Of a stretch of DNA of 45,026 nt, positions 1 to 45,026 are shown in pieces. The translations under genes and the position numbers were made by a program. Numbering within the stretch: position 1 is the stretch's first letter; each line of letters opens with the position of its first letter. The notes beneath the pieces are model-generated. The model did not search any database. It had not been told where the DNA came from and saw nothing but the letters and a program-made list of their open reading frames with translations. Source of the DNA: an uncultured Bacteroidales bacterium (GTDB taxonomy: Bacteria; Bacteroidota; Bacteroidia; Bacteroidales; F082); assembly GCA_900318465.1 (NCBI GenBank), contig ONKQ01000045.1, positions 1-45,026 on the forward strand, written 5' to 3'.

Positions 1-1917
1 GGCGTGGCATTCACCCGCAACCCCGCCACAGGCGACAACCAATTCTACGGCGAATGGCTGATTAACGCCCAAGGCGAAGACGTGGTGGCTGGTATCCGTA
101 CTCCCAACCCGTTGAACGACGACACCAAGAACGAGCAGAACAAGCACATGCACTCCATGCAGGAGCTGATGCCCGAGACTTATAAGGAACTCTGCGAGGT
201 GCGCCGCATCCTTGAAGAGAACTACCACGACATGCTCGACATCGAGTTCACCATCCAAGACGGCAAGCTCTACATGCTGCAATGCCGCGTTGGCAAGCGC
301 ACTGGCGTTGCCGCTCTGACCATGGCTCTCGACATGCTGAAGGAAGGCCTCATCGACGAAAAGGAAGTCGTCATGCGCCTCACCCCCGAGCAACTTGACG
401 AGCTGCTCCACCCCATCCTCGACGCTGCCGACGAGAAGAAGCACACCGTCATCGCCAAGGGTCTGCCCGCAGGTCCTGGTGGCGCTGTCGGTCGCATCGC
501 CCTCACCAGCGAGAAGGCCAAGGAATATCGTGCCGCTAAGGTGGCCAACATCCTGGTCCGTGAGGAAACCAACCCCGAAGACGTCGAAGGCATGCGTGCC
601 GCCGACGGAATCCTGACCGCCCGTGGCGGTATGACCTCACACGCCGCCCTCGTAGCCCGTGGTTGGGGTAAATGCTGCATCGTGGGCTGCGACGCCGTGA
701 AGATCGACCTCGAGAAGGGCATCGTGAAGATTGGTGACCAACAGTTCAAGGAAGGTGATGTCATCAGCTTGAATGGTTCCAAAGGTTGGGTCTATGCCGA
801 GCCCGTTGGTATGATCAACGCCACTGAGAACCCGCTGTTCCAGCAGTTCATGAAGTTGGTTGACAAGTACCGCAAGATGGGTGTCCGCACCAACGCCGAC
901 AACCCGGAAGATGCCCAAAACGCCGTCAACTTCGGTGCCGAAGGTATCGGTCTGTTCCGCATCGAGCACATGTTCTACGGCAAGAACAGCGAAGAGCCGT
1001 TAGCCAAGCTGCGCAACATGATCCTGGCCAACACCACCGAAGAGCGCGTGGCTGCCTTGGCTGAACTCGAGCCTTACATCAAGAACGCTGCCAAGGGCAC
1101 GCTGAAGGTCTTGAACGGCAAGCCGTTGACCTTCCGCTTGATGGACCCGCCCTTGCATGAGTTTGTGCCTCACACCGAAGAGAAGCAACGCGCCCTTGCC
1201 AAGGAACGTGGCATCAGCTTCGAGGAAATCAAGAAGCGCATCGACGCCCTCAACGAAGTGAACCCGATGATGGGCTTGCGTGGTGTCCGCCTCGGCATCG
1301 TCTATCCCGAGATCACCGAGACCCAGTTCCGCGCCCTTTTCCAGGCCACCGCTGAACTGATGACCGAGGGCTTTGACCCGCATCTGGAGATCATGGTTCC
1401 GCTGACCATCAACGTCAAGGAGCTTGAGCACCAGAAGGCCATCGCCAACCGCGTGAAGGCTGAAGTGGAAGCCAAGTTCGGTGTCAAGATCAACTACATG
1501 TACGGCACCATGATTGAGATTCCTCGCGCTACTTTAGTGGCCGACCAGATCGCCAGCGTAGCCGAGTTCTTCAGCTTTGGCACCAACGACCTCACCCAAA
1601 TGACCTTCGGCTTCAGCCGCGACGACGTCAACGCTATCGTGAAGGACTACATCGAAGAGAAGATCATCCCTGCCGACCCGTTCAACACCCTCGACCAAGA
1701 AGGCGTTGGCCAACTCGTCAAGTTGGGTGTGCAGCGTGGCCGTAGCCAGCGCGCCAACCTCAAGTGCGGCGTCTGCGGTGAACACGGTGGCGATCCCGCT
1801 TCGGTCCACTTCTTCTACAAGGCCGGTTTGAACTACGTGAGCTGCTCGCCGTTCCGCGTGCCCGTCGCACGTCTGGCTGCTGCTCAAGCCGCTATTGAGG
1901 AAGAGAGAGCAAAGTAA
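1..1917 (+). CDS. ppdK: Pyruvate, phosphate dikinase, C-terminal part (5' end outside window)
   Basis: Interconverts pyruvate, ATP and phosphate with PEP, AMP and pyrophosphate in the cytoplasm; in anaerobes it often works in the glycolytic direction. The reading frame is open from base 1, so the first codon seen is internal and the N-terminal ATP-grasp part is mostly missing: about 638 residues remain of a family length near 880-900. Visible landmarks are the end of the nucleotide-binding domain (GVAFTRNPATG at the start), the swivelling phosphohistidine domain with GGMTSHAALVARG (phospho-acceptor His at 640-642), and the PEP/pyruvate barrel ending in CGVCGEHGG, whose second Cys at 1774-1776 matches the family's catalytic cysteine. 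G/C-rich third positions suggest high expression. A strong terminator follows. The family assignment is very secure. Confidence 0.97.
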   Translation, partial: GVAFTRNPATGDNQFYGEWLINAQGEDVVAGIRTPNPLNDDTKNEQNKHMHSMQELMPETYKELCEVRRILEENYHDMLDIEFTIQDGKLYMLQCRVGKRTGVAALTMALDMLKEGLIDEKEVVMRLTPEQLDELLHPILDAADEKKHTVIAKGLPAGPGGAVGRIALTSEKAKEYRAAKVANILVREETNPEDVEGMRAADGILTARGGMTSHAALVARGWGKCCIVGCDAVKIDLEKGIVKIGDQQFKEGDVISLNGSKGWVYAEPVGMINATENPLFQQFMKLVDKYRKMGVRTNADNPEDAQNAVNFGAEGIGLFRIEHMFYGKNSEEPLAKLRNMILANTTEERVAALAELEPYIKNAAKGTLKVLNGKPLTFRLMDPPLHEFVPHTEEKQRALAKERGISFEEIKKRIDALNEVNPMMGLRGVRLGIVYPEITETQFRALFQATAELMTEGFDPHLEIMVPLTINVKELEHQKAIANRVKAEVEAKFGVKINYMYGTMIEIPRATLVADQIASVAEFFSFGTNDLTQMTFGFSRDDVNAIVKDYIEEKIIPADPFNTLDQEGVGQLVKLGVQRGRSQRANLKCGVCGEHGGDPASVHFFYKAGLNYVSCSPFRVPVARLAAAQAAIEEERAK

Positions 1918-1930
1918 GAATGCTGAATAC

Positions 1931-1965
1931 AGAATTAAGAATGCAGAATTAAGAATGCAGAATTA
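1931..1965. repeat. 14-bp tandem repeat (AGAATTAAGAATGC)
   Basis: Two perfect 14-bp units at 1931-1944 and 1945-1958 are followed by a partial third. The 16-mer GAATTAAGAATGCAGA found here twice recurs exactly at 27295-27310, so this is a dispersed repeat family. It sits between the ppdK stop codon and its terminator. Function unknown. Confidence 0.85.
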
Positions 1966-1986
1966 TTGGTTCTGCTTTCAAAACAG

Positions 1987-2018
1987 AGAGCCTTCGGAAA
2001 CGGAGGCTCTTTTTTTTT
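1987..2018 (+). terminator. Intrinsic terminator of ppdK
   Basis: A 10-bp stem, AGAGCCTTCG (1987-1996) with CGGAGGCTCT (2001-2010) including one T-G wobble, is capped by a GAAA tetraloop and followed by eight T residues (2011-2018). It separates ppdK from the protease cluster. Confidence 0.93.
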
Positions 2019-2044
2019 GAAAAATTGCAAATAAAACGGAATTT

Positions 2045-2076
2045 TTGTTACTGAAATAAAATAATTCTTATTTTTG
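2045..2076 (+). promoter_or_regulatory. Bacteroidota-type promoter for the first C10 protease
   Basis: TTG at 2045-2047, a 21-base gap, then TATTTTTG at 2069-2076, fitting the TAnnTTTG -7 element. Transcription would begin near 2082, which rules out the TTG codon at 2074 as a start and supports ATG 2104. Confidence 0.65.
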
Positions 2077-2103
2077 CGGAACAGAAAAAGATGCATCCAT
2101 CTC

Positions 2104-3744
2104 ATGAAAAAGCTTCTCGTCATAGCATTTGTTTTGCTTTTCGCCCAACTCCAAGCACAGGTAAAGATTGAGGAAACCGAAGCCCGCGCCTCTGCCGAGC
2201 GTTTCATCAAGCAACAGGGCAAAGTCAATGTTCGTGCTTTGACGTTGAACGAGGAAATCAAAAGCAAACAGTCAGGCCAGACCAACCTTTATGTGTTTTC
2301 CATCGAGCCAAAAGGGTTCGTCATCGTTTCTGCGTTAGGCGACATCCTCGCCTACTCTCTCGTTTCCAACATGCCTTCCAGCAACACCCTCCCTGACCAC
2401 ATTACCTATTGGCTCAACCTTTACAATGCACAGACGGATTATCTCATCGAACATCCACAACAAAGAAGAAAACCTAACAGAAGCAAAAAAGAAGTTGAAC
2501 CACTACTGACTTCAGTTTGGGGGCAAGGATGTTATTTTAATGAAGCCTGTCCTTATGACACTTCGGGGTATTGCCAGCATTCTCCGGCGGGTTGTGTTCC
2601 TATTGCCATGGCACAAATCATGTATTACCACAAGCGTCCGCTTAATGGCAATGGATCATTAGCCTATTCATGCCCTCCATACGGTACACTTTCCGCTGAC
2701 TTTGGCAATACCTCATACCTATGGGAAAAAATGTGCGACACCCTCCATGAAAGCAATCCCGCCGTCGCAGCCTTGGTTTCCCATTGTGGCATCAGCGCAA
2801 AAACGCATTATGGCACCCACTCCAGTTCAGCGAGTAGCATCAATGCAGCCAATGCATTCATCCGGTATTTCTATTACCCTAATGCCACCTTATTACGCAG
2901 AAGCCATTGCAGCGATGAAGAATGGATCAATAGTATTAAGGAGGACCTCGACAATTCAATTCCCATATACTACGTCGGTTATTCCTCCGACGTGGGCGGC
3001 CACGCGTTTGTATGCGACGGCTATGACAGTCAGGGATTTTTCCATTTCAACTTTGGTTGGAACGGTAACGCTGACGGATACTTCACCATCAACAGTCCTT
3101 CGGGCCACGCCTTCTCCTACAACCAAACCATCATTCACCATCTGTATCCCGCGCCCGTCATCAACATCTATATAAAAGAGGAAATTTGCGAAGGCCAGAA
3201 CTACAACTTTTTCGGCAGGCAGCTCAATAAAGAAGGTCATTATTACACCTACAATAATAATAAGCTGCATGAGCTTGAACTGATTGTAAACTCATTACCC
3301 GACCTTCATTGCAACAATGACACCATTGTAGAATATGGGCATCCTCTCACGCTCAACGCTTTTGGTGCCGACAACTACCTTTGGTCAACGGGTGACACTA
3401 CCGATTGCATCACCATCATTCCAGAAAAGGACAACACCTATTCGGTTATCGGATATAATGCCCTTGGCTGTAGCAAAAAAGTTTGGGTTAAGGTTCAAGT
3501 ATCCCACAAAAATGCTGGTGAAATCATCCTTTTCCCAAATCCAGCCAATGACAAGGTGACTATCAACTCGTACCTTATCGATGCCGTGGAAATTCTGGAC
3601 CTCTATGGAACACTTATCGAACACGTCGACGCGAACCGTGAGGCCGTCGAAATCGATGTCAGCCATTACGCCAGCGGAATCTATTTCATCCATGTATCCC
3701 AAATGAAGAACCATTATTACACAAAACTGATCATTCAACATTAA
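2104..3744 (+). CDS. Secreted C10 (streptopain-like) cysteine protease with T9SS sorting domain, short form
   Basis: 546 residues. A signal peptide (MKKLLVIAFVLLFAQLQAQ) is followed by a propeptide-like region (about 20-130), a C10 papain-fold domain (about 140-350), one FFG-type repeat (about 356-395), an Ig-like segment containing YLWSTGDTT (about 400-465), and a type A T9SS sorting domain starting ILFPNPANDK (about 474-546). The catalytic pair is present: Cys164 in AGCVPIAMAQ and His300 in GGHAFVCDG, with the NFGWNG loop after it. In this family the zymogen self-cleaves and degrades extracellular protein; T9SS cargo is secreted or anchored at the surface. ATG 2104 was chosen because it begins the signal peptide and lies downstream of the promoter. 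It lacks the beta-helix carried by its two neighbours. The next gene is 27 bp away. Confidence 0.93.
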   Translation: MKKLLVIAFVLLFAQLQAQVKIEETEARASAERFIKQQGKVNVRALTLNEEIKSKQSGQTNLYVFSIEPKGFVIVSALGDILAYSLVSNMPSSNTLPDHITYWLNLYNAQTDYLIEHPQQRRKPNRSKKEVEPLLTSVWGQGCYFNEACPYDTSGYCQHSPAGCVPIAMAQIMYYHKRPLNGNGSLAYSCPPYGTLSADFGNTSYLWEKMCDTLHESNPAVAALVSHCGISAKTHYGTHSSSASSINAANAFIRYFYYPNATLLRRSHCSDEEWINSIKEDLDNSIPIYYVGYSSDVGGHAFVCDGYDSQGFFHFNFGWNGNADGYFTINSPSGHAFSYNQTIIHHLYPAPVINIYIKEEICEGQNYNFFGRQLNKEGHYYTYNNNKLHELELIVNSLPDLHCNNDTIVEYGHPLTLNAFGADNYLWSTGDTTDCITIIPEKDNTYSVIGYNALGCSKKVWVKVQVSHKNAGEIILFPNPANDKVTINSYLIDAVEILDLYGTLIEHVDANREAVEIDVSHYASGIYFIHVSQMKNHYYTKLIIQH

Positions 3745-3771
3745 ACTATTTACAAACCAACATACATTTCC

Positions 3772-6700
3772 ATGAAAAAGACTCTCCTCATAGCATTTGT
3801 TTTGCTTTTCGCCCAACTTCAAGCCCAAGAACGGATTGATGAAAGAGAAGCTTTTTCGGCTGCCGAACAGTTTCTTCAAAAAAACACCAAGTTGCAAAAT
3901 CCCCTAATGGCTTTAAGCGAAAAAATTGGCAGCAACCAATCATCAGGCCAGACCAACCTTTATGTGTTTTCCATTGAGCCACAAGGGTTTGTCATCGTTT
4001 CCGCTTTAGGCGACATCCTCGCTTATTCTCTCGTTTCCAACATGCCTTCCAGCAACACCCTCCCCGACCACATCACCTATTGGCTTAACCTCTACAATGA
4101 GTCCACCGACCAACTCGCCATGCATCCTGAACAAAGAAAGGAACCAACGAGAAGCCAAACGGCAGTTGAACCCTTGCTGACCTCTTGTTGGGGGCAAGGA
4201 TGCTACCACAACGCGGCTTGTCCCAACGACGAGCATGGCCCTTGCCAACACGTCTCGGCGGGTTGCGTGGCCATCGCGATGGCGCAAATCATGTATTTCC
4301 ACAAGCAGCCAGTGGTGGGAAAAGGGTCAGTGACCTATTCCTGTTCGCCTTACGGCACCCTATCGGCCAATTTCGGACAAACTGTATACCGTTGGGAAGA
4401 CATGGCCGACACGCTCCACGAAAGCAATCCAGCCGTCGCCAAACTGGTTTTGCATTGTGGCATTGCGGTCAATATGCAATATGGCGCACACCTCAGCCTT
4501 GCCGGCAACCCTAAAGCACTCACTGCCTTACGCCAAAACTTCGTCTACCCCCATGCAAAATTGTTGCAACGCGGCAACCTTGCCGATGAAGAATGGCTCA
4601 ACTTGATTGCCAACGATCTCGACCTTGGCCGTCCCGTTTATTATGCCGGCAACTCCGATTTGGGAGGCCATGCCTTTGTTTGCGATGGCTACGACAGTAA
4701 CGGATTGTTCCATTTCAACTTTGGCTGGGATGGCGTGGCAGACGGCTATTACACCCTAAACGACCCATACGGTTTTTCAAGGCGGCAAGCCATCATCCAC
4801 AACATCTATTCTGCCAACAACATACCCATCAACAGCGACGAGCATGGCATTATTTACGTTTCCCAAGACGGTACAGGCGATGGCTCTTCATGGGCAAACG
4901 CCACCTCGGAACTCCAATTGGCCATCTTCAAGTCAATGGTAGACAGCACCTGCATCTGGGTTAAGCAAGGCACTTATTATGGAATGCCATACGATGAATA
5001 CGCATTCACTTTGGTAGACAAATGCAGAATGTATGGAGGCTTCAAAGGCGACGAGCCATTCGGCTACGACCTGTCATTGCGCGATTTTGAAACCCATCCC
5101 ACCATCTTGGACGGCAACCAATCGCAAGGCGTAGTTGAAGTAACTGCCACTTTCGACGGCAACTCCGTCCTCATCGATGGCTTCACCCTACAAAACGGCA
5201 ACGCATCGCAAGGTGGAGGCATATTCATTAATGGGAGCGCAATGGTCAGGAACTGCATAATAACCAACAACAATGCAAGCAACGGAGGAGGAATCATGCA
5301 GCGCACCGAAAGTCCTGTCAGCGTCGTTATTGAGCACTGCGAGATTTTCAACAATTCGGCATCAAAAGGCGGAGGCGTTTATGATTTGGGCAATGCCACC
5401 TATCAGCACTGCCAAATACATCACAATACGGCAAGGCAAAATGGTGGAGGCCTAATGTGCAACAACAGCAACAACAATGAACAAAGCGTTTTCGTCGGCT
5501 GTACCGTTTGCAACAACACCGCCCAAGCTGGCGGAGGACTCTATTCAGGCACTTCAAAAGCCACTTTCTGGAGTTGCATTTTCAACAACAACACAGCCCA
5601 AACAGGTGGTGGCTGCGAATTGGCAAAAAACGCCAAACTCTACAACTGCACCATCGTCAAAAACGAAGCGGAAGTCAACTACGGAGGAGTGTGCAACAGC
5701 CAACCTATAGATAAGAATTACATTATGAATTGCATCATCTGGGGCAATGTCAGCCAAGGCGAAAACGCCCAAATCTGGCCTAACGATTGCTGTTCCCATT
5801 GCGCCATCGAGAATGATGCATCAGAAACAGAATCCAATTTCAAAGCCGAAGCCCAAAACAATGGAAATTTGCCACGTTTCTATGTCAGGTTCCACAACCC
5901 CGGCGATACGGCGGGAAGCACTGGACATGGCAGCGACTGGCGACTACTACCCAACAGCCTTTGCATCAATCGTGGCATCGCAATCGCCAACCAGCCCGCC
6001 ACCGATTTGGACGGAAACCCTCGCTGCCAACATGGTAAAATCGACCTCGGTGCCTATGAATCAAATACAGCCACACAGTTCATCGATGCCTACCTGTGCG
6101 AAAGCGACGACCCATACTATTTCCAGGACTCACTCATTGCAGAATCTGGGTTTTACACTTTCCTGCACCACAGCAGCCCCTTCGATACGCTGGTCGTTAT
6201 CCACATGCAATCGCCGCCGCCCTCGATTTTCTACACGGAGGAAATCTGCGAAAACGAGACCTTTGATTTCTTTGGCACAATGCTCAACGAATCAGGGCGA
6301 TATTCCGCAACCATAAACTGCATCACTTACGAGCTTGATTTGTCCATAAAGCCATTGGATCATGTGAACATGGAAGAAGAAATCTGCAAAGGCGAGACTT
6401 ACGACTTCTTTGGAACGCCACTCACCCAAGCAGGAACCTACTATGATACAGTGGATTGTATCGTCTACAAGCTATGTCTCGACATCAAGCCAACAGGTTT
6501 CTATCACATGGAAAAGACCATCTGCGAAGGCGAAACTTACGACTTCTTTGGCCGTATTCTCAACCAATATGGACATTATTTCAAGACAATTGATTGTCAG
6601 CACTATGAACTTGACCTGACCGTAAACCCCAAGCCCGTGCTTCGTTGCAGCAACGACACTCTTGTGGAATACGGCAACCCCGTCTATCTTTATGCTTCAG

Positions 6701-7077
6701 GTGCCGATTCCTACCTTTGGTCGACGGGCGAAACCAACGATAGCATCCTCGTTTACCCATTTACGGATAGAGCATACACCGTTACTGGATTTCTTCAAGA
6801 CGGATGTAGCAACACCGCCTCTATCATGGTGAAAATAATCAACGAAGCCGACGAAATAGTGCTGTATCCCAACCCAGCCGACAGCAAAACAGAAATCTAC
6901 AAGCCGCTCATCGACGAGGTGGAAGTGTTCGACCTACTGGGTGTGCGCATAGATCGCATCGACACCAATCGCCAATTGGTTGAGTTGGACGTCAGCCATT
7001 ACACCAATGGGGTTTATATCGTCCACATCAGATGCCTCAACAACCATTATTTCCAGAAACTCGTCGTCAGGCATTGA
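3772..7077 (+). CDS. Secreted C10 cysteine protease fused to beta-helix, FFG repeats and T9SS domain (paralogue 2)
   Basis: 1101 residues. Order: signal peptide nearly identical to the previous gene's; propeptide; C10 domain with Cys165 (AGCVAIAMAQ) and His300 (GGHAFVCDG); a parallel beta-helix region (about 359-758) rich in GGG turns and closing with the DLDGNPR...DLGAYES signature of choice-of-anchor Q proteins; three clear 45-residue repeats built on ICxxETxDFFGT (about 820-953) plus a degenerate copy before them; an Ig-like YLWSTGET segment; and a T9SS type A domain from VLYPNPADSK (about 1028). Protease and beta-helix in one chain suggests a surface enzyme with its own adhesin or glycan-binding part; that role is inference. 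No terminator separates it from the preceding gene. Confidence 0.92.
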   Translation: MKKTLLIAFVLLFAQLQAQERIDEREAFSAAEQFLQKNTKLQNPLMALSEKIGSNQSSGQTNLYVFSIEPQGFVIVSALGDILAYSLVSNMPSSNTLPDHITYWLNLYNESTDQLAMHPEQRKEPTRSQTAVEPLLTSCWGQGCYHNAACPNDEHGPCQHVSAGCVAIAMAQIMYFHKQPVVGKGSVTYSCSPYGTLSANFGQTVYRWEDMADTLHESNPAVAKLVLHCGIAVNMQYGAHLSLAGNPKALTALRQNFVYPHAKLLQRGNLADEEWLNLIANDLDLGRPVYYAGNSDLGGHAFVCDGYDSNGLFHFNFGWDGVADGYYTLNDPYGFSRRQAIIHNIYSANNIPINSDEHGIIYVSQDGTGDGSSWANATSELQLAIFKSMVDSTCIWVKQGTYYGMPYDEYAFTLVDKCRMYGGFKGDEPFGYDLSLRDFETHPTILDGNQSQGVVEVTATFDGNSVLIDGFTLQNGNASQGGGIFINGSAMVRNCIITNNNASNGGGIMQRTESPVSVVIEHCEIFNNSASKGGGVYDLGNATYQHCQIHHNTARQNGGGLMCNNSNNNEQSVFVGCTVCNNTAQAGGGLYSGTSKATFWSCIFNNNTAQTGGGCELAKNAKLYNCTIVKNEAEVNYGGVCNSQPIDKNYIMNCIIWGNVSQGENAQIWPNDCCSHCAIENDASETESNFKAEAQNNGNLPRFYVRFHNPGDTAGSTGHGSDWRLLPNSLCINRGIAIANQPATDLDGNPRCQHGKIDLGAYESNTATQFIDAYLCESDDPYYFQDSLIAESGFYTFLHHSSPFDTLVVIHMQSPPPSIFYTEEICENETFDFFGTMLNESGRYSATINCITYELDLSIKPLDHVNMEEEICKGETYDFFGTPLTQAGTYYDTVDCIVYKLCLDIKPTGFYHMEKTICEGETYDFFGRILNQYGHYFKTIDCQHYELDLTVNPKPVLRCSNDTLVEYGNPVYLYASGADSYLWSTGETNDSILVYPFTDRAYTVTGFLQDGCSNTASIMVKIINEADEIVLYPNPADSKTEIYKPLIDEVEVFDLLGVRIDRIDTNRQLVELDVSHYTNGVYIVHIRCLNNHYFQKLVVRH
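6991..7067 (+). repeat. 77-bp perfect direct repeat, copy 1 (T9SS tail of paralogue 2)
   Basis: Identical base for base to 10336-10412 and at the same place in the paralogous gene, encoding the final beta-strands of the sorting domain. The sequences differ just outside it (GAGTTGGAC against AAGCTGGAT upstream). Such identity inside otherwise diverged genes suggests recent gene conversion. Confidence 0.95.
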
Positions 7078-7102
7078 CAATCACTGTTTCCATAAAAAAC
7101 AA

Positions 7103-7110
7103 TATCTTTG
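7103..7110 (+). promoter_or_regulatory. Possible -7 element before the third C10 protease
   Basis: TATCTTTG fits TAnnTTTG, but it lies only 9 bases before ATG 7120 and has no well-spaced TTG upstream. A transcript from it would have almost no leader. Read-through from the upstream protease genes is an alternative. Confidence 0.35.
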
Positions 7111-7119
7111 CACCTTAGA

Positions 7120-10100
7120 ATGAAAAAACTTCTCGTCATAGTATTATTAATGTGCATTGCCCAACTCAAAGCGCAGGTAAGGGTTGGGGAAGCCGAAGCC
7201 CACGCCACTGCCGAGTGTTTCATCAAGCAACAGGGCAAAGTCAATGTTAATGCTTTGGCTTTGAGCGAGGAAATCAAAAGCAGACAATCGAGCCAGACCA
7301 ATCTTTATGTGTTTTCCATTGAGCCACAAGGGTTTGTCATCGTTTCCGCGTTAGGCGACGTACTTGCCTACTCTCTCGTTTCCAACATGCCACCTGTCAA
7401 CACTCTCCCCGACCACATCACCTATTGGCTCAACCTCTACAATGAGTCCACCGACCAACTCGTCATGCACCCTGAACAAAGAAAGGGACCGACGAGAAGC
7501 CAAACGACAGTTGAACCCTTGCTGACCTCTTGTTGGGGGCAAGGATGCTACCATAACGAAGCGTGTCCGAGCGAGGCATCCGGTCCATGCTATCATGTCG
7601 AGGCGGGATGTGTGGCTATCGCTATGGCGCAAATCATGTATTTTCACAAGTCGCCTATCACAGGAAACGGCGAGACAGCCTACACGTGTTCGCCTTACGG
7701 AACCTTGAGCGCCAATTTCGGGCAAACCACTTACCAATGGGACGAAATGGCCGACACACTACAAGAGAGCAACACCGCCGTTGCGACATTGGTCTACCAT
7801 TGCGGCATCTCCGTAAGAATGAAATACAGCTCCAATGGCAGCGGTGCCTATTCGCAGGATGTACCCGAGGCTCTACAGCAATATTTCTATTATCCTGCCG
7901 CATCCTATGTAAGAAGAGCAAATTATGACAATCAGCAATGGCAAAGAATCATCAGGAACAACCTCAACCAACAACATCCTGTTTACTATGCAGGTGCATC
8001 AAGCCTTGGAGGACATGCTTTCGTCTGCGACGGTTATGATGGCAACGGGATGTTTCATTTCAACTTCGGTTGGGACGGCGTGGCCGATGGCTATTATACG
8101 CTCGACTCACCATACGGTTTTTCAGATAATCAATCTATTGTCCACAACATTATCCCCATCGACAACATCCCCATCCATTCCGATAGTCACGGAATCATTT
8201 ATGTCGCCCCCGACGGCACAGGCGACGGCTCATCTTGGGAGCAAGCCACCTCAGGGCTTCAACTTGCCATATTAAAATCAACAATAGATAGCAGTTCCGT
8301 CTGGGTCAAGGAAGGCACTTACACAGGAAATCCCGACGAGGAGTTCGCCTTCACTCCCTTGGTAGGCTGTAGGCTTTATGGTGGCTTCAAGGGGGACGAG
8401 CCCTACGATTACGACCTGGCGCAAAGGGACTTTGAAGCACATCCAAGCATTTTGGACGGAAGCCAGAGACAAGGTGTAATAGGCGAAATATCTTATGGTA
8501 AAGACACCATCATCATTGACGGTTTCACCATTCAAAACGGTAATGCAGAGTATGGTGGAGGAATCCTATTGCAAAGCAACACGCAAATCAGAAAATGCAG
8601 ATTCTGTCACAACCATGCCCAATCATACGGAGGAGCCATTTCACAATATTACCTGACAAAACCCAGAACCATCCTCATCGAAGACTGTGAGTTTTTCGAC
8701 AACAAAGCAGATTATGGCGGAGCCATCGCCGACTATGGAAGCACATCTGTTTCTCGTTGCATTTTTCACGACAACCATGCCTTATCTGATGGAGGTGGTG
8801 CCTACTGCATCACCAATGTTGCACACAGTCACTATTTCAGCTGCACATTCAGCAACAACATAGCCCAACAAGGAGGCGGCATCGCCATCTTTACAGGCCG
8901 AGGTCCCACTTTCTGGAATTGTCTTATCAACAACAACACGGCACAAACCGGAGGCGGATGCTATTTGACAAAAAACACAGACCTCTATAATTGTACCATC
9001 GTAAAAAACGAGGGGACAGAGGCTTACGGAGGAGTTTATTTCAACAGCCCGGCAGACATCAGGAATTGCATCATTTGGGGCAATGTTTGCACAAATGGAG
9101 ACATCCAAATCGGACCACTTCAAACCTACACCTGCTGTGCCATTCAAGGCCAACCTACCGAGAAGGGCAACAATTTCAGCATAGCCCTTGAAAACGATGA
9201 TGATTCCACAGGGTTTTACGTTAGATTCAAGGACGCAGACGTCGCTGCCGGAAGCATCGGGCGCGATGGTGATTGGAGACTTCAGCCCAACAGTTTCTGC
9301 ATCGATCGTGGCGATAGTATTATTAACCAGCCCGAATTCGATTTGGACGGAAACCCGCGTTTCAGACACAAGAGCATCGACCTTGGTGCCTACGAATCGA
9401 ACACAATTGCCCATTTCATTGAAGCCATATATTGCGAGCATGACCCATACTATTACCAAGACTCTCTTATTCCAGGCATAGGCTATTATTCCTTCCTTTA
9501 CCCCGGCACCCAATACGACAGCCTTGTCATCCTTCACATGACAAACCCTCCCGCCACTATCTCTCACATAGAGGAGATTTGCGAAAACGAGACATTTGAT
9601 TTCTTTGGCACACCAATTGCCGAATCGGGTGTGTATTACAAAACCATCAATTGCATAACCCATGAACTGGAATTAAGCATTAAACCTTTGGATTACATTT
9701 CTATGCAAAAGACAATCTGCATAGATGAGACTTTCGATTTCAACGGCACAATACTCAACGAAACAGGAACCTATTACGACACTGTGGATTGTATCGCATA
9801 TAGGCTTGACCTTGATGTAGAGCCATTGGTCAGCCATCACTTGGAAGAATTTATCTGCAAAGGCGAGGCATACGACTTCTTCGGCCATGTTCTCCAAAAT
9901 GAAGGGCATTATCTTGAAACAATTGGATGTCACTCTTACGAGCTTGACCTGACTATCAACCAGCCCCCCATGATCCATTGCAGCAACGACACCATAGTAG
10001 AATTTGGCCATCCAGCTTTTTTGGTTGCTTCGGGAGCCGATTCCTATCTCTGGTCTACAGGCGACACCACAGACCGCATCATCGTCTACCCAAAGGAGAA

Positions 10101-10422
10101 CAAGGTCTATTCCGTGACAGGATTCCTCAATGGTTGCAGCAGCATGGCCAAAGTCATAGTAAAAATAGACCTTTCAAATGATAGTCATTCTGATGATGAG
10201 ACTTTTATCTTTCCGAATCCCGCCAATGACAAAGTCGAAATCTATGCACCACTCATTGATGAGGTGGAAGTCTTCAACCTTTTAGGCGTGCGCATCGAAC
10301 AAATCCGTACAGAGCGCCAAGCGGTCAAGCTGGATGTCAGCCATTACACCAATGGGGTTTATATCGTCCACATCAGATGCCTCAACAACCATTATTTCCA
10401 GAAACTCGTCGTTAAGCATTGA
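7120..10422 (+). CDS. Secreted C10 cysteine protease fused to beta-helix, FFG repeats and T9SS domain (paralogue 3)
   Basis: 1100 residues with the same architecture as the preceding gene: signal peptide (MKKLLVIVLLMCIAQLKAQ), propeptide, C10 domain with Cys164 (AGCVAIAMAQ) and His299 (GGHAFVCDG), beta-helix (about 357-753) ending DLGAYES, three FFG-type repeats (about 800-950), Ig-like YLWSTGDTT segment, T9SS tail from IFPNPANDK (about 1028). The early propeptide (FIKQQGKVNV...EEIKS) matches paralogue 1, while the rest matches paralogue 2, so the gene is a mosaic. The FFG repeats include one variant (ETFDFNGT). ATG 7120 was taken because it opens the signal peptide; the frame extends a few codons upstream. 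All catalytic residues look intact. Confidence 0.92.
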   Translation: MKKLLVIVLLMCIAQLKAQVRVGEAEAHATAECFIKQQGKVNVNALALSEEIKSRQSSQTNLYVFSIEPQGFVIVSALGDVLAYSLVSNMPPVNTLPDHITYWLNLYNESTDQLVMHPEQRKGPTRSQTTVEPLLTSCWGQGCYHNEACPSEASGPCYHVEAGCVAIAMAQIMYFHKSPITGNGETAYTCSPYGTLSANFGQTTYQWDEMADTLQESNTAVATLVYHCGISVRMKYSSNGSGAYSQDVPEALQQYFYYPAASYVRRANYDNQQWQRIIRNNLNQQHPVYYAGASSLGGHAFVCDGYDGNGMFHFNFGWDGVADGYYTLDSPYGFSDNQSIVHNIIPIDNIPIHSDSHGIIYVAPDGTGDGSSWEQATSGLQLAILKSTIDSSSVWVKEGTYTGNPDEEFAFTPLVGCRLYGGFKGDEPYDYDLAQRDFEAHPSILDGSQRQGVIGEISYGKDTIIIDGFTIQNGNAEYGGGILLQSNTQIRKCRFCHNHAQSYGGAISQYYLTKPRTILIEDCEFFDNKADYGGAIADYGSTSVSRCIFHDNHALSDGGGAYCITNVAHSHYFSCTFSNNIAQQGGGIAIFTGRGPTFWNCLINNNTAQTGGGCYLTKNTDLYNCTIVKNEGTEAYGGVYFNSPADIRNCIIWGNVCTNGDIQIGPLQTYTCCAIQGQPTEKGNNFSIALENDDDSTGFYVRFKDADVAAGSIGRDGDWRLQPNSFCIDRGDSIINQPEFDLDGNPRFRHKSIDLGAYESNTIAHFIEAIYCEHDPYYYQDSLIPGIGYYSFLYPGTQYDSLVILHMTNPPATISHIEEICENETFDFFGTPIAESGVYYKTINCITHELELSIKPLDYISMQKTICIDETFDFNGTILNETGTYYDTVDCIAYRLDLDVEPLVSHHLEEFICKGEAYDFFGHVLQNEGHYLETIGCHSYELDLTINQPPMIHCSNDTIVEFGHPAFLVASGADSYLWSTGDTTDRIIVYPKENKVYSVTGFLNGCSSMAKVIVKIDLSNDSHSDDETFIFPNPANDKVEIYAPLIDEVEVFNLLGVRIEQIRTERQAVKLDVSHYTNGVYIVHIRCLNNHYFQKLVVKH
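10336..10412 (+). repeat. 77-bp perfect direct repeat, copy 2 (T9SS tail of paralogue 3)
   Basis: Exact match to 6991-7067 in the preceding protease gene; both copies end at the same codon of the sorting domain. Confidence 0.95.
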
Positions 10423-10462
10423 CTGGCAACACTTCAACGCTAAAGGCGAAGGCTCTTTTTTA

Positions 10463-10493
10463 TTGCATGACATTTCCAATTTCATTATTTTTG
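10463..10493 (+). promoter_or_regulatory. Bacteroidota-type promoter of the restriction-modification gene
   Basis: TTG 10463-10465, a 20-base gap, then TATTTTTG 10486-10493. Transcription would start near 10500, leaving a short leader before ATG 10516. No convincing hairpin terminator was found between the protease gene and this promoter. Confidence 0.7.
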
Positions 10494-10515
10494 CGGCATA
10501 AAAGAAACCACATTC

Positions 10516-13482
10516 ATGCACAACGAGAAACAACAATCCGCAGCCGCAGCAAAGTTCGCTGAACGATGGAAAGGCAAAGGTTATGAGAAAGGCGAGTCGC
10601 AACTGTTTTGGACCGAACTGCTGACCAAGGTATACGGCATAGAGAACCCGAGCGAATTTATCCGTTACGAGGAGCAAGTCAAAGTGGACAAAACCAACTT
10701 CATTGACGGACATATCCCTTCGACTAAAGTCTTGATCGAGCAAAAGTCCTTGGGCAAGGATTTGCGTGCCCCCATCACACAAAGCGATGGTGGCAAGTTG
10801 ACCCCGTTCCAACAGGCCAAGCGATATGTGGCCAACATGCCACTTTCGCAACATCCACGCTGGGTTGTGACCTGCAACTTCGCTGAGTTTTATGTTTACG
10901 ATATGGAGTTCCCCAACGGTGAACCTGAGCATATCTATTTGAAAGACTTGGAAAAGGAATACTATCGATTGCATTTTCTCGTCGATGCGAACAGCGAGCA
11001 CATCACAAAAGAGATGCGGGTTTCTATGCAAGCTGGTGATATTGTAGGACGCATTTATGATGCCCTCCTGCAACAATACGGCGAAAGCACCGATGAAACC
11101 TTGCGCTGGCTCAATATCCTTTGTGTCCGCATCGTGTTTTGCCTTTATGCCGAGGATGCGGGTATTTTCCGCCACGACCAATTCCATGATTTCCTCGCAG
11201 GATACAATGCCAATGACTTGCGCCAAGCCTTGCGCGACCTGTTCGTGGTGCTCAACACACCTTTGGAAAAGCGCAGCCGTTATCTGAAAGAAGACTTGAA
11301 GGCCTTCCCTTACACCAACGGCGGATTGTTCGAGGAGGAAATCGAAATTCCGCAGTTTACTGAGGAAGTAAGACAAACCCTTTTGCAAAACGCCTCGTTG
11401 GACTTCGATTGGAGCGACATCTCCCCCACCATTTTCGGCGCAGTGTTTGAAAGCACCTTGAATCCCGAAACACGCCGCAGCGGTGGAATGCACTACACCT
11501 CCATCGAGAACATCCACAAAGTCATCGACCCATTGTTCCTCAACGACTTGCGACAAGAACTCGACCTTGTTTTGGCGGAAAAAGTGGAAAAGCAACGCCA
11601 ACGCAAACTCGACGAATACCAAGACAAACTCGCCTCTCTCACCTTCCTTGACCCGGCTTGTGGAAGCGGCAATTTCCTGACAGAAACCTATTTATCCTTG
11701 CGTCGTTTGGAGAACGAGGCCATCCGAGAACGCTACCACGGACAGATGATGATGGGAGATTTCAAGAATCCCGTCAAAGTGAGTATCCATCAGTTCTACG
11801 GAATCGAAATCAACGACTTCGCCGTCACCGTGGCCACTACTGCTTTGTGGATTTCGGAATCACAGATGCTTGCCGAAACCGAGCGCATCATCCAGCATGA
11901 CATTGATTTCTTGCCGCTGAAAAGCTATGCTAATATTCGTGAGGGCAATGCTTTGCGGATGGACTGGTCCACATTGAAGGAAAATGTAAGCCGGCCCTAT
12001 CTTTATACGAAAAAACTCAATGTCTTTGAGGTTGAAAAGATTTCAGAAGATGTTTTGTCTGCGCCATCCGAAGCTCATGAGCCAGCAGCACAATATAATA
12101 AGGTGTACGACGAACTGAATGTCATTACGGAGAAAGTCGAGAAAGGGCAACTTCCTATGGAACAAGCCCAACAACCCGTTGTTTATGATTACATTATGGG
12201 CAATCCGCCGTTTGTGGGGGCAAGAATGATGAATGCCCGACAGAAAGACGACCTTTTTGTAGTATTTGGCAACGAATGGAAAAACATTGGCAACATGGAC
12301 TATGTCAGCGGATGGTATATGAAAGCCTCCCAAATTTTGAAGCAAAACAGTCATACAAGAGCGGCCCTCGTTTCTACCAACAGCATTACTCAAGGCGAGC
12401 AAGTGGCCAATTTATGGAAGCCTTTGATGGAAAAGATGGAAATCCAAATTGACTTTGCCTACCGTACTTTCCGTTGGGACAGTGAATCAGATTCTAAGGC
12501 ACATGTGCATTGCGTCATTGTCGGTTTTTCCAACAGACATGCTTCGCCTCGGTCCAAAACCATCTTCGATGAAAATGGGGATGCCAAACCTGTCGAAAAC
12601 ATCAATGCATACTTGTTAGACACTGGAAATGTGTTTGTTGAAAACAGGAAAAAGCCCATCTGCCAAGTCCCCGAAATGCTTTTTGGAAGTATGCCTAACG
12701 ACGGAGGAAACCTAATCATAAGGGCGGAAGAATATGACGAGTTTATCAAAAGAGAGCCAAATGCTGCAAAATATGTTCGTGAATTTCTTGGTGCAGACGA
12801 GTTCATCAATGGAAGAAAACGCTATTGTTTGTGGCTCACCAATGTAAGTCCTGCTGAATTACGCCGGATGTCTTTGGTGGCAAAACGGGTTGAAGCAGTC
12901 AAATCATTGAGATTGGAAAGCCGCCGCAATGCCACGAAGACACTTGCTTATATACCGCACTTGTTTGGAGAAATTCGCCAACCCGAAAGCGGAAATTATC
13001 TTTTAGTTCCTCGCGTTTCCTCTGAAAATCGTCAATACATTCCTATTGGATTCTTGCCACATGAAGTCATTGCCAGCGATGCAACCCTCATCGTTCCCAA
13101 TGCAACCCTTTTCGAGTTCGGAATCTTGACTTCAAACATACACAATGCATGGATGCGCGTGGTTTGCGGAAGGCTGAAAAGCGATTATCGTTATTCTGTA
13201 AACATCGTATACAACAATTTCCCTTGGCCTAATCCTACTGAAGCACAAAAGACAAAAATCGAGAAAAATGCACAAGCCATCCTTGACGCAAGGGCAAAAT
13301 ATCCCGGTAGCACATTGGCCGATTTGTACGATGAAACCTTCATGCCAGCAGACCTGCGCAAAGCCCATGAACAGAACGACCGCGCCGTGATGGAGGCTTA
13401 CGGATTCAACTCCAAAGCTATAGCTGACGAAACCGAAATTGTCGCTGAACTTTTCAAACTATACCAAGCACTAACGAAATAG
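10516..13482 (+). CDS. MmeI-like (type IIL) restriction-modification enzyme, nuclease and adenine methyltransferase in one chain
   Basis: 988 residues. The N-terminal part has a PD-(D/E)XK-like triad, Asp64 with Glu75-Gln-Lys77 (in VLIEQKSLG), matching the spacing in MmeI-type enzymes. A helical spacer follows, then the N6-adenine methyltransferase core with SAM-binding FLDPACGSGNF (377-387) and catalytic NPPF (563-566). The C-terminal 300-400 residues should hold the target-recognition domain. In this family one protein both methylates one strand of its site and cuts unmodified DNA at a distance, so no separate subunits are needed, and none is adjacent. BREX PglX is a related alternative, but the N-terminal nuclease motif, the length and the absence of other BREX genes argue for MmeI-like. 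It converges on the helicase gene with a 10-bp gap. Confidence 0.88.
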   Translation: MHNEKQQSAAAAKFAERWKGKGYEKGESQLFWTELLTKVYGIENPSEFIRYEEQVKVDKTNFIDGHIPSTKVLIEQKSLGKDLRAPITQSDGGKLTPFQQAKRYVANMPLSQHPRWVVTCNFAEFYVYDMEFPNGEPEHIYLKDLEKEYYRLHFLVDANSEHITKEMRVSMQAGDIVGRIYDALLQQYGESTDETLRWLNILCVRIVFCLYAEDAGIFRHDQFHDFLAGYNANDLRQALRDLFVVLNTPLEKRSRYLKEDLKAFPYTNGGLFEEEIEIPQFTEEVRQTLLQNASLDFDWSDISPTIFGAVFESTLNPETRRSGGMHYTSIENIHKVIDPLFLNDLRQELDLVLAEKVEKQRQRKLDEYQDKLASLTFLDPACGSGNFLTETYLSLRRLENEAIRERYHGQMMMGDFKNPVKVSIHQFYGIEINDFAVTVATTALWISESQMLAETERIIQHDIDFLPLKSYANIREGNALRMDWSTLKENVSRPYLYTKKLNVFEVEKISEDVLSAPSEAHEPAAQYNKVYDELNVITEKVEKGQLPMEQAQQPVVYDYIMGNPPFVGARMMNARQKDDLFVVFGNEWKNIGNMDYVSGWYMKASQILKQNSHTRAALVSTNSITQGEQVANLWKPLMEKMEIQIDFAYRTFRWDSESDSKAHVHCVIVGFSNRHASPRSKTIFDENGDAKPVENINAYLLDTGNVFVENRKKPICQVPEMLFGSMPNDGGNLIIRAEEYDEFIKREPNAAKYVREFLGADEFINGRKRYCLWLTNVSPAELRRMSLVAKRVEAVKSLRLESRRNATKTLAYIPHLFGEIRQPESGNYLLVPRVSSENRQYIPIGFLPHEVIASDATLIVPNATLFEFGILTSNIHNAWMRVVCGRLKSDYRYSVNIVYNNFPWPNPTEAQKTKIEKNAQAILDARAKYPGSTLADLYDETFMPADLRKAHEQNDRAVMEAYGFNSKAIADETEIVAELFKLYQALTK

Positions 13483-13492
13483 ACCTATCCTA

Positions 13493-16400
13493 TCATGCCT
13501 CAACCAGCTCGATTTCCGTATCCGAAAGATAAACCAAATACCCCCGAACCTCCTTATCAGTCATGCTCTTAATGGCTGATACATAATCGTTTAGCTGCTT
13601 ATTGTGCTTCGGGTCTTTCTTGCCTGTCTTGTAATCAAGAAGATAAACCACATCGGAAAGTTCGGCGTAGCGGTCGAGGCGGCGGATTTCGCCTTGATGA
13701 AGGATTTCGCACTCGGTCTTAACTTTGGCGGAAGGCGCAAAGGCTGCTCCAATCCGCTGATGTTGAGCCATTTGCGCGAATTTATTACGAATCCAAGCGG
13801 CAGTCTTTTCGTTAATCGTGCCTTCTAAAATGTAGGGGGAAAGCACCGATTCCATCTCGTCAGCAAAGCGGATTTTCGACAAAATCTGATGTACCATCTC
13901 ACCCCATTCGCGAGGTTGCATCGGGTCATTGCCTTCCATCCAAAACATACTCGGCGTAGAGTCAACTTTGATTTTCTCGAACCAGTCGCTTGACATGGAG
14001 TCACATATCGTATTTTCTTCAGTGTCAACCGATTTTTGCTCCTTGGGGTTGCGGAAATCCGCCTCTCCATAGCGATAAATGGTCACGCCGTCGGCATCTT
14101 GCGTTTCAATATTAATATGTGTATCGTTCACCCAGTCGCGAAGCAAGTTGGGCTTGTCAGCCTTGCCCTGTTTGGCAATCACATACAACCGCTGGACTGG
14201 ACGCGTAAAGGTCACATAAAGCAAATTCAAGTTGTCCAATTGGTTGTAATGCCGCTCGCGCTCAACATGTTGCAAAGCAATCCCGCCCATGTTTTCGGCA
14301 TTACTGTCCAACTTGAACATCACTTGGTCAAGGTTGGGCAAGGGTTCAAAACCGAGCGTCTGAGGCTGCAACCACTCTTCTTCCGCCTTCGATTTGTTCA
14401 ACTTCTCGTCCAAATCAGTGATGGCCTCTGGATAGATGACCACATTGAACTGTAAGCCTTTAGACTTGTGTATCGTCATGATATTCACCGCATTGCCGCT
14501 CACCGACTTCACGGCCAAAACATTCTGTTTCTGTTCCCAAAAGTCCAAAAACTCAAGAATGCCTTCATTGAGGTTCGACTGATGCTTGAACACCTCTTCC
14601 ATGAAATAATTCACGAAATCATCGCGAAGCGAATCCAGACCGTATATCCTTAACAATGAAGCACATAAATCGTACAAACAAGTTGCCTTCGAGAAAGCTT
14701 TGGCCAAAGCATCGGATTCTTCTATACCCAAATCAGGCTCAATGGCTGCCAAGCCATTGGCAATAGCTTTCACATTGCCGAACAAACCATTGAGAGGGCC
14801 ATCGAAAGGTTGCGACTGCGTCAAGCGTCTGTAAAACAACATATTGGCAATATAAGCCTCGTTGGTGTTATGAATCAAATAGCGCAACGTGTTGACCAAA
14901 AGCTGCACCTTGGCCGACGATTTCAGCAGTATGGATACTTGCGAGATTACAGGGATGCCCTTGTCATTCAAATAATTGGCGATTTCCGAACCCAGATCGG
15001 TCTTTCGTGTAAGCACAGTGATGTCCTCAAAACGGTACCCGTGATGCTCCGTCAAGTCGCGGATAAGTTCCACTATCCGACCAAAGGAGTAGTCAGGTCG
15101 GGTTTCTGCATCGTAAAGCTCAATTTGCACCAAGCCTTCATCCTTTTTGGCGGGCTGTTGGGCTATGGAAACCGCTTTTCCATTCGCTTGAGTATCATCC
15201 TTATACACCTTTTGCAGGTCGGGAGCCAATTGGAGATAAGCACGTTCAAAAAAGGCATTGTTGAATGTCACCACGTTTTGGAACGAGCGGAAATTAGTCC
15301 CCAAATTATGGAAATCGAAATTATGCTGAAGGTTGAGCTGGTATTGCTCGAAAGCGGCTTTGCGCTCATCGTTCGGAAGGGCATAAATCTCAGGCAGTTG
15401 CACAAGCTGTTCCACCTCACCGCTACGGAACCGATAAATCGACTGCTTGCCATCGCCCACCACCATGCTCATTCCACCTGTCGACAAACCGTTGTCAATC
15501 AATGGAATGAGATTCTGCCATTGCAAAATCGATGTATCCTGAAACTCATCGACAAAGATATGTTGGAAACGCTCTCCGATACGCTCATACACAAAAGGCA
15601 CCGAGAAATCACCCATCACCTGATGCAACAGTTTGTTGAACTCTGAGATATGAACCACTTCGTCTTCCTGAGCCAGACGAACAAACTCAGTGCGTATTTT
15701 GGCGCGCAAGGCGTAAAGATACAGCAAGTCGCGCTGCGATTGATAGAACAAATATGCCCCAAACTCCTTTTCGTAATAGTCATTCAACGGCTCAAGTACG
15801 GCAAGCAAGGCTTCGTTGGCGTCTGCTTTCGCTTTGTCCGACAAGCATTTCCGAGCCTCTAAAGCCTTGCAAAAATAGCTGTTGGGCTTGCCGTAGCTCT
15901 TTTGTTCCAACTTATTGATGAACGAAACGAATCCCCGGTTCTTCTGCACATAATCTTCTGCTCTTGTGCCATATTGTTGCTCAACTGTGCGAAACTGATT
16001 GACAAAATCCCGAATCCTTTGCTCAAAACCTTTTGTCCTATCTTTCAGAAATTCAAGTGTTTGCTCGTATTGCTTAAGGTCTTGGATATTGTTGTTCTCG
16101 TCTTTTTGGTAGGCCTTCTCCTGCATCAGTTTCTTGACAAACTCATTCAGTTGCGAAGCCAAGTTGAGCGATTTCTCATTGGAAAACCTGTTGTCGCTAA
16201 AGTCTTGCAACAGCCTAACTATGAACGGATTGTCTTCGCTGATTTGCAAACCGATGTTATTGGTGACCGTTTGCGCCACATCGTCATTGTCGATGCTCAC
16301 GGTGTATTGGCTCGGCAGTCCAAGGTCATGGGCAAAGGTACGCGACAATTTCTGCACGAAAGCATCTATAGTGCTGACACAGAAGCAGCTATAGTCGTGG

Positions 16401-16720
16401 ATGATACGTGTCATCAAACGCTGTGCATTGCGCTTCAATTCCGCATCCGAAATGCCCAATTCACTGATTAGGTCAGCCTCCATCGTGTGCTCCTCAACCT
16501 TCTCGCTTGTAATAATATCGTTCAAATGGCTGACAATCTTTGCCTTCATGTCGTTGGCAGAGGCATTGGTGAAAGTAATGGCGAGAATATGGCGGAAATT
16601 GTCGACCAGGTGCTCACTGCCGAGACAAAGTTTCAGGTATTCCTTGACGATAGTGTACGTTTTTCCAGAGCCTGCCGAGGCTTGAAAAACCTTGAAATTC
16701 CGCATGTTGTCCGTAATCAT
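13493..16720 (-). CDS. addA: AddA/RecB-like UvrD-family helicase with C-terminal PD-(D/E)XK nuclease
   Basis: 1075 residues. The Walker A motif ASAGSGKT is at 14-21, followed by the UvrD-type motif AITFTNASANDMK, the Walker B box FVDEFQDTS, and motif VVGDGKQSIYRFR. The C-terminus carries a RecB-type nuclease core, Asp1016 and Asp1029-Tyr-Lys1031 (LDYKTGKK). This combination fits AddA, which with AddB resects double-strand breaks for RecA loading and degrades foreign linear DNA. No AddB-like partner gene lies in the window. The ATG overlaps the tamB stop by 4 bp (ATGA), so it is probably translated from the tamB transcript by coupling. The exact subfamily name is a motif-based judgement. Confidence 0.85.
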   Translation of the reverse strand: MITDNMRNFKVFQASAGSGKTYTIVKEYLKLCLGSEHLVDNFRHILAITFTNASANDMKAKIVSHLNDIITSEKVEEHTMEADLISELGISDAELKRNAQRLMTRIIHDYSCFCVSTIDAFVQKLSRTFAHDLGLPSQYTVSIDNDDVAQTVTNNIGLQISEDNPFIVRLLQDFSDNRFSNEKSLNLASQLNEFVKKLMQEKAYQKDENNNIQDLKQYEQTLEFLKDRTKGFEQRIRDFVNQFRTVEQQYGTRAEDYVQKNRGFVSFINKLEQKSYGKPNSYFCKALEARKCLSDKAKADANEALLAVLEPLNDYYEKEFGAYLFYQSQRDLLYLYALRAKIRTEFVRLAQEDEVVHISEFNKLLHQVMGDFSVPFVYERIGERFQHIFVDEFQDTSILQWQNLIPLIDNGLSTGGMSMVVGDGKQSIYRFRSGEVEQLVQLPEIYALPNDERKAAFEQYQLNLQHNFDFHNLGTNFRSFQNVVTFNNAFFERAYLQLAPDLQKVYKDDTQANGKAVSIAQQPAKKDEGLVQIELYDAETRPDYSFGRIVELIRDLTEHHGYRFEDITVLTRKTDLGSEIANYLNDKGIPVISQVSILLKSSAKVQLLVNTLRYLIHNTNEAYIANMLFYRRLTQSQPFDGPLNGLFGNVKAIANGLAAIEPDLGIEESDALAKAFSKATCLYDLCASLLRIYGLDSLRDDFVNYFMEEVFKHQSNLNEGILEFLDFWEQKQNVLAVKSVSGNAVNIMTIHKSKGLQFNVVIYPEAITDLDEKLNKSKAEEEWLQPQTLGFEPLPNLDQVMFKLDSNAENMGGIALQHVERERHYNQLDNLNLLYVTFTRPVQRLYVIAKQGKADKPNLLRDWVNDTHINIETQDADGVTIYRYGEADFRNPKEQKSVDTEENTICDSMSSDWFEKIKVDSTPSMFWMEGNDPMQPREWGEMVHQILSKIRFADEMESVLSPYILEGTINEKTAAWIRNKFAQMAQHQRIGAAFAPSAKVKTECEILHQGEIRRLDRYAELSDVVYLLDYKTGKKDPKHNKQLNDYVSAIKSMTDKEVRGYLVYLSDTEIELVEA

Positions 16721-19700
16721 GGGTTATCCTTTCCTTTTGGTTTGCCCATCATGGGGCCAGTGCCAGGCACAAGGCTCTTTTTCTTCCGAAACAGGTCTGC
16801 GAAACGGTCGAATGAACGGCTGTAACTGAGACCAAGCCCTTGCGTGTAAGGCGCAAGACGGTCAAACGCGAAAGTGGAATAATTGGTGTTGTAATTGGAA
16901 TGGTTGTAGAAATGCGCCTGCAAACGACCGTCCTCGGTCAGTTTGTAATACACGTCGAACTCACCGATAAGATTGGAGGCATTGCCTGAATTGCCGCCAT
17001 TGTTGGAAACCACGCCAACGTTGCTCTCAATGGTCAGACGATTGTCGAAGAACTCCGATTTCATGGCAATTTGGTACTCCTCGTAATTGTCACTGGAGTT
17101 TGAAGTGTGGTAGCGCAAACCAACATTCACATTGTCGGTGATGTTGACACTCAAAGCACTGAAAATCAAGTTGGACGTCAAAACACCCAAATAGTTTGTT
17201 GAGTTGTTGTTGGCGGTATTACCTGCATAACTGAACGAACCCAATATGAGCAGCGACAAAGCCTGTGAGGTCATAACTGCCTGATTGGTAGTGTCAATAA
17301 GGGTAAAAACCGTCTGCGCCACATCTTCCGAGGCATTGGGCAAGTTCATGCCAAAAGTGATGGTCGGATTGAGTAATGCATCTTTCAAATGGATGAGACA
17401 CTCCACGTTGACATTGGTAGACGTTGAGGCAGTAGAGTCGACCTGCACTCCCAACGACGCCAACGAGGTCTTCACGTTGTAAGCACCTGTAGCATCGATG
17501 CGCCCGTTGGTCGGATCGCCGGTGAACACAATTGTACCTCCTTTCTTCAAATTGAAATCGCGCGTCAGCACGTCCTTGAAATTCAATTGGAAATGTCCAT
17601 TGGCAATCATATAGTCGCCAATGAGCGAAAGAGGGGTACTACTGGATGTGCCAATCTTTATGTTGCCGTTGCCCGTGGCGTCAAGGATGCCGATGCCGGG
17701 AAGAGTGATGCGAAGGTCGGCCTGGTCGTTCACGTCAACATCCAAATTAATGGTCAAATTGCTCTTTTTCTTATTTTTCTCTTCCTCCTGATGTTGCTCC
17801 ACTTCCTCCTCATCAACTTCTTTGGGTGGTTGCACGAATACGATAAAGTCGTTGTCCTTAACGGTGGTGGAATGTTGTATGGGGATAACGACCTTGGTTC
17901 CCTTTTGGGTCATGGCTTTCACGCTGAGCAATATATCGTTGAACGGACCCTTCACCTTTACAAGTCCATTGGCGACGACGGAGCCATAGAAAGTGTCGTT
18001 GTCCTTGGCGGTGGTGGCCATGGCAAGGAACTGGCGCGGATAGAGCGTCAAGTCGAGGTTGAAGTTTTTCAGATGGTCGTGGGTTATCTTGCCGTCCACC
18101 ATGGCACGGTTGCCGACCGTGTCGACCAAAACCAAGTCCTTCAACAAAATCTCCTGGGAATTGAGAGAAATGGTCGGCTCAAAGGAATAGAATGTATTTA
18201 AGTAACCCACTTTGCAGCCGCCATCAATCACTTTGATCTTACCGTCCAATATGGGTTGCTTGAGCGAGCCGGTCACAGTCGCCCAACCTTCGGCATAGCC
18301 TTGCATCCGCGACACTGCCCCTGCAAGGACGGGTGTCAACACATTGAGCCTCAATGAGTCCATCTCGATTTTGAAGTCAAGATTGTCGGTTTGTCGCGCC
18401 GTGTAATAATGGCCCGAAACATCCAAGGTCTGTTTTCTTTGGTCAATGATGTCAACCGTCAGGTCGACAGCTTTGTTTTCATGGTCCCAAGCACTGCGGA
18501 TGGTAGCATCTCCAATCTGCCCGCCATCCATGCCGAGGCGGTTAATAGTCAGGTCGGCCAACACCATAGGCTTCTCCTTCAAGTTGCTCAGGAATGCTTC
18601 GCCCGAAATCAGACCATCTATGTCAAATCCCATGCGCTCAAATAGAATGTCGAAGTTGGAAATGTCAAAAGCGTGAAATTGAACTGCCAAGGTATCATGC
18701 TCTTGCTTAGGCACATATCCATCCACACGCACGAATTGGTCGCGATGGCTCAGCATCAAATTGGAAAGTGTGATGCGACCCTGATTAAAGTCGACAAAAT
18801 TGTTGGGCGAGAATTGCCAAAGCGTGTCGTTGATGCAAATGTCTCCATTTTTGATAGTAAAGATGCCACCATCCTCATGTGGATGGAAACAAGTTTCAAT
18901 CGCAGCGTGGTTGCGGATTTCCTCCGACTGGTTGTCCCAATTGATTCGCGCCGTAATGGTGTCGTCGGCCATTTTCGAGGACAGCAACAGATTGTCCAAG
19001 CCATAGGAAATCGTGTCGGTCTTGGTGATATTTGTCCAAGCAATTTCACCAATCGAAAGCGACCCAAACGCAGCCGTAGGTCCATTGAAATTTCTGAGTA
19101 CCAAATCGTTGATGTTCAAATCGCCAATCTTGATGGACTGGGTGCGAGCCGTCAGGTTAAACTGCCGCGACTTTGACGTGAACGTACAGTTGACCGAGGT
19201 GTTTTTCGCAATCTTCAGGTTGGGCATGAACAGCCGACTCAGCGTTTTGGTGTCTTTCAGCGTCAGGCTCACGATGAAATCCTGTTCCACGTCGTTCTTG
19301 AGCTTGTATTCTTGGAACTCCTCCTGGTTTTTTTCAAAGATGGGAAAATGCACGAAATAGTCGCCATACTCGTTGAACGAATTCATCATGTTGGCAAAAT
19401 TCATCTTGCCCGCCATCTCGAAGTCGAAAAAGTCATTGGTAAGGCTGATGCGTCGGTCCATCAGATTGTCATTGACGATTGAGGCATCAAAATAGCTCAT
19501 GTGATAAGTGCCTCGGCTGTCGTGGAAAGTCGTGTTTTCCAAGTGCAGCTCACCTTCCATAACATCAAGGTCAAATCCAGTCAGGTTGGCCACAATACTT
19601 GTACTGACTTCGGAAATGCTGTCGTTTTTCATCAGTTTCAAAGCACTCAAGTCGGCGTGACTGATGACAGCGGTGAAGTCGGCTTTCGGATATTTCTTGT

Positions 19701-21315
19701 CCGTGAAATCAATCATGCCATCGAAATCAAGACCAAGTTCATCATCGTCAATATTCAGTTTTCCTGCAAACCGGCCATCTTTCATATCGCCGTTGAGAAC
19801 CACTTCATCTATATGGTTTCCAAGTAGTTGAGCGCGATAAGCCTTGCCATTGACTGTTAGGTCGATGTCACCATTGCGAGGAAACTTTGCCGAGAAGTCA
19901 GCATTCAAGTCGAGGCAGCCCACAAATTTCGAAGCGTTGGCCAACAGCCCGGCATTGAAACGGTCAGATTTGATGTTGCCCGAGATAATATTGTCGCCAT
20001 TGGCCATTTTTTTGCGTTTCACGTCAAGATCCACATTACCAATCTCGGAAAGCATGTGTATGACGGAACTGAAATTGTTGTATGAACCTTTGAAATTCAC
20101 ACTCGCCGTGCCCGACTTCATCGCACTCAGCGACTCAGGAAGCGGCACGGTGCCTTGCGCCCCGGGAATATGAAAATTCACAATGTCATCGTAGGTGAAA
20201 CGTAGCTTCTTGATGTTCAGTTTGTGCTCACCATCATTAAAGTCAAGAGGATGCATCGAAATGCTGCCTTGAAACGAAGTCGACTTCCCAATTCGCGCGT
20301 TGATATTGTCGACAGAAAAATGCGCTATCGGCCCCGTGAAACGACCTTCAAAAAAGACTCGGTTGGGCATCTGGTACATGACCGGAGAAAACACGCCAAT
20401 GTCAGACAGCACAACGTCAGTAGGATAAATCGTAGCATCGAAACGGACTGAATCAACAAAGCTTTTGAAAGCCCCAAAGCCATTGTAAAGCATGTTCAAG
20501 TCGGTATGAATCAGGCTGTTGTTCAATTCCATCTGCAAGTCCGTCAAGTAGATACCGCTCTGTCCCACAATGACATCAGATTGCAGCATCTTGAGGTTGA
20601 GGCCGCTCATCTCCTTGGCTCTCAACATTTCAATGACAGTATGAATGGAGTCACCGATAATCTGCAAATCCTTCGCTGACAGTGAGATACTATCAATGTC
20701 AAGATGGGAATAGTCGATGGCATTTTGCGCAGTCAGTTCCGGCTTGTCGCTATTTTGGTTCCACATGAGGAAATCCAAATTGACAATGAGGATATTGTCA
20801 ATCTGCAACATTAAGGGTTTTGCGCTTTTCTCTTTCTCGTTTCCCGAACTGAAAAAGTCGGCCAAGAACTGGAAATTAAAGAAGTCCTCGCCCTCGTATT
20901 GCACCAAATTGGCTTTCGTATCGCGCAACAAGACGCGACCAAAATGGATTTTGCCCTCCAAAAGCTCTGTCACATATATTTTTGCCCGAAGTCGGTAAAT
21001 ATTCGCCAAATCATTGTTTCTCAAATCCTTAACCACTGCATCCTCAATCATGACATTAAAATCGGGCGTGACGACCAAACGTCCCACCTTGATATCGGCA
21101 CCAGTTTTTTCGGAAAGGTAGCCTCCAACAAAACGAACCGCAAACTTCTGAATGATAGGGTCTTGAATACCCACAAACAGCGTCGCGATGATGGCGAACA
21201 CCACCATAAACAAAATCAAAATGCTATGGATAATCTTTTTTTTGATAATTTTGACCCTCCAAATTGAGACTATGAACGAATATATTTTAGGCATCGAGTC
21301 TTCGTGCGACGACAC
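16717..21315 (-). CDS. tamB: TamB/DUF490 translocation and assembly module protein (start uncertain)
   Basis: Up to 1532 residues. One N-terminal membrane anchor (IIHSILILFMVVFAIIATLF) precedes a very long beta-rich region, as in TamB/AsmA-like proteins that bridge inner and outer membranes and help lipid transport or outer-membrane protein assembly. The C-terminal DUF490 part is recognisable (ITLPGIGILDATGNGNIKIG, then DFNLKKGGTIVFTGDP). A charged EEEVEQHQEEEKNKKK stretch interrupts the beta region. The longest frame starts inside divergent tsaD. A more natural start would be near 21247-21249, where an ATT codon lies 6 bases after GGAGG and just before KKKIIHS; ATG 21207 would cut the anchor. 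The next gene overlaps by 4 bp. Confidence 0.85.
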   Translation of the reverse strand: MSSHEDSMPKIYSFIVSIWRVKIIKKKIIHSILILFMVVFAIIATLFVGIQDPIIQKFAVRFVGGYLSEKTGADIKVGRLVVTPDFNVMIEDAVVKDLRNNDLANIYRLRAKIYVTELLEGKIHFGRVLLRDTKANLVQYEGEDFFNFQFLADFFSSGNEKEKSAKPLMLQIDNILIVNLDFLMWNQNSDKPELTAQNAIDYSHLDIDSISLSAKDLQIIGDSIHTVIEMLRAKEMSGLNLKMLQSDVIVGQSGIYLTDLQMELNNSLIHTDLNMLYNGFGAFKSFVDSVRFDATIYPTDVVLSDIGVFSPVMYQMPNRVFFEGRFTGPIAHFSVDNINARIGKSTSFQGSISMHPLDFNDGEHKLNIKKLRFTYDDIVNFHIPGAQGTVPLPESLSAMKSGTASVNFKGSYNNFSSVIHMLSEIGNVDLDVKRKKMANGDNIISGNIKSDRFNAGLLANASKFVGCLDLNADFSAKFPRNGDIDLTVNGKAYRAQLLGNHIDEVVLNGDMKDGRFAGKLNIDDDELGLDFDGMIDFTDKKYPKADFTAVISHADLSALKLMKNDSISEVSTSIVANLTGFDLDVMEGELHLENTTFHDSRGTYHMSYFDASIVNDNLMDRRISLTNDFFDFEMAGKMNFANMMNSFNEYGDYFVHFPIFEKNQEEFQEYKLKNDVEQDFIVSLTLKDTKTLSRLFMPNLKIAKNTSVNCTFTSKSRQFNLTARTQSIKIGDLNINDLVLRNFNGPTAAFGSLSIGEIAWTNITKTDTISYGLDNLLLSSKMADDTITARINWDNQSEEIRNHAAIETCFHPHEDGGIFTIKNGDICINDTLWQFSPNNFVDFNQGRITLSNLMLSHRDQFVRVDGYVPKQEHDTLAVQFHAFDISNFDILFERMGFDIDGLISGEAFLSNLKEKPMVLADLTINRLGMDGGQIGDATIRSAWDHENKAVDLTVDIIDQRKQTLDVSGHYYTARQTDNLDFKIEMDSLRLNVLTPVLAGAVSRMQGYAEGWATVTGSLKQPILDGKIKVIDGGCKVGYLNTFYSFEPTISLNSQEILLKDLVLVDTVGNRAMVDGKITHDHLKNFNLDLTLYPRQFLAMATTAKDNDTFYGSVVANGLVKVKGPFNDILLSVKAMTQKGTKVVIPIQHSTTVKDNDFIVFVQPPKEVDEEEVEQHQEEEKNKKKSNLTINLDVDVNDQADLRITLPGIGILDATGNGNIKIGTSSSTPLSLIGDYMIANGHFQLNFKDVLTRDFNLKKGGTIVFTGDPTNGRIDATGAYNVKTSLASLGVQVDSTASTSTNVNVECLIHLKDALLNPTITFGMNLPNASEDVAQTVFTLIDTTNQAVMTSQALSLLILGSFSYAGNTANNNSTNYLGVLTSNLIFSALSVNITDNVNVGLRYHTSNSSDNYEEYQIAMKSEFFDNRLTIESNVGVVSNNGGNSGNASNLIGEFDVYYKLTEDGRLQAHFYNHSNYNTNYSTFAFDRLAPYTQGLGLSYSRSFDRFADLFRKKKSLVPGTGPMMGKPKGKDNP
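21246..21253 (+). promoter_or_regulatory. Possible -7 element for tsaD
   Basis: TAATTTTG fits TAnnTTTG and lies 18 bases before ATG 21272. No TTG is found at the expected distance upstream. It falls within the 5' end of the divergent tamB frame. Confidence 0.4.
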
Positions 21316-22294
21316 CTCAGCCGCAGTGCTTCAAGGCACCCGTGTGCTCTCCAACGTCATTGCCAGCCAAAAGGTTCACGAGCAGTACGGCGGCGTTGTC
21401 CCCGAACTCGCTTCACGCGCCCACCAGCAGAATATCATCCCCGTCATCGACACGGCCTTGAAGACTGCAAAAATAGGAAAAAATCAGTTATCGGCCATCG
21501 CTTTTACACGTGGACCCGGACTTTTAGGCTCTTTGCTCGTAGGAACCTCATTTGCAAAGGCTTTCGCTCAAACCTTGAACATCCCAATGGTGGAAATCGA
21601 CCACATGAACGCGCATATTTTGGTGCATTTTGCCACCGACGACACCCATACCGAGGTGCCTGACTTCCCATTCCTGTGCCTCACCGTTTCGGGAGGCCAC
21701 ACCCAAATCGTGGTGGTGAAGGATTATTTCGACATGGAAGTCATCGGCAAGACCATCGACGACGCGGCAGGCGAGGCCTTCGACAAAACGGCCAAAATAC
21801 TCGGTCTGCCCTATCCTGGCGGTCCCGTCATCGACAAATTGGCCAAAATCGGCAATCCCAATGCTTTCAGCTTTGCCAAACCTCAGATTCCCGACCTTGA
21901 CTACAGTTTCAGCGGACTGAAAACCAGCATCTTGTACACTGTCCGCGACAACCTCAAACTCAACCCAAACTTCATCGAGGAAAACAAGGCCGACCTTTGC
22001 GCCTCGGTGCAAAAGACCATCATCGACATTTTGATGAACAAGTTGGTGAAAGCAAGCAAGCAAACAGGCATCAAGACCGTGGCCATCGCTGGCGGCGTGA
22101 GCGCCAACAGCGGCCTCCACGATGCCATGCTCACTTTGGGCGAAAAATACCACTGGAAGGTGTTCATTCCGCGCCTCTCCTACTCCACCGACAACGCTGC
22201 TATGGTTGCCGTGGCCGGTTATTTCAAGTACCTGAAAGGCGAGTTTGCTTCACAGGATTTGGTGCCTTACGCACGACAAAGCCTGAAGGAATAA
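21272..22294 (+). CDS. tsaD: tRNA N6-adenosine threonylcarbamoyltransferase
   Basis: 340 residues. It transfers threonylcarbamoyl from its AMP ester to A37 of tRNAs reading ANN codons, working with TsaB and TsaE in the cytoplasm. The ASKHA-fold signatures are present: GIESSCDDTSAA at the start, the metal-binding HMNAH (His111 and His115), CLTVSGGHTQIV, GEAFDKTAKILGL, and VAGGVSANSGL with a C-terminal DNAAMVA. Length is normal for the family. ATG 21272 was chosen because it opens the conserved MNEYILGIESS; the frame runs 28 codons further upstream into tamB. It converges on the DUF349 gene with a shared hairpin between them. Confidence 0.97.
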   Translation: MNEYILGIESSCDDTSAAVLQGTRVLSNVIASQKVHEQYGGVVPELASRAHQQNIIPVIDTALKTAKIGKNQLSAIAFTRGPGLLGSLLVGTSFAKAFAQTLNIPMVEIDHMNAHILVHFATDDTHTEVPDFPFLCLTVSGGHTQIVVVKDYFDMEVIGKTIDDAAGEAFDKTAKILGLPYPGGPVIDKLAKIGNPNAFSFAKPQIPDLDYSFSGLKTSILYTVRDNLKLNPNFIEENKADLCASVQKTIIDILMNKLVKASKQTGIKTVAIAGGVSANSGLHDAMLTLGEKYHWKVFIPRLSYSTDNAAMVAVAGYFKYLKGEFASQDLVPYARQSLKE

Positions 22295-22304
22295 GATACA
22301 ACAA

Positions 22305-22334
22305 AAGCGGGACGCAAACAACAACGTCCCGCTT
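22305..22334. terminator. Hairpin between convergent tsaD and DUF349 genes
   Basis: A perfect 10-bp stem, AAGCGGGACG (22305-22314) with CGTCCCGCTT (22325-22334), has a 10-base loop. On the minus strand it runs into TTTTGTTGT, so it best terminates the DUF349 gene; on the plus strand the T run is weak. Confidence 0.8.
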
Positions 22335-22371
22335 CAATCATACATAATAAAACACCCTATCTATATCTATC

Positions 22372-24372
22372 CTATTCTTCTGTAATCTTCAGCTTTTCTT
22401 CAAGCACCTTGAGGTCTTCCTTGGCTTGGCTGATCTTCTTCTCGTACTCGGCACGCATCAGTTCGCTGTTCTTGCTGTTGGAGAAGAAACCGATGTTGTT
22501 CTCAAGCACAGCGATTTCGTCGCGCAGCTTCTGGATACGCATTTGCAGCTTCGAGCCTTCCTTGCGCACACGGTCGCCTGCCGACGGGTCGTCCTTCCAG
22601 CCTTCCATCATCTCGCGGAACTCGTTGGTTGAAGCCTCGTTCTGGTTGCGGCGCATGGCATCAAACAGGCCGTCAATCAGTTCGCGGTATTCCTTATTAA
22701 TAGCTTCCTTCTGGCGGAACGGCACATAACCAATCTCCAACCATTGCTTCTGGAACGCCTTAATAGCATCCATATTCTCATTACGGACTGCACTGAGTTG
22801 GAACGCCTTAATCTGCTCAAGCAGGGCACGTTTGGCGGCGAGGTTGGCTTCCTCCTCGTTGCGGCGACCACTGAAATGCTCGTTCTTACGGTTGAAGAAG
22901 GTATCGCAAGCGGCGCGGAAACGCTTCCAAATCTTGTCGGTGTGGCGCTTCGGCACGGGACCGATAGTCTTCCATTCCTCTTGAATCTTCTTCAGTTGCT
23001 CGGTGGCGTTCTTCCAGTCAGTCGATTCCATCAAAGCCTCGGCCTCAAGGCAGAGTTGCGTCTTGCGCTCAAGGTTTTCGGTCTGCTTGTCCTTCATCGA
23101 CGCGAAGAACTCCTTTTTCTTTTGGAAGAAGGTATCCATAGCAGCCTTGAAACGTGTCCATATTTCCTCGTTGTCTTTCTTCGAGGCAAGGCCGACAGTC
23201 TTCCAAACGCCAAAGATTTCGGAAAGCTCGTCCGACTTTTTCTGCCATGCGTTGACGCTGTTGTATTCGCCATTCAGCAACTCCTCGGCCTTCTCGCAGA
23301 GGGCTTTCTTGGCTTCGAGGTTGGTCTTTTGGCTTTCCTCCAACTTGGCATAATGCTCACGGCGAATCTGGTTGATCTTGTCGGAAGCGGCCTTGAAGCG
23401 TTCCCAAATCTCTTCCTTCTTCTCCTGCGGCACGGGGCCAATCTCCTTCCAGTCCTCATGCAGCTTTTGCAGTGCCTTGAATGCCTTGGTCATCGATTTC
23501 TCGTCAAGCAAGTCCTCGGCTTTCTCGCAAAGCTCCACCTTCGATTCGAGGTTTTTCTTCATGTCGAGGTCACGCAGCTCGCGTCCGATGCGCACCTTGT
23601 CGAAGAATTGTTCCACCAAGAAGTGGTAGGTGTTCCATAGGTTGGAGTTTTCGGCGGCAGGCACAGGGCCGATTTCCTTCCAGCGGTCTTGCAGGGCACG
23701 GAAATCGTCGTAGGTCTTCTTCAGCGAATCGTCGCTGGCAATGATGCCCTTCAGTTCCTCGAGGATGGCCTGCTTCTTTGCAAGGTTATCAACTTTCTGT
23801 TTCTCAATGTCCTCGTTCATCTTGGCACGATTGGCCTTGAAGATGCCAAAGGCCTCGTTGAAACGCTGCTCAAGCGGGTCTTCATTGTGCTGGAAGCTCT
23901 CTTCCGAGCCACCGCCTTGCAGGAACTGCTGCAACTCGTTGTCCAAGTCATCTTTGTTCAACTTATTGAAATGGATACGGATGGCTGCCACCTTGTCCTT
24001 GATGGCCTGAATGTCAGGATTCTGTACGGCCTCCTCAAGCAACTCAACGAGTTGGAGCTTATTCAGTCCTTCAAGCTCGTTGCTTTCCTCGACGGCTTCC
24101 TCCTCTTCCAATTCGGCTTCGGCAGGCATGTCGATGTCAGGCAATGCTTCATCTTGCGGCATCGGGGTTGGCTCTGGAGCTACATTGGCTTCCACAAGGG
24201 TATGCACATCAATGCGCACCTTCGAAGGCAAAATGCTCGGTTGAATCAGCTTGATGATCTTCTTTTTCTCGACAGCATCAATGGCTTTTTTTACGCTCTT
24301 CTGCGTAACTTTTTCATTCTCAATCCCTTCGACAGTTTCGGGGTTTTGATTCAGTTGTTCGTTGTTTTCCAT
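22372..24372 (-). CDS. DUF349 repeat protein
   Basis: 666 residues, highly charged and almost wholly helical. The first 110 or so residues are acidic and low in complexity (EAELEEEEAVEESNELEG). Then come five DUF349 units of about 70 residues, each marked by W-K-E/T-IG-PVP followed by a phenylalanine-rich FxxAxDxFF helix; the fifth is divergent (WLEIGYVPF). A coiled coil closes the protein (LRDEIAVLENN to LEEKLKITEE). DUF349 proteins are common in Bacteroidota and their function is not established; nothing here decides it. It is a single-gene unit with its own promoter on one side and the hairpin at 22305 on the other. Confidence 0.88.
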   Translation of the reverse strand: MENNEQLNQNPETVEGIENEKVTQKSVKKAIDAVEKKKIIKLIQPSILPSKVRIDVHTLVEANVAPEPTPMPQDEALPDIDMPAEAELEEEEAVEESNELEGLNKLQLVELLEEAVQNPDIQAIKDKVAAIRIHFNKLNKDDLDNELQQFLQGGGSEESFQHNEDPLEQRFNEAFGIFKANRAKMNEDIEKQKVDNLAKKQAILEELKGIIASDDSLKKTYDDFRALQDRWKEIGPVPAAENSNLWNTYHFLVEQFFDKVRIGRELRDLDMKKNLESKVELCEKAEDLLDEKSMTKAFKALQKLHEDWKEIGPVPQEKKEEIWERFKAASDKINQIRREHYAKLEESQKTNLEAKKALCEKAEELLNGEYNSVNAWQKKSDELSEIFGVWKTVGLASKKDNEEIWTRFKAAMDTFFQKKKEFFASMKDKQTENLERKTQLCLEAEALMESTDWKNATEQLKKIQEEWKTIGPVPKRHTDKIWKRFRAACDTFFNRKNEHFSGRRNEEEANLAAKRALLEQIKAFQLSAVRNENMDAIKAFQKQWLEIGYVPFRQKEAINKEYRELIDGLFDAMRRNQNEASTNEFREMMEGWKDDPSAGDRVRKEGSKLQMRIQKLRDEIAVLENNIGFFSNSKNSELMRAEYEKKISQAKEDLKVLEEKLKITEE

Positions 24373-24438
24373 TTCAATTCATTTTTAGGATGATACAGGG
24401 TTGTTGCGCCCCGACCTTGGGTTCTACAATAAAGCTTG

Positions 24439-24446
24439 CAAATATA
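24439..24446 (-). promoter_or_regulatory. -7 element of the DUF349 gene
   Basis: On the minus strand TATATTTG fits TAnnTTTG. The nearest TTG upstream (24463-24465) is 16 bases away, slightly short. The leader would be about 60 bases. Confidence 0.5.
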
Positions 24447-24570
24447 GGAATTATTTGAATAACAATCAGTTTTTATAATAATTTCTTTTTCCGAAATTTT
24501 TCAGCAAATAGTTATATTATTGGAAATCAACAGATAAAGATATTTTTTGGAAAAAAGTTTTGGAAATTGC

Positions 24571-24600
24571 TTGCGGGTATTGAAAAAAAGCCTATTTTTG
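24571..24600 (+). promoter_or_regulatory. Promoter of the tRNA locus
   Basis: TTG 24571-24573, a 19-base gap, then TATTTTTG 24593-24600: the best match to the Bacteroidota consensus in the window. Transcription would start near 24606, 15 bases before the tRNA-Ser. A strong promoter is expected for tRNA genes. Confidence 0.75.
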
Positions 24601-24620
24601 CAGCCGCAATTCACAGCCGA

Positions 24621-24701
24621 GGAGAGGTGGGTGAGTGGCTGAAACCAACAGTTTGCTAAACTGTCGTATCCAGCAATGGGTACCGGGGGTTCGAATCCCC
24701 C
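24621..24701 (+). tRNA. tRNA-Ser(GCU), 3' acceptor strand missing
   Basis: The 5' acceptor strand GGAGAGG, D arm, anticodon stem ACAGT/ACTGT around loop TTGCTAA (anticodon GCT), long class II variable arm, and T arm GGGGG-TTCGAAT-CCCCC are all present. The next seven bases should read about CCTCTCC to pair with GGAGAGG, but are CGCAGTC and cannot pair. Those bases instead belong to the D arm of the following tRNA-Pro. As written the molecule cannot form its acceptor stem, so this is a truncated gene or an assembly join. Confidence 0.88.
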
Positions 24702-24766
24702 CGCAGTCCGGCTAGCGCACCTGCTTTGGGAGCAGGGGGTCGAAGGTTCGAATCCTTTTGCCCCGA
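24702..24766 (+). tRNA. tRNA-Pro(UGG), 5' end missing
   Basis: From the D arm (CGCAGTCCGGCTAGCGC) onward the sequence is a normal tRNA-Pro: anticodon stem CCTGC/GCAGG around loop TTTGGGA (anticodon TGG at 24727-24729), T arm GAAGG-TTCGAAT-CCTTT, 3' acceptor strand TGCCCCG and discriminator A. About ten 5' bases (an acceptor strand near CGGGGCG plus TAG) are absent; the sequence directly joins the tRNA-Ser T stem. No CCA is encoded. Not functional as written. Confidence 0.88.
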
Positions 24767-24779
24767 CACACGAAACGAA

Positions 24780-24807
24780 AAGGAGCCTCGCGAAAGGCTC
24801 CTTTTTT
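24780..24807 (+). terminator. Intrinsic terminator of the tRNA locus
   Basis: A 9-bp stem AAGGAGCCT (24780-24788) with AGGCTCCTT (24795-24803), loop CGCGAA, and a run of six T ending at 24807. It may also serve the minus-strand TPR gene that ends at 24814, though the T run on that side is shorter. Confidence 0.9.
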
Positions 24808-24813
24808 GGTTGA

Positions 24814-26202
24814 TCATTCTCCTTCCATCAATTTCGAGAACGCCGCCCTTTCGCCATCATTCAACTGGTCTTTCACCCAACCCTCGAATGGTTGATTTTT
24901 CTTTGATTTATTGTAACAGCGTTTCATATTATCGAAATACAACTTAGCATCTGGATGTCGATAATCCCTGTTTAGCCATACTTTTATGGCTTTTACGAAA
25001 TAGCGCAACGCATTGAAGTGATCTCGCTTAGAATCAAATACAAATGCTAGGTTGTTGTAAGACGAGGCGGTGTCTGGATGGTCCTCACCCAACTTCGTTT
25101 CTCTTATCTCCAACGCCTTCTTATGATACTTCAACGCATTGTCATAGTCGCCCTTGGCATAATACACCCCTGCGATGTTGTTGTAGGTACAGGCAGTGTC
25201 TGGATGATTCTTACCCAACTTCGTTTCTTTTATCTCCAATGCCTTCATATAATACACCAACGCCCTGTCGTAGTCGCCCTTTTCATCATACATCACAGCA
25301 ATGTTGTTGTAAGTCTCGGAAGTGTCTATATGGTCCTTACCTAATTTTGTTTCTCTTATCTTCAATGCTTTTTCAAGGTATTTCAACGCCTCGTCATAGT
25401 CGTCCTTGAGCCAATATACACCCGCAATATTGCCGTATGTTGTGGCTGTGTAAAGATGTTCTTTGCCCAACTTGGTTTCACATTCTATCACAGCAGTTTT
25501 ATAGTAATCCAAAGCCCTATCATACTCACCCTTGGCTTCAAATGTTTTAGCGGTACTAATAATAGAAGCAATAGCTGATATTGCCAAAATTTCATCAGCA
25601 GATTGTTTAGCCTCTTTTGCACTTTTATTGGTTTGTTCAACAAGCTCCTTCAACTTTTTATCTTGTTCTTCCAATTTTTCTTCGTGTTCTTTAATGACCT
25701 CATCCGTTTTCTTATTAAACAAATAAGACACAGAGAAGATTATCACAGATATTAGCACACCAAAGAAAACGAGAATGGAATTAATGTGGGTCAAATAATT
25801 GGCATACAGCTGCTTGCTGTCGTCTTGTGCCTTGCTTAGCACAGAGGCATTCATGGCTTCCAACCGAGCCATTAAGGCATTGTGGTAATTCTGCCGTTCC
25901 AACGAGTCGAGCTTCCGTTTCAACACATTGTCGGTCGTGGTCGACGAATCGCCCACCCTTTGCATCTCGCCCATTTGCTCCAACCCAAAAACGGTCAGGG
26001 CATTCGATTCGGTCACCAACTTCATTTGCTCCTGCAATTCCGCAATGCGTTTGGCGTTTTCAGCATTGGATTCCTGCATTTTTCGGATTGAATAAAGCGA
26101 ATAGAGCGAGCAGGCCAACAGCAACAAAAGGACAGCCAACGAAGCGAATATCCATTTGAAATAGAACGTTGATTTCAATAACTTTGAATCCTTGTCTTCC
26201 AT
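24814..26202 (-). CDS. Membrane-anchored tetratricopeptide repeat protein (kinesin-light-chain-like TPRs)
   Basis: 462 residues. Two predicted membrane segments (about 15-38, WIFASLAVLLLLLACSLYSL, and about 133-155, SILVFFGVLISVIIFSVSYLF) flank a region likely outside the cytoplasm. A coiled coil follows (EEKLEEQDKKLKELVEQ), then four to five TPR units of exactly 42 residues with the kinesin-light-chain-like pattern YxxALxYxxKALxIxETKLGxxHxDTxxxYNNIA. Such proteins are protein-binding scaffolds; the partner is unknown. It is monocistronic, with its own promoter at 26222-26250. The unit length is so regular that the DNA shows a 126-bp tandem repeat. Confidence 0.85.
   Translation of the reverse strand: MEDKDSKLLKSTFYFKWIFASLAVLLLLLACSLYSLYSIRKMQESNAENAKRIAELQEQMKLVTESNALTVFGLEQMGEMQRVGDSSTTTDNVLKRKLDSLERQNYHNALMARLEAMNASVLSKAQDDSKQLYANYLTHINSILVFFGVLISVIIFSVSYLFNKKTDEVIKEHEEKLEEQDKKLKELVEQTNKSAKEAKQSADEILAISAIASIISTAKTFEAKGEYDRALDYYKTAVIECETKLGKEHLYTATTYGNIAGVYWLKDDYDEALKYLEKALKIRETKLGKDHIDTSETYNNIAVMYDEKGDYDRALVYYMKALEIKETKLGKNHPDTACTYNNIAGVYYAKGDYDNALKYHKKALEIRETKLGEDHPDTASSYNNLAFVFDSKRDHFNALRYFVKAIKVWLNRDYRHPDAKLYFDNMKRCYNKSKKNQPFEGWVKDQLNDGERAAFSKLMEGE
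25088..25465. repeat. 126-bp tandem repeats inside the TPR gene
   Basis: Three consecutive 126-bp units begin at 25088, 25214 and 25340, each opening with a variant of CCCAACTTCGTTTC, and a further partial unit starts at 25466. Each codes for one 42-residue TPR unit, so copy number could change without breaking the frame. Confidence 0.85.
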
Positions 26203-26221
26203 AATGTGAAATTTTAGCGTC

Positions 26222-26250
26222 CAAAATTACGACTTTTTCCTCAATGACAA
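26222..26250 (-). promoter_or_regulatory. Promoter of the TPR membrane protein gene
   Basis: On the minus strand TTG (26250-26248), an 18-base gap, then TAATTTTG (26229-26222). The -7 element lies 19 bases before ATG 26202. Confidence 0.6.
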
Positions 26251-26333
26251 GCATTTTACAAAAAAGAACGAGCATTGAAGTCATTCCAAAATCATTTTTC
26301 CTAAATGTAGGTATTTATTCTTGCGTCGGAAAA

Positions 26334-27269
26334 TTAATGCAACTTCGTCCGCTTAATCAAGTAACTCGTCAAAACTTGGTTATAGTCCTTATTAATATCG
26401 GCCTCAACATAGTCGATTTGGTATTGGTAGCAGTGGCGCAATAGAGCCTCTTTGCGTTCGGCCATTATCTTTTTGTAGGTTTCCTGAACCTCTATGGGGT
26501 TGAGTTTCAGCGTGTCGCCCGTCTCCAAATCGACGAAACGGTACGGGCGGTTCTCGAAATCTAAGTTTTGTTCCAAATTGCTGTCAAATACATGGAACAG
26601 AATGACTTCGTGTTTGTTGTATTTCAAATGCTCCAAGGCCTCAAACATCGGCTTGTAGTCAGCAAGGCCGTCGAGCATATCGGAGAAAATCACCACAAGG
26701 CTGCGGCGATGCGTCATTTCGGCAATCTGGTGCAGGCATTGCGGCGTTGAGGTGGTCTTTCTATTGTTTTTGTCGTAATCGTCAATCAGTTTCTCCAATT
26801 CGCTATAAATCAATTTATTGTGAACCATTGACGACTTGGCTGGCTCGTGGAAGGCAATCGTTTCGTCAAACAAGTCCAAGCCTACGGCATCGCGCTGGCG
26901 GCGCATCAATTCCATCAGCGAGGCGGCAGCGTAAATGGAGAAAAAGAGTTTGTTAGGATGCTCAAAGTCAACCTTTTGCCTCACGGGGAAGCACATACTT
27001 GAACTTTGGTCGATGACCAATTGGCAGCGCAGGTTGGTTTCCTCTTCATAGCGTTTCACGAAGAGTTTTTCAGTGCGGCCATAGAGTTTCCAGTCGATAT
27101 GACGGATGGGTTCGCCGGTGTTGTAGAGGCGATGTTCGGCAAACTCAACGGAAAAACCGTGGAAAGGACTCTTGTGTAAACCCGTGATGAATCCCTCCAC
27201 GATTTGTCGTGCCAAAAACTCAAGGCTGCCGAACTGCGTGAGCCGGTTCCTATCGATTGAAAAGTCCAA
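26334..27269 (-). CDS. DUF58 domain protein (vWA-like), probable TTG start
   Basis: 311 residues from TTG 27269. The DUF58 hallmark is clear: FVEFAEHRLYNTGEPIRHIDWKLYG type sequence, then LFVKRYEEETN and a von Willebrand A-like fold beginning LVIDQSSSM (metal-site D-x-S-x-S). DUF58 proteins usually accompany MoxR ATPases and vWA/BatA genes in membrane-linked chaperone-like modules, but no MoxR gene is nearby. The frame extends to an ATG at 27335, but those 22 codons are simply a translated dispersed repeat, whereas the family begins close to the DFSIDRNRLTQFGSLEFLARQ seen after the TTG. The repeat therefore appears to abut the native start. It lies downstream of trxA on the same strand. Confidence 0.85.
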   Translation of the reverse strand: MDFSIDRNRLTQFGSLEFLARQIVEGFITGLHKSPFHGFSVEFAEHRLYNTGEPIRHIDWKLYGRTEKLFVKRYEEETNLRCQLVIDQSSSMCFPVRQKVDFEHPNKLFFSIYAAASLMELMRRQRDAVGLDLFDETIAFHEPAKSSMVHNKLIYSELEKLIDDYDKNNRKTTSTPQCLHQIAEMTHRRSLVVIFSDMLDGLADYKPMFEALEHLKYNKHEVILFHVFDSNLEQNLDFENRPYRFVDLETGDTLKLNPIEVQETYKKIMAERKEALLRHCYQYQIDYVEADINKDYNQVLTSYLIKRTKLH

Positions 27270-27273
27270 AATT

Positions 27274-27344
27274 GAATGCAGAATTAGGAATGCGGAATTA
27301 AGAATGCAGATTATTCCGCATTCTGCATTCCGCATTCCGAATTA
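27274..27344. repeat. Dispersed GAATTAAGAATGCAGA repeat in inverted arrangement
   Basis: Direct copies of GAATGCRGAATTARGAATGC-type units are followed by reverse-oriented copies (TTCCGCATTCTGCATTCC), so the block can form a long imperfect hairpin. It shares an exact 16-mer with 1932-1947. It fills the gap between trxA and the DUF58 gene and could attenuate read-through. Confidence 0.8.
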
Positions 27345-27349
27345 CACTA

Positions 27350-27670
27350 TTAGAACAGCTTCTCTAATTTCTCCACAAACACCTTCTTGGGAGCGGCTCC
27401 GACGTTCTTGTCGACGGGCTGTCCACCCTTGAAAAACAGGACGGTGGGGATGTTCATAATGCCATACTTGCCAGCGGTGCCAGGACATTCCTCCACGTCG
27501 CATTTCACGGCAATCACCTTGCCTGCATATTCTTCCGAGAGTTCTTCGATGATGGGTTCAACCTTCTTGCAAGGGCCGCACCAAGTGGCGCCAAAGTCCA
27601 CCATCACAGGGAGTTCCGATTTCAGGACGACTTCTTCAAAACGGTCGTCAGTCATTTGAATTACTGCCAT
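27350..27670 (-). CDS. trxA: Thioredoxin
   Basis: 106 residues, the usual size of a cytoplasmic thioredoxin. The redox motif WCGPC occupies residues 30-34 after VDFGATW, and the cis-proline loop GIMNIPTVLFFKGG is intact. No signal peptide is seen. It reduces protein disulfides using thioredoxin reductase. It has its own promoter, with a leader of about 45 bases. An extra Cys pair (CDVEECPG) is present near residues 57-62. Confidence 0.95.
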   Translation of the reverse strand: MAVIQMTDDRFEEVVLKSELPVMVDFGATWCGPCKKVEPIIEELSEEYAGKVIAVKCDVEECPGTAGKYGIMNIPTVLFFKGGQPVDKNVGAAPKKVFVEKLEKLF

Positions 27671-27721
27671 TTTCTTGTTAGTTTAGTTTATAATGATTCT
27701 GATTTTCAATAAATGAGATTG

Positions 27722-27750
27722 CAAAGATACAAAAATTTCGATAAAATCAA
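27722..27750 (-). promoter_or_regulatory. Promoter of trxA
   Basis: On the minus strand TTG (27750-27748), an 18-base gap, then TATCTTTG (27729-27722). The TTG overlaps the stop codon of the upstream HEPN gene. Confidence 0.7.
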
Positions 27751-28145
27751 TTATTTATCATCTTACAAATCGTTTCAATCATTTGTTTTGCGGGTTCAAT
27801 TTTGTCTTTCAATTCCTCTGGATCCGCCTCAAACGCACAATTATAGTCACTTTGTTCGCGCATCGTTTGCAACTGATTGTACAATTTCCCAAATTCGGCA
27901 GGCAACACGCCAGTTTTGACATATTGCTGTCCAAATAAGGCATGGGAACCGTGATGTGTATGCACTTGATGCCCATCGTGGATGAACAAAGCCGAAATGG
28001 CGTGAAAAACAGCATAATACAATCTGTTTGAAACACCGTTCCATAAACCTGCCTCTTTCAAAATCTCCACTTCCTGAAAAGTCCGCTTGGCACGCTCCAT
28101 CTCCAATTGAACCATCGTTTTGCGTTCTTCATCGCTCAAACTCAT
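27747..28145 (-). CDS. HEPN domain protein, probable toxin of an MNT-HEPN pair
   Basis: 132 residues, all helical. The HEPN core is LWNGVSNRLYYAVFHAISALF, with Arg41 and His48 in the R-x6-H arrangement used for RNase activity in many HEPN proteins. The start overlaps the nucleotidyltransferase stop by 4 bp (ATGA), so the two are translated together. In MNT-HEPN modules the HEPN protein is an RNase toxin that the MNT partner neutralises, in studied cases by AMPylating it. Not all HEPN proteins of the YYAxFH type have been shown to be toxic, so activity here is inferred from context. Confidence 0.82.
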   Translation of the reverse strand: MSLSDEERKTMVQLEMERAKRTFQEVEILKEAGLWNGVSNRLYYAVFHAISALFIHDGHQVHTHHGSHALFGQQYVKTGVLPAEFGKLYNQLQTMREQSDYNCAFEADPEELKDKIEPAKQMIETICKMINN

Positions 28146-28456
28146 ACCAATACGATTTTATCCTGTTCAACATTCTTATAATAAGGAAGGAAACTCCACC
28201 CTTGCCATTGCTTTTTGGAATAGATATGCGGACTGATTTCAGCGTTCAATTCCCAACCCAATTCACGGAAAAAATAAGCCAAATCGTAGTCTTCGGAAGT
28301 GATTTTTGACTTGTCAAGCAAAATAAGCAAATCCCAGTCGCTATTTTGGCTTTCATCGCCACGGGCGCGAGAGCCATATAGCCAAAGCGAACTGCCTTGG
28401 GGCAACACGGCCATTGCCAACTGCTTGATTCTCTCCAATATCTGACCTTTATCCAT
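28142..28456 (-). CDS. MNT-type minimal nucleotidyltransferase, probable antitoxin
   Basis: 104 residues. The polymerase-beta nucleotidyltransferase signature is complete: LWLYGSRARGDESQNSDWDLL, with Gly28-Ser29 and the metal-binding pair Asp40/Asp42. ATG 28456 was chosen because it starts the conserved helix (MDKGQILERI) and follows the promoter; the frame extends to 28570, inside the 3' end of dnaE. It is the first gene of a two-gene unit with the HEPN protein and probably nucleotidylates it. Confidence 0.85.
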   Translation of the reverse strand: MDKGQILERIKQLAMAVLPQGSSLWLYGSRARGDESQNSDWDLLILLDKSKITSEDYDLAYFFRELGWELNAEISPHIYSKKQWQGWSFLPYYKNVEQDKIVLV

Positions 28457-28478
28457 AACGCAAGTTTTTTCCGTTTTG

Positions 28479-28499
28479 CAAAGATACAAATTTTTCCGA

Positions 28500-28508
<9 letters not shown>
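28479..28508 (-). promoter_or_regulatory. Promoter of the MNT-HEPN pair
   Basis: On the minus strand TTG (28508-28506), a 19-base gap, then TATCTTTG (28486-28479). The TTG lies within the last codons of dnaE, showing how compact the region is. Confidence 0.7.
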
Positions 28509-33161
<4,653 letters not shown>

Positions 33162-33228
33162 AATCAGTTGATAATTGAAAGTTTAAAGCTGAAAGTTTGG
33201 AGCAAAAACTGCCTTTACTTTCGGGGTT

Positions 33229-33259
33229 CAAAGATAGGGAAAATATGGAAATGAAGCAA
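33229..33259 (-). promoter_or_regulatory. Promoter of dnaE
   Basis: On the minus strand TTG (33259-33257), a 20-base gap, then TATCTTTG (33236-33229). The leader of about 65 bases contains degenerate AACTTTCA units (33166-33203) resembling the repeat within the gene. Confidence 0.65.
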
Positions 33260-33286
33260 TGACAACAAACAATTATCGAAAAAGCA

Positions 33287-34483
33287 TCAATACCCCATTC
33301 CCACCAACCACAAAGGCAGTTTTTTCCCGATGGGAAACTCCATCGAGTCAGCCAAAATGTAGGAATCGGGAAGGTCAGCGATTTGGTCGAAGGTCTTGTC
33401 CTTGCCACCCACCTCGAAAGTGATATGCCCGTCAATACGAAAATCACCATTCGCTTTTCCATATTCAACCGTATGGTTTACAGAAAGTTGATTGACCACA
33501 AAGCACTCCCTGATGGTGCCTATTTGCCTTTGTTGGCCGAGAGCATAGAACATGTTGGGATTGTGAAGATAAATCTTGTCGGGCTTCTGCAAACGTGTCA
33601 CGGACTTGTTGTCGGAATAAAGCAGATGCAGCAGTTCGGCACGTTGCAGGTATGAAAGATAAGCCAAAACCGTCTGTTTGTTGAGTTCAAGGTATGTGGC
33701 AAGTTTGGCAATGTTCACCTCATAAGGAACATTCTCGGCCAAAAAGAGCATCAAAGCCTTGATTTTGCGCGTGTTGGCACTGTCAACACCACAAAACTGC
33801 GTCAGTTCCTGGTCGATAATGAAACTGACGACATTCTCAATGCGGCTGTAGTATTCCTCCTCCTCGCCATCGAAAAAAGGATAATAGCCCGCCCTTAGAT
33901 ATTGCTCAAACATGGCTTGGGGACGACACACCTTATTAATTACCTCGCAAATCGCGTCGGGACGGGAAAGGATTTCGTCAAGGCTCCTGACGGGCAATTG
34001 GATACCTTTGTAAAAATGAAGATATTCGCGGAACGATAACCCCTCCATGTCATAACTGAGCACACGGCGCGAAAGGTCGGCATCGGCATTGAGAATCTGC
34101 AAAAGCGACGAGCCGCTGAACGTAATCTTCAAATCGGGATAGAGGTCAATTATCTCCTTGATTTCCTTGCTCCATGTAGGATATTTGTGTACCTCGTCCA
34201 AGAAAAGATGCTTGCCTCCCATCAGTTGGAAACGCTCGGCAAGGTCGAGCAAGGTGTGGTTGGTGAAAAACAGGCTATCGAGCACACAATAAAGTACTTC
34301 GCCCGCATTAACACCATACATCTGTTTGATATACTGACGAATAAGCGTAGTTTTCCCCACACCGCGTGAACCTCGGATGGCCACCAACTGCTTTTCCCAC
34401 GATATGTTTTTCATCATGTCGCGAACGATGTCCATGCTCACTTGCGAAATCAGAATGTGGTGTTTCTTGAATAGCGTTTCCAT
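33287..34483 (-). CDS. AAA family ATPase of the AAA_14/DUF4143 type
   Basis: 398 residues. Walker A GSRGVGKTT (38-46), Walker B HLFLDE (92-97) followed by VHKYPTW, and a sensor-like TFSGSS (121-126) are those of the AAA_14 group. A winged-helix-like segment (about 256-286, VNIAKLATYLELNKQTVLAYL) and a C-terminal DUF4143 nuclease-like fold complete the usual architecture. These ATPases are very common in Bacteroidota, often in many copies and near mobile elements; their role is not settled. It is a lone gene between dnaE and the CDF transporter. Its upstream region carries three evenly spaced palindromes, so it is likely tightly regulated, perhaps by itself through the winged helix (inference). 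Confidence 0.88.
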   Translation of the reverse strand: METLFKKHHILISQVSMDIVRDMMKNISWEKQLVAIRGSRGVGKTTLIRQYIKQMYGVNAGEVLYCVLDSLFFTNHTLLDLAERFQLMGGKHLFLDEVHKYPTWSKEIKEIIDLYPDLKITFSGSSLLQILNADADLSRRVLSYDMEGLSFREYLHFYKGIQLPVRSLDEILSRPDAICEVINKVCRPQAMFEQYLRAGYYPFFDGEEEEYYSRIENVVSFIIDQELTQFCGVDSANTRKIKALMLFLAENVPYEVNIAKLATYLELNKQTVLAYLSYLQRAELLHLLYSDNKSVTRLQKPDKIYLHNPNMFYALGQQRQIGTIRECFVVNQLSVNHTVEYGKANGDFRIDGHITFEVGGKDKTFDQIADLPDSYILADSMEFPIGKKLPLWLVGMGY

Positions 34484-34506
34484 AGTTTTTCCGATTATTT
34501 CCGCTG

Positions 34507-34514
34507 CAAATATA
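34507..34514 (-). promoter_or_regulatory. -7 element of the AAA ATPase gene
   Basis: On the minus strand TATATTTG fits TAnnTTTG, 23 bases before ATG 34483. No TTG lies at the expected spacing; that position is occupied by the first palindrome, which suggests a regulated promoter. Confidence 0.55.
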
Positions 34515-34521
34515 GAAAAAA

Positions 34522-34602
34522 GGTTGTTATAATAACCGTTTTTTACAAAATTTCGGTTAATCTATTCACCTTTTTATATGAATTTTGGTTAATATACTAA
34601 CC
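34522..34602. promoter_or_regulatory. Array of three 16-bp palindromic operator-like sites
   Basis: GGTTGTTATAATAACC (34522-34537), GGTTAATCTATTCACC (34555-34570) and GGTTAATATACTAACC (34587-34602) share the pattern GGTT-N8-(A/C)ACC. The first and third are palindromes with one mismatched pair; the second is less perfect. Starts are 33 and 32 bases apart, close to three helical turns, so bound proteins would sit on one face. The first site abuts the ATPase -7 element. The regulator is unknown. Confidence 0.7.
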
Positions 34603-34623
34603 GATTTACCTCACAATTACCCG

Positions 34624-35517
34624 TTAAATCTTCTCCTCCTTCGGCTCCACATGGATGGAAATATGCGTCTCCTCGCCGTAGCGTTCCTTCAGCAGGCGTT
34701 CCATTTCGGAGGCTTTGTCGTGGGCTTCCTTCAGGGGGATGTCACCGTCCATGAGGATGTGCATTTCGATGGCATAATGGTTACCGATGCGACGGGTGCA
34801 AAGGTCGTGTGGCTCGGCGACGCCCGGCACACGCCTCACAATGTCCAAAATCTCGTTCTCCACCTCATCGGGCAAGGATTGTTCCATCAACTCACCCATG
34901 CCGTTCTTGAGTAAATCAATGGCGACTTTGACAATGAGCGCACCCACGGCAATCGAGGCAATTGGGTCAAGCACAGCCCAACGTTCACCCAAGAGGATGG
35001 CTCCACCGATGCCGATGGCAGTGCCGACCGACGACAGAGCATCACTGCGATGGTGCCAAGCGTTAGCTTTCATGGCCTGCGAATCGAGTTGGTCGGCCTT
35101 GCGCTTGGTGTATTGGAACGTCAACTCTTTCAACAAGATGGAAACCAAAGCCGCCATAAGTGCCAACATCCCAGGCTGGGGCAAAATGCCGCCTTTCGCC
35201 CAAAAAGCGATTTTCTTGGCACCGTCAATGAAAATGCCCACGGCGACCGCGAAAAGCGCAATGCCGATGAGCGTGGTCGCCAAGGTCTCAAACTTGCCGT
35301 GACCATAGTCGTGCGACTTGTCCTTGGGCCGGTGGCTGATGCGCACAAAGGCCAAAACGATGATGTCGGTGGCAAAATCGGAAACCGAATGTACAGCGTC
35401 GGCAATCATAGCGGAACTGTGGCCGACGATGCCCGCCACAAACTTGAACACCACCAGCACCACATTGACCGCGCTGCCCCAAAGGGTCACTTTATAGACT
35501 TCCTTTTCCCTATTCAT
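34624..35517 (-). CDS. Cation diffusion facilitator (CDF) metal transporter
   Basis: 297 residues. Six membrane helices precede a cytoplasmic ferredoxin-like domain (about 205-297). The transport site is seen as His43-x3-Asp47 (ADAVHSVSDFATD) in helix 2 and His155-x3-Asp159 (AWHHRSDALSS) in helix 5; SHDYGHGKFE is the CDF loop signature. These antiporters export Zn, Fe, Mn or similar ions in exchange for protons. His/Asp sites are usual for Zn exporters, but the metal cannot be fixed from sequence alone. The ATG overlaps the stop of the EamA transporter gene by 4 bp; last gene of a four-gene run. Confidence 0.92.
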   Translation of the reverse strand: MNREKEVYKVTLWGSAVNVVLVVFKFVAGIVGHSSAMIADAVHSVSDFATDIIVLAFVRISHRPKDKSHDYGHGKFETLATTLIGIALFAVAVGIFIDGAKKIAFWAKGGILPQPGMLALMAALVSILLKELTFQYTKRKADQLDSQAMKANAWHHRSDALSSVGTAIGIGGAILLGERWAVLDPIASIAVGALIVKVAIDLLKNGMGELMEQSLPDEVENEILDIVRRVPGVAEPHDLCTRRIGNHYAIEMHILMDGDIPLKEAHDKASEMERLLKERYGEETHISIHVEPKEEKI

Positions 35518-36401
35518 GATGCTTTCTTTTCCGTCAAAATCATGAACAAAATCGCAAACAGAATCAGTGCCACGCCGATGGCAACATTAAGGGTGAAGGC
35601 TTCCTTGAAAACCAACGTCCCGATGAAAATGGCCGTCAAAGGTTCGAGGATGCCGAGGACTGAGGTTTTGGTTGCCCCGACAGCCTTGCTCGATGCCGCC
35701 AAGGTGATGGTGGCAATGGCCGTTGGCAGCACCGCCAAGCCCAAGACATTCAACCAACTAACCGAATCGGGAACGGGATTCAAATGGACTCCGAAACCCG
35801 ACAAAGCAAACAACATCAGCGATCCGATGAAGAAACAATAGAAGGTCAAAGTGAGGTTGGGAATGGCCTTGACTTGCTTGCTCAGGTTGACGATAACTAT
35901 AAATAAAGTGTAGCACAATCCCGAAGCCACCACAAGCGCAATGCCGCGCCAATCGATGAAACCACCTCCACCTTTTATGGAGAGCAACACCGCGCCTGCC
36001 ACGCCTGCGAAAATGGAAATCCATGTCTGCCAAGTCGGGAACTGTCCGAAAAGCATCATGATGAGCGCGACCATAATGGGATAAACATAAAGGATGCTCG
36101 TTGCAATACCTGAGGGAATATATTTGTAGGCCTCAAACAAGGTGATGCTGCATCCCGTGAACAAAACGCCGAGAATCGCCATCAGCCCGAATTGCTTCCA
36201 TGTGATGCGGATTTGTTTCTTCGCAATGAGCATGAAAGCCAGCATTAATAAAGTGGCCACGCAATAGCGGTAGAACAGCAATGAATTGACATCCAATCCT
36301 TTGTTGATGACGGGAACGCCAAAAAGCGGATTCATTCCGTAGGTAATGCCTGAAATGATGCCCGCCAAATAGCCCCAATGAAGTGTGTTTTTCTTCTCCA
36401 T
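35514..36401 (-). CDS. EamA/DMT-family transporter
   Basis: 295 residues with ten hydrophobic segments in two EamA halves. The second half ends with the characteristic TKTSVLGILEPLTAIFIGTLVFKE. Members export metabolites such as amino acids or import small solutes across the inner membrane; the substrate cannot be read from the sequence. It is coupled to the CDF gene by a 4-bp overlap and follows the nucleoside kinase by 6 bp, so the three are very likely cotranscribed. Confidence 0.9.
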   Translation of the reverse strand: MEKKNTLHWGYLAGIISGITYGMNPLFGVPVINKGLDVNSLLFYRYCVATLLMLAFMLIAKKQIRITWKQFGLMAILGVLFTGCSITLFEAYKYIPSGIATSILYVYPIMVALIMMLFGQFPTWQTWISIFAGVAGAVLLSIKGGGGFIDWRGIALVVASGLCYTLFIVIVNLSKQVKAIPNLTLTFYCFFIGSLMLFALSGFGVHLNPVPDSVSWLNVLGLAVLPTAIATITLAASSKAVGATKTSVLGILEPLTAIFIGTLVFKEAFTLNVAIGVALILFAILFMILTEKKAS

Positions 36402-36407
36402 AATGGT

Positions 36408-38075
36408 TTACATGAAACTGCTGCCTCCGATGAACTGACGCAGCATGGAAGTGGCCGGAATCTCGCTGTCGGGCACGGGAGTGAAGTAATGCAAAAACCT
36501 TAGCAGACGGTGTGCCTCGGTGTATTCGGGGCAGTTGTGTGGCACGGTGGCCAAAATGCTTTCGGCGTGGTTGCGCATCACCGCAAACTCAAGTAAGTAG
36601 GCCGAGTTGAACATCACATCGGCGTTCTCTTGATAAGGATTGATCCACTTTTCCTCAGCATTGCGAACGCTGGCCCACTGACTGATGGTCTGACGCGCCG
36701 AGAACGCACCTTTGTTGTAATCGCGGACGATGCGGCGCAAGAGGCGGTTGTCGTCGGTCGGAATGGTGTTGTGGTCGTCCAAAGCGGTGCTGGTCAAAGT
36801 GGAAATGAAGATGCGGAACTTGGTCGGCTCTGGAATCTGATTCGTCAGCAATGGGTTCAAGGCATGGATGCCTTCTAACAACAACACACAGCCTTCCTTC
36901 AGTTGCAACTTCTTGCCGTTGTATTCTCGGACACCCGTAACAAAGTTATATTCAGGCACTTCTATCTCCTCCCCTTTCAGCAAAGCAATCAAGTCGCGTT
37001 CAAGGGCGGCATGGTCGACGGTCTCGAAATTGTCGAAGTCGTAAGTGCCGTCGGGCAACTTAGGCGTATCCACACGGTTGACAAAATAGTCGTCCGTCGA
37101 AAACGAAATAGGTTTCAGTCCGCAGGCCTTCAGTTGTATGCTGACACGGCTACAGAAAGTGGTCTTTCCGCTACTGCTCGGTCCAGTAATCAGCACCAAA
37201 CGGACAGGATTCTCACTGTAATACCGGCGATTGATCTCCTCTGCAATCTGCACGATTTTCTTCTCCTGCAAGGCCTCGGCCACTTGCACCAACTCACGCG
37301 CCATCCCGTTTTGGCAGGCATGGTTGACGTCGCCCACCGTGCTCAACCCCATAATTTCATTCCATCTCAGGCTTTCCGAAAACACCTCGAAAGTCTTAGG
37401 CTGGTCGTGGGTCTCGGCCAAACGATCGGGATGGTCGCGGTCGGGAATACGCATGAGGATGCCATCGCGATAGGACTCGATGTCCCAAATGCTGAGGTAA
37501 CCCGTAGAAGGCACCAAGCGGCCATAATAATAATCGGTCGTGTTATCCAAAGTGTAATAGTCGGTATAGGCTTTCCCGCTGGTTTCCAACAATTTCACCT
37601 TATCCTCTTGCCCTAACTTGCTGAACATGCTGATGGCTTCCTCGATGCGAGCCTCGTGACGGTGGAACTGGATGTCGTCGGCCACGATAGCCCTCATCCG
37701 CACCCTGAGTGCAGCAATGTCGTTGCTATCAAGTATCTTGCCGTCACTTTTCTTGACACGACAATAGAAGCCTTTGGAAATGGGGTGTTCCATGCTTAGC
37801 TTGCTGCCTGGGAACAAATCTTGTGTTGCCTTGTAAAGCAGGAAACCCAGCGACCGGAAATACACCAAACGTGCCGTGTGGTGAGTCAGGTCGATAAACT
37901 CCACGTCGCGGCTGTTGTAGACGCGGAACTTCAAGCCCTGCGACACATTGTTGACCTTGGCCGACACGATGGGATAAGGCCTTTCAAAATCGAATTCCGA
38001 AAGAATCTCAAGCAAGGTCATTCCTTCTTGAAACTCCTTGGTTGTCTTTGTGTTAAGGCAATAAATCTGAATCAT
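36408..38075 (-). CDS. Nucleoside kinase with ThrRS-like N-terminal region (uridine kinase family)
   Basis: 555 residues. The N-terminal 60 or so residues look like a TGS domain, followed by a region resembling the second additional domain of threonyl-tRNA synthetase (about 64-230), although that domain's HxxxH metal motif is not evident here. The C-terminal half is a P-loop kinase of the uridine kinase/phosphoribulokinase type: Walker A GPSSSGKT (298-305), FSTDDYF, and LLLEGIHALNP. This fused form is widespread in Bacteroidota and annotated as nucleoside kinase; the phosphorylated nucleoside is not established here. It starts 14 bp after the TPR lipoprotein gene. Confidence 0.9.
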   Translation of the reverse strand: MIQIYCLNTKTTKEFQEGMTLLEILSEFDFERPYPIVSAKVNNVSQGLKFRVYNSRDVEFIDLTHHTARLVYFRSLGFLLYKATQDLFPGSKLSMEHPISKGFYCRVKKSDGKILDSNDIAALRVRMRAIVADDIQFHRHEARIEEAISMFSKLGQEDKVKLLETSGKAYTDYYTLDNTTDYYYGRLVPSTGYLSIWDIESYRDGILMRIPDRDHPDRLAETHDQPKTFEVFSESLRWNEIMGLSTVGDVNHACQNGMARELVQVAEALQEKKIVQIAEEINRRYYSENPVRLVLITGPSSSGKTTFCSRVSIQLKACGLKPISFSTDDYFVNRVDTPKLPDGTYDFDNFETVDHAALERDLIALLKGEEIEVPEYNFVTGVREYNGKKLQLKEGCVLLLEGIHALNPLLTNQIPEPTKFRIFISTLTSTALDDHNTIPTDDNRLLRRIVRDYNKGAFSARQTISQWASVRNAEEKWINPYQENADVMFNSAYLLEFAVMRNHAESILATVPHNCPEYTEAHRLLRFLHYFTPVPDSEIPATSMLRQFIGGSSFM

Positions 38076-38089
38076 GGAACGATTGGTGT

Positions 38090-39124
38090 TTAGTCGATGA
38101 CTTGGTTTTGGATGCGGTTGATTGCGTCAACGGCGAGCTGGTAGTTGGGATAGCTTTTCAGGATTTCCTTGTAGATTTCCTCGGCTTGGGCGTACTTGCC
38201 CATCTGTTCCAACACACGGCCCTTGTTATAATATGCATCAAGGTATTTGGGATTGGCCTGCAAGGAGCGGTTGAAGTAATCCAAGGCAACCTCATTGTTC
38301 TCCAAATACACGAAGTTGACATAACCCACGTTGAACAGCACCATGTAGTTGTCAGGTTGCATCATCAGCAGTGTGTCGTAATGCTTCACCGCCTCTTCAG
38401 GCTCGCCGTGACTTTGCAGATACAAAGCCAATTCGTAGCGGGCATTGGCGTTGTCGGGGAACTGCTGCTGTGCCTTGCGGATATAGTCCAAAGCGTAGGG
38501 CGGCTGTTGCACGGCATAAATGCGGCAAATCTGCTCCACCGGGTCGTAGAAACTATCGTCCTGCTCGGAGGAAATCTGGAAATTCTTCAAAGCGTTCACC
38601 GTATCTTGCTGGGCAATAATAAAATACATTCCGCGCACAAAGTAAGCCCGTGGGTTGTAGGTTGAGAGCGACAAGGCTTTGTCGAGATAAGCCCAAGAGA
38701 GTTTGAAGTTCTGCTGCAACAGGTTCAGTTCGCCCAGTTTCACCAAAGGGCGCGCATCGCGTTGGTCGATTTCGGCGGCCTTGTTGAGCGTGACGTCGAT
38801 GTTGCCCTCGTCGCCCAAAGCATAATACACGTCGGCCAACAAGAGGTAAGTCTCCACGTCGTTGGGGTCAAGGCGCAGCGACTGGTTGATGTCCATCATG
38901 GCCGCCCCCACCTGCTCATTGGCGAAATAAGCCTTTGCGCGGTTCTTATAGAGTCCTGCGTTGGTGCTGTCCTTGGCGATGGAGTCGTTGTATTGCCGAA
39001 TGGCTTCTGTCACGGTGATAGGCTCGTCGCTCTCCTCTACCGTGTTGATGGTTTCAGTTTTCGGCGTATTGTTGCAGGCAAACAAGGCGAGCAGCAGGCC
39101 GAGAAATAGGATGGTTTTCTTCAT
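38090..39124 (-). CDS. TPR-repeat lipoprotein
   Basis: 344 residues. It opens with a lipoprotein signal peptide (MKKTILFLGLLLALFAC) with the acylated Cys17 in the lipobox LFAC, followed by a flexible acidic spacer. The rest is tandem TPRs (AGLYKNRAKAYF; AYFVRGMYFI; YLDAYYNKGRVLEQMGKYAQAEEIYKEIL), suggesting a periplasmic protein-interaction scaffold anchored to a membrane. ATG 39124 is preferred over the longer frame start at 39247, because the extra 41 codons translate the palindromic repeat at 39158-39242. First gene of the run with the nucleoside kinase, EamA and CDF genes. Confidence 0.88.
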   Translation of the reverse strand: MKKTILFLGLLLALFACNNTPKTETINTVEESDEPITVTEAIRQYNDSIAKDSTNAGLYKNRAKAYFANEQVGAAMMDINQSLRLDPNDVETYLLLADVYYALGDEGNIDVTLNKAAEIDQRDARPLVKLGELNLLQQNFKLSWAYLDKALSLSTYNPRAYFVRGMYFIIAQQDTVNALKNFQISSEQDDSFYDPVEQICRIYAVQQPPYALDYIRKAQQQFPDNANARYELALYLQSHGEPEEAVKHYDTLLMMQPDNYMVLFNVGYVNFVYLENNEVALDYFNRSLQANPKYLDAYYNKGRVLEQMGKYAQAEEIYKEILKSYPNYQLAVDAINRIQNQVID

Positions 39125-39157
39125 TGTCAATTGGATTATCATTTTTTTACCGCTTTG

Positions 39158-39242
39158 CGTCACTGCGAGGAACGAAGCAGTCCAGACAATTATCGATTTG
39201 CTCATTTTCTGGATTGCTTCGTCGTTCCTCCTCGCAATGACG
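39158..39242. repeat. Palindromic repeat of the CGTCATTGCGAGG type
   Basis: The left arm (39158-39185, starting CGTCACTGCGAGG) and right arm (39209-39242, ending CTCGCAATGACG) are imperfect inverted copies around a 23-base loop. Similar CGTCATTGCGAGGARCGAAGCAATCC elements occur in many unrelated bacteria (from memory). It lies between recA and the lipoprotein gene and could form an RNA hairpin limiting read-through from recA. Confidence 0.85.
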
Positions 39243-39255
39243 GCCACGATAGTGA

Positions 39256-40284
39256 TTATTCCTCACTCTTTTCCAACGCCTCGAAAATCTTGACTGTCAG
39301 TTCATCGGCAAGTTCGGGATTGTCCTCGATGAGTTTCTTCACCGAGTCGCGGCCTTGGGCGAGTTTCGATTCGCCGTAGCTGAACCACGATCCGCTCTTC
39401 TTGATGATGCCCATCTCCACGCCGAGGTCAACGATTTCGCCACTGCGCGAGATGCCTTCGCCATAAAGAATATCAAACTCGGCCTTGCGGAACGGCGGAG
39501 CCACCTTGTTCTTGACGACTTTCACCTTCACACGGCTGCCCTGCACGTTCTCGCCATCCTTAATCTGGCTGACCTTGCGGATGTCGATACGCACGGAGCT
39601 GTAGAACTTCAAGGCATTGCCGCCCGTGGTGGTCTCAGGATTGCCGAACATCACACCAATCTTCTCACGCAGTTGGTTGATGAAGATACAAACGCAACCC
39701 GTCTTGTTGATGGTGGCAGTGAGCTTGCGCATGGCTTGGCTCATCAGGCGGGCTTGCAGACCCATTTTGCTGTCGCCCATCTCGCCTTCGATTTCGCTCT
39801 TGGGTGTCAAAGCGGCCACGGAGTCGACGACGATAACATCAATCGCACCGGAACGGATAAGGTTCTCGGCGATTTCCAAAGCCTGCTCGCCATAATCGGG
39901 TTGTGAGATGAGGAGGTTCTCAACGTCAACGCCGAGTTTGGCGGCATAAAAACGGTCGAAAGCGTGTTCCGCGTCGATGAAGGCGGCAATGCCACCTTTC
40001 TTCTGCGCCTCGGCGATGACATGCAAGGCCAAGGTCGTCTTGCCTGAGCTTTCAGGGCCGTATATCTCGGTGATTCTTCCTTTTGGCAGACCGCCCACGC
40101 CGAGGGCGTAGTCCAATCCTATCGAGCCGGTGGAGATGCTTTCCATCTTCTCGGCCTCCGCGCCAAGGCGCATGATGCTTCCCTTGCCGAAACTCTTCTC
40201 AATGTTTCCCAATGTGGCTTCCAAAGCCTTCAGTTTCTCCTGCCTCAGTTTTGCGGCTTCCTCTTGTGTTTTTTCTGTTGTCAT
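39256..40284 (-). CDS. recA: Recombinase RecA
   Basis: 342 residues, normal length. It forms filaments on single-stranded DNA for strand exchange and triggers SOS-type cleavage. The Walker A motif GPESSGKT is at 76-83; Walker [11 protein letters not shown], the L1/L2 region ([30 protein letters not shown]) and the basic C-terminal domain are intact. The acidic tail (FEALEKSEE) is short. There is a leader of about 130 bases with short tandem repeats. Confidence 0.98.
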
Positions 40285-40341
40285 GATTGTGGGGGTTTTA
40301 GATTGTTGATTGTTTATTGTTGAACTGTTTAATTGTTGTTG

Positions 40342-40372
40342 ATTTCAAGATTTCTAATTTCAAGATTTCAAG
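40342..40372. repeat. Short tandem repeat (ATTTCAAG) in the recA leader
   Basis: Units at 40342-40349, 40350-40356 (degenerate ATTTCTA), 40357-40364 and 40365-40372. A simple A/T-rich repeat between the recA promoter and start codon; function unknown. Confidence 0.8.
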
Positions 40373-40419
40373 ATTATTCTGATGCGAAACGCTTCTCACG
40401 CGGTTCATTTTTAAGGGGA

Positions 40420-40427
40420 CAAAGGTA
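40420..40427 (-). promoter_or_regulatory. Possible -7 element of recA
   Basis: On the minus strand TACCTTTG fits TAnnTTTG, about 135 bases before the recA ATG. No TTG lies at the expected spacing. No recognisable LexA-type palindrome was seen. Confidence 0.45.
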
Positions 40428-40484
40428 GTAATTTTTGGCATATCGACATTATTTTGGGTTAGTTTTTGAAATTAGAGTTGCATA

Positions 40485-41051
40485 TTATGAAAAAGTTGTA
40501 TTTTTGCAATTGGAAACATCGGATACAGTACCGTTTGAGCCTGCCTCTTTATCGGCATTTGTTGCAGGCTGCGAAGTATTACTGGAAGCCGGTTCCTCAT
40601 TCTGCAATTCGGAAGCAGACCAGATGTTTTCCTTGTTTCTACCGTATCTTTTCGACAAAACACCCGCACTATTGACGTTCCAATAGGTGTCATCTTTCGA
40701 CAGTTGCACCCATAACGTATTGTTATGCTCGTCGGCAAGTTGCACCAAGTAGGTTTGGCTTTCACCCTCACCCGCATTCTTGTACGTGTTACCCTTCTTG
40801 ATACTATTGTAGTTTTGCGCAACGTATGCCACGAATGCCACAACCGACACAAAACCGGCTTTCCTAATTTGGTCGCCGTGACGAATTTCAATGTGCATCA
40901 ATCCGTTGTTCCTATCACCGATTGACAAGCGAATAGGTGCTGGCGGCAGGTTTTGCTCCACTGTAATCTGTCCAAAGTCGATGCCTCCGTCTGGGGCTTC
41001 TACAAACGGCAATCCGTTTTGATCCATTATTGTTGAGATGCGGTATTCCAT
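40485..41051 (-). CDS. Uncharacterised protein resembling the tail domain of large mobile-element proteins
   Basis: 188 residues from ATG 41051; the frame is open to 41093, but a TTATTTTG element at 41073-41080 would place the transcript start after that. No signal peptide or membrane segment. The central block (FGQITVEQNLPPAPIRL, then MHIEIRHGDQIRKAGF, ending TLWVQLSKDDTYWNVNSAG) resembles, from memory, the C-terminal domain of large polyvalent proteins in conjugative elements and phages, some of which have a barnase/EndoU/RelE-like nuclease fold. The conserved H-x3-RHG motif could hold catalytic residues. The last 45 residues are polar and low in complexity. It stands alone beside recA. Function is not assigned. 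Confidence 0.6.
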   Translation of the reverse strand: MEYRISTIMDQNGLPFVEAPDGGIDFGQITVEQNLPPAPIRLSIGDRNNGLMHIEIRHGDQIRKAGFVSVVAFVAYVAQNYNSIKKGNTYKNAGEGESQTYLVQLADEHNNTLWVQLSKDDTYWNVNSAGVLSKRYGRNKENIWSASELQNEEPASSNTSQPATNADKEAGSNGTVSDVSNCKNTTFS

Positions 41052-41114
41052 CGTTTTTGAGATTTGATGCCGCAAAATAACGAAGTCTGTCAAGACAAAG
41101 CCGTTGATTAAACG

Positions 41115-41154
41115 TTTGTAGTCGACTGTAGTCGTTTGTTGTCGTTTGCTGTCG
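41115..41154. repeat. Four 10-bp tandem repeats (TTTGTAGTCG)
   Basis: Units TTTGTAGTCG, ACTGTAGTCG, TTTGTTGTCG and TTTGCTGTCG stand at 41115, 41125, 41135 and 41145. A period of about one helical turn puts each GTCG on nearly the same face. They lie between two divergent genes; role unknown. Confidence 0.85.
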
Positions 41155-41267
41155 GGTATAGTGTTGATTGTCTTGTTATTATAAAAATCATGTTTTATTC
41201 GGTTTTATAGAGGAAATCTGTTCGATTTTTAAACATGTACTTAAGCGATTCTACCATGCGGCCAATA

Positions 41268-41309
41268 ATCCGCATATTCTGCGGATAATTAACCGCAAAA
41301 CTTGCGGTT
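41268..41309. promoter_or_regulatory. Pair of operator-like palindromes upstream of fic
   Basis: ATCCGCA-TATTC-TGCGGAT (41268-41286) and AACCGCA-AAACT-TGCGGTT (41291-41309) share the core CCGCA-N5-TGCGG with 7-bp arms. Centres are 23 bases apart, about two helical turns. The second covers the TTG element of the fic promoter, as expected for a repressor site. An extra TGCGG half-site is at 41257-41261. Confidence 0.75.
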
Positions 41310-41332
41310 TATTAAAATTATGTGTAGTTTTG
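41302..41332 (+). promoter_or_regulatory. Promoter of the fic gene
   Basis: TTG 41302-41304, a 20-base gap, then TAGTTTTG 41325-41332, 19 bases before ATG 41352. The TTG lies within the second palindrome. Confidence 0.7.
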
Positions 41333-41351
41333 CAGCCGAAAAAAATGAGAT

Positions 41352-42494
41352 ATGACAACTTACATCCATCAAAGTGAACAATGGCCACACTTCACTTGGG
41401 ACAAGGAACTCATCGCAGACAAATTGGCCGCCGTCAACAAAGCCTCAGGATTTCTGATGGGCCGACTGAACGCCATCGGCTTCGATGCCCGCCTGTCAGC
41501 CAACGCCGAAATGCTCTCCAACGACATCATCAATTCCTCCGAAATAGAAGGTATTTCACTGAAAATCAAACAAGTGCGTTCTTCCATTGCCAAAAAACTC
41601 GGAATCGCATCGGATGCCGACGAGCCATCAAGCCACTATGTGGAAGGCATTGTGGATATGATGCTCGATGCTGTGAGCCATTACCGCCAACCTCTCACCC
41701 ATGAGCGTCTTTTCGGCTGGCACAACTGCTTGTTTCCCTCAGGGATGAGCGGCTATTCGAAAATCGATGTGGCGCAATACCGAAAAGGCGAGATGAAAGT
41801 GGTTTCGGGAAACTATGGGCGCGAAAAGGTTCATTATGAGGCCGTTGCCGCACAGGACGTGCCGAAGGAAATGGACATCTTCTTGGAGTGGTTCAATACG
41901 GACTGCGCCTCGCCCACTTACCTAAAGTCAGCCATCGCACATTTTTGGTTTGTCTGCATCCACCCATTCGACGACGGGAACGGGCGAATAGGTCGCGCCA
42001 TCGCCGACATGGCACTCTCACAGGCCGACGACTCTGCCATGCGATTCTTCAGCATGTCGCGCCAAATCAACAAGGACAAGAAGTCGTATTACGATGTGCT
42101 TGAGCGCGTTAGCCGTCAAACGAATATGGACATCACGGAATGGCTGACATGGTATCTCGACTGCATGGCGCGCGCCATCAATGCCTCGGACGAGGTGCTT
42201 TCGCGCATCCTACAGAAAGCCGCATTTTGGCAAAACCATGCCCATGTAGCGTTCACGGAACGACAAAACAAGGTGCTGAACATCTATTTGGACGGCTATG
42301 TTGGAAAGTTGACCGTTAAAAACTGGGCTAAGCACTGCAAAGTGTCAGCCGATACCGCCGCCCGCGACATCAAAGACCTTGTTTCGAAAGGCGTTCTTGA
42401 ACCGCAACAAGGCCGCATGAGGGATGTTTTCTATGGCATACGTTGCGATGATGAAACCTTGCTTGTTCCTGGTCCTCAGGAAGATGAGGATTGA
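41352..42494 (+). CDS. Fic-family AMP-transferase with N-terminal inhibitory helix
   Basis: 380 residues. The Fic motif HPFDDGNGR is complete at 204-212 (catalytic His204). An inhibitory helix motif of the (S/T)xxxE(G/N) type, SSEIEG, lies near residues 62-67, ahead of the Fic core, which marks an autoinhibited class II protein; the Glu would compete with ATP gamma-phosphate. The N-terminal region looks like DUF4172, and the C-terminus holds a winged-helix-like segment (LTVKNWAKHCKVSADTAARDI). Such proteins transfer AMP to hydroxyl side chains of target proteins, with the target usually unknown. The paired palindromes over its promoter and the C-terminal HTH suggest possible autoregulation (inference). 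It converges on mcrC with a 30-bp gap. Confidence 0.92.
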   Translation: MTTYIHQSEQWPHFTWDKELIADKLAAVNKASGFLMGRLNAIGFDARLSANAEMLSNDIINSSEIEGISLKIKQVRSSIAKKLGIASDADEPSSHYVEGIVDMMLDAVSHYRQPLTHERLFGWHNCLFPSGMSGYSKIDVAQYRKGEMKVVSGNYGREKVHYEAVAAQDVPKEMDIFLEWFNTDCASPTYLKSAIAHFWFVCIHPFDDGNGRIGRAIADMALSQADDSAMRFFSMSRQINKDKKSYYDVLERVSRQTNMDITEWLTWYLDCMARAINASDEVLSRILQKAAFWQNHAHVAFTERQNKVLNIYLDGYVGKLTVKNWAKHCKVSADTAARDIKDLVSKGVLEPQQGRMRDVFYGIRCDDETLLVPGPQEDED

Positions 42495-42524
42495 TGTTAC
42501 CTTTTCAGAAATTGGTTACATCTA

Positions 42525-43835
42525 TCATATAACAAAACTACGAATAGATTCCCGTAGCCTAATTTCTTCTGTTTCCATTATGGCGACATAGTCACTAAAC
42601 GATGCACATTTTTGGTCAACGTTCATGCCAACCAATAGCATTTTTCCACCCCTACCATTAATATCACCCTCCATAAATAGACTTTCACCCAATGAAACAG
42701 GAACTATCAGTCCGCTGACATTTGCATCGAAAACATGCATATAAGCCAATAATTGGAAACGGTCTTCTCTCTGCTCTTTATCAAACAATGATTTATGTCT
42801 TTTGTATTTCGCATCGAACACGACCAAACCATCAATAAAAAAATCAGGCTGAGCCAATACCTTTCGAGGGTCGGTGAATATGAGTTTTCCAACGTTGTTT
42901 GTCCCATTATGTGGATGTATTAATCCAATAGGCTTCAAAACAGTATCCAAATATTCCTCCCAAAGCCAAGCCCCATCAAACAAAATGCCGTAAATCTGAT
43001 TGTCATCATTGCCGTATTTCAATTCCTCATGGCGAAGAATCTGCAAGCAAAGTCGTTGCAAATCACGGTATTCGCTGAAATATGGATGGCTTATTGGCCT
43101 GTCATTCAAATTGACAATCCGATTTCTTTCGTTTCGGTTATAACTCGATGTCGCATTGTTTATCAATCCAACCGCTTCCTTGGTCTCGTCGTCGTTGCCG
43201 AGGATATTTCCGTGATATGGATGGCACGCGATGTATTCAATGGTATGCCTGACGAGTTGGGTGACATGATTGTCAACGGCATATTCCCTTGTCGAATAGG
43301 CTACTTTGCCCGCAAACGGAATGTTTTGTCGGATATGACGCTGAATATCAATCCTTCCGCGCACATTGGCATCGTTATAATTCCGAGTCTGATACTCTTT
43401 GTAAATCCCCTGTCGCAATGCCCGTTTCAGAAAAGCGGGAAACAAATAGATCAGAAAATCGAAAACGCTCTCGTTGTCGGAATCGTGTTTCAAATCGAAC
43501 AGATTGATAGCGAACACTTTCTGCAACATATAATGAAGGAAATAATCTCCTTGTTGCTGCGCAAAACGTGAACGGATGGAAACTTGGGTGTCGTTATAGC
43601 CGACAAAACCCATAATATTTCCCGTAACTAATTGATTTTCATTATTTACAAAAAAGACATGCTCCGTCCCGATCTTATCGCCATATTCGCCAAAAGAGTG
43701 AGGAAAAACAAGCAGGCTGCTGCCATCGTCAGAACAAAGTTCCGCAATGGAAGGTTTGGCCATACATTTCAGGGCGTCGAGTTCCTGACCTTCAGGAATG
43801 GCTTTGGTTGTGCTATTGTCTTGGGTCTGAATCAT
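42525..43835 (-). CDS. mcrC: McrC-like nuclease subunit of a McrBC-type restriction system
   Basis: 436 residues. The N-terminal McrC fold is followed by a PD-(D/E)XK nuclease near the C-terminus: Asp331 (QPDFFIDG) and Asp341-Ala-Lys343 (VVFDAKYKR), with the upstream conserved LWEEYL. In McrBC systems this subunit cuts DNA containing modified cytosine after the McrB GTPase ring translocates. The ATG overlaps the mcrB stop by 4 bp, the usual order. The nuclease residues look intact. Some relatives pair with different N-terminal recognition domains, so the modification sensed here is unknown. Confidence 0.9.
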   Translation of the reverse strand: MIQTQDNSTTKAIPEGQELDALKCMAKPSIAELCSDDGSSLLVFPHSFGEYGDKIGTEHVFFVNNENQLVTGNIMGFVGYNDTQVSIRSRFAQQQGDYFLHYMLQKVFAINLFDLKHDSDNESVFDFLIYLFPAFLKRALRQGIYKEYQTRNYNDANVRGRIDIQRHIRQNIPFAGKVAYSTREYAVDNHVTQLVRHTIEYIACHPYHGNILGNDDETKEAVGLINNATSSYNRNERNRIVNLNDRPISHPYFSEYRDLQRLCLQILRHEELKYGNDDNQIYGILFDGAWLWEEYLDTVLKPIGLIHPHNGTNNVGKLIFTDPRKVLAQPDFFIDGLVVFDAKYKRHKSLFDKEQREDRFQLLAYMHVFDANVSGLIVPVSLGESLFMEGDINGRGGKMLLVGMNVDQKCASFSDYVAIMETEEIRLRESIRSFVI

Positions 43836-44836
43836 TCATTCTGCGATTCGGTGTTGCCATCGTAGGCTTTCTTCAATTGCGCCAATTGCTTCTCCGCATC
43901 GCGGTTGCCGCGAAGATATTCCGAGAGCAAACCTCTTAAATGGTATTCCCACAACTTGTCGAAATCGCCATCGTATTCATCCAACTTCAAGAAATAGGCC
44001 GCCCCAATTTGGTAGGATTTGTTTAGCCCAAGTTTTTCGTCACAAATGGCATTGTTCAATGCGGTCATCCGTTTTTTGACTTCTTCAGCATGAACCATCT
44101 TGTCTTTCATAGCCTCGTAACTTTCCTCTGCCGTGACTTCCTTCCATGCGAAGCGGCGACGCATGGCAAAATCCATGCTCTCCACACTTCGGTCTATGTC
44201 GTTCATCGTTCCGATAATATAAACATTTTCAGGGACATAGAAGCCTTTCTTGAACGCATCGCCCTCTTCAATCATGTTTTGGTATTGCGTCTGCACCATG
44301 CCTTTCTCACCCCGATAGCCCGGGTCGATGGAAAAGAACAACTCGCCGAAAATCTTGGAGATTTCGCCACGGTTGATTTCGTCGATGATAAAGACGAAAG
44401 GCTTGTCACTTTCCAGCAATGCTGCCTTGCAAAACTCTTTGAACACGCCATCTTTTCTTTCAAAACCCACATTGCCATTACCATCATTTCTCGGACGCAA
44501 ACCTTCCACAAAATCCGTATAGTCATACGAAGGATGGAACTGGACAAAGCCACATTGCTCATTAAATTGTGTCTGCTCTTCTTCAGTCAGTTGGTCTTTG
44601 ACCTCTCCAAAAATCATTTTTTGGGCAATTTGCTTTGCCAAATAAGTTTTACCTGTTCCAGGAGCACCTGAAAGAATAAGACTATGGTTGGTACGAAGAG
44701 GATTGATATATTTTTCCATAATAAAAATACTATTGATTTGTTCTATTATAAAACGATTATCTCCTTTAACACTATCTATTCTTTGAGGAGATGGAATTTG
44801 GTTAGAACCATTTGCCGACCAAATATCAAAATTCAA
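43832..44836 (-). CDS. mcrB: McrB-like AAA+ NTPase, N-terminal part possibly lost
   Basis: The AAA+ motor domain is complete: Walker A GAPGTGKT, Walker B VFIIDEINRGE, and the McrB signature GTMNDIDRSVESMDFAMRRRF. In McrB this domain hydrolyses GTP and drives translocation. The frame listed starts at a TTG (44836) without other support; the first ATG is 44719 (MEKYINPLRT), just before the motor domain. In the same frame, codons remain open from 44837 to a TAA at 44942-44944, and beyond it again to the window edge. McrB proteins normally have an N-terminal DNA-recognition domain before the motor, which is missing here or lies beyond that stop. Either a nonsense mutation or a short motor-only form would explain this. 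Confidence 0.82.
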   Translation of the reverse strand: MNFDIWSANGSNQIPSPQRIDSVKGDNRFIIEQINSIFIMEKYINPLRTNHSLILSGAPGTGKTYLAKQIAQKMIFGEVKDQLTEEEQTQFNEQCGFVQFHPSYDYTDFVEGLRPRNDGNGNVGFERKDGVFKEFCKAALLESDKPFVFIIDEINRGEISKIFGELFFSIDPGYRGEKGMVQTQYQNMIEEGDAFKKGFYVPENVYIIGTMNDIDRSVESMDFAMRRRFAWKEVTAEESYEAMKDKMVHAEEVKKRMTALNNAICDEKLGLNKSYQIGAAYFLKLDEYDGDFDKLWEYHLRGLLSEYLRGNRDAEKQLAQLKKAYDGNTESQNE

Positions 44837-45026
44837 TTTACACTTACTGTCTAATTTGACAATCGGAGATAGTTTTTTAGATAGAGTCCCATACGATGCT
44901 GTTTCTTCTTCTCCAATAACTAAACCTACTCGTTGGCGGAATTAAAGTAGCGCATATTTAATTTGACCAATAGGTTTGTTGTTTGTTTTGTTGATGTATT
45001 GTAACACGGTAAACGCAGTGATTTTA
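44837..45026 (-). other. Possible upstream continuation of mcrB, interrupted by a TAA codon
   Basis: In the mcrB frame the minus strand reads 27 open codons from the window edge (KITAFTVLQYINKTNNKP...), then TAA at 44942-44944, then 35 open codons (FRQRVGLVIGEEETASYGTL...) into the annotated mcrB start. No ATG is present in the 35 codons. Whether this is coding cannot be settled inside the window. Confidence 0.5.

Follow-up and report, generated by a model that had tools for sequence, protein, structure and literature searches.

The fusion of a tRNA-Ser(GCU) to a tRNA-Pro(UGG) in the window, the whole stretch of 45,026 nucleotides analysed here, is real in the given sequence but, as far as sequence comparison can tell, most likely not real in the organism, and we regard a local assembly error as its highly probable cause. 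The locus is most likely an ordinary one and not the site of a new kind of tRNA, and the living cell most likely possesses both tRNAs in intact form with a short spacer between them. An assembly error had been among the explanations offered by the sequence-only reading that first described the locus, and it is favoured by comparison with relatives; the interpretation given in that reading is, as a whole, partly supported.

The window represents contig 74 of 132 in a draft genome of 3.67 Mb, which is rated at a completeness of 98.87% and a contamination of 2.73%. Inspection of the letters at positions 24621–24766 (plus strand) confirmed that a tRNA-Ser(GCU) part runs directly into a tRNA-Pro(UGG) part. 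Of the tRNA-Ser, everything up to the first base beyond the T stem is present (24621–24702), and the rest of its 3' acceptor strand is absent. Its T arm is closed by six C at 24697–24702, five belonging to the T stem and one in addition, which places the end of the Ser part at 24702 and not at 24701, as initially read. The tRNA-Pro lacks its first 10 bases; it sets in at the D arm and is complete from there on (24703–24766). When compared with the best intact relatives, an 82-base prefix and a 65-base suffix of the locus match exactly and overlap by 1 base, a C, at the junction (24702–24703), where 55–56 bases are absent. The earlier description of a tRNA-Pro that is normal from the D arm onwards agrees with the exact suffix, and the stated loss of the Ser 3' acceptor strand, the spacer and about ten bases of tRNA-Pro is borne out by the missing bases, 10 of which belong to tRNA-Pro. 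The junction is free of N, and the tRNA bases that are kept are identical to those of intact relatives. Applied to the whole window, ARAGORN reported a single tRNA, a deformed tRNA-Ser at 24629–24709, and Rfam a single partial tRNA covering model positions 7–64 of 71.

Upstream of the tRNA-Ser, a TAnnTTTG element (TATTTTTG), which we take to be the Bacteroidota promoter motif, is located at 24593–24600 on the plus strand. The element was found in 53 of 53 loci scanned, a set that includes the window and some genomes twice and from which 2 of 55 loci had been dropped for too little upstream sequence. A sigma-70 scan at the locus yielded no strong promoter, but 2 weak sites as compared with a shuffled mean of 0.7. 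Situated 3' of the tRNA-Pro is a terminator-like hairpin (24778–24805), which the hairpin scan lists on the minus strand and whose T run was seen on the plus strand by reading the letters. The framing of the locus by a promoter and a terminator was thus confirmed for the TAnnTTTG element and the hairpin, whereas the attribute 'strong' is not supported by the weak sigma-70 sites. Further downstream, at 24814–26202 on the minus strand, lies a protein gene with internal repeats, presumably tetratricopeptide repeats.

Comparison with relatives, which had been proposed as a check, revealed the normal order of tRNA-Ser(GCU), a short spacer and tRNA-Pro(UGG) in intact form, and in addition breaks that recur at this locus and vary between the assemblies of relatives, as expected of an assembly error. 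An exact intact Ser 3' half is found in 75 of 99 genus genomes, of which 73 harbor a single copy and 2 (G066 and G079) two copies. A joined deletion occurs in five of the 99, comprising the genome of the window (G000) as well as G019, G029, G100 and G108. One further genome (G095) displays an N run starting in the Ser T loop, and in two (G010 and G118) the tRNA-Ser(GCU) is cut by a contig end. Exact searches for the Ser 3' half and for the anticodon arm both gave no match in 16 of the 99 (G003, G006, G008, G014, G026, G027, G028, G068, G071, G073, G077, G080, G094, G097, G113 and G114). The exact Ser anticodon arm is present in 82 of the 99 genomes, and an 83rd locus is provided by G035, where a contig ends just inside the anticodon-arm pattern.

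Each of the five joined deletions has a right end of its own; the overlap is 1, 1, 2 and 4 bases in four cases, and G029, as judged by eye, has none. In the four deletions outside the window, the left end is positioned in the T loop and the right end at or within the spacer, in four different places, so that the tRNA-Pro is left intact. Due to these left ends, a mobile element that integrated or excised at the 3' end of the tRNA was considered; since ordinary spacer or tRNA-Pro follows to the right of each junction, this reading was set aside. The exact junction of the window was found in none of the 98 other genus genomes, in none of 392 other genomes of the order (4 of which are also genus members) and in none of the viral contigs scanned, a set from which records near the genome of the window may be left out.

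Among the matches listed, 14 other genus genomes carry the 82 bases of the Ser part with 100% identity. Part of the tRNA-Ser was also matched exactly by 20 stretches from 19 genomes of a genome collection, among which the window's own record may be absent; the 19 are metagenome assemblies of uncultured Bacteroidales or Bacteroidia, several of them from rumen or abomasum by name. The spacer, by comparison, is variable. In one group of relatives (L040–L042, L046–L049, L052, L056, L060, L061 and others) it contains a hairpin with a T run that resembles an intrinsic terminator and leaves little room for a promoter of the tRNA-Pro. In another group (e.g. L039, L043, L050 and L053) the spacer comprises only 4–9 bases. 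RUG382 (G093; L068, L112) possesses both tRNAs in intact form and lacks the spacer hairpin, perhaps as a result of the same kind of assembly loss. Another assembly gap is observed in G090 (C106; L157), where an N run begins inside the tRNA-Pro(UGG) just after the tRNA-Ser(GCU).

Contig ends are likewise enriched at the locus. In 12 of 83 loci a contig end lies no more than 200 bases away, as against 0.98 expected from the sizes of the contigs. This count includes one locus per genome, with G066 represented by C102 and G079 by C105; the second copies on C100 (G066) and C95 (G079), both at contig ends, were left out. Within the genome of the window, 3 of 41 tRNA matches are incomplete, namely that of the window and two at contig ends. 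The latter are a tRNA-Leu(UAA) on C129 (L013), which stops two bases past the T stem, and a tRNA-Val(GAC) on C17 (L028), which stops four bases past it (anticodons assigned by eye); both thus terminate nearly where the Ser part of the window stops. In G029, a tRNA-Ser(UGA) on C74 (L163) is interrupted by N directly after GGGGGTTC, behind which a portion of another serine tRNA follows. Taken together, the contig-end stops in the genome of the window and the N in the tRNA-Ser(UGA) of G029 indicate that T arms are break sites in some assemblies.

In the four other genomes with a joined deletion, 140 of the 143 tRNA matches listed cover the full model and the remaining three are located at contig ends, which suggests that damage to tRNA genes is not random and that the fault is concentrated at the Ser-Pro locus. 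Even a match that spans the full model need not represent an intact gene: among the 140 is the N-interrupted tRNA-Ser(UGA) of G029. The 140 also include a tRNA-Asn(GUU)-like sequence of G029 (C41; L166) that seems to be shorter than usual between the anticodon and T arms and is not recognised by ARAGORN. The concentration of the fault at one locus is a counterpoint to the proposed assembly error, as a purely random error would not explain it, and the frequency of breaks at the Ser-Pro locus is not fully explained. Further counterpoints are the absence of N at the join, the unaltered state of the tRNA bases that are kept, and the completeness and contamination ratings of the draft.

A plausible course of events would nevertheless follow from the sequences themselves. 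Both tRNA sequences are near-identical across many species of the genus and the spacer is variable and, in part of the genus, provided with hairpins, so that a short-read assembler would meet a branching repeat. The assembler might then have stopped extending the left path where the Ser T arm ends, started the right path inside the tRNA-Pro, and joined both paths without the missing 55–56 bases, although the exact step can only be deduced. Such a scheme presumes that the genome of the window originates from short metagenome reads, and that the source reads would contain the missing bases.

Among 19 named genomes counted by hand, a joined deletion is present in 4 of 11 RUG or red-deer genomes (RUG11958, RUG13515, RUG13948 and Red_deer_4_mag_37) and in 0 of 8 others. 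A link of the deletions with particular studies or with one assembler is therefore weak and only suggestive, the genomes being too few for a conclusion. Some of the RUG numbers probably derive from an earlier study (PMC5830445). Judged by their names, the RUG and red-deer genomes would belong to a rumen compendium (PMC6785717) and a four-ruminant study (PMC7820578), both of which assembled single samples with IDBA-UD and used MEGAHIT for co-assembly. Local assembly errors occur in metagenome assemblies and, as stated in PMC7111523, are suspected to be especially pronounced with IDBA-UD, although probably no assembler is entirely free of them. Among the papers listed by literature searches none dealt with the Ser(GCU)-Pro(UGG) locus, and no wider claim is made here.

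Of the alternatives, a real and recent deletion that fused and killed both genes, with the cell living on intact copies outside the draft assembly, appears improbable. The tRNA-Ser(GCU) is normally essential. In seven open reading frames of the window, 88 of 286 serine codons are AGC or AGU and 21 of 158 proline codons are CCA, so that both tRNAs are presumably needed. The genome search suggested by the sequence-only reading retrieved neither an intact tRNA-Ser(GCU) nor an intact tRNA-Pro(UGG) from the draft. A covariance-model search, in which 150 of 182 candidates were scored, gave 41 tRNA matches and no second Ser(GCU) or Pro(UGG). ARAGORN, applied to the stretches around 40 of the 41 matches, named 38 tRNAs, among which neither Ser(GCU) nor Pro(UGG) appears; the two left unnamed are those cut by contig ends, and the 41st match is the window's own. 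DNA matching against the draft genome detected no second copy of either tRNA, and a single instance of the exact Ser anticodon arm was detected there. A pattern search tolerating up to 3 mismatches located the missing Ser 3' half only at two further serine tRNAs, one on C117 (2 mismatches) and one on C56 (3 mismatches), and the missing Pro 5' half nowhere in the draft genome. A split tRNA gene is likewise not supported, the missing halves being found nowhere else in the possibly incomplete draft. The supposition that intact copies exist elsewhere thus found no support in the draft assembly, which is itself incomplete for tRNAs: Ile(GAU), Ala(UGC) and Ser(UGA), all of which a cell needs, are also not among the tRNAs found, indicating that the draft loses tRNA genes in general. 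This loss lends the deletion some credit, since gene copies can evidently be missing from the draft, and a clean deletion with a one-base overlap would also be expected from illegitimate recombination. However, the single copy in 73 of the 75 genus genomes makes a spare copy unusual, deletions would have to have arisen separately in five species at the same essential gene, and the remaining tRNA parts display no decay.

It is very unlikely that the contig is a chimera of two genomes joined at shared tRNA sequence. Identity of the tRNA parts across many species would permit such cross-species joins, but the nearest relative, Tb.RUG.400 (G066), possesses the same genes upstream of the tRNA-Ser and downstream of the tRNA-Pro, though on two contigs. 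Its match to the downstream gene of the window amounts to 82% over 1473 bases (L114, with a shorter copy in L128) and was seen only in this genome among the loci compared, many flanks being too short to hold that gene; other relatives may share it. The upstream gene is matched with 78% over 2087 bases (L108), and many other genomes match it too among the matches listed. In Tb.RUG.400, tRNA-Ser, spacer and tRNA-Pro are intact, and the two contigs both end beside the tRNA-Ser. The matches of both flanks to Tb.RUG.400 thus agree with one kind of organism, whose assembly breaks at the same spot.

A real and working fused gene, whose chimeric Ser-Pro transcript is repaired or processed into usable tRNA, is hardly credible. 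In its favour are the intact anticodon arms of both tRNAs, the failure to find another copy, and the retained promoter element and terminator-like hairpin; the fused RNA is also predicted to fold more stably than 199 of 200 shuffled sequences (z -2.73), as the kept arms would give. The predicted fold, however, keeps the anticodon, variable and T arms of the tRNA-Ser and forms neither cloverleaf, and a comparison by eye shows no pairing between the 5' acceptor strand of the tRNA-Ser and the 3' acceptor strand of the tRNA-Pro. The failure to find the missing pieces elsewhere in the genome, the restriction of the junction to this one genome among those searched and the different stretches removed by the other four joined deletions likewise speak against the very unusual chimeric tRNA precursor that had been envisaged. 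A real fusion whose missing acceptor strands are restored after transcription, giving a working tRNA-Ser(GCU) and tRNA-Pro(UGG), is barely conceivable, such restoration not being known to us from any bacterium.

If the fusion were true, the bacterium would have a normally essential serine tRNA without its acceptor strand, for which partial parallels exist. Split tRNA genes of archaea lack tRNA parts at the gene's own place, as does the window locus, but in the window's draft genome the missing parts were not found elsewhere. Truncated or overlapping tRNAs with terminal editing, which occur mostly in mitochondria, are similar in that the acceptor stem is partly unencoded, as described in PMC4284800. 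In contrast to the tRNAs covered there, the window locus lacks 55–56 bases, affects two genes at once and occurs in one bacterial genome, and nothing at the locus indicates editing. The preferred explanation, a local assembly error, has its counterpart in metagenome assemblies, where, according to PMC7111523, repeats or related strains confuse the assembler and give rise to a short wrong consensus. The errors treated in that paper were identified by absent read support, whereas the present case was judged from assembled sequences. If, as is most likely, the fusion is such an error, it serves as a practical caution: draft metagenome assemblies can shorten or fuse a tRNA gene without leaving any N, so that an essential tRNA which seems to be lost or fused calls for a check of the reads first.
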